Assembly (NCBI RefSeq): GCF_017357105.1
Contig: NZ_CP071596.1
Location: 3,224,001 to 3,288,000 of the forward strand
Direction of reading: 5' to 3'
From: Natronosalvus caseinilyticus
Lineage (GTDB): Archaea > Halobacteriota > Halobacteria > Halobacteriales > Natrialbaceae
Length of the DNA: 64,000 bases
Positions 1-64,000 of this stretch are shown here, one piece after another. Below the pieces are notes generated by a model that did no database searches, had not been told where the DNA came from, and saw only the letters and a program-made list of their open reading frames with translations. Positions within the stretch are counted from its first letter, which is position 1; every line of letters begins with the position of its first letter. The position numbers were made by a program, and so were the translations under genes.

Positions 1-54
1 CGCCCGGGTCTCGAGGCCGAGGTCGGCGATTTCGGTGACAGAGAACGCGCTCAT
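1..54 (-). CDS. N-terminus of an unidentified protein (partial)
   Basis: Only the first 18 codons are inside the window, reading MSAFSVTEIADLGLETRA leftwards from the ATG at 52-54. The frame stays open to the window edge. A T-rich element at about 76-83 on the minus strand lies about 25 nt before the ATG, which fits a leaderless haloarchaeal promoter. The fragment is too short to assign a family. Confidence 0.45.
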   Translation of the reverse strand, partial: MSAFSVTEIADLGLETRA

Positions 55-104
55 ACGCTCGGGTTCGGGCGACCGGTGAAAAACGGTTGCGTTCGCGGCC
101 GGGG

Positions 105-380
105 TTACGCGCTCTCGTTCCCACCTGCATTCCCGTCCCCGCCCCCGCCCCCGTCCCCGTCTGCGCTTTCCTCGATCGGCGCGAGGCCGATCGCCGCGGC
201 GGTCGCCCGGAGAAAGAGGAAGACGGCGAGCGCGAATCCGACGAGACCGATGGGGGCAGCGACTGTTTGAGCCGCTCGGAACGACGGGAGGACGATCCGA
301 CTGAATCCGAGCACGACGAAGCTCAGGACGACGAGTCCGAAGGCGAGCAGCGAGAGTCGAACGAAGTCGTGCTGGTCCAT
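105..380 (-). CDS. small two-helix membrane protein, conserved-hypothetical type
   Basis: 91 residues starting at MDQHDFVRL. Two hydrophobic helices are visible, at about residues 10-30 and 43-62, followed by a soluble tail rich in Gly, Asp and Asn. A longer upstream extension in the same frame is Arg/Ser/Thr-rich and unlike haloarchaeal protein, so the internal ATG at 378-380 is preferred. It is probably a small cytoplasmic-membrane protein. No function can be assigned, and it appears to be monocistronic, next to the N-terminus of another leftward gene. Confidence 0.6.
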   Translation of the reverse strand: MDQHDFVRLSLLAFGLVVLSFVVLGFSRIVLPSFRAAQTVAAPIGLVGFALAVFLFLRATAAAIGLAPIEESADGDGGGGGDGNAGGNESA

Positions 381-609
381 ACTCGAGGTTCGTGGCGTCG
401 TCGCTAAGTGGTATCGGAACGTGTGCGTGTGGCTTCCAGAGCGAGGCGATTCGTCGACCCTGGTCCGCTCGAACCACGACGGCCGGAAACCACGAGTGAC
501 ACCGTGCCGCCGAGGAAACACCTCGATCGGCAACCGACAGTATTTGTTTCGATGACGACACATCGAATTCAGGAGCGACGTTGAAGCGTTTCCCTCTCCT
601 ACAGTGGGC

Positions 610-1626
610 ATGACTCGTGCAGCGGATCTCGCGGACGTCCTCGCCAACTGTTCGTCGCTCGTGATCGTCTGTCACGACAATCCCGATCCGGACACGCTCG
701 CGAGCGCGCTCGCACTCGAGGCGATCGCGACCGATCAGGACGTCACCGAGACGGCCATCGCCTACGGCGGCGAGATATCCCACCAGCAAAACCGGGCGTT
801 CGTCAATCGCCTCGAGATCGACGTGGAACCGCTCGAGGACCTCGATATCGGCGAGTATGACTGTCTCGCGTTCGTCGACCACTCCATGCCAACGGCGAAC
901 ACGGCACTCGACGCGCGGTTCGAACCGGACGTGATCGTCGACCACCACCCCGGCGAATCCGGCGACGCGACGTTCGTCGATGTCCGAACCGACTACGGGG
1001 CGACGGCGACGATCTTCGTCGAGTACCTCCACGAACTCGAGGTCCCGCTGACGACGCGACTGGCGTCCGCGTTGCTCTTCGCGCTCCACCGCGAGCGTCT
1101 GGACTTCGTCCGCGAGCCGACCCAGCGAGAGTACGAAGCAGCGCTGGCGGTGTACCCCGAGGCCGACCTCGAGACGCTCGAACAGCTGTACGGTAGCGCC
1201 TTCTCGCCGGCAACGATCGACGCGATCGGTCGGGCGATAACAACCCGCGAGCGTCGCGGATCGGCCGTTACCGCGAGCGTCGGTCGAACGGTCGAGACGG
1301 ACGCGCTTCCCCAGGCAGCCGACTACCTCCTCAACATCGAGGGCGTCGACACGACGCTCACCTACGGCATCGTCGACGGGACGGTTCGACTGAGCGGGCG
1401 CTCGATCGATCCGCGGGTTAACATCGGCGACGTACTCGTGGACGCCTACGGCGAGTTCGGGTCGGTCGGCGGTCACCACGACATGGCTGGCGGCCGAATT
1501 GGGCTGGGACTGTTCGCCGACGAAGCCAGCGACGACGAGAGCGTGCTGGCGTTCGTCGGCACCCGGGTTCGACGACGATTTTTCGAGGCACTGAATCTCG
1601 ATTCCGGGAACGGTTCCAAGGAGTGA
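610..1626 (+). CDS. DHH-family phosphoesterase (NrnA/RecJ-like), cytosolic paralogue
   Basis: 338 residues from ATG 610; GTG 604 is an alternative start. The N-terminal DHH domain shows NPDPDTLASA (motif I), FVDHS (motif II) and VDHHPGE (motif III). A C-terminal DHHA1-type domain ends in GGHHDMAGG, the Gly-His substrate-binding loop. The family includes oligoribonuclease/pAp phosphatase NrnA and RecJ-like enzymes. The motif-IV aspartate seen in the paralogue at 33.8 kb (GILSDTNH) is replaced here by ALHRERLD, so this copy may have altered or lost activity. It has no membrane anchor, unlike the paralogue. The family is clear; the substrate is unknown. Confidence 0.9.
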   Translation: MTRAADLADVLANCSSLVIVCHDNPDPDTLASALALEAIATDQDVTETAIAYGGEISHQQNRAFVNRLEIDVEPLEDLDIGEYDCLAFVDHSMPTANTALDARFEPDVIVDHHPGESGDATFVDVRTDYGATATIFVEYLHELEVPLTTRLASALLFALHRERLDFVREPTQREYEAALAVYPEADLETLEQLYGSAFSPATIDAIGRAITTRERRGSAVTASVGRTVETDALPQAADYLLNIEGVDTTLTYGIVDGTVRLSGRSIDPRVNIGDVLVDAYGEFGSVGGHHDMAGGRIGLGLFADEASDDESVLAFVGTRVRRRFFEALNLDSGNGSKE

Positions 1627-1631
1627 ATCGC

Positions 1632-2090
1632 TCAGTCGATGTCGATCCGCCTGGGTTCGTCCGCCGGCTGGCGTTTCGCGAGCGTAACAGTCAGGACGCC
1701 GTTGTTGAGCGTCGCGTCGACAGCGTCGGTCTCGACCGGGTCGGGAAGCGCCACCCGTCGGTTGAAGGAACTGGCTCGCCGTTCGTGTCTGATGATGCTC
1801 GCATCGTCGCGATCTCGCGTCTGGTCCCGAGTACCGCGTATCTGCAGGCTCTCGGCCGACACCTGGATCTCGAGGTCGTCCGCGTCGTAGCCGGGGACGT
1901 CGGCGCTGACGACGAACGCGTGGCCGTAGTCGGTGACGTCGACGTTCGGGTCGCGATCGTGGAGCGACCAGCCGAGGCCGCCTCTGGGGGTAAACTCGGG
2001 GTTCCACGAACTGGTCGCGGCCGTGAACTCGCGGCCGAGTCGCTCGAGGAACGCACCGAGATCGTCGAGTGGCTTGGGACGTCGTGACAT
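1632..2090 (-). CDS. Hsp20/alpha-crystallin small heat-shock protein
   Basis: 152 residues. The alpha-crystallin domain spans about residues 45-140: a start near NVDVTDYG, the VVSADVPGYDADDLEIQV strand region, and the closing NNGVLTVTLAKR, which is the GVLT signature of Hsp20 proteins. The N-terminal arm (about 45 residues) contains W and G/F residues, typical of the oligomerising arm. It is expected to be a cytosolic ATP-independent holdase. The gene is convergent with the DHH gene, with 5 nt between their stop codons. No heat-shock promoter could be defined by eye. Confidence 0.93.
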   Translation of the reverse strand: MSRRPKPLDDLGAFLERLGREFTAATSSWNPEFTPRGGLGWSLHDRDPNVDVTDYGHAFVVSADVPGYDADDLEIQVSAESLQIRGTRDQTRDRDDASIIRHERRASSFNRRVALPDPVETDAVDATLNNGVLTVTLAKRQPADEPRRIDID

Positions 2091-2206
2091 GGTCGTCTCG
2101 AGTAACGCCGTCGGGGCCGAAAAGTCCTCTGCACGTCGGGGTGACCGTCAGAATAGTTGAGTGCACCGGGGTGGCGCGGCGTTGGGGTGCCGGGACGGGG
2201 AAGGGT

Positions 2207-2279
2207 CGGGACACCGGGTACTGGTGCAATGTGACATCGGGTGCTTTGGCGTCGGGCTACCGAGACATCGGGATACTGG
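2207..2279 (+). repeat. three imperfect G-rich direct repeats upstream of the DJ-1/PfpI gene
   Basis: Degenerate copies of GACAYCGGG followed by TACTGG lie at 2207-2224, 2231-2249 and 2261-2279, in the 258-nt gap between hsp20 and the next rightward gene. Copies 1 and 3 differ at only a few positions and copy 2 is more diverged. No convincing small gene was found in this gap. The repeats may be regulatory or simply an expansion. Confidence 0.45.
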
Positions 2280-2348
2280 AGCGCTCGAGGGCACCCCCTG
2301 CACACGACAGGGGAGGATACTCCCCCGTGGCACTCGTCCATTCGATCG

Positions 2349-3041
2349 ATGACGGACGCAAACGCACTATTCGTCGTGAGCGAGTACGGCTACTGGGGCG
2401 AGGAGTGTATCGACCCGCTCGAGACGCTCGAGGACGCGGGCGTCGTGGTGACGATCGCGACGCCCTCTGGCGGGCCGCCGGAGATCGACGACCGCTCGAT
2501 CGATCCCGAGACGGTCGGCGAGGAGACCGCCGAACGCGTCCAGGAGCGCCACGAGACGGACGAACGACTGAACGATCCGGAAGCAATCGCAGACGTCCAC
2601 GCCGAGGACTTCGACGCAGTCGTCTTCCCGGGCGGGCACGGCACCGAGTGGGACGTCAACCAGGATCACCACGCTCGGGTCGCCCTGCGGACGATTCTGG
2701 AGGGCGAGGGAAAGGCCCTGGTCGTCTGCCACGCCGTCGGCATCCTCGCGTTCGCCCGCGACAGCCACGGCGCGTTCGTCGCCAACGGGAAACGGGTCAC
2801 CGGGTTCCCAAACGCCTGGGAGGAAGACATCGTCGACGACCGGGACCTGCTCCCCGACGGCCGCAAGCTCCCCTACTGGGTCGAAGACGAGGTCGCCACC
2901 GCCGGCGCCGATTGGGACGCCGACGTTGAGGCCGACACGGACGTGATCGTCGACGGCGACCTGATCACGGGCCGTGGGCCGGAATCCTCCCGGGCCGCAG
3001 CCGAGACCTTGCTCGAGGAACTCGGTCAGAACGGTCAGTGA
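2349..3041 (+). CDS. DJ-1/PfpI family protein
   Basis: 230 residues from ATG 2349; the open frame extends further upstream, but that part is not protein-like. It has the class-I amidotransferase-like fold of DJ-1/PfpI/Hsp31: FVVSEYGYWGEE at the N-terminus, the VVFPGGHGTEWD loop, the nucleophile elbow ALVVCHAVG with Cys at about residue 121 followed by His, and a late TGRGPESS turn. Hsp31-type members act as glyoxalases, deglycases or chaperones, and others as peptidases. Which applies here cannot be told. It appears to be a single gene. Confidence 0.88.
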   Translation: MTDANALFVVSEYGYWGEECIDPLETLEDAGVVVTIATPSGGPPEIDDRSIDPETVGEETAERVQERHETDERLNDPEAIADVHAEDFDAVVFPGGHGTEWDVNQDHHARVALRTILEGEGKALVVCHAVGILAFARDSHGAFVANGKRVTGFPNAWEEDIVDDRDLLPDGRKLPYWVEDEVATAGADWDADVEADTDVIVDGDLITGRGPESSRAAAETLLEELGQNGQ

Positions 3042-3152
3042 GAACGCGCTCGAGCGTTCACACCAGGGGAAGAGGTCGCCGAATCATATCCATTTTGACA
3101 TTGGTCTCGCCGATGGAAACCCGCTTAAGGGAGCACGTTATCGGTTTGAACG

Positions 3153-3998
3153 ATGAACCGACGGACGGTCCTGAGCGCCGGTGGGGCGCTCGCCGCTGGG
3201 ATGGTCACGGTCGCGGCCGCCGCGAGTCAGACGTTTCGTACCGATTCGTTCGTTTCGGCGGCTCGAGCGTCGGCAACGGCGAATGGGGGCGAACGGGAGA
3301 CGGAGCGCCTCCTCCCCGGAACAGAACACGAGACACCGCTGCACGCGATCGATGCGCCGGCGGACGGTCCCACAGTGATGGTGTTCGGCGGAATCCACGG
3401 CGACGAGTACAACGGCATCGACGTCGCCAACGAAATGGCCGACTGGAACCCCGATGCAGGGACGCTCGTCGTCGTCCCCGAGACGAACCGCGTCGCCGTC
3501 GAGAACGAGCAGCGAGAAGGCATCGACGGAGACCTCAACCGGATGTTTCCGCTGGATCGCGAACCGATAACTGACCTCGCTCGCGGCATCTGGGACGCCG
3601 TCGAACGCTACGACCCCGACATCGTGCTCGACCTGCATCGATCGCTCGGCATCTTCGGCCTCCACGACCGGTACGTCGGCCAGGCGATTTTCCACACGCC
3701 TGATGCCCACGGCGACAACCTCGCGACGTCTCTCAACGAGGACCTCGTTCCCTGGTACATGCCCGCCCATCGGTTCGTTGCTCGAGAGAGTACCCAACCG
3801 AGTCCGCTCCTGTTCAAGAAGGCAGCGCACGAACTGGGGTCGACCGCCTACCTCTTCGAGACGACCCGCTTCATGCTCGACCGGTCCACGAAAAACGCGT
3901 TTACGCGAGCGGCGGCGGCCCGCGTTCTCGCACTGCACGGCCTGCTCGAGATGGAAACGGACACAGACATGGACACGGACACGGAGGTGGCCCGATGA
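3153..3998 (+). CDS. exported aspartoacylase / succinylglutamate-desuccinylase-like zinc enzyme
   Basis: 281 residues. The N-terminus MNRRTVLSAGGALAAGMV looks like a Tat-type leader (twin Arg, Ala-rich core). The M14-like zinc amidohydrolase fold is marked by GGIHGDEYNG (His and Glu zinc ligands, about residues 79-88) and IVLDLHRS (third ligand His). Family members hydrolyse N-acyl amino acids or trim peptides. An extracytoplasmic location is inferred from the leader. It overlaps the next gene by 4 nt (ATGA), so the two are probably co-translated. The C-terminus ends in a short Asp/Thr repeat (TDTDMDTDTE). Confidence 0.82.
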   Translation: MNRRTVLSAGGALAAGMVTVAAAASQTFRTDSFVSAARASATANGGERETERLLPGTEHETPLHAIDAPADGPTVMVFGGIHGDEYNGIDVANEMADWNPDAGTLVVVPETNRVAVENEQREGIDGDLNRMFPLDREPITDLARGIWDAVERYDPDIVLDLHRSLGIFGLHDRYVGQAIFHTPDAHGDNLATSLNEDLVPWYMPAHRFVARESTQPSPLLFKKAAHELGSTAYLFETTRFMLDRSTKNAFTRAAAARVLALHGLLEMETDTDMDTDTEVAR

Positions 3999-4276
3999 CT
4001 ATCACTCTCCGACGCGTCCTAGCCAGCCCGGCAACCGTCGGCACGTTTCTCTTCCTGGTCGTTCCGTTCGGCCTCGGCTGGCTCAAGACGGCCCTGTTCT
4101 CCCCGCTCGCGCTTCCCGGCTACATCATCTACTCGATTGGGTCGGCGATCGGCCACCGGCTCGCGCCACAGTTCGAGCTCTGGGTCTACTGGATCCCCTT
4201 CGTCGCCGGGTGCTACGGGATTTCGGTCGTCGTCGGAACGGTATACGAGTGGACGCGAGCCGTGTTCACCCGGTAA
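3995..4276 (+). CDS. small membrane protein coupled to the aspartoacylase-like gene
   Basis: 93 residues. Hydrophobic helices are visible at about residues 12-30, 36-52 and 62-84, ending in a charged YEWTRAVFTR tail. The ATG overlaps the upstream stop codon by 4 nt (ATGA), which supports both the start and co-expression with the exported hydrolase. No family recognised. It could anchor or assist the upstream enzyme, but that is inferred from gene order alone. Confidence 0.7.
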   Translation: MTITLRRVLASPATVGTFLFLVVPFGLGWLKTALFSPLALPGYIIYSIGSAIGHRLAPQFELWVYWIPFVAGCYGISVVVGTVYEWTRAVFTR

Positions 4277-4331
4277 CCCATCGGTCTTCCCGACTCGAAC
4301 GGATTCGCCGAGGCTGGCAGGAATCACGCCC

Positions 4332-4338
4332 TTTTTAC
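4332..4338 (+). promoter_or_regulatory. TATA-like element of a leaderless gene
   Basis: TTTTTAC lies about 25 nt before the ATG at 4361, the spacing expected when the transcript starts at or just before the start codon. There is no Shine-Dalgarno sequence. Confidence 0.5.
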
Positions 4339-4360
4339 CCGACGACGGGGAAAAGCCGGT

Positions 4361-4594
4361 ATGAGCTTCGACGAAGACGACCACGTCGTCTTGCACGACA
4401 AGCACAGCGAGTTCGACGGCGAAACTGGCACCATCACCCAGACGATGGAGTCGATGTTCGGCGACACGACCTACACGATCAGCTTCGAGGACGGCCAAGA
4501 GGCCGGCGTTCCGGAGGATTCCCTCGAAGCAGCCGAGGACGTCGACGAGGCCACCGTCGAGGACGAGGAAGACGACGAGGAAGACGACGCGTAA
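4361..4594 (+). CDS. small SH3/KOW-like acidic protein, hypothetical
   Basis: 77 residues. The first 55 residues look like a small beta-barrel: VVLHDKHSEFDGETGTI, then TYTISFEDGQEAGVPED, resembling DUF1918/KOW-type folds that often bind nucleic acids or protein partners. The last 20 residues are almost entirely Asp and Glu. A leaderless promoter precedes it. Function unknown; the fold is suggested by pattern only. Confidence 0.75.
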   Translation: MSFDEDDHVVLHDKHSEFDGETGTITQTMESMFGDTTYTISFEDGQEAGVPEDSLEAAEDVDEATVEDEEDDEEDDA

Positions 4595-4664
4595 TCGGTC
4601 TCGATCCCGCCCTCAGTAGCACGTCTCACCACCGCCCGTTCGACCCCGACTCGAGGACACGCCG

Positions 4665-5111
4665 ATGCCACAGATTCCGCTTCACTACGTCGACCTGCGA
4701 ACGTTCTGCTACGCCACCGAAGACGACAAGCGCGTCGAGGCGGCGCTGAGACGCTTCCTCCCCGAGGAGTTCGAGATTGACCGCGTCGAGAGCGAGGGCC
4801 ACTACGGGGACCGTATCCTCGTGCTCTCAGCCCGCGTCGAGAACGCAGACGACGTTCGCCACGTGCTCTCCCAGTTGACCGACCTCGAGGCGTTCGACCG
4901 GCTGCTGGCGGAACTCGACGACCGCGTCACCGACAACTGCGAACTGTTTCTCCGCCTGGACAAGCAGGCCGCCTTCGGCGGGGACGTCCGACTCGGCGAG
5001 GGAATCACGTTCCGCGCGAAAGTCGAGGCCTACCCGGCGAAGAAGCCACAGGCCGTCGAAAACGCCGAGACGGTGCTCGAGGAGCTGGCGGCCGAATCCG
5101 GCGAGGAGTGA
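4665..5111 (+). CDS. RNA-binding protein of the COG1325 (exosome-associated) type
   Basis: 148 residues with recurrent features of the COG1325 family: HYVDLRTFCYATEDDKRVEAAL at the start (part shown), EGHYGDRI in the middle and LRLDKQAAFGG near residue 100. Homologues are annotated as RNA-binding proteins or exosome-subunit-like, related to ribosomal protein L5-type folds. It is expected to act in RNA binding or processing, though direct evidence for the family is thin. It lies 70 nt after the acidic SH3-like gene in the same direction, so they may be co-transcribed. Confidence 0.82.
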   Translation: MPQIPLHYVDLRTFCYATEDDKRVEAALRRFLPEEFEIDRVESEGHYGDRILVLSARVENADDVRHVLSQLTDLEAFDRLLAELDDRVTDNCELFLRLDKQAAFGGDVRLGEGITFRAKVEAYPAKKPQAVENAETVLEELAAESGEE

Positions 5112-5132
5112 CTGATAACGCGTCGTTACCGG

Positions 5133-5582
5133 TTACCGCCCGTCGCCCGAAACGTCTTCTGCCTGGCGAACCGTCAACACCGGCGCGTCGGAGAGTCGAA
5201 CCACCTTCTCGGCCACGCTCCCGATCAGGTAGCGATCCAGCCCGGTCCGGCCGTGCGTCCCCATCACGATCATATCGATCCCCTGGCTTTCGGCGTACTC
5301 GAGAATCTTCGTGTGGGGACTGCCACGCTCGAGCGTGGTGATAACCGGCTCGACGCCGGCCCGGGCGGCCTCGCCGGAGACGTCCTCGAGGACCGAGTCG
5401 CCGACGGTCTCGAACTGCTCGACGATGGGGCCGGTCTCGACGTCGCCCGCGAAGACGGCCTTGTCGATCACGTAGAGGACGTGTAGCGCGGCGTCGTACT
5501 GGTTCGCGAGGTCGATCGCGTGCTCGAGGGCGCGACCCGTCGTCTCGCTGCCGTCGGTGGGGAGGAGGATTCGCTCGTACAT
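5133..5582 (-). CDS. universal stress protein (UspA family)
   Basis: 149 residues. MYERILLPTDGSETT at the N-terminus and the ATP-binding signature GTHGRTGLDRYLIGSVAEKV (G-x2-G-x9-G-S) near the C-terminus identify an ATP-binding UspA protein. It is cytosolic and its role is usually protection under stress. The gene is convergent with the RNA-binding protein gene. A second, similar stress protein lies at 39.0-39.5 kb. Confidence 0.95.
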   Translation of the reverse strand: MYERILLPTDGSETTGRALEHAIDLANQYDAALHVLYVIDKAVFAGDVETGPIVEQFETVGDSVLEDVSGEAARAGVEPVITTLERGSPHTKILEYAESQGIDMIVMGTHGRTGLDRYLIGSVAEKVVRLSDAPVLTVRQAEDVSGDGR

Positions 5583-5647
5583 CGGTGTGAGTCGTGTGTT
5601 CGATACCCACGGTCAAATAGTATGTGTCGGCGTTTGCCGCAGTCGCC

Positions 5648-6475
5648 TCAGGGGTCGCCGTGTGAGACACCCTCGCGCCGGTCGGCCTGGAGTCGCCGCA
5701 CCGCGGCCCGCGCGTTGCCCGCTTCGTAGCCGAAGATGACGTCGGTGCCGTAGTGACCGGCCACCTCGGCGGCCCGACAGAGGTTCTCGAGGTCGATGTT
5801 CACCGCGTAGAGTTCGATACTGAACGGCGTCTCGAGCGCGCTCTCGAACCCTTTGGCGATCGTCTCGAGCCAGTACGTCGTCGTGTAGGCCATGTCGTAG
5901 AGCGGGACGACGAACTCGTCGACGTGGGGCTCGAGGGCCGCGAGGTCGAGCCCGGATCGCTCGTAGAGGTGTCCCGGGTAGGGGTCGGGATACAGCGTCA
6001 GGTATACTCGACCGGGGATGCGGTCGGCAGCGGCCTCGACGAACTCGGTGATCACATTCGCGCGCCACGCGAAGCGATCGTCGAACTCGCTCTCGGCAAA
6101 GCGTCGTTCGCACACCTCGCATCGGCAGTACTCTGCGCGCGGGAAGCCGACGTCATCGAGTCGAACGTCCCCGTTCGCGGCGACGCAGTCGTCGATAATC
6201 TCGAGGAGCCCCTCCCGGTACTCGGTTCGCGAAGGACAGATGTAGGCCCAGTCGAAGTAGGGCCGCTCTCGCGTGGCGGGACGACCCTCGTCGTCGACGG
6301 GGACGAGCGAGGGGTCGGCGTCGGCCGCCGCGTTGTCGCCGAAACAGGAGACCATGTTCACTGCGTCGGGGAGCGGTTCGGCGGACCGGCCGGTCACGTC
6401 CTTGACTTCGTAGAACGCCCGACCGAAGTCGTCCCACACGACCTCGTCGGGGTTTCGCGTCACGACGCCGTACAT
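5648..6475 (-). CDS. TIM-barrel-like protein, glycoside-hydrolase-like, function unknown
   Basis: 275 residues. The sequence has the rhythm of an alpha/beta barrel similar to GH-like families: WAYICPSRTEYREGLLEII, VRLDDVGFPR, VYLTLYPDPYPGHLYER, VDEFVVPLYDM and FSIELYAVNID. A CRCEVC cysteine pair at about residues 116-121 could bind metal. The DDVGFPR segment resembles catalytic-barrel loops with an acidic pair. No secretion signal is visible, so it is presumably cytosolic. The gene stands alone. The family assignment is tentative. Confidence 0.7.
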   Translation of the reverse strand: MYGVVTRNPDEVVWDDFGRAFYEVKDVTGRSAEPLPDAVNMVSCFGDNAAADADPSLVPVDDEGRPATRERPYFDWAYICPSRTEYREGLLEIIDDCVAANGDVRLDDVGFPRAEYCRCEVCERRFAESEFDDRFAWRANVITEFVEAAADRIPGRVYLTLYPDPYPGHLYERSGLDLAALEPHVDEFVVPLYDMAYTTTYWLETIAKGFESALETPFSIELYAVNIDLENLCRAAEVAGHYGTDVIFGYEAGNARAAVRRLQADRREGVSHGDP

Positions 6476-6529
6476 GGGCCGCGATAGGACGTCGAGACGG
6501 TAAGCGGTTCTGATTCGCTCGGTTCCTCT

Positions 6530-6637
6530 CTACTCGGTCGGCTCGTACTCGACGTCGACCTCGGACGTGGCGAAGACGACTTTCCAGAGAACGACGACGA
6601 CGACCAGGACGAACAGGAATTCGATCGTACGCGACAT
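6530..6637 (-). CDS. 35-residue single-helix membrane microprotein
   Basis: A short frame encodes MSRTIEFLFVLVVVVVLWKV and then an acidic tail ending in EYEPTE. One hydrophobic helix covers about residues 6-23 and the rest is soluble and acidic, a common design for haloarchaeal microproteins. Codon use is GC3-rich like its neighbours. It lies between the TIM-barrel-like gene and pyrI, all leftward. Function unknown. Confidence 0.55.
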   Translation of the reverse strand: MSRTIEFLFVLVVVVVLWKVVFATSEVDVEYEPTE

Positions 6638-6716
6638 GTACGCGTAGAGAATCAATCGCCTAACACTTAGCAATTCTGGATAGTCTCGGAAATAGAACGA
6701 GAAATCGGTTCGCCAG

Positions 6717-7235
6717 CTAGCGCGAGTCGATCAGGTCGGCGATTTCGTCGCGAACGATCGTTTCGCAGTACGAACAGCGAACCCCGTCCTCGAGGACGTC
6801 GAAGCGGGAGGTGACGGGTTCGTTCTCGGTCGTGATGCAGGTCGCGTTCGGGCAGGTCAGCACGCCTTCGACCTCCTCGGGTCGTTCGACGCGGTGTTTG
6901 CTCGTCACGTCGTACTCGCGGACGATGTTGATCGTCGCGTCGGGCGCGATCAACGAGAGCACGTCGACTTCCTCCTGGCTCAGTTCGCGGCCCTCGACTT
7001 TCACGATGTCCTTGCGGGCGAGTCGGTCGGAGGGGACGTTGATCCCGACAGAGACCTCCTCATCCTGGCTGCCGTCGATGCCGAGGATCGCGAGGACGTT
7101 CAGCGCCTGGCCGCCCCGCACGTGGTCGATGACGGTGCCGTTTCGGATCTTGCTGACGCGGAGTTCGTGGTCCTGATCGTGGTCGTGGTCGGGCTCGTGG
7201 CCGTGATCGTCGTCGTGACCGTGATTATCGCTCAT
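6717..7235 (-). CDS. pyrI: aspartate carbamoyltransferase regulatory chain, with a His-rich N-terminal tail
   Basis: 172 residues. The allosteric domain (about residues 25-115) begins at [15 protein letters not shown] and contains LNVLAILGI. The C-terminal zinc domain has four cysteines in CPNATC and CSYC. In the enterobacterial enzyme this chain binds CTP/ATP and the zinc domain contacts the PyrB trimer. The first 24 residues are almost only His, Asp, Gly and Glu, which is not part of the family core and may bind metal. The start overlaps pyrB by 4 nt, so the chains are translationally coupled. Confidence 0.97.
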
Positions 7236-8152
7236 CGAGACACACCTCCCTCGAGAAGGCGATCGAGCAGCGCCATCCGAACCGGCACCCCGTTGTGGGC
7301 CTGTTCGAAGTACGCCGCGTGATCGGTATCGTCGATCTCGGGCGCGATCTCGTCGACCCGCGGGAGCGGGTGCATCACGGTGAGGTCGTCGCTCGCGGCC
7401 TCGAGCGTCTCGAGATCGATCTGGTACTCGCCGGCGATTCGCTGGTACTCGTTTTCGTCCGGGAACCGCTCGCGCTGGATGCGGGTCACGTAGAGCACGT
7501 CCAGGGAGGCGAGGACCTCCTCGAGGCTCTCGTGTTCGCGCACGGACGCCCCCTCCTGGTGGAGGTCGTAGACGACTTCCCGCGGCAGTTGTAGGCTCTC
7601 CGGACTGACGAAGTGCTGGTGAGCGTCGAAGTTCGATAGCGCGTAGGCCAGCGAGTGGACCGTCCGTCCGTACTTCAGGTCGCCCATGATGCCGATCGAG
7701 AGGTCGTCGAGGCCGGCGTTTTCCCGGATCGTGTAGAGGTCGAGCAGTGTCTGGGTCGGGTGGTGGCCCGCTCCGTCGCCGGCGTTGATCAGCGGGACGT
7801 CGACGAACTCGCTCGCCATCTTCGCAGAGCCCTGACTCGGGTGGCGAACGACGATAGCGTCGGCGTACCCCTCGATGACGCGGACTGTGTCGGCGAGCGT
7901 CTCCCCCTTCTTGACGCTCGAGGATTCGACGGATCCCATGTCGACGACGTCCCCGCCGAGGCGTTTCATGGCCGTCTCGAAGCTCATCTTCGTCCGGGTG
8001 CTCGGTTCGAAAAAGAGCAGGCCGAGGATCGTCCCCTCGTGTTTTCCGGCGACGGCGTCCGGATCGGCGTCGATCTCGGCGGCCCGGTCGAGGACGGCCT
8101 CGATGTCCTCTCGCGTGAGGTGTTTGCTCGTGATGAGGTGATCGTGGCGCAT
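7232..8152 (-). CDS. pyrB: aspartate carbamoyltransferase catalytic chain
   Basis: 306 residues from the ATG at 8150-8152; upstream in-frame sequence is not protein-like. It catalyses carbamoyl phosphate + L-aspartate to carbamoyl aspartate, the second step of pyrimidine synthesis. The carbamoyl-phosphate site is seen in [25 protein letters not shown] and [10 protein letters not shown]. The length matches bacterial and archaeal PyrB (about 305). It is followed directly by pyrI with a 4-nt overlap. A TATA-like AAATAAA element on the minus strand (about 8216-8222) would give a short leader. Confidence 0.97.
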
Positions 8153-8307
8153 CTCGTGTCTACTCGAGATGGGACGCGCGGGCCTCTTGAATCTCCCCAT
8201 CCCTGTTCGCCGTTTATTTCTCCGACCCCGGTCGCCAATTGTTCGTTCTGCCTCTGGTCCTGGCCCCTGCTCCGACCTCGTTTGTCCCCCTCCCCGCCTT
8301 CCCGTCT

Positions 8308-9159
8308 TCAGAACGTCTTCTTCCCTTCGTCCGTGATCACGCTCTCGAGGAGGGCGACAGGAGTCGCGTCGTAGGCCGGGTTCTCGATCGAGAATCCCTC
8401 CGTCGGCTCGGCCATGACCTCGACAGGCGTCCGGTACTCGTTCTCGAAGGCGAAGCCCTCGGAGACGATCTTCGCGGCGGAGCCGAGCACCGTGACCGGA
8501 ACCTCGAGTTGGGCCGCCGTCGACGCAATCGGAAAGGTGCCCACGCGGTTGTAGAGAAAGTCGTCGACGATGCAGTCCATGCCGATGAGCACGCGCGTAC
8601 ACTCGGGCAGGTAGTGGCCGTGGGCGCTATCGGTGATCAGGGTCACGTCGAGGCCCGGTAGCGTCGCCAGTTGCCGGGCCGTCTTGCGACCGATGTAGCG
8701 CGGCCGGGCCTCGGTGACGTAGACGTCGAAGCTCATCCCGCGCTCGGTGGCCAGCTCGAGGGCCTCGATGACAGTCGAGGAGAAGTCGTGGGTCAGGATC
8801 GTCTCGCCGTCCGAAAGGTACTCGAGGGCGTTCTCGGCGGCTCGCGTCTTCCCGGATTCGACGCGGGCGACAACGTCCTCGATTGCCGTTTCGGTGAACG
8901 TCTTGGCCTCCGAGACGGTGTCCGGGTCGGCGTCCTCGACCTGGTGGACGACCTCCCGGACCGCGTTCTGGAGCGAGGCGTGGGAGGGGTTTGCCCGACG
9001 GAGGGCCGTCGCGTTTCGGTCGAGGTCGCGGACGTACTCCTCGACGGTCGCGAAATCCCGCTCGAGGAGGTCCGTCAGCGCGCGCGTCGCCTTTATCGCT
9101 ACCACCGAGGAACTGTGCGTCTGCATTTCCTTGATCTCCTCGGCCGTCTCGTCGATCAT
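8308..9159 (-). CDS. eIF2B-alpha-like / ribose-1,5-bisphosphate isomerase family protein
   Basis: 283 residues from ATG 9159. It belongs to the eIF2B alpha/beta/delta-MtnA superfamily: helical N-terminal region (to about residue 110), then a Rossmann-like domain with [33 protein letters not shown] and [11 protein letters not shown]. Archaeal relatives include ribose-1,5-bisphosphate isomerase of the AMP salvage route (e2b2), and true aIF2B subunits are annotated the same way. The conserved GxD in GMDCI fits a sugar-phosphate isomerase site. Which role applies cannot be settled here. It stands upstream of pyrB in the same direction, 155 nt away. Confidence 0.88.
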
Positions 9160-9271
9160 ACTCGAGCAGACTGCGGTCAGCACAAAAGGTGTTCCGGGTG
9201 GTTGGTTCTGCCGTCGATGCCGGCCGAAATCGAGTGCACGGCTTTTGGCTCGCCGCGGCGTGGAACCTGGT

Positions 9272-9619
9272 ATGACTGGCGCCGACACGGACACCGTCAC
9301 CGTTCGCTACACCTGCCCGCACTGTGACGCCGTCGTGAGCCTCGAGCGCGCCCCCGACCTCGCGGATCGGTCCGTGACGACCGTCCGCCAGCCCGGCTGG
9401 GAGTACGCGACGCGAACCGACCCGCTCGAGGTTCGCGAGGCGGCGGACGGCATCGCCTTTCGCTGCGGCGAGGACGGACCGGTGACCGACCGCGACGGGA
9501 ACGTGATCGAGGGCTGTGGCCGCCCCTACTTCCTCAACTTCGTTCGATTCGAACACGGCGTCGAACTCGAGCCGGAGCCGCCCACCTACGGCGGCCCGCG
9601 GTTCGACTTCCGAACGTGA
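9272..9619 (+). CDS. small cysteine-motif protein, hypothetical (possible zinc ribbon)
   Basis: 115 residues from ATG 9272. It begins TVRYTCPHCDAVVSLERA, giving one CxxC knuckle at about residues 15-18. Further cysteines in FRCGED and EGCGRPYF could complete a zinc site. The C-terminus is rich in Pro, Gly and Phe. It is divergent from the eIF2B-like gene, with 112 nt between the starts. Function unknown. Confidence 0.72.
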   Translation: MTGADTDTVTVRYTCPHCDAVVSLERAPDLADRSVTTVRQPGWEYATRTDPLEVREAADGIAFRCGEDGPVTDRDGNVIEGCGRPYFLNFVRFEHGVELEPEPPTYGGPRFDFRT

Positions 9620-9712
9620 GACGGCAGCCTCGAGCGGGGCGACGAGCGCTCGAGGCCGGCGCCCGCTGAAGACAACACAACGCTTTTCGAGCGCCAGCGG
9701 CCACCAGTAGGT

Positions 9713-10822
9713 ATGGACGAAGCCGCCGTCCGAGACCGTCTGCGAACGGTCGAGGACCCGGAACTGGGGGACGACATCGTCACGCTCGGCCTCGTGAACG
9801 ACGTGACCGTGAGCGAGGACGGCGAGGTCGCCGTCGACCTCGCCCTCGGGGCGCCGTACTCGCCGACCGAAACCGCTATCGCCGGCGCCGTCCGGGACGC
9901 CCTCGCCGAGGACGGGATCGACCCGGAGCTCTCCGCGAGCATTCCCGACCGCGACGACTCGAGCGGCGACGCGGTGCTCCCGAACGTCAAGAACGTGATC
10001 GCCGTCGCCTCCGGGAAGGGCGGCGTCGGGAAGTCGACCGTCGCGGTCAACCTCGCGGCGGGGCTCGCCCGGCAGGGCGCCCGCGTCGGCCTGTTCGACG
10101 CCGACGTCTACGGGCCGAACGTCCCCCGCATGGTCGACGCCGACGAGCCGCCGATGGCGACCGAGGACGAGACGCTCGTCCCGCCGGAGAAGTACGGCGT
10201 GAAGCTGATGAGTATGGCCTTCCTCGTCGGCGAGGACGACCCCGTCATCTGGCGGGGCCCGATGGTCCACAAGGTGATCACCCAGCTCACCGAGGACGTC
10301 GAGTGGGGCCACCTCGACTACCTGGTGATCGACCTCCCGCCGGGAACGGGCGACACCCAGCTGACGATGCTCCAGACCATCCCGGTGACGGGGTCGGTGA
10401 TCGTGACGACCCCCCAGGACGTTGCCCTCGACGACGCCCGAAAGGGGCTCCAGATGTTCGCCCGCCACGACACCGTCGTCCTGGGCATCGCGGAAAACAT
10501 GGCCACGTTCGTCTGCCCCGACTGCGGCGGCGAACACGACATCTTCGGAGCCGGCGGTGGGTCGGCGTTTGCCGAGACGCACGGCCTGCCCTTCCTCGGC
10601 TCGATCCCGCTCGACCCACGCGTTCGAGAGGGCGGCGACGAGGGCCAGCCGACCGTCCTCGACGAGGCGAGCGAGACCGGCAAGGCCTTCCGCGAGTTGA
10701 CCGCGTCGGTCGCGAACAACACCGGCATCGTCCACCGGCGAGCCGTCTCCGAGTCGGTTGCCGAGCGAACGCCGCCGGTCGACGCGGGCGAAGGCGCGGG
10801 TACGGGCGAGAGCGAGCGCTGA
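9713..10822 (+). CDS. Mrp/NBP35-family iron-sulfur cluster carrier ATPase
   Basis: 369 residues. The N-terminal DUF59/MIP18 domain (about residues 1-85; EDPELGDDIVTLGLV) is followed by a deviant Walker A P-loop, GKGGVGKST (about residue 104), a Walker-type FDADVYGPNVPRM, and VIDLPPGTGD. A CPDCGG pair near residue 265 is the cluster-bridging CxxC of ApbC/Mrp proteins. Family members bind and transfer 4Fe-4S clusters to target proteins as dimers. The C-terminus has a low-complexity acidic tail. It is followed by a small rightward gene 30 nt later. Confidence 0.95.
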   Translation: MDEAAVRDRLRTVEDPELGDDIVTLGLVNDVTVSEDGEVAVDLALGAPYSPTETAIAGAVRDALAEDGIDPELSASIPDRDDSSGDAVLPNVKNVIAVASGKGGVGKSTVAVNLAAGLARQGARVGLFDADVYGPNVPRMVDADEPPMATEDETLVPPEKYGVKLMSMAFLVGEDDPVIWRGPMVHKVITQLTEDVEWGHLDYLVIDLPPGTGDTQLTMLQTIPVTGSVIVTTPQDVALDDARKGLQMFARHDTVVLGIAENMATFVCPDCGGEHDIFGAGGGSAFAETHGLPFLGSIPLDPRVREGGDEGQPTVLDEASETGKAFRELTASVANNTGIVHRRAVSESVAERTPPVDAGEGAGTGESER

Positions 10823-10852
10823 GCCGATCATGAGCGAGTACACTGAGAGACC

Positions 10853-11074
10853 ATGAGCGACGACGAGTTCGAGCCCGATTCCGAACGGGTTGCCCTGCTC
10901 CGAGAAATCGCCGACGACGTCCGCGGCGACTCGAGCGAGAGCAAGCAACTGGCGAACATCCTCTACCGAACGAGCGACCTCTACGACGAGGCCGAGGACA
11001 CCTCGCCCGAGGAGATCGTCCGGAACGTCAAGTTCATCCTCGAGGTCACAGAACGCGGCGGTCTCGGGCGCTGA
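10853..11074 (+). CDS. small acidic helical protein, haloarchaeal hypothetical
   Basis: 73 residues, mostly helical and acidic: SERVALLREIADDVRGDS, then LANILYRTSDLYDE and PEEIVRNVKFILEVTERGG. No cysteines and no membrane helix. It lies 30 nt downstream of the Mrp ATPase gene in the same direction, so co-transcription is likely. No function known to me. Confidence 0.72.
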   Translation: MSDDEFEPDSERVALLREIADDVRGDSSESKQLANILYRTSDLYDEAEDTSPEEIVRNVKFILEVTERGGLGR

Positions 11075-11159
11075 CGTCCGGCTCTGGGGGCCTCGAGCGT
11101 CGAGGGCCATCGGAGGTCGGAGCGCGTCGTTTTTGTAGCCGCCGGCCCCAGGGACGACC

Positions 11160-11813
11160 GTGGACGCGAACCAGCAGTCGACGGCGAACCCGTTCGGCAT
11201 GGACGAGGCCTGCGAAAACTGCCCTGAACTCTGTGCGCCGCGCACGCAGGTCGTCCACGGCTACGGCGACGTGGGAGCCGACTTCCTGTTCGTCGGCGAG
11301 CGACCGAGCGCGCGCGCCGACGCGGTCGGGATTCCGTTCCTCGAATTGGGCCCCAAAGACGAACCCGGGGAGGGGATGGGAGGACTGTACCGAATCCTCC
11401 AGCGACTCGGCCTCTGCGCGAGCGCGAGCGACCCCGAGGAACCCGAACTCGCCAACGTCTACCTCACCCTGCTGACTCGCTGTCGGGACCCCGAGCGCCC
11501 GCCGACGGACGAGGAGATTATCACTTGCGAACCGTACCTCAACGCCGAAATTCGCATGATAAATCCCGAGATCATCGTCCCCGTGGGCCAGCGCGCGCTC
11601 ACCGAAATCGGCACCGAGTACACGACGACGGCCGCGGACGACCTCGAGATCGAGACCCACCACGCGACGACGATCCGAGGTCGCGGCTTCGAACTCGTGC
11701 CCATGCTCGAGCCCGCGTCCCAGACCCAGGCCCAGACCCAGGCCTGGCTCGAGCACTTCGTCGACCTGATGGCGTCCGATTATCGACAGACGAAGGGGCG
11801 ACAGGGGCGCTGA
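11160..11813 (+). CDS. uracil-DNA glycosylase superfamily protein (family 4-like, divergent motifs)
   Basis: 217 residues from GTG 11160, with a T-rich TATA-like element about 25 nt upstream. Four cysteines are spaced as in 4Fe-4S family-4 enzymes: CENC at about residues 19-22, then TRC and ITC in the middle (the extra Cys in PELC is additional). Motif A reads GERPS with a later IPF, where family 4 has GExPG. Motif B reads LEPAS where active enzymes have a catalytic HP. It therefore belongs to the superfamily by fold, but glycosylase activity is doubtful. Codon use is typical of the region. Confidence 0.8.
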   Translation: MDANQQSTANPFGMDEACENCPELCAPRTQVVHGYGDVGADFLFVGERPSARADAVGIPFLELGPKDEPGEGMGGLYRILQRLGLCASASDPEEPELANVYLTLLTRCRDPERPPTDEEIITCEPYLNAEIRMINPEIIVPVGQRALTEIGTEYTTTAADDLEIETHHATTIRGRGFELVPMLEPASQTQAQTQAWLEHFVDLMASDYRQTKGRQGR

Positions 11814-11902
11814 CGGGGGCCGCGGGGAGGACCAAGCGGAGGCCGCGGACGCCGGAACTGTCGGGACTGATCGCCCGAATTTGGCACGCTGAGCCACACA
11901 AC

Positions 11903-11910
11903 GCTTAAAT
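11903..11910 (+). promoter_or_regulatory. TATA-like element before the UPF0058 gene
   Basis: GCTTAAAT ends 24 nt before the ATG at 11934, fitting a leaderless transcript. Confidence 0.5.
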
Positions 11911-11933
11911 CGGAACCGTTCATAGTCGCGAGT

Positions 11934-12212
11934 ATGCACAAGGACGAACTGCTCGAGCTCCACGACGAACTCGTCGTCATCATGGAGTACTTCTCCGAGC
12001 GAGAGCACGTCGACGAGAGCCTCTTCGACGCCTATCACCAACTCGACGTCGACCCCGACGACGTCCACAAGTCGAAGAGCGAGCACAAACACGCCGTCTT
12101 CGTCCTCGGTAATGCGCTCGCGAACGCGATGAGCGAGGACGAGTTCTCGAGCGCGGGCCGGATCGGCAAACGCATGAAGGAACTGGCCGACGACGCCGAG
12201 TCGAAGATCTAG
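11934..12212 (+). CDS. UPF0058 family protein
   Basis: 92 residues: MHKDELLELHDELVVIMEYF, then VDPDDVHKSKSEHKHAVFVLG. This is the archaeal UPF0058 family, a small all-helical protein of unknown function with clustered His/Asp/Glu residues that may bind metal. Length is normal for the family. It is preceded by its own leaderless-type promoter and appears to be monocistronic. Confidence 0.88.
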   Translation: MHKDELLELHDELVVIMEYFSEREHVDESLFDAYHQLDVDPDDVHKSKSEHKHAVFVLGNALANAMSEDEFSSAGRIGKRMKELADDAESKI

Positions 12213-12266
12213 CTGGGACTCGAGGCCGACGATCGTTTTCGGGTTCGCCACCGAACCAGGCGAAAC

Positions 12267-12274
12267 GTATTTAC
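12267..12274 (+). promoter_or_regulatory. TATA-like element before the large coiled-coil gene
   Basis: GTATTTAC lies 22 nt before the ATG at 12297, fitting a leaderless start. Confidence 0.45.
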
Positions 12275-12296
12275 ACCGGTCCTCGCTTGTTGAAAC

Positions 12297-14804
12297 ATGG
12301 ATCCGCGCACGCAAGAGCGCGTCGAGCGATGGGACTCCCGTCCGTTTTCCGGCGGCTACGACGGTCTCTCTTCACTCGCCGACGAGGAGTTCTCCGGTGC
12401 CGTGACGTCCGGTGGTGCCTGGGCGTTCATGCTCAACGGACGCATCGTCGGCGTCGTCGACGGCGCTCTCGAGCAGTTCGACGGAGCGAGTGGGACGACG
12501 TACGTCGCACCCCACCCCTCGCTCCCGTTGCTGTGTACGATGGACGAACAGGGCGGCGAAACCAGGGCGAAGTACTACACGAACGACACGCCACTGAGCG
12601 AGGTCGACCAGACGCTCCAGGAGGGGTCGTTCACCGGCTACGTCGAACTGAGTGAGCAGGTACTCAGCGGCGACTACTACCTCGTGTACTACGGCGGTCG
12701 CCGGATGGCCGCGGCTTACATCGGGAACGCACAGCGACTCCTGACCGGCGACGAAGCGTTCGAGCGTGCCGACGACGAGGTCGGTATCTACGAGGTCGTC
12801 GACGTCGACGTCGACATCCGTGACGTCCCGGGGTCGGCACCGACACCGGAGCCGACGTCCGGGGGCTCGACGGCATCGGCGGCCGGGTCCGGCGCTGCGA
12901 GCGGGATAGCCGATGCGTCCAGTCCGTCGACCGACGGCGAGCGCGACGGCCAATCGCAGTCAGAACCGGTCTCCGATGAAACGAGCGATACCGCCGGTGG
13001 GATCACGACGACTGCGACAGCCGAACCGGACTCGGAGACAGTAGAGACGACCGGCATCACGGAACCGGCGACCGAAGCCGACGCTCGAGCGGACGCCGAG
13101 TCGGCCGATGACGGGTCGACTACCGACGCGCAGCCGATGCCTCCAGCGGATGGTGAGAGCCGATCAGACGCGGGTAGTGAGCCCAGTCGCGACCACTCCG
13201 ACGCGCCCGATACGTCGACCGGCGACGGGCCGGACGCGGAGACGCCCGTGGAGGATGCCGAACCGATGCCGCCGGCCTCGGGCGAGTCGCCCGATCCCGA
13301 GGAGGTTGAGGCAGCCGCGGAGGAACTCGGCGCCGACGGCGTTCCCTGGGAGGGTGTCGACGAAGACGACGAAGACGACAGGGGGGCCGAGGCCCGCGAA
13401 GACCGTGAAGCCCCCGAGGTTCAGGACGGCGACGAACGAGAGACGGCCGACCGAGCACCCGACACCGACAACGAGCCGTCGGAGACCGATCCGCTCGACG
13501 AACGCTTCAAACAGGAGGAGCAATGGCGGGAAACCCGGAACATCCCCTCGATCGACCCGGAGAAGACCTCGCGTCCCGACCGGTCCGACGACGGGTCGAA
13601 ATCGCGATCGAGCACCGAGGGTCGGCGCCGAACGACGGGCGGTCGGTCGCGCCAGTCCGGATCGTCGACCGCCTCGTCAGCAGCCAGTGGGGCCTCGTCG
13701 ACCCAGGCGTCGAACTCGAGTAAGGACCAATCGAAGCAACAGCAGGACGGAACCCCCAGCGGACCGGGACAGGGTCGTACTCAGTCCAACGCCAGCAGCG
13801 CGAGAAACGTCCCCCGGGAGGCCCTCGAGGAGGACATGCTCGAGCGCGAGGACAAGATCGACCGACTCACCCAGCGCGTCGACGAACTCGAGCGAGAGAA
13901 GGGGACGCTCAAGGAGCGCCAGCAGGAACTCGCGACCGAGCGCGACCGGTACCGGGAGCGCGCCGAGGAACTCTCGGCGACCGTCGACCGATTGCAACAG
14001 CGCATCGAGACGCTCGAGACCGAACTCGAGCGGGTTCGAGCGGCCGACGCCGCTGGCGTCCCCGTCGACGGGACCAGCCTCTCGCCCCAGGAGGCGCTCT
14101 CCAGGACCAACCTGTTCGTCCGGTACGCCTCGAAGAGCCAGCCCACGTTAGCGACGGCTCACGAAGATAACGTGAGTCGTGAGGACGTCGCGGAGAACCT
14201 CCGTCTCGAACACCACACGCAGTTCGACGCGAGCGAGGTCGTCGTCGACGGCCAGTCCTACGAGGCGTTCCTCGGGTCGCGGATCGAGTACCAGTTCGTC
14301 GAGTGGCTCGTCGCGACCCTGCCGTTCGAGATCCGCGATACCGGCCACGCGGACGGCCTCGGTGAGCTCTACGACGCCCTCCCCCGCATCGATCGAGCCG
14401 AACTCGACGCCTCGATATCCCTCGACGGGGACGACACCGAGGGCGTTCCCGACGAAGTCGCATTCGACGTCGTCGCTTTCGACAAGATGGGGAACCCGTT
14501 GCTCGCGGCCAACCTCGACGGATCGCGCGATCCCGCCAGTCAGACGGATCTCGAGACGCTGGAGGAGTCCGTCTCGGCGGTCAAAGCCAACCACGGCGAA
14601 CTCGCCGCGGCGTTTTTCGTCACCTCGAGTTTCTTCGAACCGGGCGCCCTCGAGGTGACCGAGCAGGCGACCGGCGGCGGCGGCTTCCTCACGCGAGACT
14701 CACGGCTGAGTTACGTGTCGCTGTCGCGAAAACAGGGTGGATATCACCTGTGTCTCGTGGAGTCGCGTTCGGGCGGCTTCCACATGAACGTCCCAGAACT
14801 CTAG
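12297..14804 (+). CDS. large haloarchaeal protein: N-terminal beta domain, acidic linker, coiled coil, C-terminal alpha/beta domain
   Basis: 835 residues. Residues 1-180 form a globular beta-rich domain (SGGAWAFMLNGRIVGVVDGA, then YYLVYYGGRRMAAAYIG). Residues 180-480 are low-complexity and rich in Ser, Thr, Asp, Glu and Pro. Residues about 508-581 are a clear heptad coiled coil (RTQRVDELEREKGTLKE-like pattern). Residues 590-835 form a second domain with VAFDVVAFDKMGNPLLAANL and a terminal GGFHMNVPEL. It probably oligomerises through the coil. I recognise a haloarchaeal conserved architecture but no biochemical function. It converges on a winged-helix gene, with one base between the stop codons. 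Confidence 0.85.
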   Translation: MDPRTQERVERWDSRPFSGGYDGLSSLADEEFSGAVTSGGAWAFMLNGRIVGVVDGALEQFDGASGTTYVAPHPSLPLLCTMDEQGGETRAKYYTNDTPLSEVDQTLQEGSFTGYVELSEQVLSGDYYLVYYGGRRMAAAYIGNAQRLLTGDEAFERADDEVGIYEVVDVDVDIRDVPGSAPTPEPTSGGSTASAAGSGAASGIADASSPSTDGERDGQSQSEPVSDETSDTAGGITTTATAEPDSETVETTGITEPATEADARADAESADDGSTTDAQPMPPADGESRSDAGSEPSRDHSDAPDTSTGDGPDAETPVEDAEPMPPASGESPDPEEVEAAAEELGADGVPWEGVDEDDEDDRGAEAREDREAPEVQDGDERETADRAPDTDNEPSETDPLDERFKQEEQWRETRNIPSIDPEKTSRPDRSDDGSKSRSSTEGRRRTTGGRSRQSGSSTASSAASGASSTQASNSSKDQSKQQQDGTPSGPGQGRTQSNASSARNVPREALEEDMLEREDKIDRLTQRVDELEREKGTLKERQQELATERDRYRERAEELSATVDRLQQRIETLETELERVRAADAAGVPVDGTSLSPQEALSRTNLFVRYASKSQPTLATAHEDNVSREDVAENLRLEHHTQFDASEVVVDGQSYEAFLGSRIEYQFVEWLVATLPFEIRDTGHADGLGELYDALPRIDRAELDASISLDGDDTEGVPDEVAFDVVAFDKMGNPLLAANLDGSRDPASQTDLETLEESVSAVKANHGELAAAFFVTSSFFEPGALEVTEQATGGGGFLTRDSRLSYVSLSRKQGGYHLCLVESRSGGFHMNVPEL

Positions 14805-14805
14805 G

Positions 14806-15111
14806 CTAGCCTTCGACTTCGGCGACGTCTTCGATCTTCATGCCCTCGAGTTTGTCCACGATCTCGTCGAGTTTGCCGTCGAGTTCGTCGACGAACTCGA
14901 CCGTCCGCTCGGTCTTGATCGCACCCTGGCTGGAGGGCTCGATGAGGTTCTCTTCCTCGAGGACGCGCAGGGAGTACCGAACCTTGTGGTGGGGGTACCC
15001 GGTTTCGTTGGACATCTTGACGATCCCGATCGGTTCGTTCTCGATGACCATCTTCAGGACCTGCAGATGTCGTTCCAGCATATCGACTTCCTTCTCAAGT
15101 CGGTCTATCAT
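14806..15111 (-). CDS. winged-helix transcriptional regulator
   Basis: 101 residues from the ATG at 15109-15111. The winged-helix core is IGIVKMSNETGYPHHKVRYS (recognition helix), followed by LRVLEEENLIEPSSQGAI as the wing. A helical N-terminus (LEKEVDMLERHLQVLKMV) and an acidic C-terminal helix probably dimerise. It belongs to the predicted-regulator type common in haloarchaea. An AT-rich box (CTTTTAAAG, 15137-15145) 26-34 nt upstream supports the start. The target is unknown; purA is divergent across a 271-nt gap. Confidence 0.85.
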   Translation of the reverse strand: MIDRLEKEVDMLERHLQVLKMVIENEPIGIVKMSNETGYPHHKVRYSLRVLEEENLIEPSSQGAIKTERTVEFVDELDGKLDEIVDKLEGMKIEDVAEVEG

Positions 15112-15136
15112 GGCATTTGTTAACTTGTCTTTGCAC

Positions 15137-15145
15137 CTTTTAAAG
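15137..15145 (-). promoter_or_regulatory. TATA element of the winged-helix regulator
   Basis: The minus strand reads CTTTAAAAG here. Its distance to the ATG at 15111 fits a very short or absent leader. The 271-nt gap up to purA holds this promoter and the purA promoter; no extra gene is convincing. Confidence 0.55.
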
Positions 15146-15350
15146 ATTGCCCTCGAGTCGCGGCAAAATGAACCGTCACCTGACACTCTGTCGTGACAGG
15201 AGTTAACGTTTCGGGTTCAGATATTGGGGCAGAGGGCGACGAATGCTCGAAAAGATATTCACGACTACCCAGATTTTCTCTTCGAAAAGGAGTCCCCTAT
15301 ACACGAACGTGGATCGAATGTCGCCTCTCGCGCCCCACAGACCGTAACCG

Positions 15351-15357
15351 GTTTATC
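15351..15357 (+). promoter_or_regulatory. TATA-like element of purA
   Basis: GTTTATC lies 25 nt before the purA ATG at 15383, fitting a leaderless transcript and favouring this ATG over the long in-frame upstream extension. Confidence 0.55.
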
Positions 15358-15382
15358 GGCCGGGCAAGAATCCGGCGCCTGT

Positions 15383-16765
15383 ATGACTGTCACAATCGTC
15401 GGGTCGCAACTCGGCGACGAGGGCAAAGGCGGCGTCGTCGACCTCTACGGCGACGCTGCTGACGTCGTCGCTCGCTACCAGGGTGGCGACAATGCCGGCC
15501 ACACCGTCGTTCACGGCGGCGAAACGTACAAACTCTCGCTGGTGCCATCCGGCGCCGTGCGCGGCAAGACCGGCGTCCTCGGCAACGGCTGCGTCGTCAA
15601 CCCCGAGACGCTGTTCGACGAACTCGATCAACTCCGTGAACGGGGCCTCGAACCCGACGTTCGCGTCGCCGAGCGCGCGCACGTGATACTCCCGTATCAC
15701 CGCGTGCTCGACGGCATCGAGGAGGAAGAAAAGGCCGACCTCGCCGCGGGAACGACCAAGCGCGGCATCGGCCCCACCTACGAGGACAAAGCGGGCCGCC
15801 GCGGCGTTCGCATCGGCGACCTCCTCGACCCCGAGGTCCTGCGCGACCGCCTCGAGTACGTCGTCCCCCAGAAGCGCGCGCTCGCCGAGGACGTCTTCGG
15901 CGTGACGCTCGAGGGCGAGACGGCGGACGCCTTCGACGTCGGCCACCTCTTCGAGACCTACCGCGCCTACGGCGAGCGCCTCGAGGACGAGGATATGACC
16001 GTCGACTGCGGCACCTTCCTCCAGGAGCGCGTCGACGCGGGCGAGAACGTCCTGCTCGAGGGCGCTCAGGGGACGTCGATCGACATCGACCACGGAGTCT
16101 ACCCCTACGTCACGTCGTCGAACCCGACTGCCGGGGGCGCGACCGTCGGCACCGGCCTGGGACCGACCGTCGTCGGCCAGGGCGAGGTCATCGGCATCGT
16201 GAAGGCCTACCTCTCCCGGGTGGGCACCGGCCCGCTGCCGACCGAACTCGGCGGCGTCGAGGGGCAGACTCCCGGCTACGAGGCTGATGCGGCCGACGAG
16301 AACGAAGACGAAGAAGAACTCGCGACCTACATCCGCGACGAGGGCGGCGAGTACGGTACCGTCACCGGGCGCCCCCGCCGCGTCGGATGGCTCGACATCC
16401 CCATGTTGCGCCACGCCGCCCGCGCAAACGGCTTCACCGGCCTCGCGGTCAACCACATCGACGTCCTCGCCGGACTCGAGGAGGTCGAGGTCGGCCACAG
16501 CTACGAGTTCGACGGCGAGGAAATCTTCACCGTCCCACCGACGACCGAGCAGTGGGCCCGCTGTGAAGCCACCTACCGTACTTTCGAGGGCTGGCCGGAC
16601 GTCGACTGGGCGGCCGTCGCCGAGGAGGGCTACGAGGCCATCCCCGAGAACGCGCGGACGTACCTCGAGTACCTCTCGACGGAACTCGACGCGCCGCTTT
16701 ACGCCATCGGGGTCGGTCCAGGACGCGAACAGACGGTCGTCCTCGAGTCGCCTTACGACGAGTAG
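15383..16765 (+). CDS. purA: adenylosuccinate synthetase
   Basis: 460 residues from ATG 15383. It makes adenylosuccinate from IMP, aspartate and GTP, the first committed step of AMP synthesis. The N-terminal GTP loop is VGSQLGDEGKGGVVD (QLGDEGK for the usual QWGDEGK), followed by GGDNAGHTVV, GIGPTYEDKAGRRGVR and the EGAQGTSIDIDHGVYPYVTS catalytic loop. An acidic insert (DEDE-rich, about residues 300-315) precedes GTVTGRPRRVGWLD. The length is slightly above the usual 430 because of this insert. Single gene, with a divergent regulator upstream. Confidence 0.97.
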   Translation: MTVTIVGSQLGDEGKGGVVDLYGDAADVVARYQGGDNAGHTVVHGGETYKLSLVPSGAVRGKTGVLGNGCVVNPETLFDELDQLRERGLEPDVRVAERAHVILPYHRVLDGIEEEEKADLAAGTTKRGIGPTYEDKAGRRGVRIGDLLDPEVLRDRLEYVVPQKRALAEDVFGVTLEGETADAFDVGHLFETYRAYGERLEDEDMTVDCGTFLQERVDAGENVLLEGAQGTSIDIDHGVYPYVTSSNPTAGGATVGTGLGPTVVGQGEVIGIVKAYLSRVGTGPLPTELGGVEGQTPGYEADAADENEDEEELATYIRDEGGEYGTVTGRPRRVGWLDIPMLRHAARANGFTGLAVNHIDVLAGLEEVEVGHSYEFDGEEIFTVPPTTEQWARCEATYRTFEGWPDVDWAAVAEEGYEAIPENARTYLEYLSTELDAPLYAIGVGPGREQTVVLESPYDE

Positions 16766-16850
16766 CGCTCCAGGCCGCCCGTTCGACGAACCGAGCCGTT
16801 TTCTGGCGCGTTCTCGAGCACGTCAGGATCCGTTTCGTCACGGACCCGGC

Positions 16851-19070
16851 TCACGCGATCGGATAGGCGAGCAGTAGCTGTTCTTCCGGCCAGTAAAACC
16901 GACCGTCGTAGTAGATCGGGGCTTCGGATTCCGCGAGGAAGTCGGTCACCGATTCGGGATCGACGTCGAACGAGAGTGGATTCGGTTGCAGGCGCTTTTC
17001 GTCGTCCCAGTTGGGGACCGCGTATCCGCCGACCGGATCGATCGGGAACGGAACGGCCGTTACCCGGAGGTCGTCCGGCTCTCCTCGAGTGTCTCCGTCA
17101 CCGGCTGTGCACTCGTCACCGTCCCCAGTACTGGCTCGACGGTCGCCAGCAGTTAGCACGTAAATCAGGGTCGGCCACCAGCTAGCGACGAACCGGCAGC
17201 TGCCGTCGCCGACGACGGCTCGCGACCGAGGCTGGGACTGGGATTGGATGGTGTCGGTTCTGGCCGCACACAGCGTCGCCGTGGCCAGACTGTGACCGTA
17301 CAGGAGCAGTTCGCCGACGGTCGTGTCGCTCGAGTGATCGCCATTCTCGTCGTTATCGCTACTCACTCCAGGGGCTTTGGCGACCCCGGCGACGCTCCCG
17401 CGCTCGACGAGGTCGAGGGCGAGCGATCGAGGACCGTCAATCTGAAACAACTGGACGTCGTTCTCCGCCAGCGACGCTGGCTCGAGGACGCCATCACGAC
17501 AGCGAATGCCGGCCTCGGAGCAGTCGCCAATGACGTGGAGGAAGTCCACCCCCGTCTCGAAGACGTCGGCGAGTTCCTCGCGAGAGGGCGTCTCGAGCGC
17601 GGTCACGGTCGGTGAGAGCACGTCGTCTCGTCGTCGGTAGCGATCGACGATTGCTGATCGTTCTGCGTCCGTGGTTTCGTCCGTGAACGCGACGACGACC
17701 GCTCGCCGTCGGTGGTCGCGTCCGAGATACTCGAGGCGATTGCGGTAGGCGACGGGCGTCGCCGTGAACGCGGCGTCGGTTAGGTCCGAGGCGGTCTGAC
17801 CCGACCACAGGCGACCTCGCAGCCGAGTAATCGCCTCGAATCGCCGTTTGTTGCTCGAGGGAGAACCGGCTTCCGTCACCTCCACCGCATCCGCCTCCGC
17901 TTCCTTCGGAAGCTCGATCGCCGCCATATCGTACAACAGATGGGGAAGTTGAGCGACCGATTCCGGCGACGGATCGACCGTCATCCGGAACGGCCAGGAG
18001 GGAAGCGCCTCCTCGAGCGGCGACCCTGGAAACGAGAGATAGGCCTCGAGACGCTCCGCGAGCGGTGCCTCGACGCACGGCTCGAGGTCGATTCCGGCCG
18101 ACTCGAGGAGACCGTGCGCCCGAACGGTCCACTCCGAATCGTCGTACCACGTGGCGAGCATATCGAGGAAGAAGACGCGCTCCAACAGCGCTGCCGCCTG
18201 CCCTTCGAACGCCGGAAGCGGGTCGAACTCGTGGTGGACGTCGACAGCAGGCGCACGCAGGATCGGTGCCGAGTCGTCCTGGACGCGGACGCGAGCCCCC
18301 AGATAGTACGCCAGTGGAGCCGCCGGCAAGAGCGCCGACAGCGAGTCCGGGATCAGGAGTTCGATGCCGGTGTCGGGTGTCGCCGCCTCGACGGCCGCCG
18401 GTACGACCGTCTCCGACCCGAGGCGAATCGTCGGCGGATAGCCCCGGTTGTTCCGGTGGACTCGGTCGACCGATGTCTTCGTAATGGCGGCGCCGAGGTG
18501 CGACACGGCCGTTGCAAACCCTTCCGTCGTGGGTTCGACGGTCAACTCGTGGCGCGGGTAGTCGACGTACGTCTTGAAACCGAAGGTGACCGTCGTGGGA
18601 TGAGGAAACGAGATCGTAAGTCCGGATTCCGGCCGGTATCTGATCGTTCCGGCACCGTCGAACCAGAGGTGGACGTTGATGGTCGATTCGACCGAACACC
18701 GGTACTGTCCCTCGGGTAACGAGTATCGGACCGGTCGGTCGGTGCCGACGTCGTCGCGGGCAGTGGCCGTCGTTTGTCCGTTCCGTTCGACCTGAAACGA
18801 GCCGTCGGACCGAATTACTTTGAGGAAGTTCTGCAGGTCGTACCTGATCTCCGTGACTCGAGCCGTAATCGTCGCGTCGACCTGCTCGCCGACGTCGCAG
18901 TCGTCCACGAACGGGTCCCACCCGGTCAGTCCAAACGAGAGTTCGTTCCCCGCGATGTCGGTTACGTCGAGGGACGAACTGGCGGTATGGAACGTGACGT
19001 CGACGAGGTCGAGGTCCGGACCGGGGCCAGGGCTGGGGCTGGGGCTAGCGCCGGGGCCAGCACCGTTCAC
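16851..19070 (-). CDS. large haloarchaeal protein with a degenerate CHAT-like C-terminal domain
   Basis: 739 residues from GTG 19070, which is preceded by a G-rich GGTGG Shine-Dalgarno-like run. After a Pro/Ser/Gly/Ala-repeat leader (about residues 1-20), a beta-rich region covers about 20-190 and a helical region follows to about residue 470. The C-terminal third has the CHAT/caspase-like order: VVVAFTDET, then FLHVIGDCSEAGIRCRDG, then VQLFQIDGPRSLALDLVERG, then VGELLLYGHSLA. The catalytic His (usual GH) is Asp, and the catalytic Cys region (usual NAC) reads QID. It is probably catalytically dead. It lies downstream of a sensor kinase in the same direction. Confidence 0.55.
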   Translation of the reverse strand: MNGAGPGASPSPSPGPGPDLDLVDVTFHTASSSLDVTDIAGNELSFGLTGWDPFVDDCDVGEQVDATITARVTEIRYDLQNFLKVIRSDGSFQVERNGQTTATARDDVGTDRPVRYSLPEGQYRCSVESTINVHLWFDGAGTIRYRPESGLTISFPHPTTVTFGFKTYVDYPRHELTVEPTTEGFATAVSHLGAAITKTSVDRVHRNNRGYPPTIRLGSETVVPAAVEAATPDTGIELLIPDSLSALLPAAPLAYYLGARVRVQDDSAPILRAPAVDVHHEFDPLPAFEGQAAALLERVFFLDMLATWYDDSEWTVRAHGLLESAGIDLEPCVEAPLAERLEAYLSFPGSPLEEALPSWPFRMTVDPSPESVAQLPHLLYDMAAIELPKEAEADAVEVTEAGSPSSNKRRFEAITRLRGRLWSGQTASDLTDAAFTATPVAYRNRLEYLGRDHRRRAVVVAFTDETTDAERSAIVDRYRRRDDVLSPTVTALETPSREELADVFETGVDFLHVIGDCSEAGIRCRDGVLEPASLAENDVQLFQIDGPRSLALDLVERGSVAGVAKAPGVSSDNDENGDHSSDTTVGELLLYGHSLATATLCAARTDTIQSQSQPRSRAVVGDGSCRFVASWWPTLIYVLTAGDRRASTGDGDECTAGDGDTRGEPDDLRVTAVPFPIDPVGGYAVPNWDDEKRLQPNPLSFDVDPESVTDFLAESEAPIYYDGRFYWPEEQLLLAYPIA

Positions 19071-19215
19071 GCCACCACCCCCGATATCAACACGGCGGCC
19101 TCTCGATGGGCTCGAGTGACTCGAGTAGGTTGGGCGAGTCGAATGAATTGGACGGATCGGGCGGATCGGGCAACTCGAGCGAATCGGCCGAATCGAACGA
19201 CTCGAGTGAACCGGA
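19071..19215 (+). repeat. low-complexity spacer between kinase and CHAT-like gene
   Basis: This 145-nt interval is built of repeated CGGATCGGG, CGAATCGG and CTCGAGTGA-like units. An in-frame extension of the CHAT-like gene up to ATG 19226 would encode a Ser/Arg/Pro/Ile-repeat unlike its own core, so it was treated as a spacer. It may also be a variable-length linker if the longer start is used. Confidence 0.45.
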
Positions 19216-20886
19216 TCACTGCTCATCACCGTTCGATTCCGGAACTGCCGACGAATCGGGCGTTCCAACCGCGGATTCGTGGATGAGATAGACGCTCGTG
19301 AACTCGAATCGCGCCCCACCAGCCGATCCGTCGGTACACTCGACGCTCCAGCCGTGTTCGTCCGCGATTCGATCGACGATCGCGAGACCGAGTCCGGTCC
19401 CTCCGGAGTCCGAACTGTAGCCGGATTCGAACACCGCCTCCCGTTCAGACGGGGGGATTCCGGGGCCGTCGTCCTCGACCGCGAACCCGTCGTCGCACGT
19501 GCCGACCCGGACGCAGACCGCCGCTTCGCCTCGAGTTCCTGGCGAATCGCCGCCAGGGTCGGATTCGGATCCGGTTTGGCCCGAAGCGGTGCCGTGCTCC
19601 ACGACGTCGGCACCACGAGATCCACGGCGATCGCGTGCCGAACCGTGTTCCACCGAATTTCGGAACAGGTTCTCGAACAACTGGAGCAAGCGCGTCGGGT
19701 CCGAATCGATCCAGACACCGCCGTCGTCCAGTTCGAGACGGGCGTCTCGCGTGTCGACGTGTTCCCAGGCTTGCTCGGCGACGACGGACAGTCTGACCAG
19801 CTCGAGGCTTCCCGTCGCGTCACCCGTGCGAGCGACCGCCAGCACGTCGTCGATGAGCTGTTCCATTCGGTCGTGAGCCTGCTGGATTGCGGCGACAGCA
19901 TCGTGGTCTTCGCCGAGTTCGTCCCGGACGAATCCCAGATAGCCGTTCGCGACCGTGAGGGGATTTCGGAGGTCGTGGCTGACGATGCTCGCGAACTGAT
20001 CGAGGCGCTCGTTCTGTCGCTCGAGTTCGCGCTCCCGGACTTTCAGCTCGGTGAGGTCGGTGTAGATCCGGTATCCTCGGGTCGTTTCGTCGTCCGTTGC
20101 AATCGGGACCGTTCGGCGCAAGAACGGTCGTGGTCCGGATGGCGTGTTTCTGACGACTTCGGTTTCGGTTTCGCCGTCGGGTGCGTGTTCGATCAGCGGC
20201 GTTCGAGTGGATTCGTCGCCTCCGTCGTCGGGTACCTCGAGTACGTCCGCAATCGTTTCGCCGACGATCGATTCGGCGTCACGCCCGAAGACGCGAACGA
20301 ACGCGGAATTGACGCGCTCGATCCGGTAGCGCTCGCCTTCGATTCGGTACTGGACAGCCGCGTCGGACACGTTCTCGAACAGCGCGGCGAATCGATCCCG
20401 TTCGGCCTCCAGTGCTGCCTCGTGCTCGACGCTGGTTCGAGCGTTGACCACGATTGCGACGAGCGTCTCGCCGATTCGTCGGTCGAGGTCGGAATACGCG
20501 CCTGGTTCCGACGAGAACGCCTGGAATACGCCATCGTCGGCGATGGGGACGGAGAGGACGGAGCGAAAGGAGTTGCACGTCGGAGCGGCGTCGGGGTCGT
20601 CTCGGAGGTCGTCGACCACGATGGTGGACCCGGTTGCGAGCGTCCGACCGGCGATGCCGGCGTCCGCCGAGAGCGCCTGGCCGGGAATCAGGTGGTTCGC
20701 GTACACTGCCCGGGGGAACAAGCGCCCGTCTCGCTCTGTGGAGATGCTCGCGGCCTCGAACGACAGCGCGTCCGCCGCCGCGATCAGCGCGTGCTCGTAG
20801 ACGGATTCGACGGATGTACACGCATCGAGTGTCGTCGCAATATCGCCCAGTCGCCCGATGGATTCGACGGTCTTCGAAGCAACCAT
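19216..20886 (-). CDS. GAF-PAS sensor histidine kinase
   Basis: 556 residues from ATG 20886. An N-terminal GAF domain (about residues 10-150) is followed by a PAS domain (about 165-285, with NSAFVRVFGRDAESIVGE) and a short DLTELKVRERELERQNERL coil. The phosphorylated His sits in FASIVSHDLRNPLTVANG (about residue 303), with an N-box LFENLFRNSVEHGS and ATP-lid VEDDGPGIPPSEREAVF, then TGLGLAIV. No membrane segments, so it is a cytosolic sensor. It autophosphorylates and passes phosphate to an unidentified regulator; none is adjacent. The downstream gene is the CHAT-like protein. Confidence 0.95.
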   Translation of the reverse strand: MVASKTVESIGRLGDIATTLDACTSVESVYEHALIAAADALSFEAASISTERDGRLFPRAVYANHLIPGQALSADAGIAGRTLATGSTIVVDDLRDDPDAAPTCNSFRSVLSVPIADDGVFQAFSSEPGAYSDLDRRIGETLVAIVVNARTSVEHEAALEAERDRFAALFENVSDAAVQYRIEGERYRIERVNSAFVRVFGRDAESIVGETIADVLEVPDDGGDESTRTPLIEHAPDGETETEVVRNTPSGPRPFLRRTVPIATDDETTRGYRIYTDLTELKVRERELERQNERLDQFASIVSHDLRNPLTVANGYLGFVRDELGEDHDAVAAIQQAHDRMEQLIDDVLAVARTGDATGSLELVRLSVVAEQAWEHVDTRDARLELDDGGVWIDSDPTRLLQLFENLFRNSVEHGSARDRRGSRGADVVEHGTASGQTGSESDPGGDSPGTRGEAAVCVRVGTCDDGFAVEDDGPGIPPSEREAVFESGYSSDSGGTGLGLAIVDRIADEHGWSVECTDGSAGGARFEFTSVYLIHESAVGTPDSSAVPESNGDEQ

Positions 20887-21032
20887 AGTCGAGAGGAGAG
20901 AGACCAGCGTTCGACGCCGTCGTCTCGTTTTATTCTTCTCACCCACTCATATAAATGTTCACGACCGTCAGTCAATCGTCGACACGCGGCCGTTCCCGAA
21001 ACCTTTTGCTGGATGCGGTCCCCTGTCGAACC

Positions 21033-21230
21033 ATGAACGAGTCGTTGCTGGAGATCCTTTGCTGCCCGCTCGACAAAGACGACCTCGAACTCGAGGACCC
21101 CGAGTACGACGAGGACGACGAGATCATCTCGGGTTCGCTCGTCTGCACTAGCTGTGGTGAATCGTACCCGATCGAAGACGGCATTCCGAACCTGCTCCCT
21201 CCGGACATGCGCGAACAATCGCCGGCATAA
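21033..21230 (+). CDS. trm112: Trm112-family zinc-binding methyltransferase activator
   Basis: 65 residues from ATG 21033. It matches Trm112/UPF0434: LEILCCPLDKDDLELED at the start, CTSCGESYPIEDGIPNLLPP at the end, giving a CP...CxxC zinc site and the YPI-GIP hydrophobic patch. Archaeal Trm112 binds and activates several RNA and protein methyltransferases. Length is normal. Its partner methyltransferase is not next door. It is divergent from the kinase gene, with a TATATAAA-like element in the 146-nt gap. Confidence 0.9.
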   Translation: MNESLLEILCCPLDKDDLELEDPEYDEDDEIISGSLVCTSCGESYPIEDGIPNLLPPDMREQSPA

Positions 21231-21239
21231 GGTGATCTC

Positions 21240-21878
21240 GTGTCTCGACACGCGGCCACCGTCACCGTCGATCGAACCGGGTCCGACAGCCTCACCGCCA
21301 GCGCCAGCTCGCTCGAGGCGAGCCACCCGTTCGAGATCCGACTCGAGAGCGAGGGTGGGCCGGCACACGTTCACTGCCGGCTGACCGGCGAGCTAGCGGG
21401 TGCCGCGTCGATCGAGGCGTTGAACGGGGGCAATGGAAACGCTCGAGACGGAAACCACTACGTCGACCCCGACCGACCGACCCCCATCATGATCGACTTC
21501 GATCCGGTGGCGCTCGAGGCGCCACTCGAGGGATCGATCGTCCTCTCGACGGGATACGGCGCGACTGAAACGACGCTCTCAGTGACGCTGCTCCCGACGA
21601 CCCGTCCAGTCGACGTTGACCAGACGCTCGGCGAACCCGCCAGAGAGGAACCGGAACCAACGGCGCTCGAGCGCGCCGTCGAACAGCTTCGAGCCGTCAG
21701 CGGGCTCGATCCTGGTACCCTCGGCGTGCTCGCTCTGGCCGTCCTCGCGATCGCGATTGCCTGGTCGACGGCGGCCGTCATCGGCGGGACCGTCGCGTAC
21801 GTCAGCGTGTTGATCGTCTCGGTCGGAGTTGTCGTCGCGGTCGCCCTGCTGGTCGGACGGCTCGAGCCGCCGGGGTAG
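21240..21878 (+). CDS. C-terminally membrane-anchored beta-rich protein, haloarchaeal hypothetical
   Basis: 212 residues from GTG 21240. The start is supported by AAGGTGATCTC directly upstream, an excellent match to the haloarchaeal anti-Shine-Dalgarno. Residues 1-125 are beta-rich (HAATVTVDRTGSDSLT), and two hydrophobic helices follow (about 157-175 and 178-205), ending in GRLEPPG. The soluble part may face either side. It sits 9 nt after Trm112, so co-transcription is likely. The stop codon lies inside the first of several GGGTAGA repeats. Function unknown. Confidence 0.78.
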   Translation: MSRHAATVTVDRTGSDSLTASASSLEASHPFEIRLESEGGPAHVHCRLTGELAGAASIEALNGGNGNARDGNHYVDPDRPTPIMIDFDPVALEAPLEGSIVLSTGYGATETTLSVTLLPTTRPVDVDQTLGEPAREEPEPTALERAVEQLRAVSGLDPGTLGVLALAVLAIAIAWSTAAVIGGTVAYVSVLIVSVGVVVAVALLVGRLEPPG

Positions 21879-21906
21879 AGGGTAGAGGGTAGAGGGTAGA
21901 GGGTAG
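21873..21906 (+). repeat. GGGTAGA heptamer tandem repeat over a stop codon
   Basis: Four perfect GGGTAGA units (21873-21900) and a fifth partial one follow in register. The stop codon of the upstream membrane protein (TAG at 21876-21878) lies in the first unit. Slippage changes the 3' flank but leaves the coding sequence unchanged. The motif resembles short G-rich runs that can fold as G-quadruplexes. Confidence 0.85.
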
Positions 21907-21977
21907 GAAATAGGGACGCCGACAGCGAACGCACCGACAGCGAAGTCGATAAACCGCTGCCATCCTAACGACCGAGT

Positions 21978-22853
21978 ATGCAAGCGCTGGTCATCGCGGC
22001 ACACGGATCGCACCTGAATCCGGACTCCGCACAGCCGACGTACGACCACGCGGATACGATCCGGAAGACGGGCGCCTTCGACGAGGTTCGGGAGGGATTC
22101 TGGAAGGAAGAGCCCCACTTCCGGGAGGTGATACGGACCGTAGAATCCGACGAGGTGTTCGTCGTCCCCCTGTTCATCAGCGAGGGGTACTTCACCGAAC
22201 AGGTGATCCCGCGAGAGCTCCGCCTCGAGGGCTGGGACCCCGACCTGTGGGACTCCGACGGCACCGACGCCACCGAAGTCACGCTCGAGGTCGGCGACGC
22301 CGAGAAGACCGTCCACTACTGCGGCCCAGTCGGCACGCACGACGCGATGACCGACGTAATCGTCAAGCGTGCCGAGACGGTGACCGACGACCCCGACGTC
22401 GGCCCTGGTTTCGGCCTCGCGGTCGTCGGTCACGGGACCGAGCGAAACGAGAACTCCGCGAAGGCCATCGAGTACCACACCGAGCGCATCCGCGAGATGG
22501 ATCGCTTCGACGAAGTGCGAGCCCTCTACATGGACGAGGAACCGGAAGTCGACGACGTCACCGATTACTTCGAGAGCGAAGACGTCGTCGTCGTCCCGCT
22601 GTTCGTCGCCGATGGTTTCCACACACAGGAGGACATTCCCGAAGACATGGGGCTCACCGACGACTACCGGACGGGCTGGGACGTACCTGGCATCGTCGAC
22701 GGCCAGCGCATCTGGTACGCCGGAGCGGTCGGAACGGAACCGCTGATGGCCGACGTGATCCTCGAACGCGCGGTCGACGCCGGCGCCGACGTCGGCGACG
22801 CGCTCGAGCAAGTCGAGTCCTGGACGAGCGAGACGCCGGCGGCGGGTGACTGA
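21978..22853 (+). CDS. cbiX: CbiX-type sirohydrochlorin cobaltochelatase
   Basis: 291 residues, made of two repeated chelatase halves. Half 1 begins ALVIAAHGSHLNPDSA and has VFVVPLFISEGYFT; half 2 has LAVVGHGTERNENSA and VVVVPLFVADGFHT. The His in AHGS and the later catalytic residues are present, and the PLFxxxG(F/Y) strand is duplicated. CbiX inserts Co into sirohydrochlorin in the anaerobic cobalamin route; close relatives insert Fe or Ni. It is immediately followed by a DR2241-like gene, a pair often found together. Cytosolic. Confidence 0.93.
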   Translation: MQALVIAAHGSHLNPDSAQPTYDHADTIRKTGAFDEVREGFWKEEPHFREVIRTVESDEVFVVPLFISEGYFTEQVIPRELRLEGWDPDLWDSDGTDATEVTLEVGDAEKTVHYCGPVGTHDAMTDVIVKRAETVTDDPDVGPGFGLAVVGHGTERNENSAKAIEYHTERIREMDRFDEVRALYMDEEPEVDDVTDYFESEDVVVVPLFVADGFHTQEDIPEDMGLTDDYRTGWDVPGIVDGQRIWYAGAVGTEPLMADVILERAVDAGADVGDALEQVESWTSETPAAGD

Positions 22854-22854
22854 C

Positions 22855-24093
22855 GTGGTCGAAGACGCTCCCGACGTAGAGACGACGGGGTGGCGAGTAG
22901 CCGACGAAGTGCTCGAGGCGCTCCTCGAGACGATCCGCGAGTCTGACGAGGACGGCCAGCCGACGATCGACTTCGACGGATTCGTCGCGGAGCGACTCGC
23001 GGACGGGTCAGCCTACCGGCTCGAAACCCCGACCGCGACCGTCGAAATCGAGGCGTCGACCGTCGCTGACGCGGGCGCGAGCCCAGCGTCGAGAGACGAT
23101 CCCAGCCGGGCGCTCGAGCCGATCGCCCCCTACGTCACGAACTGGTACGTCTGGGAGCGAACGGTCGGCGGCCGCGAAACCGCTCGACGCGCGTTCTTGC
23201 GGTGGTGTGAGGGGGCGCCGCTGGACGATCCGGACGTCGAGACAGGAGAGACGAAAACGGACGCGAGCGACGTCCTCGAGCGATACGACGCCCTCGAGTC
23301 GGGCGTCGTCCGTCACTGGGGCGAACTCGAGATCACGGCTCGTCTCGCGAGAGAAAGCAGCGGCCACTCCGGCTGCGGCGAGCGCGTCTACGAGATCCGC
23401 CACGTCCAGGACGCCGACGCCACCGACGAGACGCTCGAGGATCACAACGATCCTCGCGACGCTCGCGAAATCGTCACCTACGACGAGGACGGGCGGTACC
23501 GGCCGCTGAAGACCGCGCCGACACTCGTGACTGGGTGGCACTTCGCCGGCCTGTCGGGTGACGACCTCGTCGAAACCGTCCGCACGATCTACCCGGCCAC
23601 CATCGCTAACTGGCACCGCGAGCAACGCGGCGACCTCGACGTCGACCACTGGCTCGAGACGGCCGAGCGCCAGACCGGCATCTACGACGTGATCGACGAA
23701 CTCCCGCGGGAGGCCCTCGAGTGGCTGACCGAAGCCTGCTGCGTCGACTCCCAGTGTCTCAAACGGCGGGAGTGGGAGTACGCGGCCGACGAACCGATCG
23801 ACACCGACCACGGCGACGGCGTCTTCCCCTGCCGGGAACCTTGCTCCCTCGTCGTGGCCGCGGCCCGGAAGTGGGCCATCCTCGAGAGCGAGGAGGAGAA
23901 GACGTGGGAACTCGAGTTGACGACCACCGAGATGAATCAGCTGGCCGAAATCGTCAACGCCGTCGCCGATGGGCGAGTGGACGAGATCCGCGAGGCGGAC
24001 GTCTACGACGGTGCGAACCGCTACCGGGCGCGATACCTCCGCGCGAAGCGAATGGACGACGGCTCGTTCGGCGAGGAAGCGACCGATCGCTAA
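22855..24093 (+). CDS. DR2241-like protein with C-terminal cysteine cluster, paired with cbiX
   Basis: 412 residues from GTG 22855, preceded by a GGGTGAC Shine-Dalgarno-like sequence inside the end of cbiX; GTG 22846 is an alternative. The middle carries conserved LVTGWHFAGLSGDDLVETV, and the C-terminal half holds CCVDSQCLKRREWEY and PCREPCSLVVAAARKWAI. These cysteines fit an iron-sulfur or zinc site as reported for DR2241-type proteins. Its role is unknown. Tight linkage to cbiX suggests a part in metal-tetrapyrrole handling. Confidence 0.82.
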   Translation: MVEDAPDVETTGWRVADEVLEALLETIRESDEDGQPTIDFDGFVAERLADGSAYRLETPTATVEIEASTVADAGASPASRDDPSRALEPIAPYVTNWYVWERTVGGRETARRAFLRWCEGAPLDDPDVETGETKTDASDVLERYDALESGVVRHWGELEITARLARESSGHSGCGERVYEIRHVQDADATDETLEDHNDPRDAREIVTYDEDGRYRPLKTAPTLVTGWHFAGLSGDDLVETVRTIYPATIANWHREQRGDLDVDHWLETAERQTGIYDVIDELPREALEWLTEACCVDSQCLKRREWEYAADEPIDTDHGDGVFPCREPCSLVVAAARKWAILESEEEKTWELELTTTEMNQLAEIVNAVADGRVDEIREADVYDGANRYRARYLRAKRMDDGSFGEEATDR

Positions 24094-24257
24094 GGAGCCG
24101 AAGACCCCCTCGAGTCCCGAGCGCCGACCTCCTCGAGATGGTGATCGTCGGCCTCCTCGAGTCTCGAGTACCGCTCCTTCTCCGTACGCTCGAGGTACGG
24201 GTCTCTTGCATACGCCGCACACAGCGTTTTGCCCGCTCGAGTGGTGATTGATGGCAT
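24090..24257 (-). CDS. possible 55-residue acidic protein (weak)
   Basis: A leftward open frame starts at ATG 24257, inside GCATGC, and encodes a peptide rich in Glu, Asp, Arg and Leu (YLERTEKERYSRLEEADDHH in the middle). The composition is compatible with a helical haloarchaeal peptide, but the frame overlaps the divergent gene start and the upstream gene end, and no clear promoter is visible. Probably spurious unless homologues are found. Confidence 0.22.
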   Translation of the reverse strand: MPSITTRAGKTLCAAYARDPYLERTEKERYSRLEEADDHHLEEVGARDSRGSSAP

Positions 24258-24612
24258 GCTCGTCCAGCTCGAGCAGTACAAACACGAGGAAGTCCAGTTC
24301 GACGACAACCGAACGACCGGCGAATCCCAGACTGCGGACTCGATCGAACGGGAGTCAGAGGAGTACTTCGGCGAAGATATCGAGGAGTTCGACGTCGAAA
24401 CCTGGGAAACCGTCGAGTACGAGGGCGATCCCATTCAACGTCGCGACGTCACGATCGACGGCGTCACCGCTGTCTCCGTCCCCCAGCGATCGAACGAGGA
24501 CGACGACTCGGCGCTCCCCGGAAAGACCATCCAGGTCAGACTCGAGGGCGGCATCGAGACGTTCGAGCAGGCGGAGATCGTCGAGGTGCAGGACGAAAAT
24601 CCGAACGAATGA
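24256..24612 (+). CDS. small acidic conserved-hypothetical protein
   Basis: 118 residues from ATG 24256; TTG 24229 or GTG 24241 are less likely. It is very acidic: VQLEQYKHEEVQFDD, ESEEYFGEDIEEFDVETWE, then VTIDGVTAVSVPQRSNEDDD, VRLEGGIETFEQAEIVEV. Beta-strand alternation suggests a small beta domain. No cysteines, no membrane helix. It lies 162 nt after the DR2241-like gene and convergent with cetZ. Function unknown. Confidence 0.65.
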   Translation: MLVQLEQYKHEEVQFDDNRTTGESQTADSIERESEEYFGEDIEEFDVETWETVEYEGDPIQRRDVTIDGVTAVSVPQRSNEDDDSALPGKTIQVRLEGGIETFEQAEIVEVQDENPNE

Positions 24613-24723
24613 GCGATGAGTAGTGAATGGTGAGCGGAGTCCACGTCGAGTGATCGATGGTCGATAATCGAGGGGTCTCGACGACCGAGGGAATCCCGAT
24701 GCCCGCTTGAAAGCCGACAGCCT

Positions 24724-25797
24724 TCAGAACAGATTCTCGAGTTCGTCGTTCGCGAAGGCGTCGGCCGGGTCGCCGGCCGCTTTCTCGTCTTCGACGCGCT
24801 GGGCCGCACGCGCACGGTCGAGGAACTCCTGAATCCGATCGGAGCGTTCGACGCCGCCCAGCAGGACCAGCGCGGCGATCCGATCGCTATCGAGGGGGAA
24901 GTCCCCACCCCGAACCTGCATGCTCTCGGTCTCGTCCTCGAGCCAGCGCCGCGCCTTCTCGACGCCTTTGCGCGGAATCGTCTCCGGTTTCCCCGCGATG
25001 ACCAGTAACGCTGCGTCGCCGACTCGCGCCTCCGGCAAACTCGTTCCAGTGAGCAACGCCTGCCGGGAGACGCTCATCACGCTTCGAATGTTCTGCGTGC
25101 TATCGTCGCTCGACGGCGCGCTTGCGTACCCCAGCGCGGCGATTCCACCCTGGCGAAGCGTGTTGATGACCTCGCTCGAGTCGACGACGCCCTCGACGGC
25201 CTCGCCCGACGCGAAGAGCAGGCCGAATCGCTGCGCGATGTTTTGATTGATCGACTCGAATCCGCTCTCGACGCTCTCGCCCTGGCTGTGCCAGGCGTCG
25301 TTGTCGACGAGAATCGTCGCGTCGGCCTCGCGAACGAGCGTCTTCAGCGATCGACCCGCGTTCGCCTGGTACAGCGACCCTTCGTTCCGCCCGGGGAGGA
25401 TGCCGAGCGCGTACACCGGGATGTCGTAGACCTGCTGGAGGTGGTGGACGAGAACCGGTGCGCCACCGCTTCCGGTGCCGCCGCCGAGACCGGCCACAAC
25501 GAAGATGGCCTCGGATCTGGAGGTGACGTGGCCATCGAGGTCGCCCAGCACCTCCTGGACGTCCGACTGCATGATCTCAGCGCCGAGTTCGTTGTCGCCG
25601 CCGACGCCGTGTCCGTTCACCCGGTCGGCGCCGATCAGGTGCGTCTCGACGTGCTCGAGCGACTGGAGGTCCGGAGTCGCGGAGTTGATGGCGAACGCTC
25701 CCTGGACGGCGTCGAACTCCATTTCAGCGTCGAATTTCGTGAGGCGCTCGACCACCTTCCCACCGGCCTGGCCGATCCCAATCAGGGCTACTTTCAT
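24724..25797 (-). CDS. CetZ-type tubulin/FtsZ superfamily GTPase
   Basis: 357 residues from the ATG at 25795-25797. MKVALIGIGQAGGKVVERL at the N-terminus and the tubulin signature GGGTGSG (VVAGLGGGTGSGGAPVLV) near residue 100 identify the family; DNELGAEIM and ATILVDNDAWHS are further nucleotide- and interface-type segments. CetZ proteins shape haloarchaeal cells and influence motility. The acidic C-terminal tail ends DELENLF. It lacks the C-terminal FtsZ binding motif, so CetZ rather than FtsZ is favoured. It shares a divergent promoter region with the pilin-like operon. Confidence 0.9.
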   Translation of the reverse strand: MKVALIGIGQAGGKVVERLTKFDAEMEFDAVQGAFAINSATPDLQSLEHVETHLIGADRVNGHGVGGDNELGAEIMQSDVQEVLGDLDGHVTSRSEAIFVVAGLGGGTGSGGAPVLVHHLQQVYDIPVYALGILPGRNEGSLYQANAGRSLKTLVREADATILVDNDAWHSQGESVESGFESINQNIAQRFGLLFASGEAVEGVVDSSEVINTLRQGGIAALGYASAPSSDDSTQNIRSVMSVSRQALLTGTSLPEARVGDAALLVIAGKPETIPRKGVEKARRWLEDETESMQVRGGDFPLDSDRIAALVLLGGVERSDRIQEFLDRARAAQRVEDEKAAGDPADAFANDELENLF

Positions 25798-25854
25798 ATT
25801 CAGGAATCCGAGGGGATGAAGTTCAACGTTCCGGATCATTTTCACCGTCTGACG

Positions 25855-25862
25855 TTTATATG
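25855..25862. promoter_or_regulatory. shared bidirectional TATA-like element between cetZ and the pilin-like operon
   Basis: TTTATATG reads as CATATAAA on the minus strand. Rightward, the ATG at 25886 is about 25 nt downstream, so that gene would be leaderless and the ATG at 25865 would be too close to be used. Leftward, cetZ would get a leader of about 38 nt. Confidence 0.45.
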
Positions 25863-25885
25863 CGATGGGGCGGCCAGAGGAGGCC

Positions 25886-26446
25886 ATGTTCCAGTTTCCC
25901 ACCGCTCGCCGGGTGGTTCGACGGTACTGCGAGGGCCCGCCTCACTCGAGTACGGCTCCACTAACGGACCGTTCGAACCGGCGCGGGCAAACCGAACCGC
26001 TCGCCGCACTCGTGGCCGTCGCCACGGTCTGTCTCGCACTCGGCGTGTACGCCGGCGCACTCTCAGGGATGGGACAGACGAGCAGCGATCGCTCCGTTGC
26101 AGAACCCACGCTCGAGGCCGTGCACGCGACCATCGCCGCCGACGGCGTCTACGATCCGAACCGGCCGGGCGATTCGCTCGGTAAGATTCCGACGGATCGG
26201 CTGCCTAGCGACCGGACCGTGACGGTGACGGTCACGACGCTCGAGGAAGGTCACCCTGAAACGCGACGCTGGGCGAGGTACGTCGACGGTCGGTACGAGC
26301 GTGGCTCTGCAACGGGTGATCGCCCGCCCTCATCCACCCCGACGCCTGGAGGGAGCGCTGACGACACCGCGACCCGCCCGATCGCCATCCTCGAGCCCTC
26401 GGGGAAGGTGTCGAGCGCAACGCTCTACGTGGAGGTCCGGTCGTGA
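25886..26446 (+). CDS. pilin-like operon, first gene: membrane-anchored protein (DUF7285-type)
   Basis: 186 residues from ATG 25886; AGGAGG directly before it is a Shine-Dalgarno but closely spaced. After an Arg-rich leader, RGQTEPLAALVAVATVCLAL gives a type-IV-pilin-like QTE boundary and a single hydrophobic helix (about residues 36-56). The rest is an extracytoplasmic beta-rich part with a Ser/Thr/Pro linker. Its stop overlaps the next GTG (GTGA). In other haloarchaea such proteins occur near type II/IV secretion ATPases; none lies in this window. Confidence 0.72.
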   Translation: MFQFPTARRVVRRYCEGPPHSSTAPLTDRSNRRGQTEPLAALVAVATVCLALGVYAGALSGMGQTSSDRSVAEPTLEAVHATIAADGVYDPNRPGDSLGKIPTDRLPSDRTVTVTVTTLEEGHPETRRWARYVDGRYERGSATGDRPPSSTPTPGGSADDTATRPIAILEPSGKVSSATLYVEVRS

Positions 26447-27612
26447 CGTCAACGCCCGGCCCCGGGTCGTCAGTGCCTGACCTCCTGTCGTCAGTATCTG
26501 GTCTCGCGTCCGTGGCCGAAACCGAGTCGGCCACGAATGATACCGATCCATCCACGACCGATGATATTGAGTCGGCCGCGGCCAATACCGGCACCCCGAG
26601 GCGCTGCATCGGCGACGGCCGAGCCGTCAGTACGGTCCTCGACGTCGCACTCTGTCTCGTGCTGATGAGCGCCGCCGTCGGCGTCCTCGGCATCTATCTC
26701 GCAGGTGACGAGGATACCGGCCACACTCCCGAAACGGCGACTCACGCGGTCGAACTGCTCGGCTCGACGACAGTCAGCGTCGAATACACGCTCGAACCAG
26801 TCCTCGAGCGCGCCCCCGAGGACGCCTACGCCGATCCGGACGACTACACCAGGAGCGAACTCACGCGCGTGACACACGGTCCGGCCGCTGGCGTTCTCGC
26901 GGACGCCGCACTCGCGAACGTGTCGCTCGAGGACGAACTACTCACGCAGGACGGTCGCCTCTTCGCGACGGCGATCGAGGGGCCGATCGCCAGCGAGTTC
27001 GCGGTCGTCGACGGTGACGTCGCCGTGGCGGCCCACTGGACGCCCTACGAGGGGGCGCCACTCGAGGGACGAGCGCACATCGGTCCAACCCCGTCACCGA
27101 CCGCCGACGTGAGTAGCGTCTCGATGACCGTGCCCAGCGGCTTCGCGCTCGACCGCATCGATGCCGCCGATTTCGCCGGAGACGAGGGTGGCGACGGGGA
27201 CGTAGATGAGAGTGGCGGCGGGAGCAGGAACGAGGGCGAGTACGAGGACGAGAACCCGGACGAAGAGGCGTACCATCCCATCGCAACCAGCGTTTCCACA
27301 GCGATCGTCGAGGGGTACTTCCCGCCGGAACAGACGTCGCTCGTACTCGAGCGCGGCGGCCTCGACCGGGACCGAACCGTCTATCGGTACGAACGGTTCG
27401 CGACTGCCCTGGACGGGATCGATCCTGCCGATCTCGAGACTTCACTCGAACAGTCGAACAGCGACGCACAGGCGGCGAACGCACAGATCGTCGACGCCCT
27501 CGCCGGGTCGATGGCTGCCGATATGGAATCGCGGTTCGATACCCCTGAAGAAGCCGCGGACGCCATCGCGGTCGAGGACGTCACCATCGTCGTACGAGTG
27601 TGGGAGACGTGA
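26443..27612 (+). CDS. pilin-like operon, second gene: membrane-anchored protein (DUF7284-type)
   Basis: 389 residues from GTG 26443, coupled by a GTGA overlap to the first gene. A disordered Ser/Thr leader (about 1-55) precedes DGRAVSTVLDVALCLVLMSA, a hydrophobic helix with a pilin-like character (about residues 58-82). A beta-rich extracytoplasmic region follows, with VEYTLEPVLERAPEDAYADP and a late Gly/Asp/Glu-rich linker (VDESGGGSRNEGEYEDE, about 244-260). The C-terminus is amphipathic. It probably assembles with its neighbours in a surface structure, but no direct evidence. Confidence 0.72.
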   Translation: MTSTPGPGSSVPDLLSSVSGLASVAETESATNDTDPSTTDDIESAAANTGTPRRCIGDGRAVSTVLDVALCLVLMSAAVGVLGIYLAGDEDTGHTPETATHAVELLGSTTVSVEYTLEPVLERAPEDAYADPDDYTRSELTRVTHGPAAGVLADAALANVSLEDELLTQDGRLFATAIEGPIASEFAVVDGDVAVAAHWTPYEGAPLEGRAHIGPTPSPTADVSSVSMTVPSGFALDRIDAADFAGDEGGDGDVDESGGGSRNEGEYEDENPDEEAYHPIATSVSTAIVEGYFPPEQTSLVLERGGLDRDRTVYRYERFATALDGIDPADLETSLEQSNSDAQAANAQIVDALAGSMAADMESRFDTPEEAADAIAVEDVTIVVRVWET

Positions 27613-30600
27613 CCCGAACGCCCACCATCTCGCTCGCGGACGACGACCGTGGGCGAGTCCCGTTCGCGCTCATCGGTGTACTGTTGCTCGTCAGCAGTAT
27701 CACTCTCGTGGGTGCACTCGAGTCGCGACCGGCCCCCGAATCCGACGTCGATCCCGCCGTCGCGATGGATCGAACGACCGCCGCGACGCAAACGGCCATC
27801 CGACACGCGGTCCTGGACGCGACCGATCAGGTCGCCAGCGAGCCGATTATCGAACCCGCGAACACTCCTTACGGGGACCTCGTCAACGCCAGTAGCGACC
27901 GCGAAATCCTCGAAAACTACCTCGCCCTTCGGATTTACCTGAACGTACAGAGGAACCTCGCGGGCGCCGGGCAGCACGTCCGCGGAACGACCACGACCGT
28001 CTCCGTCCCGCCCGCGACCGACCTCGAGTCGCTCGAACGTGGGATGGATCGGATGACGGTCTCGGCGGACGACGTCGGCCGCCTCGAGGTGACGATCGAC
28101 GGCGTCCGAACGGCCGTCGAACGCGACGGCGAGACGGTCGCGAGCCGCGTCGAACCCGTGACGGTCTCCGTGCCGACGCCGCTATTCGAACTGCAGCGCC
28201 GGACGGCCGCCTACGAGACCGCTCTCAACACCGGTGCGCTCGAAGGATCGGGCTTTGGCCGGCAATTCAGTGGCCGACTGTACCCGCTCGCGTGGGCCCG
28301 CGGCTACGCCCAGTACGCCGGTATGCCGGTCTCGGAGGTGATCGCCAATCGCCACGTCGAGGTGACGGCCAACAGCGCCGCCTATGCGACCCAGCGCGGC
28401 GTCTTCGGTACCCAGGACGCCGATGGCGGCGACGCCATGCGCCAGGCCTGGCTCTGTCTCGCGGCCAAAGACGGCGACGACCTCTACGGCGGCTACAACG
28501 ACGGCGAGTCACCGAGTATCGACAGCCAGGACGTGTGTGACTCCCTCCAGTACGTCTACGGCGATCAGGTCGGCGGCAATCCGCCCGAGGCACCGTCACT
28601 GCAGGACCTCTCCGGTCACGCACCCGGGATGGACGAAGAACAGACGATCGCCGTTAGCGAGAGCGCGTACATGCCGCTTCGATACATGTTCGACGAGGAC
28701 AACGAGCACTCGATTCCGGCGGCGTTCGACCGGGTCTATACCGTCGACGCCGCCTCGATTGTCGCCATCGACGAAACACACACGCGCGCAGAACCCGCCC
28801 CACCCGACGAAGGCGCACACTGGGAGCGTCTGGATCGCTCGCCGAGAACGTACCGTAACACGACGGTCACCGACGTCATCGTTCGCAATCCTGGTCGGGC
28901 GAGTTCGTACTACACCTACGACGCCACCGTCGTCAACGGCTTCGAACGCACCGCGACCTGGAACGACACCCGCACGAACGAGACCGAACGGATCGAGACG
29001 AACGCGACCGGGACGAGTACGTTCGACGTGCGCGTTCGTCTGTACGAAGCCGATCACAGCCCGGACTCGAAGGTCAAAGCCCGGGCCGAGTACGGCGTTC
29101 ACCGAAAGTACGGCGGGACCGGCGTCTACTCGAGTGACTTCAGCGACGTCCCCGACAGAGCTGCGAACGCGTTCGTCGGCGCACGCACCGAAACCGGTTT
29201 CGAGCGGCTGCTTGCGGACGCCGCCGTCGAGGCTCACTCCGGGGCCGACCTCGAGCGTTCCCTCGAAATTCCGTCGCGAAAACGACTCGACGCCGGCTAC
29301 GAGTATGGCGTCCTCGAGGCCGACGTGATCGATGATCTCACCGCGATCCAGGCGGACCTCGAAGGCCTCGAGGTGACCTTCGAACGTGCGGACATGATCA
29401 AAGAACCTGGCGAGGACGGGCCCGTCGAGGATTTGATCGCGAAGGTCGAGGCTGAACGGGATACCTACCTCGAGCGGAACAGACCGTACGCCGATCCAGC
29501 GGAAAAGGCGACGTACGAGGCTCGGCTCGCGTACTTCGAACTCCTGCTCTCTGACCTGGAGGCTGTGGCCGAAACGCACGACGACGTGATGGGCGAACTG
29601 GACGACGAACTCGAGGAGGCGAACTCCGGATTAGCGGATGCGACGGCGTACATGCAGGAGGCGATGAGTACGTCAGAACCGGAACCGGAGCCGATCGAGG
29701 AGGTTCCGTTGCTCGAGGGGGTGAGCTATCGGGTGTCGGGGTCGCCGTCGTATCTGGTGACGGAGAACGTGACGGCCGAGCGAGTGCCGGCGGTGGGAAA
29801 CGATTCGGAATTTGCGCCGATGGCGACGCGAAATTCGAACTACTTCTCGATTCCGTACGATTCGGTGATGACGGGTATTCTGTCGAAGATTCCGAGGTTG
29901 GATCTCGGAGAGGAAGAGCAGCGGGTGCCGATGCGGACGGCGGGGGAGACGTTGCGGGCGGCGAAGTTGGCAGAGGCGGTAGGGGCTGGTTTGAACGAAG
30001 AGGTGGATGATATTGAAGGAATTATAGGCAGTTCATTCACTGGGTTATCTGGCGATATTGCTTTTGATGTGAGTATCGAATTATTCGATGAAGATAAAAC
30101 CAATATTGTAAGAGTTAACTCAAAAGTTGAAGAGTCGATTAAAGAGACACTGAATGATTGGGGGCCAATTGATGAAACAGCGATAGCTTTAGGAGATGGT
30201 GCTGTTACTGAACCGATCACTGAAGTGATTGTCGAAGAGTTAAGCGACGAGTATCCAGACGAGTTTGAGGGGCGACAAGAAGCGTGGGAAGCAAAGGTTG
30301 CAGCCATTGCTCGGCCGATTGTTACAGAGAGTATTGCAGACCAAACTGTTTCCTTCGATAATAGGTTAGATGACCTTGATGAAGAGATCCGGAAAAAAGT
30401 TGAGGGAAAAACAGATGAGGTAATTAAAGAACGTCTCGAGAACGCGGAAATCGTCAACGAAGAGGGTGATATCGTAATTAGTGATGAAGAGGACTGGTTA
30501 CAAGGAGACTCCCCGAAACGTGTTCCTGCTGGCATTCCAATTACCCCAGTCCCGGGATACTGGGTTGCGACGGCGAACGTGTGGGACGTGGATGTGGAAG

Positions 30601-30890
30601 CAAAGTACGCTCGATTTGAAGTTGCAGCCAATACTGGAACACCGCTGGTTACTGAAGGAACGACCTATGTTCGAGAGGACAAGAACGTTTCAGTAAATAT
30701 TGGTGGCAACCAGAAGCGACTAGGTTCAAATAAGGCAATATCGTTTCGAGGGGGCACAGTCGTCGTAATTGTTGTTCCACCTGGTGGACAAGGAGTTGGT
30801 GATCGTACAGGAGTTAGAACTGAATGTACAGAAACATGGCCCGATGTTGGGTATCTCGAAAACAGCGAGACAGTAGCCTGTGGCTCCTAG
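27609..30890 (+). CDS. pilin-like operon, third gene: very large membrane-anchored surface protein (DUF7286-type), with an AT-rich 3' part
   Basis: 1093 residues from GTG 27609 (GTGA overlap with the second gene); GTG 27600 is possible. One N-terminal helix (about residues 13-33: FALIGVLLLVSSITLVGAL) anchors a long extracytoplasmic part with YARGYAQYAGM-like segments, several helical stretches and coiled-coil-like region (about 560-680). Around codon 790 the DNA shifts from about 67% GC to about 28-40% GC within 120 nt, and codon use becomes A/T-ending to the end. The frame stays open, so it is either a chimera or a transferred 3' end. It converges on the propeller lipoprotein gene. Confidence 0.75.
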   Translation: MTRTPTISLADDDRGRVPFALIGVLLLVSSITLVGALESRPAPESDVDPAVAMDRTTAATQTAIRHAVLDATDQVASEPIIEPANTPYGDLVNASSDREILENYLALRIYLNVQRNLAGAGQHVRGTTTTVSVPPATDLESLERGMDRMTVSADDVGRLEVTIDGVRTAVERDGETVASRVEPVTVSVPTPLFELQRRTAAYETALNTGALEGSGFGRQFSGRLYPLAWARGYAQYAGMPVSEVIANRHVEVTANSAAYATQRGVFGTQDADGGDAMRQAWLCLAAKDGDDLYGGYNDGESPSIDSQDVCDSLQYVYGDQVGGNPPEAPSLQDLSGHAPGMDEEQTIAVSESAYMPLRYMFDEDNEHSIPAAFDRVYTVDAASIVAIDETHTRAEPAPPDEGAHWERLDRSPRTYRNTTVTDVIVRNPGRASSYYTYDATVVNGFERTATWNDTRTNETERIETNATGTSTFDVRVRLYEADHSPDSKVKARAEYGVHRKYGGTGVYSSDFSDVPDRAANAFVGARTETGFERLLADAAVEAHSGADLERSLEIPSRKRLDAGYEYGVLEADVIDDLTAIQADLEGLEVTFERADMIKEPGEDGPVEDLIAKVEAERDTYLERNRPYADPAEKATYEARLAYFELLLSDLEAVAETHDDVMGELDDELEEANSGLADATAYMQEAMSTSEPEPEPIEEVPLLEGVSYRVSGSPSYLVTENVTAERVPAVGNDSEFAPMATRNSNYFSIPYDSVMTGILSKIPRLDLGEEEQRVPMRTAGETLRAAKLAEAVGAGLNEEVDDIEGIIGSSFTGLSGDIAFDVSIELFDEDKTNIVRVNSKVEESIKETLNDWGPIDETAIALGDGAVTEPITEVIVEELSDEYPDEFEGRQEAWEAKVAAIARPIVTESIADQTVSFDNRLDDLDEEIRKKVEGKTDEVIKERLENAEIVNEEGDIVISDEEDWLQGDSPKRVPAGIPITPVPGYWVATANVWDVDVEAKYARFEVAANTGTPLVTEGTTYVREDKNVSVNIGGNQKRLGSNKAISFRGGTVVVIVVPPGGQGVGDRTGVRTECTETWPDVGYLENSETVACGS

Positions 30891-31700
30891 GAAATCTCTT
30901 CGAAAGTCCACTTACTCGAGCGCATAGATCGTTCCTTCCCCAGTCCCGATGAAAAGCATCCCATCGGTTAACGCAGGCTCAGATACTATATTCCCACTCG
31001 TCTCATAATACCACAGCTCTTCGCCCGTTGTGTTGTCAAAAGCATAAACACCATCAGGTGAACCGGTATATAAAGTCTCATCAGTAAGAGAGACACCTCC
31101 TCCGAATCCTCCAGATGCCGTTTCCCATTGGAGACTGCCATCTAGAGCATCTGCACACGCAATACCGTTCCTTGTTGTAGCGAAGACAGAACCATCATGA
31201 TATGAAGTAGATGATATGACCATTTCACTAACTTCACAAGTCCATATGATTTCCCCGTTATAGAGATCAAACGCATAGATTGCTTCACTGCCTTGGGACC
31301 CTACATAGAGATAATCCTCATTAGCAGCAAATCCCATCATTGTATTATCCATCTCAGTTTCCCAAAGTCGTTCTTGAGTTTCAAGATCAATGGCATATAT
31401 GTAATGGGGAACACCGACCGCATAGAGTATACCATTTGATACCGTTGTCGTTCTTGTTCCCCGGCCGCGTATTTCATGGGTCCATTCAATATCACCTGTT
31501 TGGCAGTCAAGTGCAACAATTTGCCCATCATCAGTGTTTGTATAGAGAGTCCCGTCAAAAACTGTTGGACTGCCTAAGGCAGCAAGTCTATCCCTGAAAC
31601 TGTCCCATATTTTATCACCAGTTTGTTTATTCCATGCGACAACGTCTCCTCCTCCATCATTAACATACAACTTATCATCCAATACCGTTGCAGTCTCTCC
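30000..31700. other. AT-rich island inside two convergent genes
   Basis: Counted samples: 29941-30000 is 40/60 GC, 30001-30060 is 24/60, 30061-30120 is 17/60, 31321-31380 is 23/60, 31561-31620 is 27/60 and 31861-31920 is 38/60. The island therefore covers the C-terminal coding part of the pilin-like third gene and most of the lipoprotein gene, whose first about 130 codons are again GC-rich. No repeats, tRNA or transposase mark the edges. Confidence 0.85.
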
Positions 31701-32126
31701 AAAATTTGAAGCGCCCCGGTCCACCGACCACTCAATCTCCCCTTCGAGCAAATCAATCGCGTAAAATGTCGAATCCCAACTTCCAATATACGCCGTCCCA
31801 TCGGCAATTGCTGCTCCACCCGTAATCCGGCCACCGGTCTGGAGTCGCCATCGCTCCGAAACGGAGTCCGTTGGGCCGGTCGCGGTTGGGTGATATCCCG
31901 TATTCTGGATGTCGACGCCGGCCATCGGCCACTCGTCGCTCGAGACCGTCGGTTCCTCACCGGGTCCACCCGAAATGAGTCCACCATTGCTCGATCCAGT
32001 GGATTGAGAGTCGTTCGAGTCGGTTTTCGGCGAATCGGAACTGCCGAAATCGGCACACCCGGCGAGGCTCGTGACGCTTGCACCAACGCACGTTGCGAGC
32101 CATCGTCGTCTCGTCTGGGAAGGCAT
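30912..32126 (-). CDS. PQQ-like beta-propeller lipoprotein
   Basis: 404 residues. A Tat-type leader (SQTRRRWLATCVG) ends in the lipobox LAGC at about residue 24, followed by a Ser/Asn/Asp-rich linker. Then about seven repeats with the Trp-Ala/Ser and Asp-containing PQQ/BamB pattern: WPMAGVDIQNTGYHP, AYIGSWDSTFYAIDLLEGE, LYVNDGGGDVVAWNKQTGD, LYTNTDDGQIVALDCQTGD and so on. Repeats are propeller blades, probably surface-exposed. The first third is GC-rich and the rest AT-rich. Convergent with the pilin-like operon; its own TATA element is at 32145-32157. Confidence 0.9.
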   Translation of the reverse strand: MPSQTRRRWLATCVGASVTSLAGCADFGSSDSPKTDSNDSQSTGSSNGGLISGGPGEEPTVSSDEWPMAGVDIQNTGYHPTATGPTDSVSERWRLQTGGRITGGAAIADGTAYIGSWDSTFYAIDLLEGEIEWSVDRGASNFGETATVLDDKLYVNDGGGDVVAWNKQTGDKIWDSFRDRLAALGSPTVFDGTLYTNTDDGQIVALDCQTGDIEWTHEIRGRGTRTTTVSNGILYAVGVPHYIYAIDLETQERLWETEMDNTMMGFAANEDYLYVGSQGSEAIYAFDLYNGEIIWTCEVSEMVISSTSYHDGSVFATTRNGIACADALDGSLQWETASGGFGGGVSLTDETLYTGSPDGVYAFDNTTGEELWYYETSGNIVSEPALTDGMLFIGTGEGTIYALE

Positions 32127-32144
32127 TGACCGACAGAGGTAGTA

Positions 32145-32157
32145 AAACTATAAGAAT
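32145..32157 (-). promoter_or_regulatory. TATA element of the propeller lipoprotein gene
   Basis: The minus strand reads TTCTTATAGTTTT here, centred about 25 nt before the ATG at 32126, fitting a leaderless start. Confidence 0.55.
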
Positions 32158-32178
32158 GTAATGACTTGATTTTACAAT

Positions 32179-32189
32179 CTTAATATAGG
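32179..32189 (+). promoter_or_regulatory. TATA-like element before the 32.2 kb gene
   Basis: CTTAATATAGG lies 23-33 nt before ATG 32212, supporting that start over the internal ATG 32251. Confidence 0.45.
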
Positions 32190-32211
32190 AATATCGAATC
32201 GAAACACGTCG

Positions 32212-32676
32212 ATGAAAACCGACTTGGTGCTGACCGACCTTTCCTCAGGTATGTTCTACGACCAGCGCCTTTCCGTCCCCGAATCCGCCACCGCGCTTCG
32301 AGCCGAATACGACGACGACCTTCGGTCGGCACTCGAGCACGCTGGCCTCGAGCACGCCGAGACCGAAACCGACGTCGACCGATCGAAACTGAAGGCGCTC
32401 CGCGACAGGGAGGCACCGGACCTGACTCTCGAGGAGGCCGCCCAGATTCAGTCGCTCGAGGATGGCGAGCCCGACCCGGAGACGATCGTCGAACTCGCGG
32501 GTGAACACCTGCTGTTGGGAATGACGACGGCCGTCGTCGACGTGGATACGCTTGCGGCCGACCTCGACGGCGGCCTCGGCGCCACGGAGATTCAACAGAA
32601 GATCGAACGCCGCGCACCGATGACGTTCGAGGAGTACGTCGCGATTCAGTACGCAATCGTCGACCGCGGTATGTGA
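32212..32676 (+). CDS. DUF5791-type acidic helical protein
   Basis: 154 residues from ATG 32212; ATG 32251 is a possible shorter start. It contains FYDQRLSVPESATALRAEYD, then LTLEEAAQIQSLEDGEPD and a terminal RRAPMTFEEYVAIQYAIVDR. This looks like the haloarchaeal DUF5791 family, a small acidic cytosolic protein of unknown function. It is followed by an SDR-family gene in the same direction. Confidence 0.75.
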   Translation: MKTDLVLTDLSSGMFYDQRLSVPESATALRAEYDDDLRSALEHAGLEHAETETDVDRSKLKALRDREAPDLTLEEAAQIQSLEDGEPDPETIVELAGEHLLLGMTTAVVDVDTLAADLDGGLGATEIQQKIERRAPMTFEEYVAIQYAIVDRGM

Positions 32677-32742
32677 GGAGCGCAGTCGTCGAGGTCATGA
32701 TGTCGTCGAAGTCGTTATGCACTCGGCTTCCCGAGTACGGGC

Positions 32743-33654
32743 ATGGGTATGCGCGTCGCTATTCTCGGCTGTGGATACGTGGGTCTGGAACTGGGCCGCC
32801 AGCTTGAGGAACGAGGCCACGAGGTGATCGGCGTCCGTCGATCCGCCGACGGACTCGCGGCTATCGAGGACGCCGGTTTCGAGGCCGTCCAGGCCGACGT
32901 GACCGACGCGCCGTCGCTGGAGGACGTCCCCGACGTCAATGCAATCGTCTTCGCCGCGAGCAGCGGCGGTCGAGGAGCTGACGCCGCTCGAGACGTGTAC
33001 GTCGAGGGACTCGAGACCGCGATCCGAGCATTCGGCGAACGAGACCATCAGCCGAACCGTCTCGTCTACACGTCCTCGACGGGCGTTCACGGCGACCACG
33101 ACGGCGAGTGGGTCGACGAGGAGACGTCGATCGAGCCGACGACCGAGAAGACCGAGGTGCTGGCAGCGGCCGAGCGAATTGCCCTCGAGCGGCCGCCCGA
33201 GTACGGGGACGGCTTCGAGGGGACGGTCGCTCGCTTTGCCGGCCTCTACGGGCCGGACCGGTACCGTCTGGAGCGCTATCTCGAGGGACCGGTCACCGAG
33301 GGGTACCTGAACATGGTTCATCGAGACGATGCCGCTGGCGCGGTCCGATACCTCCTCGAGCACGACCTCGCTCGCGGCGACGTCGTACAGGTAGTCGACG
33401 ACGAACCGGCGTCGAAGTGGGCGTTCGCTGACTGGCTGGCCGCTCGATGTGGCCTGGAGGCACCCGAGAAGCGAACGAAAGCAGAGCGGCTCGAGACCGG
33501 GGATCTCTCGGCGGCGGCCCGACGACGAATCCTCACAGCAAAGCGGTGTTCGAACGCAAGATTGCGCGAACTGGGATACGAGTTCGAGTACCCGACCTAT
33601 CGAGAGGGATACGAGTCAGCGATCACGGCATATCTGGAGAATTCGCCATCGTAG
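32743..33654 (+). CDS. NAD-dependent SDR-family epimerase/reductase
   Basis: 303 residues from ATG 32743; ATG 32749 is equally possible. It has an extended-SDR fold: NAD loop ILGCGYVGLELG, VVFAASSGGRGAD, RLVYTSSTGVHGDHDGEWV (Ser-Thr catalytic region without an obvious YxxxK after it), LYGPDRYRLER, and NMVHRDDAAGAV. The YeeZ/WcaG-like branch with GxGxxG is favoured, and the catalytic Tyr is uncertain. Substrate unknown. It lies 66 nt after the DUF5791 gene and may be co-transcribed. Confidence 0.85.
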   Translation: MGMRVAILGCGYVGLELGRQLEERGHEVIGVRRSADGLAAIEDAGFEAVQADVTDAPSLEDVPDVNAIVFAASSGGRGADAARDVYVEGLETAIRAFGERDHQPNRLVYTSSTGVHGDHDGEWVDEETSIEPTTEKTEVLAAAERIALERPPEYGDGFEGTVARFAGLYGPDRYRLERYLEGPVTEGYLNMVHRDDAAGAVRYLLEHDLARGDVVQVVDDEPASKWAFADWLAARCGLEAPEKRTKAERLETGDLSAAARRRILTAKRCSNARLRELGYEFEYPTYREGYESAITAYLENSPS

Positions 33655-33791
33655 GCGGTTATTACAGGCGGTTTGTGGACGTTACAATCGAGGGGAACCT
33701 TCATGGGCGTTCAATTTGAGTGTGGGGTATGGGAACCCGGGGCGGCACACGAATCGATCCCGTGGCCGATGGTGCTAGTGGTGGCGTCGGG

Positions 33792-34937
33792 ATGGTCAGC
33801 GAGTCCGTCGAGTCGTTACGGGTGATCGACCCGCTCGTCCTCTCGCTGGGAGTCGTCGGACTCGTGGCCCTCGCACTCGGTGGCTGGTGGGTTCTTCGCT
33901 GGTTCAACCGATCGCCAGGGAATCGACTCCGACGGCTCCTCACGAAGTACGACGACGTGGCGGTGATGATGCATCCGAACCCCGATCCGGACGCGATGGC
34001 ATCGGCGATGGGCGTTGCGGCGATCGCAGAGAGCGTCGATACCGACGCGACGATCTACTATCCGGGCGAGATCCGCCACCAGGAGAATCGAGCGTTTCGA
34101 ACCGTACTCGAACTCGAACTCGAGACCGTCGAGTCGGCCTCGGACATCGACTCCGAGACGGTGGTGCTGGTCGATCACAACACGCCGAGGGGGTTCACCG
34201 GCGCCCAGATGGTCGAACCGCTCGTCGTCGTCGACCACCACCCTGGAAACGGCGCGGGAACCACGTTTACCGACGTGCGAACGGACTACGGCGCCGCGTC
34301 GGCGATCCTGGTCGAGTACCTCGAGGAGATTGGCGTCGACCTGGTCGATAGCGAGGACTCCAGTGGTGGCGACGTGGACTTGACCGAGGAACTGGCGACG
34401 GGGCTGCTCTACGGCATCCTCTCGGATACGAACCACCTCACGAAGGGGTGCTCGGCGGCCGATTTCCAGGCCGCTTCGTTCCTCTTTCCGGCCATCGACG
34501 AGGAGAAGCTCGACCGGATCGCGAACCCGCAGGTGAGCGACGACGTGCTCCAGATCAAGGCCGACGCGATCCAGAAGAAGCGCATCGAGGGATCGTTCGC
34601 CATCTGTGACGTCGGCGAGATCGGTAACGTCGACGCGATTCCCCAGGCCGCAGACGAGTTGATGCACCTGGAGGGCGTCACGGCGGTCGTGGTCTACGGC
34701 GAACACGACGGCACGATTCACCTCTCCGGTCGCTCTCGAGACGACCGCGTTCACATGGGTGAGGCCCTGCGCCACGCCGTCAGCGACATCCCGATGGCGA
34801 ACGCGGGCGGTCACGCGCGCATGGGCGGCGGCCAGGTGTCGGTCGATCACATGAACGGCATCGGCCCCTCCGACGGCGTGAGCAAACCGGAGTTCGAAAA
34901 ACGCGTCTTCTCGGCGATGTCGGGCGAGCGTTCCTGA
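33792..34937 (+). CDS. membrane-anchored DHH-family phosphoesterase
   Basis: About 381 residues from ATG 33792; GTG 33720 or ATG 33729 would lengthen the N-terminus with non-core sequence. A hydrophobic helix (VLSLGVVGLVALALGGWW) anchors a DHH domain: HPNPDPDAMASA, LVDHNTPRG, VVVDHHPGN and a complete motif IV GILSDTNHL. A C-terminal GGHARMGGG loop completes DHHA1. It resembles membrane-bound c-di-AMP phosphodiesterases of the GdpP type in layout (helix plus DHH/DHHA1), but the substrate is not proven. It is a paralogue of the 0.6 kb gene, which lacks motif IV. Confidence 0.88.
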   Translation: MVSESVESLRVIDPLVLSLGVVGLVALALGGWWVLRWFNRSPGNRLRRLLTKYDDVAVMMHPNPDPDAMASAMGVAAIAESVDTDATIYYPGEIRHQENRAFRTVLELELETVESASDIDSETVVLVDHNTPRGFTGAQMVEPLVVVDHHPGNGAGTTFTDVRTDYGAASAILVEYLEEIGVDLVDSEDSSGGDVDLTEELATGLLYGILSDTNHLTKGCSAADFQAASFLFPAIDEEKLDRIANPQVSDDVLQIKADAIQKKRIEGSFAICDVGEIGNVDAIPQAADELMHLEGVTAVVVYGEHDGTIHLSGRSRDDRVHMGEALRHAVSDIPMANAGGHARMGGGQVSVDHMNGIGPSDGVSKPEFEKRVFSAMSGERS

Positions 34938-35026
34938 CGCCGTCGCTACTGCTTGCCCACCGCTCCGCACGACTCGAGAGGCCGGGGAGAGTCGCGCTTT
35001 TACCGTCGACAGTCCAAGACACGAGC

Positions 35027-36121
35027 ATGGCTACCGGACCGGCGACGTGGGAATACCGCGACGATCACTACGAGGAGTTCGGGCGAACGTACTTCAGGCG
35101 CTACGGCGACGGGCTACTCTCGAGTATCGGCCTCGGGACTTACCTCGGCGAACCGACGGACGACGTCGACGAGGGCTACGAGGCAGCCATCCTGCGAGCG
35201 CTCGAGTGCGGGTCCAATGTGATCGACACCGCGATCAACTACCGGTGCCAGCGAAGCGAACGCGTCGTTGGACGGTCCCTCGAGCGGACGGATGTCGACC
35301 GCGACGCGATTTTCGTCGCGACGAAGGGCGGCTTCGTCCCCTTCGACGGCGAGCGCCCGGACGACCCAGGAGAGTACGTCAGGGAAACCTACGTGGAGCC
35401 CGGACTCGTCGACCGAGAGGATCTCGTCGCGGGGAGCCACTGCATCGCCCCCGACTACATCGAGGACCAGCTGGATCGGTCCCTCGAGAACCTCGACACG
35501 CACGTCGACCTCTACTACGTGCACAACCCGGAGACCCAGTTGCGAGAACGGTCCCGAGAAACCGTCTACGACCAGCTCGAGGCGACGTTCGTCCGGCTCG
35601 AGGAGCGGGCCGCCGCGGGAGACCTCTCACACTACGGCGTGGCGACCTGGGAGGCGTTCCGGATCCCGGAGGATCACCCGTCGTACCTCTCTATTGGTGA
35701 GATCGTCGAGCGCGCCCGCGCCGCCTCACGCGAAGCGGGCACGGGTGGTACCCACTTTCGGGCGATTCAACTGCCGTTCAACGTCGCGATGGCCGACGCG
35801 TTCACGGTCGCGAGTCAGCCGGGTCCAGAGGGGCCCCAGAGCGTCCTCCAGTTTGCCACCGAAGCCGGGCTCAACGTGTTCACGAGTGCGAGCATCGCCC
35901 AGGGCGAACTCACGAACGACCTTCCAGAAGACGTGGCGACGGTTCTCGAGGGCGATTCGCCGGTCCAGCGGGCGATCAACTTCGCGCGGTCGGCGCCGGG
36001 GGTAACGACGTCGCTGGTCGGCACGAGTCGGCCCGAACACGTCGAGGAGAATGTCGACGCCGGGCGGTTCGATCCACTCGGGGCGTCGACGTTCGACGAC
36101 CTCTTCGTCGGGCCCGGATAG
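35027..36121 (+). CDS. aldo/keto reductase
   Basis: 364 residues from ATG 35027. The AKR barrel shows SSIGLGTYLGEP, NVIDTAINYRCQRSE (Asp-Tyr), VATKGGFV (Lys), LDTHVDLYYVHNPE (His), and a late SLVGTSRPEHVEENV NADPH-binding segment. The tetrad D/Y/K/H is complete. The substrate is not determinable; it may act on aldehydes or sugars. The member is slightly longer than the 320-residue mean, due to loops after residue 115. It has its own T-rich element upstream. Confidence 0.93.
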   Translation: MATGPATWEYRDDHYEEFGRTYFRRYGDGLLSSIGLGTYLGEPTDDVDEGYEAAILRALECGSNVIDTAINYRCQRSERVVGRSLERTDVDRDAIFVATKGGFVPFDGERPDDPGEYVRETYVEPGLVDREDLVAGSHCIAPDYIEDQLDRSLENLDTHVDLYYVHNPETQLRERSRETVYDQLEATFVRLEERAAAGDLSHYGVATWEAFRIPEDHPSYLSIGEIVERARAASREAGTGGTHFRAIQLPFNVAMADAFTVASQPGPEGPQSVLQFATEAGLNVFTSASIAQGELTNDLPEDVATVLEGDSPVQRAINFARSAPGVTTSLVGTSRPEHVEENVDAGRFDPLGASTFDDLFVGPG

Positions 36122-36136
36122 CGATTCCGACGAGCC

Positions 36137-36307
36137 CTAACGGATCTCCTTCCACTCCCGTTCGCAGTTCGGACACCGCCGAATCGTGGTGATCGTGTCC
36201 GGGTCGTTCTCCGTCTTCAGCGGTTTCCCGCATTCGGCGCAGGTCACTCGCTCGTAGGTGTCTTTCTCGAGTTCCCCTTCGCGGAGCGCCTTCCGGATAG
36301 ATTTCAT
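36137..36307 (-). CDS. HVO_0758-like zinc-finger microprotein
   Basis: 56 residues from the ATG at 36305-36307. MKSIRKALREGELEKDTYER precedes two zinc knuckles, CAEC and CPNC, with TENDPDTITTIRR between them. This length and order match the Haloferax zinc-finger protein HVO_0758. An AGGTGG Shine-Dalgarno lies 5 nt before the ATG and is itself part of a hairpin (see separate entry). HVO_0758 is reported to influence biofilm and motility; the same role here is an inference. It faces the aldo/keto reductase gene convergently. Confidence 0.85.
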   Translation of the reverse strand: MKSIRKALREGELEKDTYERVTCAECGKPLKTENDPDTITTIRRCPNCEREWKEIR

Positions 36308-36312
36308 GTTGA

Positions 36313-36328
36313 CCACCTACGAAGGTGG
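36313..36328 (-). promoter_or_regulatory. hairpin enclosing the Shine-Dalgarno of the zinc-finger gene
   Basis: On the minus strand CCACCT, TCGT, AGGTGG forms a 6-bp stem with a 4-nt loop. The 3' arm AGGTGG is the Shine-Dalgarno, 5 nt before the ATG at 36307. Pairing would hide the ribosome site, so it may be a translational switch. Confidence 0.6.
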
Positions 36329-36507
36329 AGAAGAAAAAGACCGGTGTCTCGGAACTATTTCGATTCGAAGGTCACTGACCCTGCGTGGGCACGGGCCAAA
36401 GCGCGTTACGACCGGGATCCGGGCCGCGTGCGGGCCGGTCATCCCGTTCGTAGAGTTGAGATAGTCGAAATACCGGCCTCGAGGCGGGCTTCGCCGAATT
36501 CGTCGCC

Positions 36508-36516
36508 GTTTTTACC
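36508..36516 (+). promoter_or_regulatory. TATA-like element of the glycosyltransferase gene
   Basis: GTTTTTACC lies 21-30 nt before the ATG at 36538, fitting a leaderless start. Confidence 0.5.
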
Positions 36517-36537
36517 CTCCAGCCGAACGATTCATCG

Positions 36538-37677
36538 ATGGAGTACACCCAGGAGCGCGTCGCCACGCTCCACCGACTGACGGAAGCCCCCGTCGGATTC
36601 GACGGCCTCGAACCCGTTCTCGAGCGGACCGTCGTCGTCGTGCCGATGACCGACCGGGAACAGGAGCGGCCTGCAGCGACGGGCGTCCTGTCGGCGCTCG
36701 AGTCGATTCGACCGGTCCCCGAGCGCGTGATCGTTCCGGTGCGGGCCGACCCCGACCGGATCGAGTCGTTTCGCGAGTGGGTCGAGTCGTTCGACCTGCC
36801 GGTTCAGGTGCTGTGGTGTAACGCACCCGCTGTCGGGGATCTGCTGTCGAAGAGGGGACTCGACGGCAACTTGGGGAAGGGACGCGACGTGTGGCTCGCG
36901 CTCGGCCCGGCAACAACCCAGGGGGAGTACGTCGTCGTCCACGACGCCGACGCGACGAGCTTTCGACCGGACCACGTCGCTCGGTTGCTCGAGCCGCTGG
37001 CGATGGGCTACGACTTCTCGAAGGGATACTACGCGCGCGTCGAAAACGGCAAACTCTACGGGCGGCTCTGTCGCCTCCTCTACGAGCCCCTCGTCGAGGC
37101 GCTGCGCACCGACCACGACGACCCCGTCGTCGAATACCTCGCCGCGTTTCGATACGCGCTGGCGGGCGAGTTCGCGATGACGGCCGACCTCGCCAGTCGA
37201 CTCCAGCCGCCCCGGGCGTGGGGGCTCGAGGTGGCGACCCTCGGCGACGCGTTCGAACACGCTGGCTTCGAGGGATCCGCGCAGGTCGACCTCGGTATCC
37301 ACCGACACGATCACCGAACCGTCGACGGCGAATCCGGCCTCGAGGGGATGAGTCGGGACGTCGCCGCTTCCATTCTTCGCGTGCTCCAGGCCAACGACGT
37401 CGACGTCGACTACGAGACCCTGGCAACGCGTTACCGCGCGGTCGCCGACCGGCTGATCGACCAGTACGGGGCCGACGCGGCGTTCAACGACCTCTCGTAC
37501 GATCGAGACGGGGAGCGTGAGCAGGTAACGCGCTACGCGAGGTCGCTCACCCCACCCGGAGGGGAACGACGGCTCCCACCCTGGACGGCGGCGCCCGTCG
37601 ATCCGAATGCGCTCGTCCAGGCGGCGACGCCGTGGACGCCTTCGGCTCCCTCGCTCGAGTCGACCACGCAAGACTAA
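36538..37677 (+). CDS. GT-A glycosyltransferase, glucosyl-3-phosphoglycerate-synthase-like
   Basis: 379 residues from ATG 36538. A nucleotide-sugar domain runs through VVVVPMTDREQER, LSALESIRPVPERVIVPVRAD, then NLGKGRDVWLALG and the metal motif VVHDADATSF (DxD-like). Later GKLYGRLCRLLYEPLVEAL and GIHRHDHRT fit GT81/GT78-type phosphoglycerate glycosyltransferases, which make compatible-solute precursors. An osmoprotective role is inferred. The acceptor specificity cannot be read. A DUF7109-type gene follows after 26 nt in the same direction. Confidence 0.78.
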   Translation: MEYTQERVATLHRLTEAPVGFDGLEPVLERTVVVVPMTDREQERPAATGVLSALESIRPVPERVIVPVRADPDRIESFREWVESFDLPVQVLWCNAPAVGDLLSKRGLDGNLGKGRDVWLALGPATTQGEYVVVHDADATSFRPDHVARLLEPLAMGYDFSKGYYARVENGKLYGRLCRLLYEPLVEALRTDHDDPVVEYLAAFRYALAGEFAMTADLASRLQPPRAWGLEVATLGDAFEHAGFEGSAQVDLGIHRHDHRTVDGESGLEGMSRDVAASILRVLQANDVDVDYETLATRYRAVADRLIDQYGADAAFNDLSYDRDGEREQVTRYARSLTPPGGERRLPPWTAAPVDPNALVQAATPWTPSAPSLESTTQD

Positions 37678-37703
37678 TCACCGCTTCGTCCGTTGCAGGA
37701 GCT

Positions 37704-38345
37704 ATGGGGACCGGACTCGACCAGCGGACGAGCGACGAACTCGCCGGGATCGTCGACCTCTTCGGCGGGCTCACCCGGACGGAACTCGAGCGCGCCCTCT
37801 CGGAGGTCGCGTTCCGCGCGGACGGGCAGTCGGTCGACGAGGACGCCGCGGCGGGAGCGATCGAGGCGTCGCTGGACGCGTTCGCGCTGGTTCGCTATGA
37901 ACCCCGTGGCGCTGGTCGTGCCACCGATGGAGGTTCCGAGGACGGTAACGGCGACGGCAACGACAACTACGACAACTACGACAACTACAACAACTACAAC
38001 AGCAACGGCGACGGCAACGCCAACGGCGACGGGGACGCGCTCTTCGTCCCCGGTCCGACCGCGTTCCCTCGCACCCCCGAGCACGCAGAGGACCTCCCGC
38101 ACATCCTCGACGTGTCGCCGCGCGACCCCGACCAGGACGCGGTCGGAGAGGCTGCTCGAGACCGATTTCTGGCGGACGTCGAGGCGGTGCTCGAGGGTGA
38201 GGGTGAGAGCATGGACGGTACCGAGAACGTGAACGAGACGGCCATCGAGGACCTGATCGACCTGAGCTACGACCTCGAGGCGTGGGCGCCGCTCGACCTA
38301 ACGGCCGAACGAACCAGACTCGTCGAGGCGCTCGAGGACGCCTGA
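37704..38345 (+). CDS. DUF7109-type acidic protein with an Asn/Tyr/Asp repeat
   Basis: 213 residues from ATG 37704; the longer in-frame start at 37632 lies inside the upstream gene. LDQRTSDELAGIVDLFGGLT and TELERALSEVAFRADG at the N-terminus look like a conserved haloarchaeal helical domain. Between residues about 80 and 112 a low-complexity stretch of Gly, Asn, Asp and Tyr arises from a 9-bp repeat. The C-terminal part (LPHILDVSPRDPDQDAVG) continues the conserved fold. Function unknown; the repeat is an oddity and may vary among strains. Confidence 0.72.
   Translation: MGTGLDQRTSDELAGIVDLFGGLTRTELERALSEVAFRADGQSVDEDAAAGAIEASLDAFALVRYEPRGAGRATDGGSEDGNGDGNDNYDNYDNYNNYNSNGDGNANGDGDALFVPGPTAFPRTPEHAEDLPHILDVSPRDPDQDAVGEAARDRFLADVEAVLEGEGESMDGTENVNETAIEDLIDLSYDLEAWAPLDLTAERTRLVEALEDA
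37943..38037 (+). repeat. in-frame microsatellite, GACAACTAC units and GGCAACGGCGAC-like units
   Basis: GACAACTAC occurs at 37962-37970, 37971-37979 and 37980-37988, with a near-copy at 37989-37997. Flanking AACGGCGACGGC-type units encode Gly-Asn-Gly-Asp. All copies stay in frame with the host gene. Confidence 0.85.
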
Positions 38346-38363
38346 CCGAGGATTCGTATTCGT

Positions 38364-38957
38364 ATGACGACTCGACGGCTCACACTCGAGGCGGTCGCCG
38401 ACTTCCAGCCCACTGAGATCGACGACCAGCCGTACGACGCCGCCGTACTCACCCCCGTGATCGACCGCGACGGCGAGGACCACCTGCTCTTTACGCGCCG
38501 GGCCGATCACCTCGGAGAACACCCCGGCCAGATGAGTTTTCCCGGCGGCGGCAGGGAGCCCCAGGACGACTCGATCCTCGAGACAGCCCTCCGGGAGGCC
38601 GACGAGGAGATCGGTCTCGAGCCGTCGGCGGTCGACGTGGTCGGCCAGCTAGACGACATTCGAACGGTCACGGAGTACGCCGTCACGCCGTTCGTCGGGC
38701 GAATTCCGGACCGGTTGTACGACCCGGACGAACGCGAGGTCGCCGAAATCGTCGTCCTGCCGCTCTCGGCGTTTCTCGACCCCGACAACTACGAGTACGA
38801 CAGACGCGACCACCCCTACTACGGCGACATCGTTATCCACTACTTTCACGTCGACGGCTACACCGTCTGGGGGGCGACGGGGCGCATTCTCGTCCAGTTG
38901 CTCGAACTGTCGACGCCCTTCGAAGCGCCCGAGCGGGTCGAGCGCTCGCAGTACTGA
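38364..38957 (+). CDS. Nudix hydrolase of the CoA-diphosphatase type
   Basis: 197 residues from ATG 38364. The Nudix box is GGGREPQDDSILETALREAD followed by EEIGL; the first acidic position is Asp, as in CoA diphosphatases. The preceding LLFTRRADHLGEHPGQMSFP is the UPF0035/NuCoA segment that marks enzymes splitting CoA into ADP and phosphopantetheine. It is cytosolic, needs a divalent metal, and sits 18 nt after the DUF7109 gene. The substrate is a family inference. Confidence 0.92.
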   Translation: MTTRRLTLEAVADFQPTEIDDQPYDAAVLTPVIDRDGEDHLLFTRRADHLGEHPGQMSFPGGGREPQDDSILETALREADEEIGLEPSAVDVVGQLDDIRTVTEYAVTPFVGRIPDRLYDPDEREVAEIVVLPLSAFLDPDNYEYDRRDHPYYGDIVIHYFHVDGYTVWGATGRILVQLLELSTPFEAPERVERSQY

Positions 38958-39015
38958 CGACCCGCCGTGGATAGTAAGTACGGTAAGTACGTGCCAGAAG
39001 ACTGTATCGGCCGAC

Positions 39016-39450
39016 TCACCGAACGATCGTCACGGGAACCGGCGAGCGACGAGCGACCGTCTCCGCGACGCTTCCCAGGAGAATTCGACTCGCACCCCGT
39101 CGACCGTGACTCCCGATCACGACCTGCTCGACCGGGTTCTCCTCGGCGTAGTCGATGATCGAGCGCGCGACGCGCCCAACGACGAGTTCGGTCTCGCAGT
39201 CGACGCCGCGGTCGGCCGCCTTCTCGGCGACGTTCTCGAGCAGTGTCTCACCACGTTCCTTGCTCTGTCGGTGGATCTCCTCGTAGTTGATCATCGCACC
39301 TCCCTCGAGACCCGGCGCCCCGTAGAGGTCGGCCGGGTCGATGACGTGGAGGCCGACGATGGTCGCGTCCGGGTGCTCCTCGAATGCGAACTCGAGGGCA
39401 TCTGCCGCGCGGTCGGAGCCGTCGACTGGAACCAGGATTCGGTCTCGCAT
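39016..39450 (-). CDS. universal stress protein (UspA family)
   Basis: 144 residues. MRDRILVPVDGSDRAADALE at the start and the ATP-binding signature GSHGRRGASRILLGSVAETV near the C-terminus (G-x2-G-x9-GS) identify an ATP-binding UspA member. It includes an acidic helix with YEEIHRQSKERGETLLENV. A TATTAA element about 25 nt upstream on the minus strand supports a leaderless start. It converges on the Nudix gene. A second copy of the family is at 5.1 kb. Confidence 0.95.
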   Translation of the reverse strand: MRDRILVPVDGSDRAADALEFAFEEHPDATIVGLHVIDPADLYGAPGLEGGAMINYEEIHRQSKERGETLLENVAEKAADRGVDCETELVVGRVARSIIDYAEENPVEQVVIGSHGRRGASRILLGSVAETVARRSPVPVTIVR

Positions 39451-39652
39451 GGGTGACCGTACACGCTCCAGTATGTTAATATCGGCTACCGTTCCTGGCT
39501 GGCTGGAACGTTCGCTCGCGTGGCTCGAGCGATGTGAGCTACTCGAACTACTCGACCGCGAACGAAAATGGTGCCGCCGCTCGAGAAGAGCAGAACGCGT
39601 TTACAGAAAGTGAGTCTCGAGCGGCTGAGTGGACGAGCGGCCGAGTGTGCGA

Positions 39653-40243
39653 TTACTCGGAACTGCGCTTGCCGCTGTTCAGCGAGGGACGGACCTGTTC
39701 GGTCCCCTTGCCGCGGTTGTAGAGGCCACGGTTGGACTTGCCGGCATTGGTCAGCCCGCGGAAGGCGCGGTTCTTGTGCGTGTCGGCACAGATCCAGTTG
39801 AGGTCGTCGTCGTTTTCGATGGCGGGGTGGTTCGGGTCGACGAGGATCACTTCGAACCACTTCTGCCCGCCGTCTTCACCGACCCAGTAGCTGGCGAGGA
39901 CGCGAAGGTTGGGGTACTTGCGAGAGACGCGCTCTTCACCGATACGCTGGATGTTCTTCCGGCGACCGATGCGGTTGACGCCCTGACGCTTCGTCCGGCG
40001 TCCGGCCTTGTGTCGCTGCTTGCGCGCGTTCCCCTTGCGGACGGCGACGCGCGTCACGACGATTCCCTGCTTCGCTTTGTAGCCGAGTTCGCGTGCCTTG
40101 TCCAGTCGCGTCGGGCGCTCGATACGCTCGATAGCGCCTTCTTTGCGCCACTCCTGCTTGCGTTGCCACTGCAGTTCGCCGAGCTTGCCGTCGCCCGGGT
40201 TCTTCCATGCCTCCTTGATGTGGGAGTAGAAGCTTCGTGCCAT
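39653..40243 (-). CDS. rpl15e: large-subunit ribosomal protein L15e
   Basis: 196 residues from the ATG at 40241-40243. Basic and archaeal/eukaryotic-specific: MARSFYSHIKEAWKNPGDGK, then QWQRKQEWRKEG and RPTRLDKARELGYKAKQGIV, with a late LNWICADTHKNRAFRGLTNA. Length matches archaeal L15e. It binds 23S rRNA in the exit-tunnel region of the 50S subunit. A possible TATA element on the minus strand at 40392-40398 is far upstream, implying a long leader that holds two alternative hairpins. Confidence 0.98.
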   Translation of the reverse strand: MARSFYSHIKEAWKNPGDGKLGELQWQRKQEWRKEGAIERIERPTRLDKARELGYKAKQGIVVTRVAVRKGNARKQRHKAGRRTKRQGVNRIGRRKNIQRIGEERVSRKYPNLRVLASYWVGEDGGQKWFEVILVDPNHPAIENDDDLNWICADTHKNRAFRGLTNAGKSNRGLYNRGKGTEQVRPSLNSGKRSSE

Positions 40244-40277
40244 TGGTAGTCTGCGGGCGTTTCCCGGTTCAGAAGCG

Positions 40278-40298
40278 GTCTCGCGTTCGAGACGCGAG
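40278..40298 (-). promoter_or_regulatory. two mutually exclusive hairpins in the L15e leader
   Basis: Plus-strand coordinates: GTCTCG (40278-40283) can pair with CGAGAC (40288-40293), or CTCGCG (40280-40285) with CGCGAG (40293-40298). The two stems share bases and exclude each other. The element lies 35-55 nt before the rpl15e ATG, without a good Shine-Dalgarno near the start. The rest of the 223-nt gap to 40466 shows no gene. Confidence 0.4.
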
Positions 40299-40466
40299 TA
40301 GCTTCCACATTCCAACCTGTGGCGCGAGCCGAACAGGTGCCCGCCGTCGCCCGCGGGCCGACGAGTCGATTGGTGCTATCAGCGTGGCGGGTATAAGCGC
40401 TTCGAACCGTTCGTTCGCGAGTGTACGTCGACTGAACGGGATCACTCGTGGCACCGAACGCGTTCG

Positions 40467-42110
40467 TCAATAGCCGCCCGGCGGTGGCTGTTTGAAGTCG
40501 CTGCCTGAGAGCCGACCGACGATCCATAGCGCCGCAATCGGCAGGCCGATCAACAGAGCGACCGCCAGTAGCGCGTCAACCGCGTCGACCAGGGCCGCGG
40601 CGACCAGCACGAACACGGTGACGACGAGCACGGCGGCAACCTGGATCCGGAGCCTGTCTCGAGCGACCCCACGGAGGGTCGACGCCGAGGCCCAGTCGGC
40701 GTCCACGCCGATCGAACCGGCGAGCGCGAGCACGGCGAGGAGCGCCAGCGTCACTGGAGCGAGGGCGTGCCAGCGCTGACTTGGGGGATCGACGGCGCCG
40801 ATGCCGTACATCGCGAGAGCGGCGAGGCCGACGCCGAGGCCGCCGACGACGACCGTCGCCGTCGCGTGAACGAGTTCCGTCTGCCGGCTGTCGGTCCACG
40901 GGCCGAGGTGCGTTCGTATTCCCTGGGTTCGCTCGGAGAGGTCCCAGACCGTGATCGCCGCGGCGACGGCGAGGAATACCCCGATCGGACTCGTACCCAC
41001 GCGCGATCCGACGAACGCGACGCCCAGTATCGAGCCACAGCCGAGTCGCCGAAGCCAGCGCCGCGGTTCGTCGACTCCCGAGGCGAGCGACGCGACCACC
41101 AACTCGACAACGACGACGGCCAGCAGCGAACCGAACACCGCCCAGATCGCCAGCAGCGGATCGATCGACGGGACGGCCGATGCGACGAGGAACGCCACGG
41201 GTGGGACGACCACGCCGCCGGTCGCGAACGCAGCCGTTCGAAGCGGGTACGGTCCGAACCAGGCGCGAAGCGGCGGCGTGGCCAACCACCCGAGACAGAT
41301 CACCACCGCGCCGAGGGCTACGCCCAGGAGAACGACGTGGAGGCCGCCGCTCCACAGGACGGCCAGCACGAGCGTTCCGACTGGTCCCATCGCACGCAGC
41401 ACCGAGTCGATCGCGTCACCCGTTCCCGGGGCCGCCAGAACGAAGCCGGCGACGACGAGGACGTAGTAGCCACCCGTCGGAAGGTCGGCGACGCGGCCCA
41501 CCACCGACCGAAACGTCAGCGGTGACGTCCGGTCGAGACGGGCCAGTTCGAGGACGGTCCCTGCACACGAAGCCAGGAGCACCGCCACGGCGAGCAACGC
41601 GAGGACGGAGAGAACACTCGCGTGGGTACTGCTCGTCAGCGCCTCGAGTAGTACCGCCGTCGCGAAAAACAGCGTGCCGACGGCACCGGTCGCCAGCAGG
41701 TACGTCCCGGCCACGACGGGCAGGGACGTCACCGTCGAATCGCGAACCGACCAGGCGAACGACGCCCAGTCGGTCGTCGCGTCGACCCCAGCGGCGCCGA
41801 CGGCGAGGATCGCCAGGGAAGCCCCGGCGACCAGAAGCGCCTCGACGACGCCCTCGAGGACGGCCACGTTGAACCCGACGATAACCGCGAACAGACCTCC
41901 CGTAACGAGCACGCTGCCGACGGCCCGTCGACCGAGCCGGTCCGACGCGGCGAGCGCGACGCCCCAAACCACTCCGAGGGCGCCGAAGCCAGCTACCGTC
42001 CCCGGGAGTTCGACGCCAGCCCCCCAGCAGACGCCGACCGTCGTCAGCACCGCCAGGAGCGTGGCGGCCGTTCCTAGATCCGCGGATTCGTTCGTGCGTT
42101 CCGCACTCAC
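40467..42110 (-). CDS. polytopic membrane protein of the DUF58 operon (DUF7519-type)
   Basis: 547 residues from GTG 42110, overlapping the DUF58 stop by GTGA. About 12-14 hydrophobic helices are spread along the whole protein (LGTAATLLAVLTTVGV, AVGSVLVTGGLFAVIVGF, TLVLAVLWSGGLHVVLLGVA, LRIQVAAVLVVTVFVLVAAA and others). No transporter signature is visible. It is the last gene of the leftward four-gene operon. Polytopic proteins accompany DUF58 proteins in haloarchaea, so a joint membrane complex is inferred. Confidence 0.78.
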   Translation of the reverse strand: MSAERTNESADLGTAATLLAVLTTVGVCWGAGVELPGTVAGFGALGVVWGVALAASDRLGRRAVGSVLVTGGLFAVIVGFNVAVLEGVVEALLVAGASLAILAVGAAGVDATTDWASFAWSVRDSTVTSLPVVAGTYLLATGAVGTLFFATAVLLEALTSSTHASVLSVLALLAVAVLLASCAGTVLELARLDRTSPLTFRSVVGRVADLPTGGYYVLVVAGFVLAAPGTGDAIDSVLRAMGPVGTLVLAVLWSGGLHVVLLGVALGAVVICLGWLATPPLRAWFGPYPLRTAAFATGGVVVPPVAFLVASAVPSIDPLLAIWAVFGSLLAVVVVELVVASLASGVDEPRRWLRRLGCGSILGVAFVGSRVGTSPIGVFLAVAAAITVWDLSERTQGIRTHLGPWTDSRQTELVHATATVVVGGLGVGLAALAMYGIGAVDPPSQRWHALAPVTLALLAVLALAGSIGVDADWASASTLRGVARDRLRIQVAAVLVVTVFVLVAAALVDAVDALLAVALLIGLPIAALWIVGRLSGSDFKQPPPGGY

Positions 42111-43747
42111 GAGGACCACCGCCGTTTTCCTCGGTCGATCGCGACGTGGAGCGACTCGTCGGGGTGCCACTCGACGACGCGAACGCCGTGGCTGCGAAGC
42201 GTCGACCGCCGACGGTCCGCCTCGAGGCGCTCGAGTGCCGCCGTGTCGTCGGATCGTTCGGTCACCGCCGGGCAGACGACCGTCACCTCGTGGCCGTACG
42301 CGCGGAATCGCCGGGCGGACGCGACGGGGTCGTCGTCGAGCAGCGGGGTCACGAAGACGAGCTGTTTCTCGTCGGCCAGGTGCCGGCAGAACCGGTCGAC
42401 TGCGCGGTCGCCGTGGGCGAGCCACGAGGGGCGACCGAACGAGCCGCACCACTCCCCGTCGAGCAACCGGCGAACGCGTGCCAGCTGGTCGCGGCCAGTC
42501 CGCGGGAGCAGGTAATCGCCGCGACCGCCGTAGAGGGCGACGCCGACGCGGTTGTTCTCGGCTAGTAGGGTGGTCGCCAGCCACTCGGTCGCCCGGACCG
42601 AGAGCGCCCGGGCGTCGAGTTCGCCCGGTTCGCGAACGACCGCGTTGTCGTCTCGTGCGTCGACGACTACGACGACCGACGCGGCCCGCTCCTCGCGGAA
42701 CTCGATGGTCGTCAACTCGCCGGTGCGGGCGAGTCGCTTCCAGTCGACGCGGCGCATCGGGTCGCTCGGCTGGAAGGGGCGAAGCGAGTAAAACTCGAGC
42801 CCCTCGCCCCCGACGTCGGTCTCGACCCGGCCGGTGTGCTGGATCGTCTGGCCTGCGAGCGGGAGCCGCTCGAGTGCGTCGTTCCACGACAGGCAGTCCG
42901 TGTTCGCTTCCTCCCCCTCGTCACCGCTATCGCTGTCGTCTTCGCCGTTGCCTGTACCGTCGCCATCGTCACCGCCGTCGATCCCGAACTCGTACCGCGT
43001 CACCTGCCGTTCGCTCCCGCTGACGTTCCGGGTTTCGACGACGACGTCACCGAAGACGTGCGTGCCCCGTCGGGGACGGACGACGTACTCGAGCGCGACC
43101 GATTCGCCCGGAGACAGACTACTGATCGCCCGGGTTTCCCCCTCGACCGCCAGGTCGACCGGCGGCTCGTCGGCCACCCGAACGTCCGGAACGGCGTCGC
43201 TCCCCCGGTTGGTCACCTCGACGGAGACCGAAACGGACTCGCCGGGGACGGGGGCTGACGGCTCGAGTCGGCGCTCGACGTCGAACGTCGAGGACGGCGG
43301 TGTCGTCGCGTAGCCGTAGGCAGCGTACGTGAGGGCGACGACGGACGAGAGGAAGATGGTTGCGTCGCGAGCCAGGACGCCGGTGCCGATGGCGAGCAGA
43401 GCGATCCCGAGAGCGACCGTCCAGCGGTCGCTCGAGTCAGTCTGCTGGTCGGCGACGGTCCCCGCCGTTCGAACGGACCGTTCGTCGTCTGTGAGGACGC
43501 CTGTACGCTCGGTCTCGTCTCCGCTTTCGCCAGCGCTCGAGTCTCCGTTCCAGCCATCACTCGAGGATCGTGATGACTCGCTCACCTCACCGGAGGTGGT
43601 ACCAGAATCCGTCGAAGCCGCCGTCTGCGAGACCCCCGACCCCGTTTCCGAACGGACGTCGGCGCCGCTCTCCTGGTCGAGAACCGTCTCGGAGCCGCCC
43701 TCGCGATCCACGTCGCCGCCGAGATCGAGCGCGTTCGCGTCGCTCAT
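42107..43747 (-). CDS. DUF58 domain-containing membrane protein
   Basis: 546 residues from the ATG at 43745-43747. A Ser/Gly/Asp/Glu-rich N-terminus (about 1-95) is followed by two hydrophobic segments (about 100-135: TVALGIALLAIGTG, then IFLSSVVALTYAAYG). Then comes an extracytoplasmic beta domain (VSVEVTNRGSDAVPDVRVAD) and the DUF58 core SDPMRRVDWKRLARTGEL, TTIEFREERAASVVVVVDAR, which has a von-Willebrand-A-like fold. It overlaps the upstream gene by ATGA. DUF58 proteins usually work with a MoxR AAA+ ATPase; none is encoded here. Confidence 0.9.
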   Translation of the reverse strand: MSDANALDLGGDVDREGGSETVLDQESGADVRSETGSGVSQTAASTDSGTTSGEVSESSRSSSDGWNGDSSAGESGDETERTGVLTDDERSVRTAGTVADQQTDSSDRWTVALGIALLAIGTGVLARDATIFLSSVVALTYAAYGYATTPPSSTFDVERRLEPSAPVPGESVSVSVEVTNRGSDAVPDVRVADEPPVDLAVEGETRAISSLSPGESVALEYVVRPRRGTHVFGDVVVETRNVSGSERQVTRYEFGIDGGDDGDGTGNGEDDSDSGDEGEEANTDCLSWNDALERLPLAGQTIQHTGRVETDVGGEGLEFYSLRPFQPSDPMRRVDWKRLARTGELTTIEFREERAASVVVVVDARDDNAVVREPGELDARALSVRATEWLATTLLAENNRVGVALYGGRGDYLLPRTGRDQLARVRRLLDGEWCGSFGRPSWLAHGDRAVDRFCRHLADEKQLVFVTPLLDDDPVASARRFRAYGHEVTVVCPAVTERSDDTAALERLEADRRRSTLRSHGVRVVEWHPDESLHVAIDRGKRRWSS

Positions 43748-44406
43748 GGGTCCGTCCTCCCTCGCGATCGGGAAGATGCGCCGGATCGACGGGTTCCGGA
43801 ATCCGACCGCGTCGCGAGGTGGTTCTCGATTGGCACCTCCCGCAGCGCCGCCAACTCGGCCAGCGCCGCCTCGAGCTGTCGCTGTTCTCGGCGACCGGCG
43901 AGCCAGTCGAACAGTTGCATTTTCGCCGGCACCGACACCGATCCAGACAGGTAGGCGGCCGCCCGCGGGTCGTCGGTCCACGTCCCCGACTGCACCCGCT
44001 CGCGTGCCTCATCCACGCCGTGGTCGTCGGCCATCAGCGTCGTCATCACCGCGTCAGTTACGGCGACCCGGGTCCGGTTTCGGGCCCGCACTCGGAGCAC
44101 ACGCTGGTCCCGGGGCTCGTCGAGGGACCCTCGCTCGAGCGCACGTTCGAGGTCGGCGCCGATCCGCTCGACGTCCGACTCGACGCGCTCGTCCGCGCGC
44201 CCGATTCGTGCGTTCGGTCCGGTATCGGTCTCGGCCGCGACCGAATGCAGGACGCCCAGCCCCAGCAGGGCAGCGACGCCGCCGGCGACGAGGACGATCC
44301 CGTCCCGGGCGATGGCGCCCGCCGCCGAGGGGAGCGATCCAGTCGTCGACAGGAGCGTTGCCAGCAGGGCGCCCGCTCCGACGAGGAGTAGGAGCGTTCG
44401 CTTCAC
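43744..44406 (-). CDS. small two-helix membrane protein of the DUF58 operon (DUF7269-type)
   Basis: 220 residues. Two hydrophobic helices (about 1-25 and 35-52) at the N-terminus are followed by a soluble, charged, helical part (DRVESDVERIGADLERAL, then DQRVLRVRARNRTRVAV), a region with FDWLAGRREQRQLEAALAEL and an Arg/Ser-rich tail. It overlaps both neighbours by ATGA and is therefore translationally coupled within the operon. The family is haloarchaeal and the function is unknown. Confidence 0.75.
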   Translation of the reverse strand: MKRTLLLLVGAGALLATLLSTTGSLPSAAGAIARDGIVLVAGGVAALLGLGVLHSVAAETDTGPNARIGRADERVESDVERIGADLERALERGSLDEPRDQRVLRVRARNRTRVAVTDAVMTTLMADDHGVDEARERVQSGTWTDDPRAAAYLSGSVSVPAKMQLFDWLAGRREQRQLEAALAELAALREVPIENHLATRSDSGTRRSGASSRSRGRTDP

Positions 44407-45539
44407 TCCCGATCACCGTCCTCGTGGGAAGCCGTCGCGACAATTCGGTCGTAGGCCGCTCGAGCCCGACGAATACGGTCGTCCGTCGGTGGGTAGTTTC
44501 CGTACCGTACCTGTCGGAACGTCTCGGTGAGCGTCGACACGGCGGATTCGGGGAAACCGGCGTCGACCGCCGCACTGGCGTATTCACCTGGCGTTTTCGA
44601 TCGATCCCGTCGCGCGGAGATGAGTTCGGTCAGCGCGGCCCAGGCTTCCTCGACCGTCTGCGGACCGGGGTCGTCCCCTGTTTCGGGCTCGTCCTCGTCT
44701 TCATCGCGGTTGCCATTGCCTCGAGTGGCCGTTCCCGATCCAGACCGGCTGGAACGTCGACGGCGGGTGAAGCCACCGAAGAGCGACGCGACGCCGCCGG
44801 AGATCGAGAGCCCGCCGAGCGAACCCAGTGTCCTCGACAAACCGGCCGGAATCGAGACCAGCGCGGAGCCGAGCCCGCGCCCGAGACCCCGACCGACCAG
44901 CCCGATCCCGGATCCGATAGCTCGACCGGTTCCGACGACGCCGTCGACGATCGCTGGCGTCACCCGCGCGAGTCCGATCGTCGCCGTCATCGTCACCTGG
45001 GGAATTCGCTTGAGTCGAAACTGCAATCGGGGGAGGAAGCCGTCCGGAATCGTCACGTCGGCGTTCGCGACGCCGGGGGCTCGAGAGGGGTGCGTCGCCC
45101 GCCAGAGCAGGCCAATCGGGACGACGAGCAGACAGGCGAGGAGCAGACCGGCGGCCGGAAGGAAACCGACGCTGGCGCTGCTATCGTCGTCGCTTTCGTC
45201 GCTAGTCTCGTTGGTACCGCTCTCGTCGTCGACTGTTTCGTTTTCGTCGTCCGTCTCGTTCGTCTCCTCGGCGTCCGAGTCGTTCGCCCGGCCGACGGAT
45301 TCTTCGTCGGGCGTCGACTCGTTCGCGTCGGGGTCGTCACTTCGCTCGCTGTCGCGGTCGTCGGTGCCGTTCTCGCCGTCGGTCTCGGGTCCGGACTCGA
45401 GGTCGAGGTAGTGGTCGTCGCTCACGGCGTCCTGGTCGGGGTAGTCGCCGTAGCCGGCCGCGGGGAGGAACGCGGCGGCGGCGAGGATCGCGAGGACACA
45501 ACAGACGACGAGGGCGGCGTTGTGGCGGTCGTATCCCAC
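44403..45539 (-). CDS. DUF4129 domain-containing protein, first gene of the DUF58 operon
   Basis: 378 residues from GTG 45539. An N-terminal hydrophobic segment (ALVVCCVLAILAAAAFLPAA) suggests a signal or anchor. A long acidic Asp/Glu/Ser/Thr/Asn linker (about 35-130) precedes a second hydrophobic helix (FLPAAGLLLACLLVVPIGLLW). The C-terminal DUF4129 domain is helical: KTPGEYASAAVDAGFPESAV and YPPTDDRIRRARAAYDRI. Such domains sit on the outer side in transglutaminase-like complexes. A TATA-like TAAAAATATTA precedes the start at 45567-45577. Confidence 0.82.
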   Translation of the reverse strand: MGYDRHNAALVVCCVLAILAAAAFLPAAGYGDYPDQDAVSDDHYLDLESGPETDGENGTDDRDSERSDDPDANESTPDEESVGRANDSDAEETNETDDENETVDDESGTNETSDESDDDSSASVGFLPAAGLLLACLLVVPIGLLWRATHPSRAPGVANADVTIPDGFLPRLQFRLKRIPQVTMTATIGLARVTPAIVDGVVGTGRAIGSGIGLVGRGLGRGLGSALVSIPAGLSRTLGSLGGLSISGGVASLFGGFTRRRRSSRSGSGTATRGNGNRDEDEDEPETGDDPGPQTVEEAWAALTELISARRDRSKTPGEYASAAVDAGFPESAVSTLTETFRQVRYGNYPPTDDRIRRARAAYDRIVATASHEDGDRE

Positions 45540-45566
45540 ACTATCGCTTCGTGCGTGGTCGACCCG

Positions 45567-45577
45567 TAAAAATATTA
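45567..45577 (-). promoter_or_regulatory. promoter of the DUF4129-DUF58 operon
   Basis: The minus strand reads TAATATTTTTA here, about 28-38 nt before GTG 45539. This supports the GTG over the in-frame GTG at 45581, which would be inside the promoter. Confidence 0.5.
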
Positions 45578-45666
45578 CCACTGTGACCGGTAGTCGATCG
45601 GACAGTTTGACGGTCGCGACGTCTGCGTGACGAAACTATTTTCGAGCGACAGGTTCAACCTGGCGC

Positions 45667-46752
45667 ATGGTCTCTCGCAAACTCCTCGGGCAAATGGCGA
45701 CGACGCTCGGCGCCGTCGTCCTCGCCAACCTGGTGCTCGCCCTCGTCTTCGTCGCACTGCTCGAGCCCTGGCTCGTCCCCGTCTTCGACGGCATCGGGCT
45801 CTCTCGCGGCGTCGCGTACGCGCTTACGACCACCCTCTGTCTGGGGTGTCTCCTCGCCGTCCAGTTGCGGTACGCACGCCTCGAATTGCTGGCGGAAGCC
45901 GACGCCGCGGTACTGGGACCCGACGAACGGCCGGAACTGACCGACCGCGTGACGCGACTCGCCGCCCAGCTAGACGTTGCCGTGCCGACGGTTGCGGTGG
46001 CCGACACCGACGTGGCAAACAGCTTCGCCGTCGACGGCGTCCGCTCGGGGACCATCGTCGTCAGTGAAGGGCTCCTCGAGACGCTCGATGCCGCCGAACT
46101 CGACGCCGTCCTCGCCCACGAACTCGCACACCTGAAGAACCGCGATGCGGCGGTGATGACCCTCGCCTCGTTCCTCCCGGCACTGATCGCCGACGAACAC
46201 GTCGTCTTCGGGGATCACCTGCCGCAGTGGACCCGGCCGTACGTCTACGGCGGCCTCCTGCTCGTCGCGGCACTCCTCGGGTCGTCGTTCATCGAGGCGC
46301 CCGTGTTCACCCCGAGTGGACTCCTACAACTCGCCGTGGCCCTGGCGGTCACCGTCGTCGTCGGCGGGATCGTCCTCGGCGTGGTCGCGACCGTCGTCGT
46401 CTTCCTCAGCCGGAGTCTCTCGCGCCAGCGGGAGTTCGTCGCGGACCGCGCCGGGGCCCTCGCCACCGGCGACCCGGCAACGCTCGCGGGCGTCCTCGAG
46501 CGACTCGACGGCGAGGCGACGGTCCCGACGAACGACGCCCGCGTCGAGGACGGGGCGACGAGCAGCGGCCACTACCGTGGCCTCGAGGGAATGTGCTTGC
46601 TTCCGCACGGCTTCGATCGGTCACGGGAGGGAGCGACGGACGGTGGCGACCCGCTCCAGGTGGACACCTACGCCCATCCCTCGACGACCGAGCGTATCGC
46701 GCGGCTCCGAAAACTGGCTGCTGAACTGGAACGGACGCCGTACGCGGGGTGA
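45667..46752 (+). CDS. HtpX-like M48 membrane metalloprotease
   Basis: 361 residues. Two N-terminal membrane helices (about 8-40 and 45-65) are followed by the zinc motif HELAH in DAVLAHELAHLKNRDAAV (about residue 152) and the third ligand EFVADRAG (about residue 260). A further hydrophobic pair (about 192-245) is between them. M48/HtpX proteases degrade damaged membrane proteins, with the active site on the cytoplasmic side. The protein is longer than E. coli HtpX (293) because of an inserted C-terminal part. Confidence 0.93.
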   Translation: MVSRKLLGQMATTLGAVVLANLVLALVFVALLEPWLVPVFDGIGLSRGVAYALTTTLCLGCLLAVQLRYARLELLAEADAAVLGPDERPELTDRVTRLAAQLDVAVPTVAVADTDVANSFAVDGVRSGTIVVSEGLLETLDAAELDAVLAHELAHLKNRDAAVMTLASFLPALIADEHVVFGDHLPQWTRPYVYGGLLLVAALLGSSFIEAPVFTPSGLLQLAVALAVTVVVGGIVLGVVATVVVFLSRSLSRQREFVADRAGALATGDPATLAGVLERLDGEATVPTNDARVEDGATSSGHYRGLEGMCLLPHGFDRSREGATDGGDPLQVDTYAHPSTTERIARLRKLAAELERTPYAG

Positions 46753-46808
46753 AATTCTGGGGCAGGAAATACCTCAGTCGTTATCGGAGACGGAACCAAA
46801 AAACGGCC

Positions 46809-48044
46809 TCAGTCGTCGGCCGCCACGGACGGCGCATCGAGCGCCGCGAACCCCGACTCGAGGTCCGCGACCAGGTCGTCGACCGACTCGACGCCAACGG
46901 ACACGCGAATCAACGTGTCGGTGATGCCGACGGCTTCCCGCTCCGCTCGCGGGATCGGCTCGTGGGTCATTGCCGCCGGAAGTTCGATCAGGCTCTCGAC
47001 GCCGCCGACGCTGACCGCGAGGGTGAACTCCTCGAGCGCCTCGAGGAACCGTTTCGCGTCCTCGAGTTCGCCGTCGAGTTCGAACGAGAGGATGCCGCCG
47101 AAGCCCTCCATCTGTCGGGTGGCGAGATCGTGCTGGGGGTGAGACTCGAGGCCGGGATAGTAGACGTCGGTGACGGCGTCGTGGCCCTCGAGGAACTCGG
47201 CGACGGCCATCGCGTTTGTCTCGTGCTGGCGCATGCGCATCGGGAGCGTTTTGAGCCCTCGGAGGACGAGGTAGCTGTCGAAGGGGGCGAGCATGTCGCC
47301 CACCCCGACCTGCTGCTGGAACCCGATCCCCTCGGCGAGGTCGTCGTCGCTCGTGACAACGGCGCCGCCGATCGAGTCCGAGTGCCCGTTCAGGTACTTC
47401 GTCGTGCTGTGTGCGACGACGTCGGCGCCCAGTTCGAGCGGGCGCTGGAAGTAGGAGCTGGCGAAGGTGTTGTCCACGCCCAGAAGGGCGTCGTAGCTCC
47501 CGGCAATTTCTGCGACCGCGGTCACGTCACACAGGGTCATCCGGGGGTTCGTCGGCGTCTCCATCCAGATCATGACCGTCTCGTCGGTGACGGCAGACTC
47601 GACGGCCGTCGGGTTGGTTCCGTCGACGAACGAGACGTCCATGCCGAGGCGGTCCCGAAACACGGACTCGAGCATCCGTCGGGTGCCGGCGTAGAGGCCG
47701 TCGCCCGCGACGAGGTGATCGCCGGGTTCGACGCTTGAGAGCAGGGTCGTGAAGATCGCGGCGGTACCCGAGGAGAACGCCATCGCGTGCTCGCCGCCCT
47801 CGAGGCTCGCGAGACGCTTCTCGAGGGCGTGTCGCGTCGGGTTCGAGAGTCGAGAGTAGAGAAACTCGCCGCGGTCGGGATCGACGTCCTCAAGGCTGAG
47901 GTCGGTGTCGAGTCCAGGGAGAGTGAACGTCGAGGAGAGGTGGATGGGGGTGGTGACGTCGCCCGCCTCGCTCCCGACGCGGAACGGTTCCTCCCCGGCG
48001 GTGACGGCTCGGGTCTCGAACGCAGCACGGTCTTCCTGTTCCAT
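46809..48044 (-). CDS. PLP-dependent trans-sulfuration enzyme (cystathionine gamma-synthase/lyase family)
   Basis: 411 residues from ATG 48044. It belongs to the Cys/Met metabolism PLP family: GEFLYSRLSNPTRHALEKRL, FSSGTAAIFTT, VDNTFASSYFQRPLELGADV and the Schiff-base Lys in VAHSTTKYLNGHSD (about residue 205). Members catalyse gamma-synthase, gamma-lyase or gamma-elimination reactions, and this one's exact reaction is not readable. It is likely in methionine/cysteine metabolism. It faces the Gfo/Idh/MocA gene divergently, and its TATA element overlaps the repeat at 48067-48077. Confidence 0.93.
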   Translation of the reverse strand: MEQEDRAAFETRAVTAGEEPFRVGSEAGDVTTPIHLSSTFTLPGLDTDLSLEDVDPDRGEFLYSRLSNPTRHALEKRLASLEGGEHAMAFSSGTAAIFTTLLSSVEPGDHLVAGDGLYAGTRRMLESVFRDRLGMDVSFVDGTNPTAVESAVTDETVMIWMETPTNPRMTLCDVTAVAEIAGSYDALLGVDNTFASSYFQRPLELGADVVAHSTTKYLNGHSDSIGGAVVTSDDDLAEGIGFQQQVGVGDMLAPFDSYLVLRGLKTLPMRMRQHETNAMAVAEFLEGHDAVTDVYYPGLESHPQHDLATRQMEGFGGILSFELDGELEDAKRFLEALEEFTLAVSVGGVESLIELPAAMTHEPIPRAEREAVGITDTLIRVSVGVESVDDLVADLESGFAALDAPSVAADD

Positions 48045-48066
48045 ACTCGACGACCACGATAGATTG

Positions 48067-48120
48067 CCGGTAATACCTTTCCATCTACCAGTAATATTTG
48101 CCTCGCTCTCGTATTATCGG
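48067..48120. repeat. repeated CCRGTAATAYY element in the divergent region
   Basis: CCGGTAATACC (48067-48077) and CCAGTAATATT (48088-48098) are direct repeats whose starts are 21 bp apart, two helical turns. GTATTATCGG (48111-48120) is an inverted, one-mismatch copy of the first ten bases. The first overlaps the likely TATA box of the trans-sulfuration gene. Possible operator, or multiple TATA-like boxes. Confidence 0.45.
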
Positions 48121-48199
48121 CAGCTATTTTTCGCCCAAAGAGAGTGTGAATCGAGTCGAGACGCAAACCAATAACTACCGTGCGAATGAATATGCGGCC

Positions 48200-49315
48200 A
48201 TGAGTCTCTCCGTCGGCGTACTGGGGTATCGATTCATGGGCAGGGCGCACGCGAACGCGTTCGCACGGCTCCCGATGTTCTTCCCCGACGCGCCGGACGT
48301 CGAGCGGCAGGTGTTGATCGGCCGGGACGAGGACGCCCTCGCGGACGCCGCCGACCGCCTGGGATTCGCCTCGACGGCCACCGACTGGGCCGACGTCGTG
48401 GACGAAGTCGACGTCTTCTACAACCTCGGGCCGAACCACGTCCACGCCGAACCAACCATCGCCGCCCTCGAGGCCGGCACCCCCGTCTTCTGTGAGAAGC
48501 CGCTTGCGCCGACGCTCGAGGCCGCCGAGGAGATGGCCGAGGCGGCCCGCGAGGCCGGCGTCCCCGCCGGCGCCGCGTTCAACTACCGGTTCGTGCCGGC
48601 GATTCGGTACGCGAAGAACCTGCTCGAGGCGGGCGAGTTAGGGGAAATCCACCACGTCCGCGGGCGCTACCTCCAGGACTGGCTGGTCGACCCCGAGGCC
48701 GAGTGGTCCTGGCGAAACGACGAGGAAATGGCCGGATCCGGCGCCCTCGGCGACCTGGGTTCGCACACGGTTGATCTCCTGCGATTCCTCGTCGGCAGCG
48801 ACGATCTTGCTGGCGAGATCGAGCGTGTTAGCGGTCACCTTCGAACCTTCGTCGACGAACGGCCCACGGGGGGCGGGGAGACGCGCCCCGTCACCGTCGA
48901 CGACGCCTACTCCGCGCAGGTCGAGTTCGCGAACGGGACGATGGGCACGCTCGAGGCGTCGCGATTCGCTACGGGACACAAGAACGACCACACGATCGAG
49001 GTTCACGGCTCGAAGGGGAGTCTCAAATTCTCCCTCGAGCGGCTGAACGAACTCGAGGTCCTGCGCGAGGGGAATCGGGGCTACGAGACCGTGCTGGTCA
49101 CCGACGAGGACGACCCCTACGTCGATCACTGGTGGCCGCCGGGACACGTCATCGGCTGGGAGCACACCTTCGTCCACGAGAACTACGAGTTCCTCTCGGC
49201 CGTCGATGCCGGCGAGGAGTACGAACCGAGCTTCGAGGACGGACTGGCCGCCCAGCGGGTGCTCGACGCCGTCGAGCGAAGCGACGAGCGCGGCGAGTGG
49301 GTGAGCCTCGAGTAG
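48200..49315 (+). CDS. Gfo/Idh/MocA-family oxidoreductase
   Basis: 371 residues from ATG 48200; the frame is open upstream, but the sequence there is not conserved. The NAD(P) fold reads VGVLGYRFMGRAHANAF, then VDVFYNLGPNHVHAEPTIAA and the family EKP motif FCEKPLAPTLEAAEEM. The C-terminal domain has ALGDLGSHTVDLLRFLVGSD, with the catalytic-type GSH-xxD. It oxidises or reduces a sugar or cyclitol; the substrate is not defined. It is isolated and divergent from the trans-sulfuration gene. Confidence 0.94.
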   Translation: MSLSVGVLGYRFMGRAHANAFARLPMFFPDAPDVERQVLIGRDEDALADAADRLGFASTATDWADVVDEVDVFYNLGPNHVHAEPTIAALEAGTPVFCEKPLAPTLEAAEEMAEAAREAGVPAGAAFNYRFVPAIRYAKNLLEAGELGEIHHVRGRYLQDWLVDPEAEWSWRNDEEMAGSGALGDLGSHTVDLLRFLVGSDDLAGEIERVSGHLRTFVDERPTGGGETRPVTVDDAYSAQVEFANGTMGTLEASRFATGHKNDHTIEVHGSKGSLKFSLERLNELEVLREGNRGYETVLVTDEDDPYVDHWWPPGHVIGWEHTFVHENYEFLSAVDAGEEYEPSFEDGLAAQRVLDAVERSDERGEWVSLE

Positions 49316-49408
49316 CTGGGAAGCGTCGCGGAACGTATTCTCGACGGGTATCGCTCGAGCCGAAACGAAGATGGGCCGCCGCTCGAGCCGAAACGGAGAC
49401 TGACTACC

Positions 49409-51595
49409 TCAGGTCTCTGCACCCAGAACGGTATTGTCGTCGGCATCGCCGAACGCCACCCAGTCGTCGTCCGTTTTGGCCGCGTTCGCCTCACCTGGGC
49501 CGAACGTGTACGTTCCCGTCTCTGCTGGCGCCTCCGCGAAGTAGGTGAACGTGGCCGTTTCGCCCGGAATCGTGGTCCCGAAGTAGACGTACTGCACGTC
49601 GCCATCTTCCTCGACGCGCTCGACGTCGCCGTGTGCCTCGTCGACCGACCACTCGGCGGGGACGACGTCCCGCACCGTTGCCTCGTGTGAGACCGACTCG
49701 ACGGTCACGTCCACGCGGTTGGTCTGGCCCGCGGTGAACGCCGACCCGTCGTCCTCTCGAGCGCCCGTCACCTCGAGCGTCTCGGGCGTGTCGGGATCAA
49801 CCAGTTCGACGTCGTTGTGCTTCGCGAAGTCGCCGGTCTCCGCTCGCCGAACGGCCGACGGTGCGTCGACGAAGCCGGCACCGGCGTTCCACGGCGTGTA
49901 GGCGGGGTGGACGTCGCGGGCCTGGGCTTCGACCGTGTAGATGACGTCTGCGGGCGACCAGTCGTGGCCGTTCTTGCGCGCGGCGTCGATCACCAAGGCG
50001 CAGATGCCGGCGGCGGCCGGACAGGCCATGCTCGTCCCCGTCATCGGCGAGTAGTAGAGTTCCTCGTCCGGCTCGAGCGCGTCGAGGGGATCGGTCGGGC
50101 CGACCGTACTCATCACTGAATTGCCCGGCGCCGCGACGCCGGGGCGATAGAGTCCGACCGGCCGGTACCGATACGGTTCGCCGAGCTGTTCGAACGCCTC
50201 GAGGGCGAGCTCGTAGGTGACCACGACGTTGGTCGCGGGTTCGACCTCGATCCAGTAGGTCTCGCCGCCCTCGACGTCCGTCGTCAGCGTCTGGTGCTGG
50301 TAGACCGGCTCTTCGCCGAGTTTGGCGACCTCTTCGCCGTCTTTCGAACCCCGGTGGACGGTGAGCGTGATCTGCTCGCCGTCTGGCGTCAACGAGAGGT
50401 CGAGTTCGAGGACGTCGGCGTTTTTCGCCGCGACCCACTCGTAGTAATCGCTCCCGGTCCCGGTGGGGCCGAGTTCGCCCGTCCACGACTCGGTGTCGAC
50501 GACGTACTGTCCGCGAGTCATCGCGGCGTGGAACTTCTCGAGGTTTCGAAGGGCCGTCCGGCGGTCGTAGTTGGTCTCCCGATCCTCGTCGGGCGTTCGC
50601 CCGCGCGAGGAGAAGTCCGTCACGTGCTTATCGTCGCGGGTGGCCGCCACGCCGAGGACGTGGGGCGCCTTCGCGAACCGCGAGAGGGTGTCCGGGTCGG
50701 GGCCGTCGTTGCCCGCCGCGAAGACGGGGACGATCCCGCGCTGGAACGCCTCCCAGGACGCGACGTTGACGGGGTCGTTCGGGTTGTACCGCATATCGCG
50801 GGCGACGCCGTAGGAGTTCGAGACGACGTCGGGGTCGAAGTCGTCGTCGGGGTCGTCAGCCCGGGCCAACATGTGATCCCACGCGCCGACGACGAACGGC
50901 AGGTAAACGGCTTCGTTGGTCGAATACACCGACACGCGGGCCCCGGGGGCCATCCCGCGGTACTGCCCGTCGCTCGCCGACCCGTCGCCGGCGACGATGC
51001 CGGCACAGTGGGTGCCGTGCCCCAGGTCGTCGGTGTCCGCGCCGGCACCGAGGTCGATCCAGTCCGGATCGGGATCACCCAGCGGATCGTCGACCCACTG
51101 CCAGTTCGACTCGAGTCGCCCGTCGAAGTCCGGGTGCGGCCCGGAGAAGCCCGAGTCGATGACGACCGCGTCGACCGACGAGCCGTCGTAGCCGAGGTCC
51201 GACTGAACCGCGTCGGCGCCCGTCGCCTCACGCGAATCGTCGTTGTAGAACTCGAGTTCGACGGCCTTGGCGACTCGCCGAACTGCGTCCCAGTCGGCGA
51301 CCGTCGAGAGCTGATCGCCGGTCAGGGCGGTGTAGGCCATCGGGAGCACCTCGTACTCGACGAGGCCCGCCTGCAGGTCGAGGTCTCCGAGGAGGCCGAC
51401 CGAGTCGGCGTCGTCGAAGACGACGATGACCTCCTGGAGCGCGTCGCTCGTGGTGTCGAGCTGGTCGTCGAGCACCGACGTGTCCGTGTCGGCCGCCGCG
51501 GTTCCCGAAAACGGGAGGAGCGAGGCTACGCCGGCGGCGCCGGCGGTCCTGAGTACTGTGCGTCGGTTTACGTGTCGTGACGTGTCCTCTGACAT
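49409..51595 (-). CDS. Tat-exported subtilase (S8 family), halolysin-like
   Basis: 728 residues. Tat leader NRRTVLRTAGAAGVASL, then a propeptide-like region (about 35-135). The triad is Asp147 (VIDSGFSGPHPDF), His193 (LGHGTHCAGIVAG) and Ser at about 520 (GTSMACPAAAG); Asn in FAAGNDGP is the oxyanion residue. About 120 residues of beta-rich, PPC-like sequence (VLELDLSLTPDGEQITL, YWIEVEPATNVVV) are inserted between the Asn and Ser parts. The last 100 residues form a module shared with the neighbouring protease (RDVVPAEWSVDEAHGDVERV). It is secreted and degrades proteins. Confidence 0.95.
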   Translation of the reverse strand: MSEDTSRHVNRRTVLRTAGAAGVASLLPFSGTAAADTDTSVLDDQLDTTSDALQEVIVVFDDADSVGLLGDLDLQAGLVEYEVLPMAYTALTGDQLSTVADWDAVRRVAKAVELEFYNDDSREATGADAVQSDLGYDGSSVDAVVIDSGFSGPHPDFDGRLESNWQWVDDPLGDPDPDWIDLGAGADTDDLGHGTHCAGIVAGDGSASDGQYRGMAPGARVSVYSTNEAVYLPFVVGAWDHMLARADDPDDDFDPDVVSNSYGVARDMRYNPNDPVNVASWEAFQRGIVPVFAAGNDGPDPDTLSRFAKAPHVLGVAATRDDKHVTDFSSRGRTPDEDRETNYDRRTALRNLEKFHAAMTRGQYVVDTESWTGELGPTGTGSDYYEWVAAKNADVLELDLSLTPDGEQITLTVHRGSKDGEEVAKLGEEPVYQHQTLTTDVEGGETYWIEVEPATNVVVTYELALEAFEQLGEPYRYRPVGLYRPGVAAPGNSVMSTVGPTDPLDALEPDEELYYSPMTGTSMACPAAAGICALVIDAARKNGHDWSPADVIYTVEAQARDVHPAYTPWNAGAGFVDAPSAVRRAETGDFAKHNDVELVDPDTPETLEVTGAREDDGSAFTAGQTNRVDVTVESVSHEATVRDVVPAEWSVDEAHGDVERVEEDGDVQYVYFGTTIPGETATFTYFAEAPAETGTYTFGPGEANAAKTDDDWVAFGDADDNTVLGAET

Positions 51596-51688
51596 CGTGG
51601 AAGTAGATTCGTATCGGTAGTGGTGCGCTTCGAGACTCGAGCTATCGTTCGGGCCGTAGACTCGAGGCTCGTGGCGGTGAACCGGATT

Positions 51689-54499
51689 CTAGGTACTCTG
51701 ACCGACGACGACGTTGGAGTCGCTCGTTCCCGAGATCGCGACCCAGCCGTCGCCTGCGTCGACCTCGGCGGGGCCGAATGCGTAGGTGTCGCTCAGCAGC
51801 AGTTCGTCGGGCGCCTCGACGAAGTACTCAACCGACGTGTCGGTGTCGGCCGCGGCCGTCCCGAAGTAGACGTACTGGACGCCCTCGCCCTCCTCGACGC
51901 GCTCGACGTCGTCGGAGTACTCGGTCAGGACGTCCCACTCGGCGGGAACGACGTCCCGGAGTTCGGCGTCGGCGCTCGGGTTCGCCGTCAACTCGACGTG
52001 GTTGGTCTGGCCGCCCGTGAAGACGCTGGCGTCGTCGTCGCGGTTGCCGTCGACGAAGAAGCCGTCCTCGACGTCGACCGAGAGGTCGAAGTGAACCTGC
52101 ACGTCGTCGCCGTTGACGCAGCCCGGAATGTTGACCAGTTTCGCGACGACGAACACCGTCTGCTCGCCGGCGTCGCGGCCGAACGAGACCGACGTCTCGG
52201 CGGCCCCGTCGAGCCCCTGGGCCCGCCCGAGTACGTTCGGCTCGCCGTTGTCGGCCGGGTTTGCGGCGTCGTAGACGAACAGGTCGACGTGCGGGTCGCC
52301 CTTCGCCGCGCCCTTGTCGCCGCCCGAGAGGTGGCTGACCTCGACGCTCGCGGTGACCGTTCCCGGCCCCGCCTGCACGTAGCCCGCTGCAGCGCGCTCG
52401 TCTTCGGGGACGTTCAGGCCGACGACCTCGCTCGAGGTACCCGACAGTTCCCGGGTCACGGCGTCGATCGCTGGGCCGGGGTTCACGCGACCGTACCCTT
52501 CGAACGGATCGCGACCGCCGAAGTCGTAGGTGGGGACCTTCGCGCGGTGGTGAGGTTCGGCGGTGAGCGCCGTCTCCGATGCGGTGGCGAGGAGCACCTG
52601 TTTCAGGCGCATCACGTCGTCGAACGTCGTGTCAGTCGGTTCGGGCAGCGCGATGCTCGAGGGCGCGTCCTCCTCCATCGCCTGCGCGACCAGGCCGGCG
52701 GTCCCGTTCGTGTAGGGAGAGGCCATCGACGTGCCGGCCTTGCCGGTGTAGCCCCGTATCGGCGGCTGTTCGTCCTCCGGCTGGTCCGCGACGCCGGTGT
52801 CGGCGGCGTTCGCGAGGTCGGTGACGTACCCGCCCGGCGCGGTGACGTCGGGCTTCATGTACGTGTCGTAGTCCTCCTCGTCGATGCCGCCGATGCCGCC
52901 GCTCGAGTACGCCGAAATGCCGTCGAGCGGGCCGGTCGCGACCACGGAGATGGCCTCGTCGGCGACGGCCGGCGAGCCGTTTCCGTTCACCGGCGTCGCG
53001 GCGTTGCCCGCCGCCGCGACCGTCAGCACGCCCGCGTCGGCGATCTCCTTGATTCGAGCCGGGATGCGGTCGAGCGTGCCCGCCGCTGCGCCCAGCGGCA
53101 AGCCGCCGACGTAGCCCCAGGACATGTTGACCGCCCGCATGTTGAACAGGTCGGCGAAGTCCTCGGCGTGTCGGCCCAGGTCCTCGGTCGGACCCGAGAG
53201 CCCCTGCAGACAGACGAGGCTCGCGTTCGGCGCGATACCGGAGTGGAAGCCGTCGTGTTCGCCGGTTCGATCGGCCGCGGTGGTTTCGGGATCACAGAAC
53301 GCCCCGGCAGCGACCGAATCGACGTACGCGGATGTCGCCAGTTCGCCCTCGGCCGTCCGAACGTAGACCGTGTAGGTGCCCGACTCCTCGGCCGGGGTGA
53401 CCGCGGTCACGTTGTCCTGGACGCCCTCGTCGGTGTCGAGCGTGGTCCGCTCGAGCGTCTGCCCATCGGGTCCCTCGATCAGGACCTCGATGAGTTCGCC
53501 GAACGCGGAACCGAAGACGCCCGTCCCGGCGTCGGCGTCGACCTCGTAGGCGAGGTAGTTGCCGGTCACCGCCGAGAGCGCAGTGCGAGGTTCGTCGGTC
53601 TGGACCGTGTCCGGGTCGACGGCACTCGCCCGTCCGCTGCCGCCCATGATCGAGGCGCAGTGGGTGCCGTGTCCGTTCTCGTCGCGCGGACGCTCGTAGA
53701 ACCCGTAGCGCGACCCGGCGTCGTACCAGCCCACCGTCTTGGGGGTGTCGGCCGTCGGCGTCCCGTCGGTTCCCTCGAAGACGACGCTCGAATCGTAGGT
53801 CGTTCGCTCGCCCTCGTACGCGAAGTAGGTGCCCGAAATATCGTACTCCGAGAGCGTGTTGATGTACGCCTCAATGACGAAGCGATAGCGACGGTCTGGC
53901 GTGACCGCCGCTCGAATCGTCTCCGGCATGTCCGCCGAAGCGGCCCGCGCGGCGGTCTCCCACTGGCCGTCGACGTACTCGTCCAGGCGCAGTTCGAGGT
54001 CGTTGCTGTTCTCGACGAACGGCGACCACGAGAGCGAGGCGTCCAGTTCCTCGACGCCGCTGGGCGTCGTGAACTCGTGGTACTTCTCCTCGCCGGAGGC
54101 GAACGTTCCCGGCCCCATCGTTCCCGAGAAGGACTCGGTGTCGCCGGTCTCGACGCGCTCGAGGTCGTTTTCGTCTGGTTTCGTGAGTTTGACCTGGTCG
54201 TCCTCGACGAACGCCTGGACTCCGTTCCACGGCCCGAGATCCGGATGTCGCGAGTCCAGTCCCGAGTCGGTCAGCGCGATCGTCCGATCGGTTCGGCCGC
54301 GATATCCTCGATCCCAGGCGTGACGCGCCTCGAGCGCCCGCCAGTTCAGGTATCGTGGATCGACGTCGTCGGTCGCTCCAACAGTGTTCGTCGCAGCCCC
54401 ACCGGCCAGTGCCGCCCCTACGGCGACCCCGGTCGCTTTGACGAATGTTCGACGTGAGAACCCGGTTCCCCTCTGCTGATCTCCGTTACTCCCTGACAT
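51689..54499 (-). CDS. Tat-exported subtilase (S8 family), larger tandem paralogue
   Basis: 936 residues. Tat leader SRRTFVKATGVAVGAAL. The triad is Asp78 (ALTDSGLDSRHPDL), His at about 276 (NGHGTHCASIMGG) and Ser at about 590 (AGTSMASPYTNG), with AAAGNAATP as the oxyanion Asn. It has no long propeptide before Asp. Two beta-domain insertions interrupt the protease: one between Asp and His (YHEFTTPSGVEELDASLSW, PPC-like) and one between His and Asn (EVLIEGPDGQTLE, YTVYVRTAEGELA). The C-terminal module matches that of the other protease (LRDVVPAEWDV, VQYVYFGTAA). Secreted. Confidence 0.95.
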   Translation of the reverse strand: MSGSNGDQQRGTGFSRRTFVKATGVAVGAALAGGAATNTVGATDDVDPRYLNWRALEARHAWDRGYRGRTDRTIALTDSGLDSRHPDLGPWNGVQAFVEDDQVKLTKPDENDLERVETGDTESFSGTMGPGTFASGEEKYHEFTTPSGVEELDASLSWSPFVENSNDLELRLDEYVDGQWETAARAASADMPETIRAAVTPDRRYRFVIEAYINTLSEYDISGTYFAYEGERTTYDSSVVFEGTDGTPTADTPKTVGWYDAGSRYGFYERPRDENGHGTHCASIMGGSGRASAVDPDTVQTDEPRTALSAVTGNYLAYEVDADAGTGVFGSAFGELIEVLIEGPDGQTLERTTLDTDEGVQDNVTAVTPAEESGTYTVYVRTAEGELATSAYVDSVAAGAFCDPETTAADRTGEHDGFHSGIAPNASLVCLQGLSGPTEDLGRHAEDFADLFNMRAVNMSWGYVGGLPLGAAAGTLDRIPARIKEIADAGVLTVAAAGNAATPVNGNGSPAVADEAISVVATGPLDGISAYSSGGIGGIDEEDYDTYMKPDVTAPGGYVTDLANAADTGVADQPEDEQPPIRGYTGKAGTSMASPYTNGTAGLVAQAMEEDAPSSIALPEPTDTTFDDVMRLKQVLLATASETALTAEPHHRAKVPTYDFGGRDPFEGYGRVNPGPAIDAVTRELSGTSSEVVGLNVPEDERAAAGYVQAGPGTVTASVEVSHLSGGDKGAAKGDPHVDLFVYDAANPADNGEPNVLGRAQGLDGAAETSVSFGRDAGEQTVFVVAKLVNIPGCVNGDDVQVHFDLSVDVEDGFFVDGNRDDDASVFTGGQTNHVELTANPSADAELRDVVPAEWDVLTEYSDDVERVEEGEGVQYVYFGTAAADTDTSVEYFVEAPDELLLSDTYAFGPAEVDAGDGWVAISGTSDSNVVVGQST

Positions 54500-54722
54500 G
54501 GGATGTGAACGCGTATTCCAACGTCCTTGATAACATAAACGGTTGTGACAAACCGATCCAAATGAGGCTACATGTTTGTGGAACGTATAGATCGTGATAT
54601 ATTTTTTGTTGATATTTTCAGGGTTCGTCGAACTATCGAGTCCTGTGAATCACGCTCGAACCCAGAACTTAGCTTTTCCAGCGTCGTCCCGGTCCGCCTC
54701 GAGCGTCGTTCAGTCTCGACCG

Positions 54723-54745
54723 CTAACTATAGTATCTATAGTTAG
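54723..54745. promoter_or_regulatory. perfect 10-bp dyad, operator-like
   Basis: CTAACTATAG (54723-54732), spacer TAT, CTATAGTTAG (54736-54745). The arms are exact complements and AT-rich, about 90 nt before the PHP start. It suits a dimeric DNA-binding protein and could act on the PHP operon. Confidence 0.6.
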
Positions 54746-54792
54746 AACCGAGACTCCAACCCGGGAGCCACCACCGGCCGCAATCGATCGGC

Positions 54793-54800
54793 AGTATTTT
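54793..54800 (+). promoter_or_regulatory. TATA-like element of the PHP gene
   Basis: AGTATTTT lies 34-41 nt before GTG 54834, giving a transcription start about 10 nt upstream of the codon. The operator-like dyad is a further 48 nt upstream. Confidence 0.4.
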
Positions 54801-54833
54801 GTCCGGCCCGCCACGAGTACGACCCAGAGAACC

Positions 54834-55520
54834 GTGTTGTCGGTCGAACTCCACGTCCACTCGTCGCTCTCGTACGACGGCCGCGACCCGGTCGAGTTCA
54901 TTCTCGAGCAGGCCTCCGCCGTCGGTCTCGACGCCATCGCGATCACCGACCACGACGAAATCGCCGCGAGCCTCGAGGCCGTCGAACGCGCCCCAGACTA
55001 CGGCCTCGTGGGCATTCCAGGTATGGAAATCTCGAGCAAGGCGGGCCACGTCCTCGGCTTCGGTCTCTCTGAGGCCGTTCCGCCGGGACTCTCCTACGAG
55101 TCCACCCTCGAGGCGATTCGTGAGCAGGGCGGCATCGCCGTCGTCCCCCACCCGTTCCAGGAATCCCGGCACGGGGTGATGGCGCGGGTATCGCGCACCG
55201 ACCTCGCGCAGGCGGACGCGATCGAAGTCTACAACTCCCGCCTGTTGACCGGGCGGGCGAACCGCCAGGCTGAACGCTTCGCTCGCTCTCGAGACCTGCC
55301 GATGACCGCCGGGAGCGACGCTCACATCGGCGAGATGGTCGGCCAGGCGGTCACGCGCGTCGACACCGACGAGCGGTCGGCCGACGCGATCCTCGAGGCC
55401 ATCGCGGACGGACGGACGACGATCGAGGGGAAGCGAACGCCCTGGCACATCAGCTTCCGGCAGGCCGCCGGCGGCGTCAAGCGCCGGATCAAGGGCGGCG
55501 TCTTTCAGCTGTTTCGATGA
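54834..55520 (+). CDS. PHP-domain metallophosphoesterase
   Basis: 228 residues from GTG 54834 (TTG 54837 is possible). It begins VELHVHSSLSYDG, the PHP HxH motif, with AIAITDHDEI, then GIPGMEISSKAGHVLGFGL and VVPHPFQESRHG (further ligand His) and GSDAHIGEM at the end. These are the metal sites of the trinuclear PHP fold. Family members are phosphoesterases of small molecules or nucleic acids; histidinol phosphatase is not indicated. It overlaps the asparagine-synthase-like gene by ATGA. Confidence 0.92.
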   Translation: MLSVELHVHSSLSYDGRDPVEFILEQASAVGLDAIAITDHDEIAASLEAVERAPDYGLVGIPGMEISSKAGHVLGFGLSEAVPPGLSYESTLEAIREQGGIAVVPHPFQESRHGVMARVSRTDLAQADAIEVYNSRLLTGRANRQAERFARSRDLPMTAGSDAHIGEMVGQAVTRVDTDERSADAILEAIADGRTTIEGKRTPWHISFRQAAGGVKRRIKGGVFQLFR

Positions 55521-56695
55521 CGGGTATGGATTCCGGTTGCGATTCCGATTCCGATTCTCGTGGCGATACCGAGGGACACCCCCTTCAGGGCGCCTCGGCC
55601 ACCCTCGTCCGCGACGCCCTCGAGACGCGCGACCCCCTCCCCGGAACCGCGGGCTTCGCCGGCTGGATCGACGACACGCTCGTGCGTGACGTCCTCGGGC
55701 GCGTTCCCCTATTCGTCGAGGAACCAGTCCTCGAGGGTGACGTCTCGCTTGCCCTCGATCGAGTGGCGTTTTCGCCCGAACCCCTGGCGGCCCCAGCACT
55801 CGTTCCCGCGGGCTCCCGCCTGGGACCGTCGGGGCTCGAACGGGTCTGGTCCCTTCCCGAAATCGACGTCTCGGAATCAGCGGTCGACGGAAGAGACGAT
55901 GCTACCGCCATCGACGCCGTCGACGACGCCATCACCACCGCTATCGACGCCGTCGACGCGCGAAACGTCGCCGTCGCCTTCTCCGGCGGAGTCGACTCGG
56001 CGCTCGTCGCCGAGTTGCTCGACGCGCCGCTGTACGTCGTCGGCTTCCCGGACAGTCACGACGTCGAAGCCGCCCGTACGGCTGCCGAGGCGATGGGCCG
56101 AGACCTGACCGTCGTCTCCCTCGAGCCGAGCGACCTCGAGCGTGCGACGCCCAGGGTCGCCCGCGCCATCGGGCGAACGAACGCGATGGACGTTCAGATA
56201 GCCCTGCCGCTGTACCTCGTGGCCGAACGGATCGCCGCGGACGGCTTCGACGCGATGGCCGTCGGCCAGGGGGCCGACGAACTCTTTGGCGGCTACGAGA
56301 AGGTCGTCCACCTCGATCACCGCGTCGAGGCCGAAACGGTCCGCGGTGCGGTTCGAGAACAGATCGAGACGCTCCCGGCCCAGCTCCCACGAGACGTGCT
56401 GGCCGTCGAAGCTGCCGGCGTCGAACCCGTCGCGCCGCTGCTCCACGACGCCGTCGTCGAGGCGGCGCTCGCGCTTCCCCCGCACCTGCTCGCCGACGAG
56501 GACGTGCGAAAGCGGGCGCTCCGAGCGGTCGCGAGTCGATACCTGCCCGACTCCGTTGCCCGGCGGGAGAAAAAGGCCGTCCAGTACGGCAGCCTCGTCG
56601 CTCGCGAACTCGACCGTCTCGCCCGCCAGGCCGGCTACAAGCGACGGATGGACGATCACGTCACGCGGTACGTCGAGTCGCTTCTCTCGAGCTAG
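55517..56695 (+). CDS. asparagine-synthase-like amidotransferase lacking the glutaminase cysteine
   Basis: 392 residues, start overlapping the PHP gene by ATGA. The first about 140 residues have no Cys2 nucleophile but keep the end of a glutaminase domain in GRVPLFVEEPVLEG and VAFSPEPLAAPALVPAGS. The ATP-PP loop is FSGGVDSALVAELL (about residue 155), then LPLYLVAERI and MAVGQGADELFGGYEKVV, as in AsnB. It may use ammonia or an acceptor other than aspartate. Its target is unknown; the PHP neighbour may process the substrate. Confidence 0.85.
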   Translation: MTGMDSGCDSDSDSRGDTEGHPLQGASATLVRDALETRDPLPGTAGFAGWIDDTLVRDVLGRVPLFVEEPVLEGDVSLALDRVAFSPEPLAAPALVPAGSRLGPSGLERVWSLPEIDVSESAVDGRDDATAIDAVDDAITTAIDAVDARNVAVAFSGGVDSALVAELLDAPLYVVGFPDSHDVEAARTAAEAMGRDLTVVSLEPSDLERATPRVARAIGRTNAMDVQIALPLYLVAERIAADGFDAMAVGQGADELFGGYEKVVHLDHRVEAETVRGAVREQIETLPAQLPRDVLAVEAAGVEPVAPLLHDAVVEAALALPPHLLADEDVRKRALRAVASRYLPDSVARREKKAVQYGSLVARELDRLARQAGYKRRMDDHVTRYVESLLSS

Positions 56696-56767
56696 CGCTG
56701 ATGGGTGGAATGGACCGCCGGAATCGACGGCTCGACGGGCGAGGACGCGACGACTCGAGGCGCGGGC

Positions 56768-56896
56768 TCAGGTCCAGTCGCCGAGACAGCGCGAGGAACA
56801 GAAATGCAGGTCGACTGTCTCCGATGGCTCACTCTCGAGGTGCGTCTTGAGCGTGTACGCGATCGAGTCGTTCGTGGCACAGTTATCGCATTCCAT
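56768..56896 (-). CDS. 42-residue zinc-binding microprotein
   Basis: MECDNCATNDSIAYTLKTHL is followed by an acidic turn and HFCSSRCLGDWT. Cysteines at residues 3, 6, 33 and 37 form CxxC and CxxxC pairs, a likely treble-clef-like zinc site. The peptide is complete, from ATG 56896 to TGA 56768-56770. Its length and pattern fit the haloarchaeal zinc microproteins often missed in annotation. It is convergent with the asparagine-synthase-like gene. Confidence 0.7.
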   Translation of the reverse strand: MECDNCATNDSIAYTLKTHLESEPSETVDLHFCSSRCLGDWT

Positions 56897-57023
56897 ACGA
56901 CGACCATCGAGGTTCCCTACCCTTACTATGGGGTCGTTAACGCCCCTCGAGCGGCGGAAATCCGTCGTTTCGGACGAGTCAAGGCGGGCCTGAACGCACT
57001 GGCCTGCCAGAAGTCGCCCGGCC

Positions 57024-57044
57024 CGAGGGATCCGAACTCCCTCG
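57024..57044. other. 7-bp hairpin upstream of gatC
   Basis: CGAGGGA (57024-57030), loop TCCGAAC, TCCCTCG (57038-57044). It superficially resembles a tRNA T-arm on the minus strand, but the universally conserved A58 is G and the arms do not fit a tRNA. It may be a terminator or structural element before gatC. The rest of 56897-57122 shows no gene. Confidence 0.5.
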
Positions 57045-57122
57045 CGAGAACCTGGACGGGCGGAAGTCGGCCCACCCCGGCGTATCGAAACCCTTACTCC
57101 CCGGTGCCCTCAGTGGTCGCAT

Positions 57123-57401
57123 ATGAGCGAGGACGCCGTCACCCCCGAGGCCGTCCGCCACGTCGCGGCGCTGGCCCGGGTCGATCTCGAGGACGACGAG
57201 GTCGACCAGTTCACCGAGCAGTTCGCCGACATCCTGGCCGCCTTCGAGACGCTCGATTCGGTTCCGGACGTCGAGACAGACGCCGACCTGACGAACGTCA
57301 TGCGCGCCGACGAGGTCCGCGACAGCCTCGAGACGAACGCGGCGCTCCGGAACGCGCCGGACAGCGAGGACGACTACTTCAAGGGGCCGAACGTCTCCTG
57401 A
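57123..57401 (+). CDS. gatC: Asp-tRNA(Asn)/Glu-tRNA(Gln) amidotransferase subunit C
   Basis: 92 residues from ATG 57123. VTPEAVRHVAALARVDLEDD and FADILAAFETLDSVPDVETD match GatC, which bridges GatA and GatB; the end NVMRADEVRDSLETNAALRNA and FKGPNVS is the conserved GatC tail. It stabilises the GatCAB complex that amidates mis-charged tRNA. gatA follows 6 nt later, and gatB is not in this window. A hairpin of 7 bp at 57024-57044 lies upstream. Confidence 0.95.
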   Translation: MSEDAVTPEAVRHVAALARVDLEDDEVDQFTEQFADILAAFETLDSVPDVETDADLTNVMRADEVRDSLETNAALRNAPDSEDDYFKGPNVS

Positions 57402-57407
57402 TCAGCC

Positions 57408-58682
57408 ATGAGCGAGGACATCTTCATCACCGAGACGACCATCGACGGGGCCGACGACGGGCCGCTGGCCGGTCAGACGGTCGCGGTCAAGGACAACATC
57501 TCCACGGCGGACGTGCGAACCACCTGCGGGTCGCGGATGCTCGAGGAGTACGTGCCGCCGTACGACGCCACGGTCGTCGACCGCATCACGGAAGCGGGCG
57601 CCACCATCGTCGGCAAGGCCAACATGGACGAGTTCGGCATGGGGACCACCACCGAAACCTCCCACTTCGGCCCGACGGACAACCCCGCCGCGCCGGGGCA
57701 CGTCCCCGGCGGCTCCTCCGGTGGCTCCGCCGCGGCCGTCGCGGCCAGCGAGGCCGACCTCGCGCTGGGTTCGGACACCGGCGGATCGATCCGCTGTCCC
57801 GCCGCGTTCTGCGGCGTCGTCGGGATCAAGCCGACCTACGGACTCGTCTCCAGGTACGGCCTCGTCGCCTACGCCAACAGCCTCGAGCAGATCGGCCCGC
57901 TCGCGGCGACCACGGAGGAGGCCGCGGCCCTCCTCGACGTCATCGCCGGTCCCGACGAGTACGACGGGACGACCCGCGAGGATCCCAACGCCGACTGCGG
58001 ATCGTACGCCGCGGCGGCTGACGGCGACGTCGACGGACTCACCATCGGCATTCCGACGGAACTGCTCGAGGGCGCCGACGAGGCCGTCGTCGAGACGTTC
58101 TGGGACGCCATCGGCACGCTCGAGGACCAGGGGGCGACCACCCACGAGGTCAGTCTCCCCTCCGTCGAACACGCCGTCGAGGCCTACTACGTAATTGCGA
58201 TGTCCGAAGCGTCGTCGAACCTGGCGCGCTTCGACGGCGTCTGCTACGGCCACTCGGGCGGTTATGAGGGCAACTGGAACGAGTCGTTCTCGAAGGCGCG
58301 CGCGGAAGGGTTCGGCCCCGAGGTCAAACGCCGCATCCTTCTCGGCACCTACGCGCTCTCGGCGGGCTACCACGACAAGTACTACAAGAAGGCCCAGGAC
58401 GCCCGCGCGTGGGTCAAGCAGGACTTCGACGCGGCGCTCGAGGAAGCGGACGTGCTCGCGTCGCCGACGATGCCGGTCACCCCGTTCGAACTCGGCGAGA
58501 GCCTCGACGACCCGCTCCAGATGTACCTGGCCGACGCCAACACAGTCCCGGTCAACCTGGCGGATCTGCCGGCGATTTCGGCACCCGCCGGCGAGACGGA
58601 GGGGCTCCCGGTCGGCATCCAATTCGTCGGCCCCGCCTTCGGCGAGCGCCGCCTTGTCCGAGCGGCGAGCGCGCTCGAGTAG
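57408..58682 (+). CDS. gatA: Asp-tRNA(Asn)/Glu-tRNA(Gln) amidotransferase subunit A
   Basis: 424 residues from ATG 57408. It has the amidase signature with the Ser-cisSer-Lys triad: Lys in TVAVKDNISTADV, then VPGGSSGGSAAAVAASEADL and SDTGGSIRCPAAFCGVVGIK. It hydrolyses Gln to ammonia for the GatB kinase. The start of the protein is shortened relative to bacterial GatA (about 480), as is usual for archaeal members. It is coupled to gatC by 6 nt spacing. Confidence 0.96.
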   Translation: MSEDIFITETTIDGADDGPLAGQTVAVKDNISTADVRTTCGSRMLEEYVPPYDATVVDRITEAGATIVGKANMDEFGMGTTTETSHFGPTDNPAAPGHVPGGSSGGSAAAVAASEADLALGSDTGGSIRCPAAFCGVVGIKPTYGLVSRYGLVAYANSLEQIGPLAATTEEAAALLDVIAGPDEYDGTTREDPNADCGSYAAAADGDVDGLTIGIPTELLEGADEAVVETFWDAIGTLEDQGATTHEVSLPSVEHAVEAYYVIAMSEASSNLARFDGVCYGHSGGYEGNWNESFSKARAEGFGPEVKRRILLGTYALSAGYHDKYYKKAQDARAWVKQDFDAALEEADVLASPTMPVTPFELGESLDDPLQMYLADANTVPVNLADLPAISAPAGETEGLPVGIQFVGPAFGERRLVRAASALE

Positions 58683-58694
58683 GATCGTTTACGT

Positions 58695-58705
58695 AAATTT
58701 ATATA
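58695..58705 (+). promoter_or_regulatory. TATA element with an adjoining palindrome
   Basis: AAATTTATATA lies about 45 nt before ATG 58750. The preceding TTTACGTAAA (58688-58697) is a perfect palindrome overlapping its edge and could be a repressor site or part of the BRE region. Confidence 0.5.
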
Positions 58706-58749
58706 CTTGATTTGCGAACCGTGAGACGAATTGACGACGAGAGGTCCCC

Positions 58750-59178
58750 ATGAAGATTAGACCCGATCTGGACGTCGAGTTTACCGAAATCGAGTTCGAC
58801 GAGTTCTCTCGCGCCTGCGACCTCGTCGAGGAGTACTTCGGCGAGACGATCGACGACGTCGCCCTCCACGCGCCGGTCTCGCGACGCCAGCTCGTCGCCG
58901 TGCTCGCGCGCGCCCAGCTCTCGGGCCGACAACTGGCGATCGACGGACTGACCGACGAAGGCGAGATGGTCTACCAGTCGAACGACGAGACGCTCCTCTG
59001 GCTCGACGGTGACTTCTGGCTCGACATGCGCGGACTCCACCACCTCAGTCCCGACGAAGGGCGGGCAGCGCGCGAGGTCCACCGCCGCCTGATCGAAGCG
59101 ATCGACGGCGACGTTCCCTACTACAACCGCGAGCGAGACCCGTTCGTGTTGATCGAACGGCGCCCCGACGGCGTCTAA
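58750..59178 (+). CDS. conserved-hypothetical protein of about 140 residues
   Basis: 142 residues: MKIRPDLDVEFTEIEFDEFS, then FGETIDDVALHAPVSRRQLV, LLWLDGDFWLDMRGLHHLSPD and a final DPFVLIERRPDGV. The alternation of aromatic and acidic residues suggests an alpha/beta domain. It has a strong AT-rich promoter of its own and lies between gatA and the HTH gene. No family recognised, no signal or membrane part. Confidence 0.72.
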   Translation: MKIRPDLDVEFTEIEFDEFSRACDLVEEYFGETIDDVALHAPVSRRQLVAVLARAQLSGRQLAIDGLTDEGEMVYQSNDETLLWLDGDFWLDMRGLHHLSPDEGRAAREVHRRLIEAIDGDVPYYNRERDPFVLIERRPDGV

Positions 59179-59252
59179 AGCGAGGATTCTGGGGCGAAAA
59201 TCAGCGAACCGCGGACCGTAAAACGCGTAGTTCGACCGCGAACTGCGAGCCG

Positions 59253-59603
59253 TTACTCCTGATAGGCCAGGTTCATGATCCACTGCGAGAAGGCGTCACT
59301 GTTGGGATCGACTTCCTCCTCGCCGATGAACGGCGAGAGCATGTCACCGGCCATCAGGAGGGTGAAGTCGAGGTCTCGAGCCGTCGGCGTGATGTAGTAG
59401 GTGTTGTGGCCGTTGTAGACGGTCTCCTCGCGGTCGACGAGTTCCTTCTCGACCAGCGACTCGACGATGCGGCTCCCCTTGCGCGAGGAGACGCCGAGTT
59501 CCTTCCAGAAGTCGCTCTGGTGGATCCCGCTCGTCTGCCGGACGAGTTCGAGGCCTGCGAACTCGTCCTCCGACAGCTCCGCTTCGGCGGTCGAGACGCT
59601 CAT
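59253..59603 (-). CDS. winged-helix transcriptional regulator
   Basis: 116 residues from ATG 59603; an upstream in-frame extension is Arg-rich. ELSEDEFAGLELVRQTSG and SDFWKELGVSSRKGSRIVES are the first two helices and the recognition helix of a MarR/Lrp-like winged helix. The wing is VYNGHNTYYITPTARD. The C-terminal LLMAGDMLSPFIGEEEVDPN and WIMNLAYQE segment is conserved in haloarchaeal homologues. Target and signal unknown. Confidence 0.85.
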   Translation of the reverse strand: MSVSTAEAELSEDEFAGLELVRQTSGIHQSDFWKELGVSSRKGSRIVESLVEKELVDREETVYNGHNTYYITPTARDLDFTLLMAGDMLSPFIGEEEVDPNSDAFSQWIMNLAYQE

Positions 59604-59678
59604 CGCGACTCCCCTCCGACCGTACCGATCGCTCCTGGTTCCGGCGCGTTCATACTCCATCCACCGGTCGCAAGCCGC

Positions 59679-60554
59679 TTAAATGTGCCCTTCGCGGTCG
59701 GTCAGGTTCGCGGCCAGCGGCTCGAGTGGGCGCTCCAGGCGGCTCCCGGCGTCGACCTCGACGTCCCGATACGGCGTCCGACACGGCGGGCCGTCGGCGA
59801 ACGCGTACCCGCGTCGGTCCCCGAGGACGATCAGCGACGATGACCGCGTACCGTACCCGTCGCCGTGGACGCAGACGCCGTACTCGTGATCGCCGAGGAC
59901 GGTTCGGGCCCGCTCGAGCCACTCGAGCGTAGGCGTTCGGGTCGAGTCTGCACTCGAAGCCTGGACGCCGTCGCTCGAGGCCGTGTCCTCCCCGTCGGGG
60001 ACCAGCTCGACTGCGGCGGACGAGAGGTCCCGCTGAACGCGACGGGCGTTCTCGGCCTGAGTCGTCGCAGCGTCCGCTCGTTCGTGTGGAATCTCGAACG
60101 TTTCGTCGAAGCCGACGTTGACGACGACGTGCACGCCCGACTCGAGCGTCGTTTCCCGTAACCTGCCGTCCCACTCGAGGACGAAGGCGTCGTCGGGGTC
60201 GGCCACCACGAGACTGAAGGCCTCGTACGCCACCGCGTCGACGGCCTCCGTCACAGAGGCCCGGGCCTCGAGCGCGGAGGATTGTGAGAGCGCGTCGGCG
60301 ACGAGGCGACCGCGTGAGCGCTCGCCCGCGAGGTCGGCGTCGGTCCACCGGTTCGTGATTCCCGCGAACAGGTCGTGGTCGTTGAACCCGATCCAGGTGC
60401 CGCCGGCTTCGGCGTCGCGCGGGGCGACGACGAGGGGGTCGGTCGCGTACAGATCCGGCGATTCGCTCGGTCGCTCGAGACCCTCGTCGCGGTTGGCGGC
60501 GACGACGACCGGCGCGTCTTCGAACACCTGCCAGGCGAGCGTCAGGGTGCACAC
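59679..60554 (-). CDS. NRDE/TANGO2-family protein
   Basis: 291 residues from GTG 60554. The first residues MCTL, with Cys2 as the putative nucleophile, and VAANRDEGLERPSESP, the NRDE motif, identify the family. GGTWIGFNDHDLFAGITNRW and VVNVGFDE follow, and the end carries PPCRTPYRDVEVDAGSRL. The fold is Ntn-hydrolase-like; TANGO2 proteins are linked to lipid and heme handling in eukaryotes. Archaeal function is unknown. It starts with the unusual GTG, directly at Cys2. Confidence 0.88.
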   Translation of the reverse strand: MCTLTLAWQVFEDAPVVVAANRDEGLERPSESPDLYATDPLVVAPRDAEAGGTWIGFNDHDLFAGITNRWTDADLAGERSRGRLVADALSQSSALEARASVTEAVDAVAYEAFSLVVADPDDAFVLEWDGRLRETTLESGVHVVVNVGFDETFEIPHERADAATTQAENARRVQRDLSSAAVELVPDGEDTASSDGVQASSADSTRTPTLEWLERARTVLGDHEYGVCVHGDGYGTRSSSLIVLGDRRGYAFADGPPCRTPYRDVEVDAGSRLERPLEPLAANLTDREGHI

Positions 60555-60654
60555 GTCGGAATGGACGTGCGCGACGCCCTTAGCGTTTTAGCAGGCCTCA
60601 CCGACCGCTCGGCATTTCATCTGTCACTCGAGACACCAACGCCCGCTCGGGACT

Positions 60655-62325
60655 TCACCGACCGCTCGAGACGTCGACGCCCACCTCCTCGAGCCGTGCG
60701 CGGACGTGCTCGCGGTCGACGGTTCCGGAGTGCGTTCGCGGGAGCGACGACGCGATCCCAATCGTCTTCGGACACTTGAATCCGGCCAGGCGGTCGCGAC
60801 AGTACGCTCTGAGCGCGTGCGGATCGATCTCCTCCCCGCTCGAGGCGACGACCAGCGCGCCGACGCGCTCGCCCCACTCTTCGTCGGACAGGCCGACGAC
60901 GGCGGCGGCCGACACCGCGGGATGGTCCTCGAGAACGGCCGCGACCGCAGTGGGATCGACGTTCTCGCCACCGGTGACGATCCGGTCGCTCCGCCGGTCG
61001 AGAATCCAGAGGCGACCGTCTTCGTCGCGCCGACCGAGGTCGCCCGTGTGGAGGCCGCGCTCGTCGAACGCGGCCCGGGTTCGCTCGGCCTCGAGGTAGC
61101 CCGGCGTGACTGTCGGGCCAGAGACGACGATTTCGCCCGTCTCGCCCACCTCGACGGGGTCCCCGTCGTCGTCGAGAATCGCCACCTCCGTGCAAACGAG
61201 CGGTCGTCCGACGGTACCCTCGTGGGCGACCGCCTCTTCGGACGTCGCCGTCGCGATCTGGGAGGCCGTCTCGGTCATGCCGTAGGTCGGGCACGCGGGG
61301 ACGCCGCGTCGCCCACAGCGGTCGATCAGGTCTGGGCTCGCGGGAGCGCCACCGAGTAGGACGAACCGGAGGCTCGCCGGCGGCCGCCAGCCGGTCTCGA
61401 GCAACCGCGAGAGCGTCGTCGGGACGAGCGAGACGCCGGTCACATCGTGTGATTCGATCACCTTCGCGGTCGCGTCCGGGTCGAACTCACGCTGGAGAAC
61501 GACCGTCGTCCCGTACAGCGTCGACCGGAAGACCGGCGCCAGCCCCCCGACGTGGTACATGGGGAGACAGCAGAGCCAGCGGTCGTCGGGATCGACGCCG
61601 AGCCGGAACGCCGACGCCGTGGCGCTCGAGACGAGGTTCCTCGCGGTGAGACGGACGCCTTTGGGTTCGCCGGTCGTGCCCGAGGTGAAGGCGACGAGGA
61701 GTTCATTCCCGCCGCTTCCCCCGCCGGAGTCGGCCAGTTCGGTGGTCCGATTCGCCTCGTCTTCTGTACCCGACTCCGGCTCGGGTATCGGGTTTCGATC
61801 CGTGCTCGACTCGAGTGACCGGTCACGTCCCGCGTTCGGCTCGAGTGAAACGAGCGATGAGAGAGACACGAGCGGACTCGAGTCGCTCCCGCCCCGCTCG
61901 CCGTCGACCGAGTAGATCGGGACCAATCCGTCGCCGATCTCACGTGCCAGCCCCTCGGTCTCGTCTTCACAGATGAGGGCGGTGACGCCCGCTCGAGTCG
62001 CCTTCGACCGCAACTCTTCGGCCTTCTCGCGGACGTTCAGCAGGACGAGCGTTCGTCGACCGCGCATCGCCGCGAAGAGCAGCGTCACGAACGCGGGCCG
62101 GGTCGTCAGGACGACGCCGAGTCGATCACCTGACGTGCCTGGCGGTCGCTCGAGGAGGGCGTCCACGGCTCGGTCGAGGTCCCCGTAGCTGTATCGAGTG
62201 CCCTCGTCGGCGTCGATCAACGCTGTCCGCTCGGGCGTCGTCGCCGTTCGCCGTGCGAGGAGGTCTTCGGTCGCCCACTCGAGTCCCGCCGGGTCGCCTG
62301 CACCCGCTGAGCCACCTGCGCCCAT
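60655..62325 (-). CDS. menE: o-succinylbenzoate-CoA ligase
   Basis: 556 residues from the ATG at 62323-62325. An ANL-family adenylating enzyme: P-loop VAFTSGTTGEPKGVRLTA, TYGMTETASQ, LHTGDLGRRDEDGRLWILDRR. It would ligate CoA to o-succinylbenzoate before MenB. The A10 catalytic Lys region reads LPRTHSGTVDREHV, with Thr where Lys is usual. An acidic linker (about 178-205) interrupts the N-terminal domain. It shares TGATG with menC (stop overlapping start by one base). Confidence 0.9.
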   Translation of the reverse strand: MGAGGSAGAGDPAGLEWATEDLLARRTATTPERTALIDADEGTRYSYGDLDRAVDALLERPPGTSGDRLGVVLTTRPAFVTLLFAAMRGRRTLVLLNVREKAEELRSKATRAGVTALICEDETEGLAREIGDGLVPIYSVDGERGGSDSSPLVSLSSLVSLEPNAGRDRSLESSTDRNPIPEPESGTEDEANRTTELADSGGGSGGNELLVAFTSGTTGEPKGVRLTARNLVSSATASAFRLGVDPDDRWLCCLPMYHVGGLAPVFRSTLYGTTVVLQREFDPDATAKVIESHDVTGVSLVPTTLSRLLETGWRPPASLRFVLLGGAPASPDLIDRCGRRGVPACPTYGMTETASQIATATSEEAVAHEGTVGRPLVCTEVAILDDDGDPVEVGETGEIVVSGPTVTPGYLEAERTRAAFDERGLHTGDLGRRDEDGRLWILDRRSDRIVTGGENVDPTAVAAVLEDHPAVSAAAVVGLSDEEWGERVGALVVASSGEEIDPHALRAYCRDRLAGFKCPKTIGIASSLPRTHSGTVDREHVRARLEEVGVDVSSGR

Positions 62326-63368
62326 CACGTCGCCCCCCACACGTCGTCGATGCCGAGCCCCTTCGCCTGCGGGACGACGGCGGCACCCTTCTCGAAGAGC
62401 ACGGGGTCGCGACCGAGATCCGTCTGCAGCAACTCGCCCGTTGCCAGGCCACAGGGCGGGACGTCGGGAACCGCAGCCGCGAGGTGAACCGCTGCCGTCC
62501 GCGCCACGACGCCGTCGATGGTCGTCGTCACCAGGCTCTCGAGGCCGAGTTCGCCGGTCCAGGTGACGACCTCTCGAGCGACGTCCAGGCCGCCGAGGGC
62601 CATCGGTTTCAGGATCAGCACGTCGGCGGCACTCGCCTCGCAGATCGCGTCGACGCCGTGCTCGAGCAGGCCCTCGTCCAGGGCGATCTTCGGACCGCGG
62701 CCGCGGAGGTCGGCGTGTCCCTCGAGCGCCCCGGCTGGCAGCGGTTGTTCGACGATCGAGACGTCCGCGTCGTCGAGTCCGCAGATGGCCTCGACGGCCT
62801 CGTCGAACGTCCACGACCCGTTCGCGTCGACCCGCAACTCGACGTCGTCACCGACGGCCTCCCGGACGCGCTCGACGCGCGTTACGTCCTCGTCGACTGA
62901 GCGCCGGCCGACCTTGAGTTTGCACGAGCGAAATCCGCGGTCGACGGCGTCGCGTGCGGCCGCCGCGGTCGCGTCCGCGTCGTCGTCGCCGACGGTCGAA
63001 TTGACCGGAACCCTGGCGACTCGAGAGCCGTCGCCGAGATACTGGTAGAGCGGGCGCGCCCCGCGGGTCGCGTAGCAGTCGGAAATCGCCAGCGAGACGC
63101 CGTGTCTGGCCGCCGCCGTGTCCTCGACCGCGTCGAGGGCAGCGCCCGACCCGTCGTCGGCGGCGTCGACGGCTTCCTCGAGCGCACGTTCGCAGTCCTC
63201 GAGGGATTCGGTCCAGCCCGGAAGCGGGGTCGCCTCGCCGATGCCGACGACCCCCTGGAACTCGGCGCGGATCAGGAACCCCTCGCGGGTCGTGATCGTC
63301 GCGTCGCCCGACTCGAAGGGCTCCTCGAGTTCGAGTTCGAAGGGGCGAAACCGGAGGTCGAGGCCCAT
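62325..63368 (-). CDS. menC: o-succinylbenzoate synthase
   Basis: 347 residues from the ATG at 63366-63368. An enolase-superfamily enzyme that dehydrates SHCHC to o-succinylbenzoate. Catalytic Lys in CKLKVGRRSVDEDV (about residue 155), metal ligands in RVDANGSWTFDEA, VEQPL and IALDEGLLEH, and the second Lys in VLILKPMALGG. The muconate-lactonising subgroup is confirmed by KxK and DAN. It overlaps both menA and menE by TGATG. Confidence 0.94.
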   Translation of the reverse strand: MGLDLRFRPFELELEEPFESGDATITTREGFLIRAEFQGVVGIGEATPLPGWTESLEDCERALEEAVDAADDGSGAALDAVEDTAAARHGVSLAISDCYATRGARPLYQYLGDGSRVARVPVNSTVGDDDADATAAAARDAVDRGFRSCKLKVGRRSVDEDVTRVERVREAVGDDVELRVDANGSWTFDEAVEAICGLDDADVSIVEQPLPAGALEGHADLRGRGPKIALDEGLLEHGVDAICEASAADVLILKPMALGGLDVAREVVTWTGELGLESLVTTTIDGVVARTAAVHLAAAVPDVPPCGLATGELLQTDLGRDPVLFEKGAAVVPQAKGLGIDDVWGAT

Positions 63369-64000
63369 CAGAGCCCCACCCCGGTTCCGACCACGGGTCC
63401 GGCCTCGAGGGCGATGCCGACCGCGAACAGGAGCGCGTGGCCCGCCAGCAGTTTCCCGGTCTGCTCGAGGGCCGGGTTCAGCGCCTCGCCGTCGGTTCTG
63501 GTCCAGACCGTGCGGATGACCGCGAGCGCGTACGGGGCGGTGAGGAGCGGCAAGAGGACCGAGCCGGAGAACCCCCAGCCGAGCCAGAACCAGAGCGGGA
63601 CGACGTACGCGAGGGAAACGAGCGCCGCGAACTCGAGGCGACTGAACCGGTAGCCCAGTCGCACGGCCAGCGTGCGCTTGCCCGTCTCGGCGTCGGTCTC
63701 GAGGTCGCGGACGTTGTTGACGACGAGAATCGCCGTCGAGAGGCCGGCGATGGGGAGGCTCGCCACGAACGCCTCGAGTGGCATCGTCCCTGTCGGAATC
63801 GTCGTGATCAGGGGCTCGATGTGGGCGGCCGCCTGGACGTAGAAGGTGCCGACGACGGCGACGACGCCGAAGAAGACGAAGACGAAGAGGTCTCCGAGGC
63901 CGTGGTAGCCGAGGGGATAGGGGCCGCCGGTGTACGCCCAGCCACAGAAGACGCTCACCAGGCCGATGACGAGGATCGGGAGGCCGCCGACGTAGACGAG
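63368..64000 (-). CDS. menA: 1,4-dihydroxy-2-naphthoate polyprenyltransferase, C-terminal part (partial)
   Basis: The C-terminal about 210 residues are in the window; the frame is open to the edge. The UbiA-type second aspartate region reads [20 protein letters not shown] (NxxxD region for Mg-prenyl-PP), followed by [15 protein letters not shown]. Six or so helices cover the rest ([32 protein letters not shown]). MenA prenylates DHNA to demethylmenaquinone in the membrane. Stop TGA overlaps the menC ATG (TGATG). Transcription order is menA-menC-menE. Confidence 0.93.

What the first reader, a model, noticed from the sequence alone, without database searches (positions are those of the whole stretch)
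29940..31740. AT-rich island spanning the ends of two convergent reading frames
Counted GC falls from 40/60 (29941-30000) to 17/60 (30061-30120), stays near 38-45% through 31620, and recovers to 38/60 by 31861-31920. Both borders lie inside genes whose frames remain open: the third gene of the pilin-like operon and the propeller lipoprotein. Codons become A/T-ending without a stop. This looks like replacement of the C-terminal half of a surface protein and most of its convergent neighbour, as seen in variable surface structures. A recombination at two points inside coding sequence fits better than simple insertion.
Basis: partly seen in the sequence, partly recalled or inferred. Interest (0 to 1): 0.7.

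Follow-up and report, generated by a model that had tools for sequence, protein, structure and literature searches.

The report
Swappable AT-rich segment across two genes
In this salt-loving archaeon, a 1.8-kb AT-rich stretch covering the tail ends of two facing surface-protein genes is a long-standing exchangeable segment: the same low-GC stretch sits at the same place in related species, but its sequence is replaced or traded between them while everything around it stays conserved.

Summary
Observation confirmed. GC falls from about 63% to 46% over about 29,950-31,750, the only stretch of the 64-kb window whose 1-kb GC is below 55%. Both borders lie inside open genes: DUF7286 (27600-30890 +) and a convergent PQQ-propeller lipoprotein (30912-32126 -).

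The swap reading is half right. The composition break is not a recent insertion: four congeners (Natronosalvus) and another genus carry it at the same DUF7286 residue (~800), the congeners also at about the same propeller residue. Yet the island is exchanged. In two species pairs, syntenic DNA is about 88-92% identical while the island drops to about 50-65%, with synonymous sites saturated in its most variable parts. In a third pair the AT-rich part of DUF7286 is nearly identical (1 mismatch in ~910 bp; 4.3% elsewhere), from the composition border to the stop codon. Two draft assemblies, one a MAG, break at the same DUF7286 border.

Alleles stay monophyletic by genus. Orthologues without the propeller mostly lack the GC drop. 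Best reading: an old variable cassette, exchanged by homologous recombination within genera, encoding the variable parts of two envelope proteins. Function is inferred.

The parts
25865..26446 (+). DUF7285 protein, first gene of a three-gene operon
   Evidence: PF23956 E 2.9e-24; conserved upstream in most orthologous loci
26443..27612 (+). DUF7284 protein, second gene; truncated by the deletion in sister species G002
   Evidence: PF23955 E 3.6e-77; G002 copy stops matching at residue 248
27600..30890 (+). DUF7286 protein, 1,096 aa, third gene of the operon
   Evidence: PF23957 full length E 5.7e-236; orthologues
27600..29969 (+). conserved GC-rich part of DUF7286 (residues 1-790)
   Evidence: 82-100% aa identity to G007 in 50-residue bins, GC3 0.74-0.90; residues 61-785 dS 0.28
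29625..29990 (+). tract of G-ending codons directly before the left border
   Evidence: 4-fold third positions about 80% G, 5% C; also in G007 and G003, weaker in G001/G005
29940..29990 (+). left seam of the exchangeable segment, at the conserved TAGETLRAA stretch
   Evidence: identity to G007 falls 0.93 to 0.42 here; G022/G083 tract starts at the equivalent place; G004 and G139 contigs end at residues 790 and 788
29950..31750 (.). AT-rich exchangeable island (GC 0.46)
30000..30449 (+). most variable DUF7286 segment (residues 801-950), predicted helical domain
   Evidence: 39-52% aa identity with pS 0.67-0.73 between close species; AlphaFold helices within 778-948, pLDDT mostly 74-92
30450..30887 (+). 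C-terminal conserved beta region of DUF7286 (PAGxPIxPVPGYWxATANVW ... GVGDRTG)
   Evidence: alignment A2; low-confidence strands in the model
30912..32126 (-). PQQ beta-propeller lipoprotein, convergent, 21 bp between the two stop codons
   Evidence: PF13360 E 5e-42; convergent orthologue beside DUF7286 in 20 of 33 loci
31767..32126 (-). conserved GC-richer N-terminal part of the propeller protein (residues 1-120, signal and lipobox)
   Evidence: 87% aa identity to G007, dS 0.42; alignment A3
31725..31770 (-). right seam of the exchangeable segment
   Evidence: identity to G007 rises 0.50 to 0.84 here; second syntenic BLAST block starts at 31,752
30915..31751 (-). variable AT-rich propeller part (residues ~126-404)
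   Evidence: 50% aa identity to G007, 32% between G001 and G005, synonymous sites saturated
32212..32676 (+). DUF5791 protein, conserved right neighbour
   Evidence: PF19104 E 2e-46; directly follows DUF7286 in propeller-less loci

Best explanation
The AT-rich island is an old allelic cassette that spans the variable C-terminal parts of two convergent genes: residues ~800-1096 of a DUF7286 protein and residues ~125-404 of a propeller lipoprotein. Different low-GC alleles circulate among related strains and species. They are exchanged by homologous recombination anchored in the conserved GC-rich N-terminal parts of the two genes and their flanks, so the seams stay fixed while the inside changes. 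SHOWN: replacement in two species pairs, homogenisation of the DUF7286 part in a third, shared seam and shared low GC. INFERRED: homologous recombination after mating or uptake is the route; diversifying (probably frequency-dependent) selection, for example by viruses or in cell recognition, keeps the alleles apart; the two proteins are exported, pilin-like and lipoprotein-like, and act together at the cell surface; low GC persists because alleles stay within the cassette pool.
For: (a) Same composition break at DUF7286 residue ~800 in G000, G007, G003, G001, G005 and G022, and near propeller residue 100-125 in the five congeners. (b) G001 vs G005: ~92% nt over 7.0 kb left and 9.1 kb right, island ~50-60%; neighbouring genes dS 0.24-0.42, DUF7286 801-950 pS 0.73, propeller 126-end pS 0.78. 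G000 vs G007: flanks 88-90% in BLAST blocks, DUF7286 801-950 pS 0.67 and propeller 126-end pS 0.81 against dS 0.17-0.38 in neighbouring genes. Mutation at a fixed clock cannot do this. (c) G022 vs G083: 1 mismatch in ~910 bp against 4.3% around it, starting at the composition border and ending at the stop codon (Poisson 4e-16). (d) G001/G005 DUF7286 residues 61-785 have dS 0.07 against 0.24-0.42 in neighbouring genes: a second recombination footprint ending at the seam. (e) Draft contigs of G004 and of the Tc-Br11_E2g1 MAG end at DUF7286 residues 790 and 788. (f) Orthologues without the propeller mostly lack the GC drop (mean 0.001 vs 0.120, U-test 1.3e-6), including the paralogue pair inside G011. 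(g) G002 lost DUF7286 and propeller together.
Against: No strain-level genomes were available, so exchange within a species is inferred from species pairs and contig breaks. G131/G134 show no exchange. In G000/G007 the last ~146 residues of DUF7286 stay 90% identical (pS 0.47), so the exchanged unit is mosaic rather than one block. In G022/G083 only the DUF7286 part was homogenised, so the two variable parts need not move together. The U-test loci are not phylogenetically independent, and propeller-less G129 shows a GC dip. Function is not shown: no solved or predicted structural relative was found for the C-terminal part.
Confidence: 0.75

Rival explanations
1. A single recent foreign replacement: AT-rich DNA from a distant donor recombined into this genome at two points inside the genes.
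For: Sharp composition change inside two open frames; island diverged from the closest orthologues that still carry it.
Against: The same break exists in all congeners whose sequence covers it and in Natribaculum; island alleles are monophyletic by genus; no relative of the DUF7286 part on plasmids and none of either part in viral contigs.
Confidence: 0.05
2. A vertically inherited, fast-evolving low-GC domain under relaxed or diversifying selection, without exchange.
For: Composition is conserved across the genus; G131/G134 diverge evenly through the locus.
Against: Synonymous sites are saturated inside the island but dS is 0.07-0.49 beside it in the same genes (G001/G005); G022/G083 share a near-identical tract that stops at the border; poorly conserved N-terminal bins, such as residues 151-200 (44% identity to G001), still have GC3 0.74-0.90, so fast evolution alone does not lower GC.
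Confidence: 0.08
3. Intragenomic switching from silent cassettes, as in pilE/pilS or vlsE systems.
For: Variable C-terminus, conserved N-terminus, fixed seam.
Against: The island DNA has no second copy in the own genome, and DUF7286 has one copy there; no repeat shared by both seams beyond chance-like matches.
Confidence: 0.03
4. The C-terminal part of DUF7286 is a toxin tip and the propeller its immunity partner (polymorphic-toxin or Rhs-like logic).
For: GC-rich conserved core, AT-rich variable C-terminus and a linked variable partner resemble Rhs and CDI modules (general knowledge; Rhs tips, PMC2935791).
Against: The DUF7286 C-terminal ~110 residues are conserved family-wide, including loci without the propeller; the partner is an exported convergent lipoprotein with its own conserved N-terminus, not a co-directional small cytoplasmic gene.
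Confidence: 0.06

Closest known systems
VARTIG modules of Thermococcales (PMC8416519)
   Same: Archaeal; large, probably surface protein with a conserved front and a C-terminal part diversified by recombination between species at a fixed locus
   Different: VARTIG uses Ig domains and varied downstream genes; here there are no Ig domains, the partner is a convergent propeller, both genes are cut internally, and the segment is AT-rich. The VARTIG authors searched for analogues in other archaea and found none closely resembling it
Rhs genes with exchangeable C-terminal tips (PMC2935791)
   Same: [quoted passage not shown] GC-rich core with AT-rich tip is from general knowledge
   Different: Rhs tips are displaced and left behind as fragments downstream; here alleles replace each other between two seams, with no leftover copies
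Haloquadratum walsbyi cell-wall genomic island (PMC4535781, listed, not read)
   Same: Haloarchaeal surface locus that differs between members of a natural population
   Different: That is a whole-gene island; this one is 1.8 kb and lies inside two genes
O-antigen and capsule loci of bacteria (general knowledge)
   Same: Persistently AT-rich alleles exchanged by recombination in conserved flanks
   Different: Multi-gene sugar-synthesis loci, not the coding ends of two protein genes

Membership tests
DUF7286 (PF23957) | Full-length match over the curated cut-off | tested here: met
   786.9 bits vs cut-off 27, model 1-1000
DUF7286 (PF23957) | Operon with DUF7285 and DUF7284, followed by DUF5791 and an epimerase | tested here: met
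   Window and most orthologous loci; in this clade the propeller is inserted before DUF5791
PQQ/BamB-type propeller lipoprotein | Propeller repeats and lipobox | tested here: met
   PF13360 E 5e-42; RRRW and LAGC motifs visible in the sequence
Type IV pilus or Tad-like component | Class III signal followed by a hydrophobic stretch | tested here: inconclusive
   N-terminus DDRGRVPFALIGVLLLVSSITLV looks pilin-like by eye; no signal predictor available
Type IV pilus or Tad-like component | Linked secretion ATPase and TadC | tested here: not met
   Secretion ATPases lie elsewhere in the genome (nearest about 145 kb away); DUF7287 lies near a different one at C1:477-482 kb; TadC was not searched
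VARTIG | Ig-domain core protein | tested here: not met
   Only DUF7286 is found in Pfam
Polymorphic toxin (Rhs/CDI) | Toxin C-terminus with a co-directional immunity gene | tested here: not met
   Convergent lipoprotein partner; C-terminal ~110 residues conserved family-wide
Cassette-switching antigen (pilS or vls type) | Silent copies in the same genome | tested here: not met
   Single copy of the island and of DUF7286
Allele exchange at a fixed locus | Island divergence out of step with the flanks, with fixed seams | tested here: met

The most novel reading that the evidence does not exclude
The two convergent genes form a matched specificity pair: the helical variable domain of the DUF7286 protein and the variable propeller blades recognise each other or a common ligand, and the tail-to-tail layout keeps both halves inside one short exchange tract with seams set by a dedicated feature (for example the G-codon tract at the left seam), giving archaea a compact recognition locus comparable in logic to self/non-self loci.
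Probability: 0.15. Interest if true: 0.85.

Novelty: new variant of a known kind. Interest (0 to 1): 0.62.

Why it matters
Low-GC islands are usually read as recent foreign DNA. Here the composition has been kept for at least the age of a genus, although synonymous sites inside have turned over to saturation, so something maintains it while the sequence is exchanged. It gives a compact, testable diversifying surface locus in haloarchaea, where the targets of virus-driven or mating-driven diversification are poorly known, and it shows exchange cutting two neighbouring genes at once. The general lesson is practical: composition alone dates an island wrongly, and comparing synonymous divergence inside and outside tells replacement from age.

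Tried and rejected
Silent cassettes in the own genome: none. Carriage of either variable part by viruses: none found in IMG/VR. Carriage of the DUF7286 part on plasmids: no match. Seam repeats: one inverted pair, 29,936/31,640, 19 nt at 84%; its propeller arm encodes NDGGGDV, which is absent from the G007 protein, so treated as chance. Structure: DUF7286 full length (mean pLDDT 60) and C-terminal part (58) gave no Foldseek match below E 0.6 and no sequence match in the PDB below E 0.09. An early alignment mixed strands and frames and was discarded. Literature: no paper in the held library mentions DUF7286.
Full report
WHAT IS THERE. GC is about 0.6 until 30,000, 0.375 at 30,000-30,199, and stays at 0.38-0.52 until about 31,750. 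29,401-32,400 is the only part of the 64 kb in which 1-kb windows fall under 0.55, and 29,951-31,750 has GC 0.458. The left border lies in a 1,096-aa DUF7286 gene that matches its Pfam model from end to end; the right border lies in a convergent PQQ-propeller gene with a twin-arginine and lipobox start. The stop codons are 21 bp apart. Upstream genes of the operon are DUF7285 and DUF7284, with a divergent CetZ gene beyond; downstream are DUF5791 and an epimerase.

THE COMPOSITION BREAK IS OLD. The convergent pair is present in four other species of the genus (G007, G003, G001, G005; G005 is Natronosalvus hydrolyticus AArc-curdl1) and in other genera, including Natribaculum (G022). In all six loci compared, GC3 of DUF7286 falls from 0.72-0.82 before residue ~800 to 0.30-0.48 after it. 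In the five Natronosalvus loci the propeller falls near residue 100-125; in Natribaculum its fall comes later.

YET THE SEQUENCE IS EXCHANGED. G001 and G005 align over 18 kb at about 92% nt, except 1.7 kb that is exactly the island, at about 50-60%. dS is 0.24-0.42 in neighbouring genes, but synonymous sites are saturated in DUF7286 801-950 (pS 0.73) and in propeller 126-end (pS 0.78, 32% aa identity). G000 (this genome) and G007 show the same at 29,950-31,750: BLAST blocks in the flanks are 88-90% identical, and in a 64-kb sliding comparison the lowest-identity segment is 30,901-31,900 (0.59), with 29,901-30,500 at 0.65. The same comparison shows other stretches at 0.65-0.68 around 40,501-45,400, but these are not AT-rich. 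The end of DUF7286 (residues 951-1096) stays 90% identical in this pair, so the island is mosaic. Residues 61-785 of G001/G005 have dS 0.07, several times below their neighbours, so this gene part was itself recently shared between the two lineages, up to the seam.

The converse is seen in G022/G083: these differ by about 4.3%, but from -908 relative to the DUF7286 stop codon to the stop codon itself there is one mismatch where about 39 are expected (Poisson 4e-16). A hypervariable segment cannot be that similar by constraint; it was transferred. The tract starts at the composition border.

Trees agree. In the conserved DUF7286 part the G001 and G005 branches are 0.016 and 0.005; in the AT-rich part they are 0.66 and 0.76; in the variable propeller part 0.88 and 1.07. 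All five congeners still form one clade in every part. So alleles come from a pool within the genus, not from distant AT-rich organisms.

Two draft assemblies break at the left seam: G004 at residue 790 and G139 (the MAG Natrialbaceae archaeon Tc-Br11_E2g1) at residue 788. The partner contigs resume in the propeller near residue 80 (G004) and at DUF7286 residue 941 (G139). The chance of both left ends falling within 30 bp of the seam is about 6e-5, noted after the fact. Forks between coexisting alleles would do this, but reads were not available, and whether G004 is a MAG is not known.

ORIGIN OF THE LAYOUT. In many other haloarchaea DUF7286 is followed directly by DUF5791, with no propeller. 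Across 33 loci, those with the convergent propeller have a mean GC drop of 0.120 and those without it 0.001 (one-sided U-test 1.3e-6). Loci are not independent and G129 is a partial exception, but the two paralogues inside G011 follow the rule. G002, a close relative of this genome over the shared flanks, has lost everything from within DUF7284 to the first codons of the propeller, so the pair went together.

MECHANISM. Shown: allele replacement, allele sharing, a common left seam, low GC in all alleles. Inferred: homologous recombination in the conserved flanks after mating or DNA uptake; papers on haloarchaeal gene exchange were listed but not read. No silent copies, no carrier in viral contigs, none on plasmids for the DUF7286 part, and no seam repeats were found. 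Diversifying selection is the simplest reason for alleles this different. The lipobox, and the pilin-like N-terminus of DUF7286 seen by eye, place both proteins at the envelope; a pilus role is not established, since secretion ATPases lie elsewhere. AlphaFold gives a helical domain at residues ~778-948, matching the most variable segment, with otherwise low confidence, and no structural relative was found.

WHY LOW GC PERSISTS. Foreign origin does not explain it, because synonymous sites have turned over to saturation and still remain AT-rich. Fast evolution alone does not either: poorly conserved N-terminal bins, such as residues 151-200, keep GC3 of 0.74-0.90. My proposal, untested, is that each allele has a small effective population and cannot recombine with unlike alleles, so GC-raising forces (codon selection, biased gene conversion) act weakly there.

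COMPARISON. The nearest described system is VARTIG of Thermococcales, with a C-terminus diversified by exchange between species; its authors looked for analogues in other archaea and found none closely resembling it. Rhs tips are exchanged within clades but leave displaced fragments. This locus differs by cutting two convergent genes and by its fixed, AT-rich segment. I call it a new variant of a known kind.

Noticed in passing
window 29625-29990: About 120 codons of DUF7286 directly before the left seam use almost only G-ending codons (4-fold sites about 80% G, 5% C; GC skew up to +0.5); shared by G007 and G003, weaker in G001, G005 and G022. Unexplained.
   Followed up: partly
L063 (G002) 6959-7800: A close relative of this genome has a deletion fusing the middle of DUF7284 to the start of the propeller gene, so DUF7286 and the propeller are gone.
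   Followed up: partly
window 40400-45400: Second diverged stretch against G007 and G002 (about 65-69% nt in several segments), not AT-rich; it holds an 806-aa DUF7519 frame and a 746-aa frame without a Pfam match.
   Followed up: partly
L069 and L070 (G011): Genome G011 carries two DUF7286 loci: one with a convergent propeller and a GC drop, one without either.
   Followed up: partly
L034 4770-6950 (G001 vs G005): The conserved part of DUF7286 is unusually similar between two species (dS 0.07 against 0.24-0.42 in neighbouring genes), a footprint of recent exchange beside the island.
   Followed up: yes
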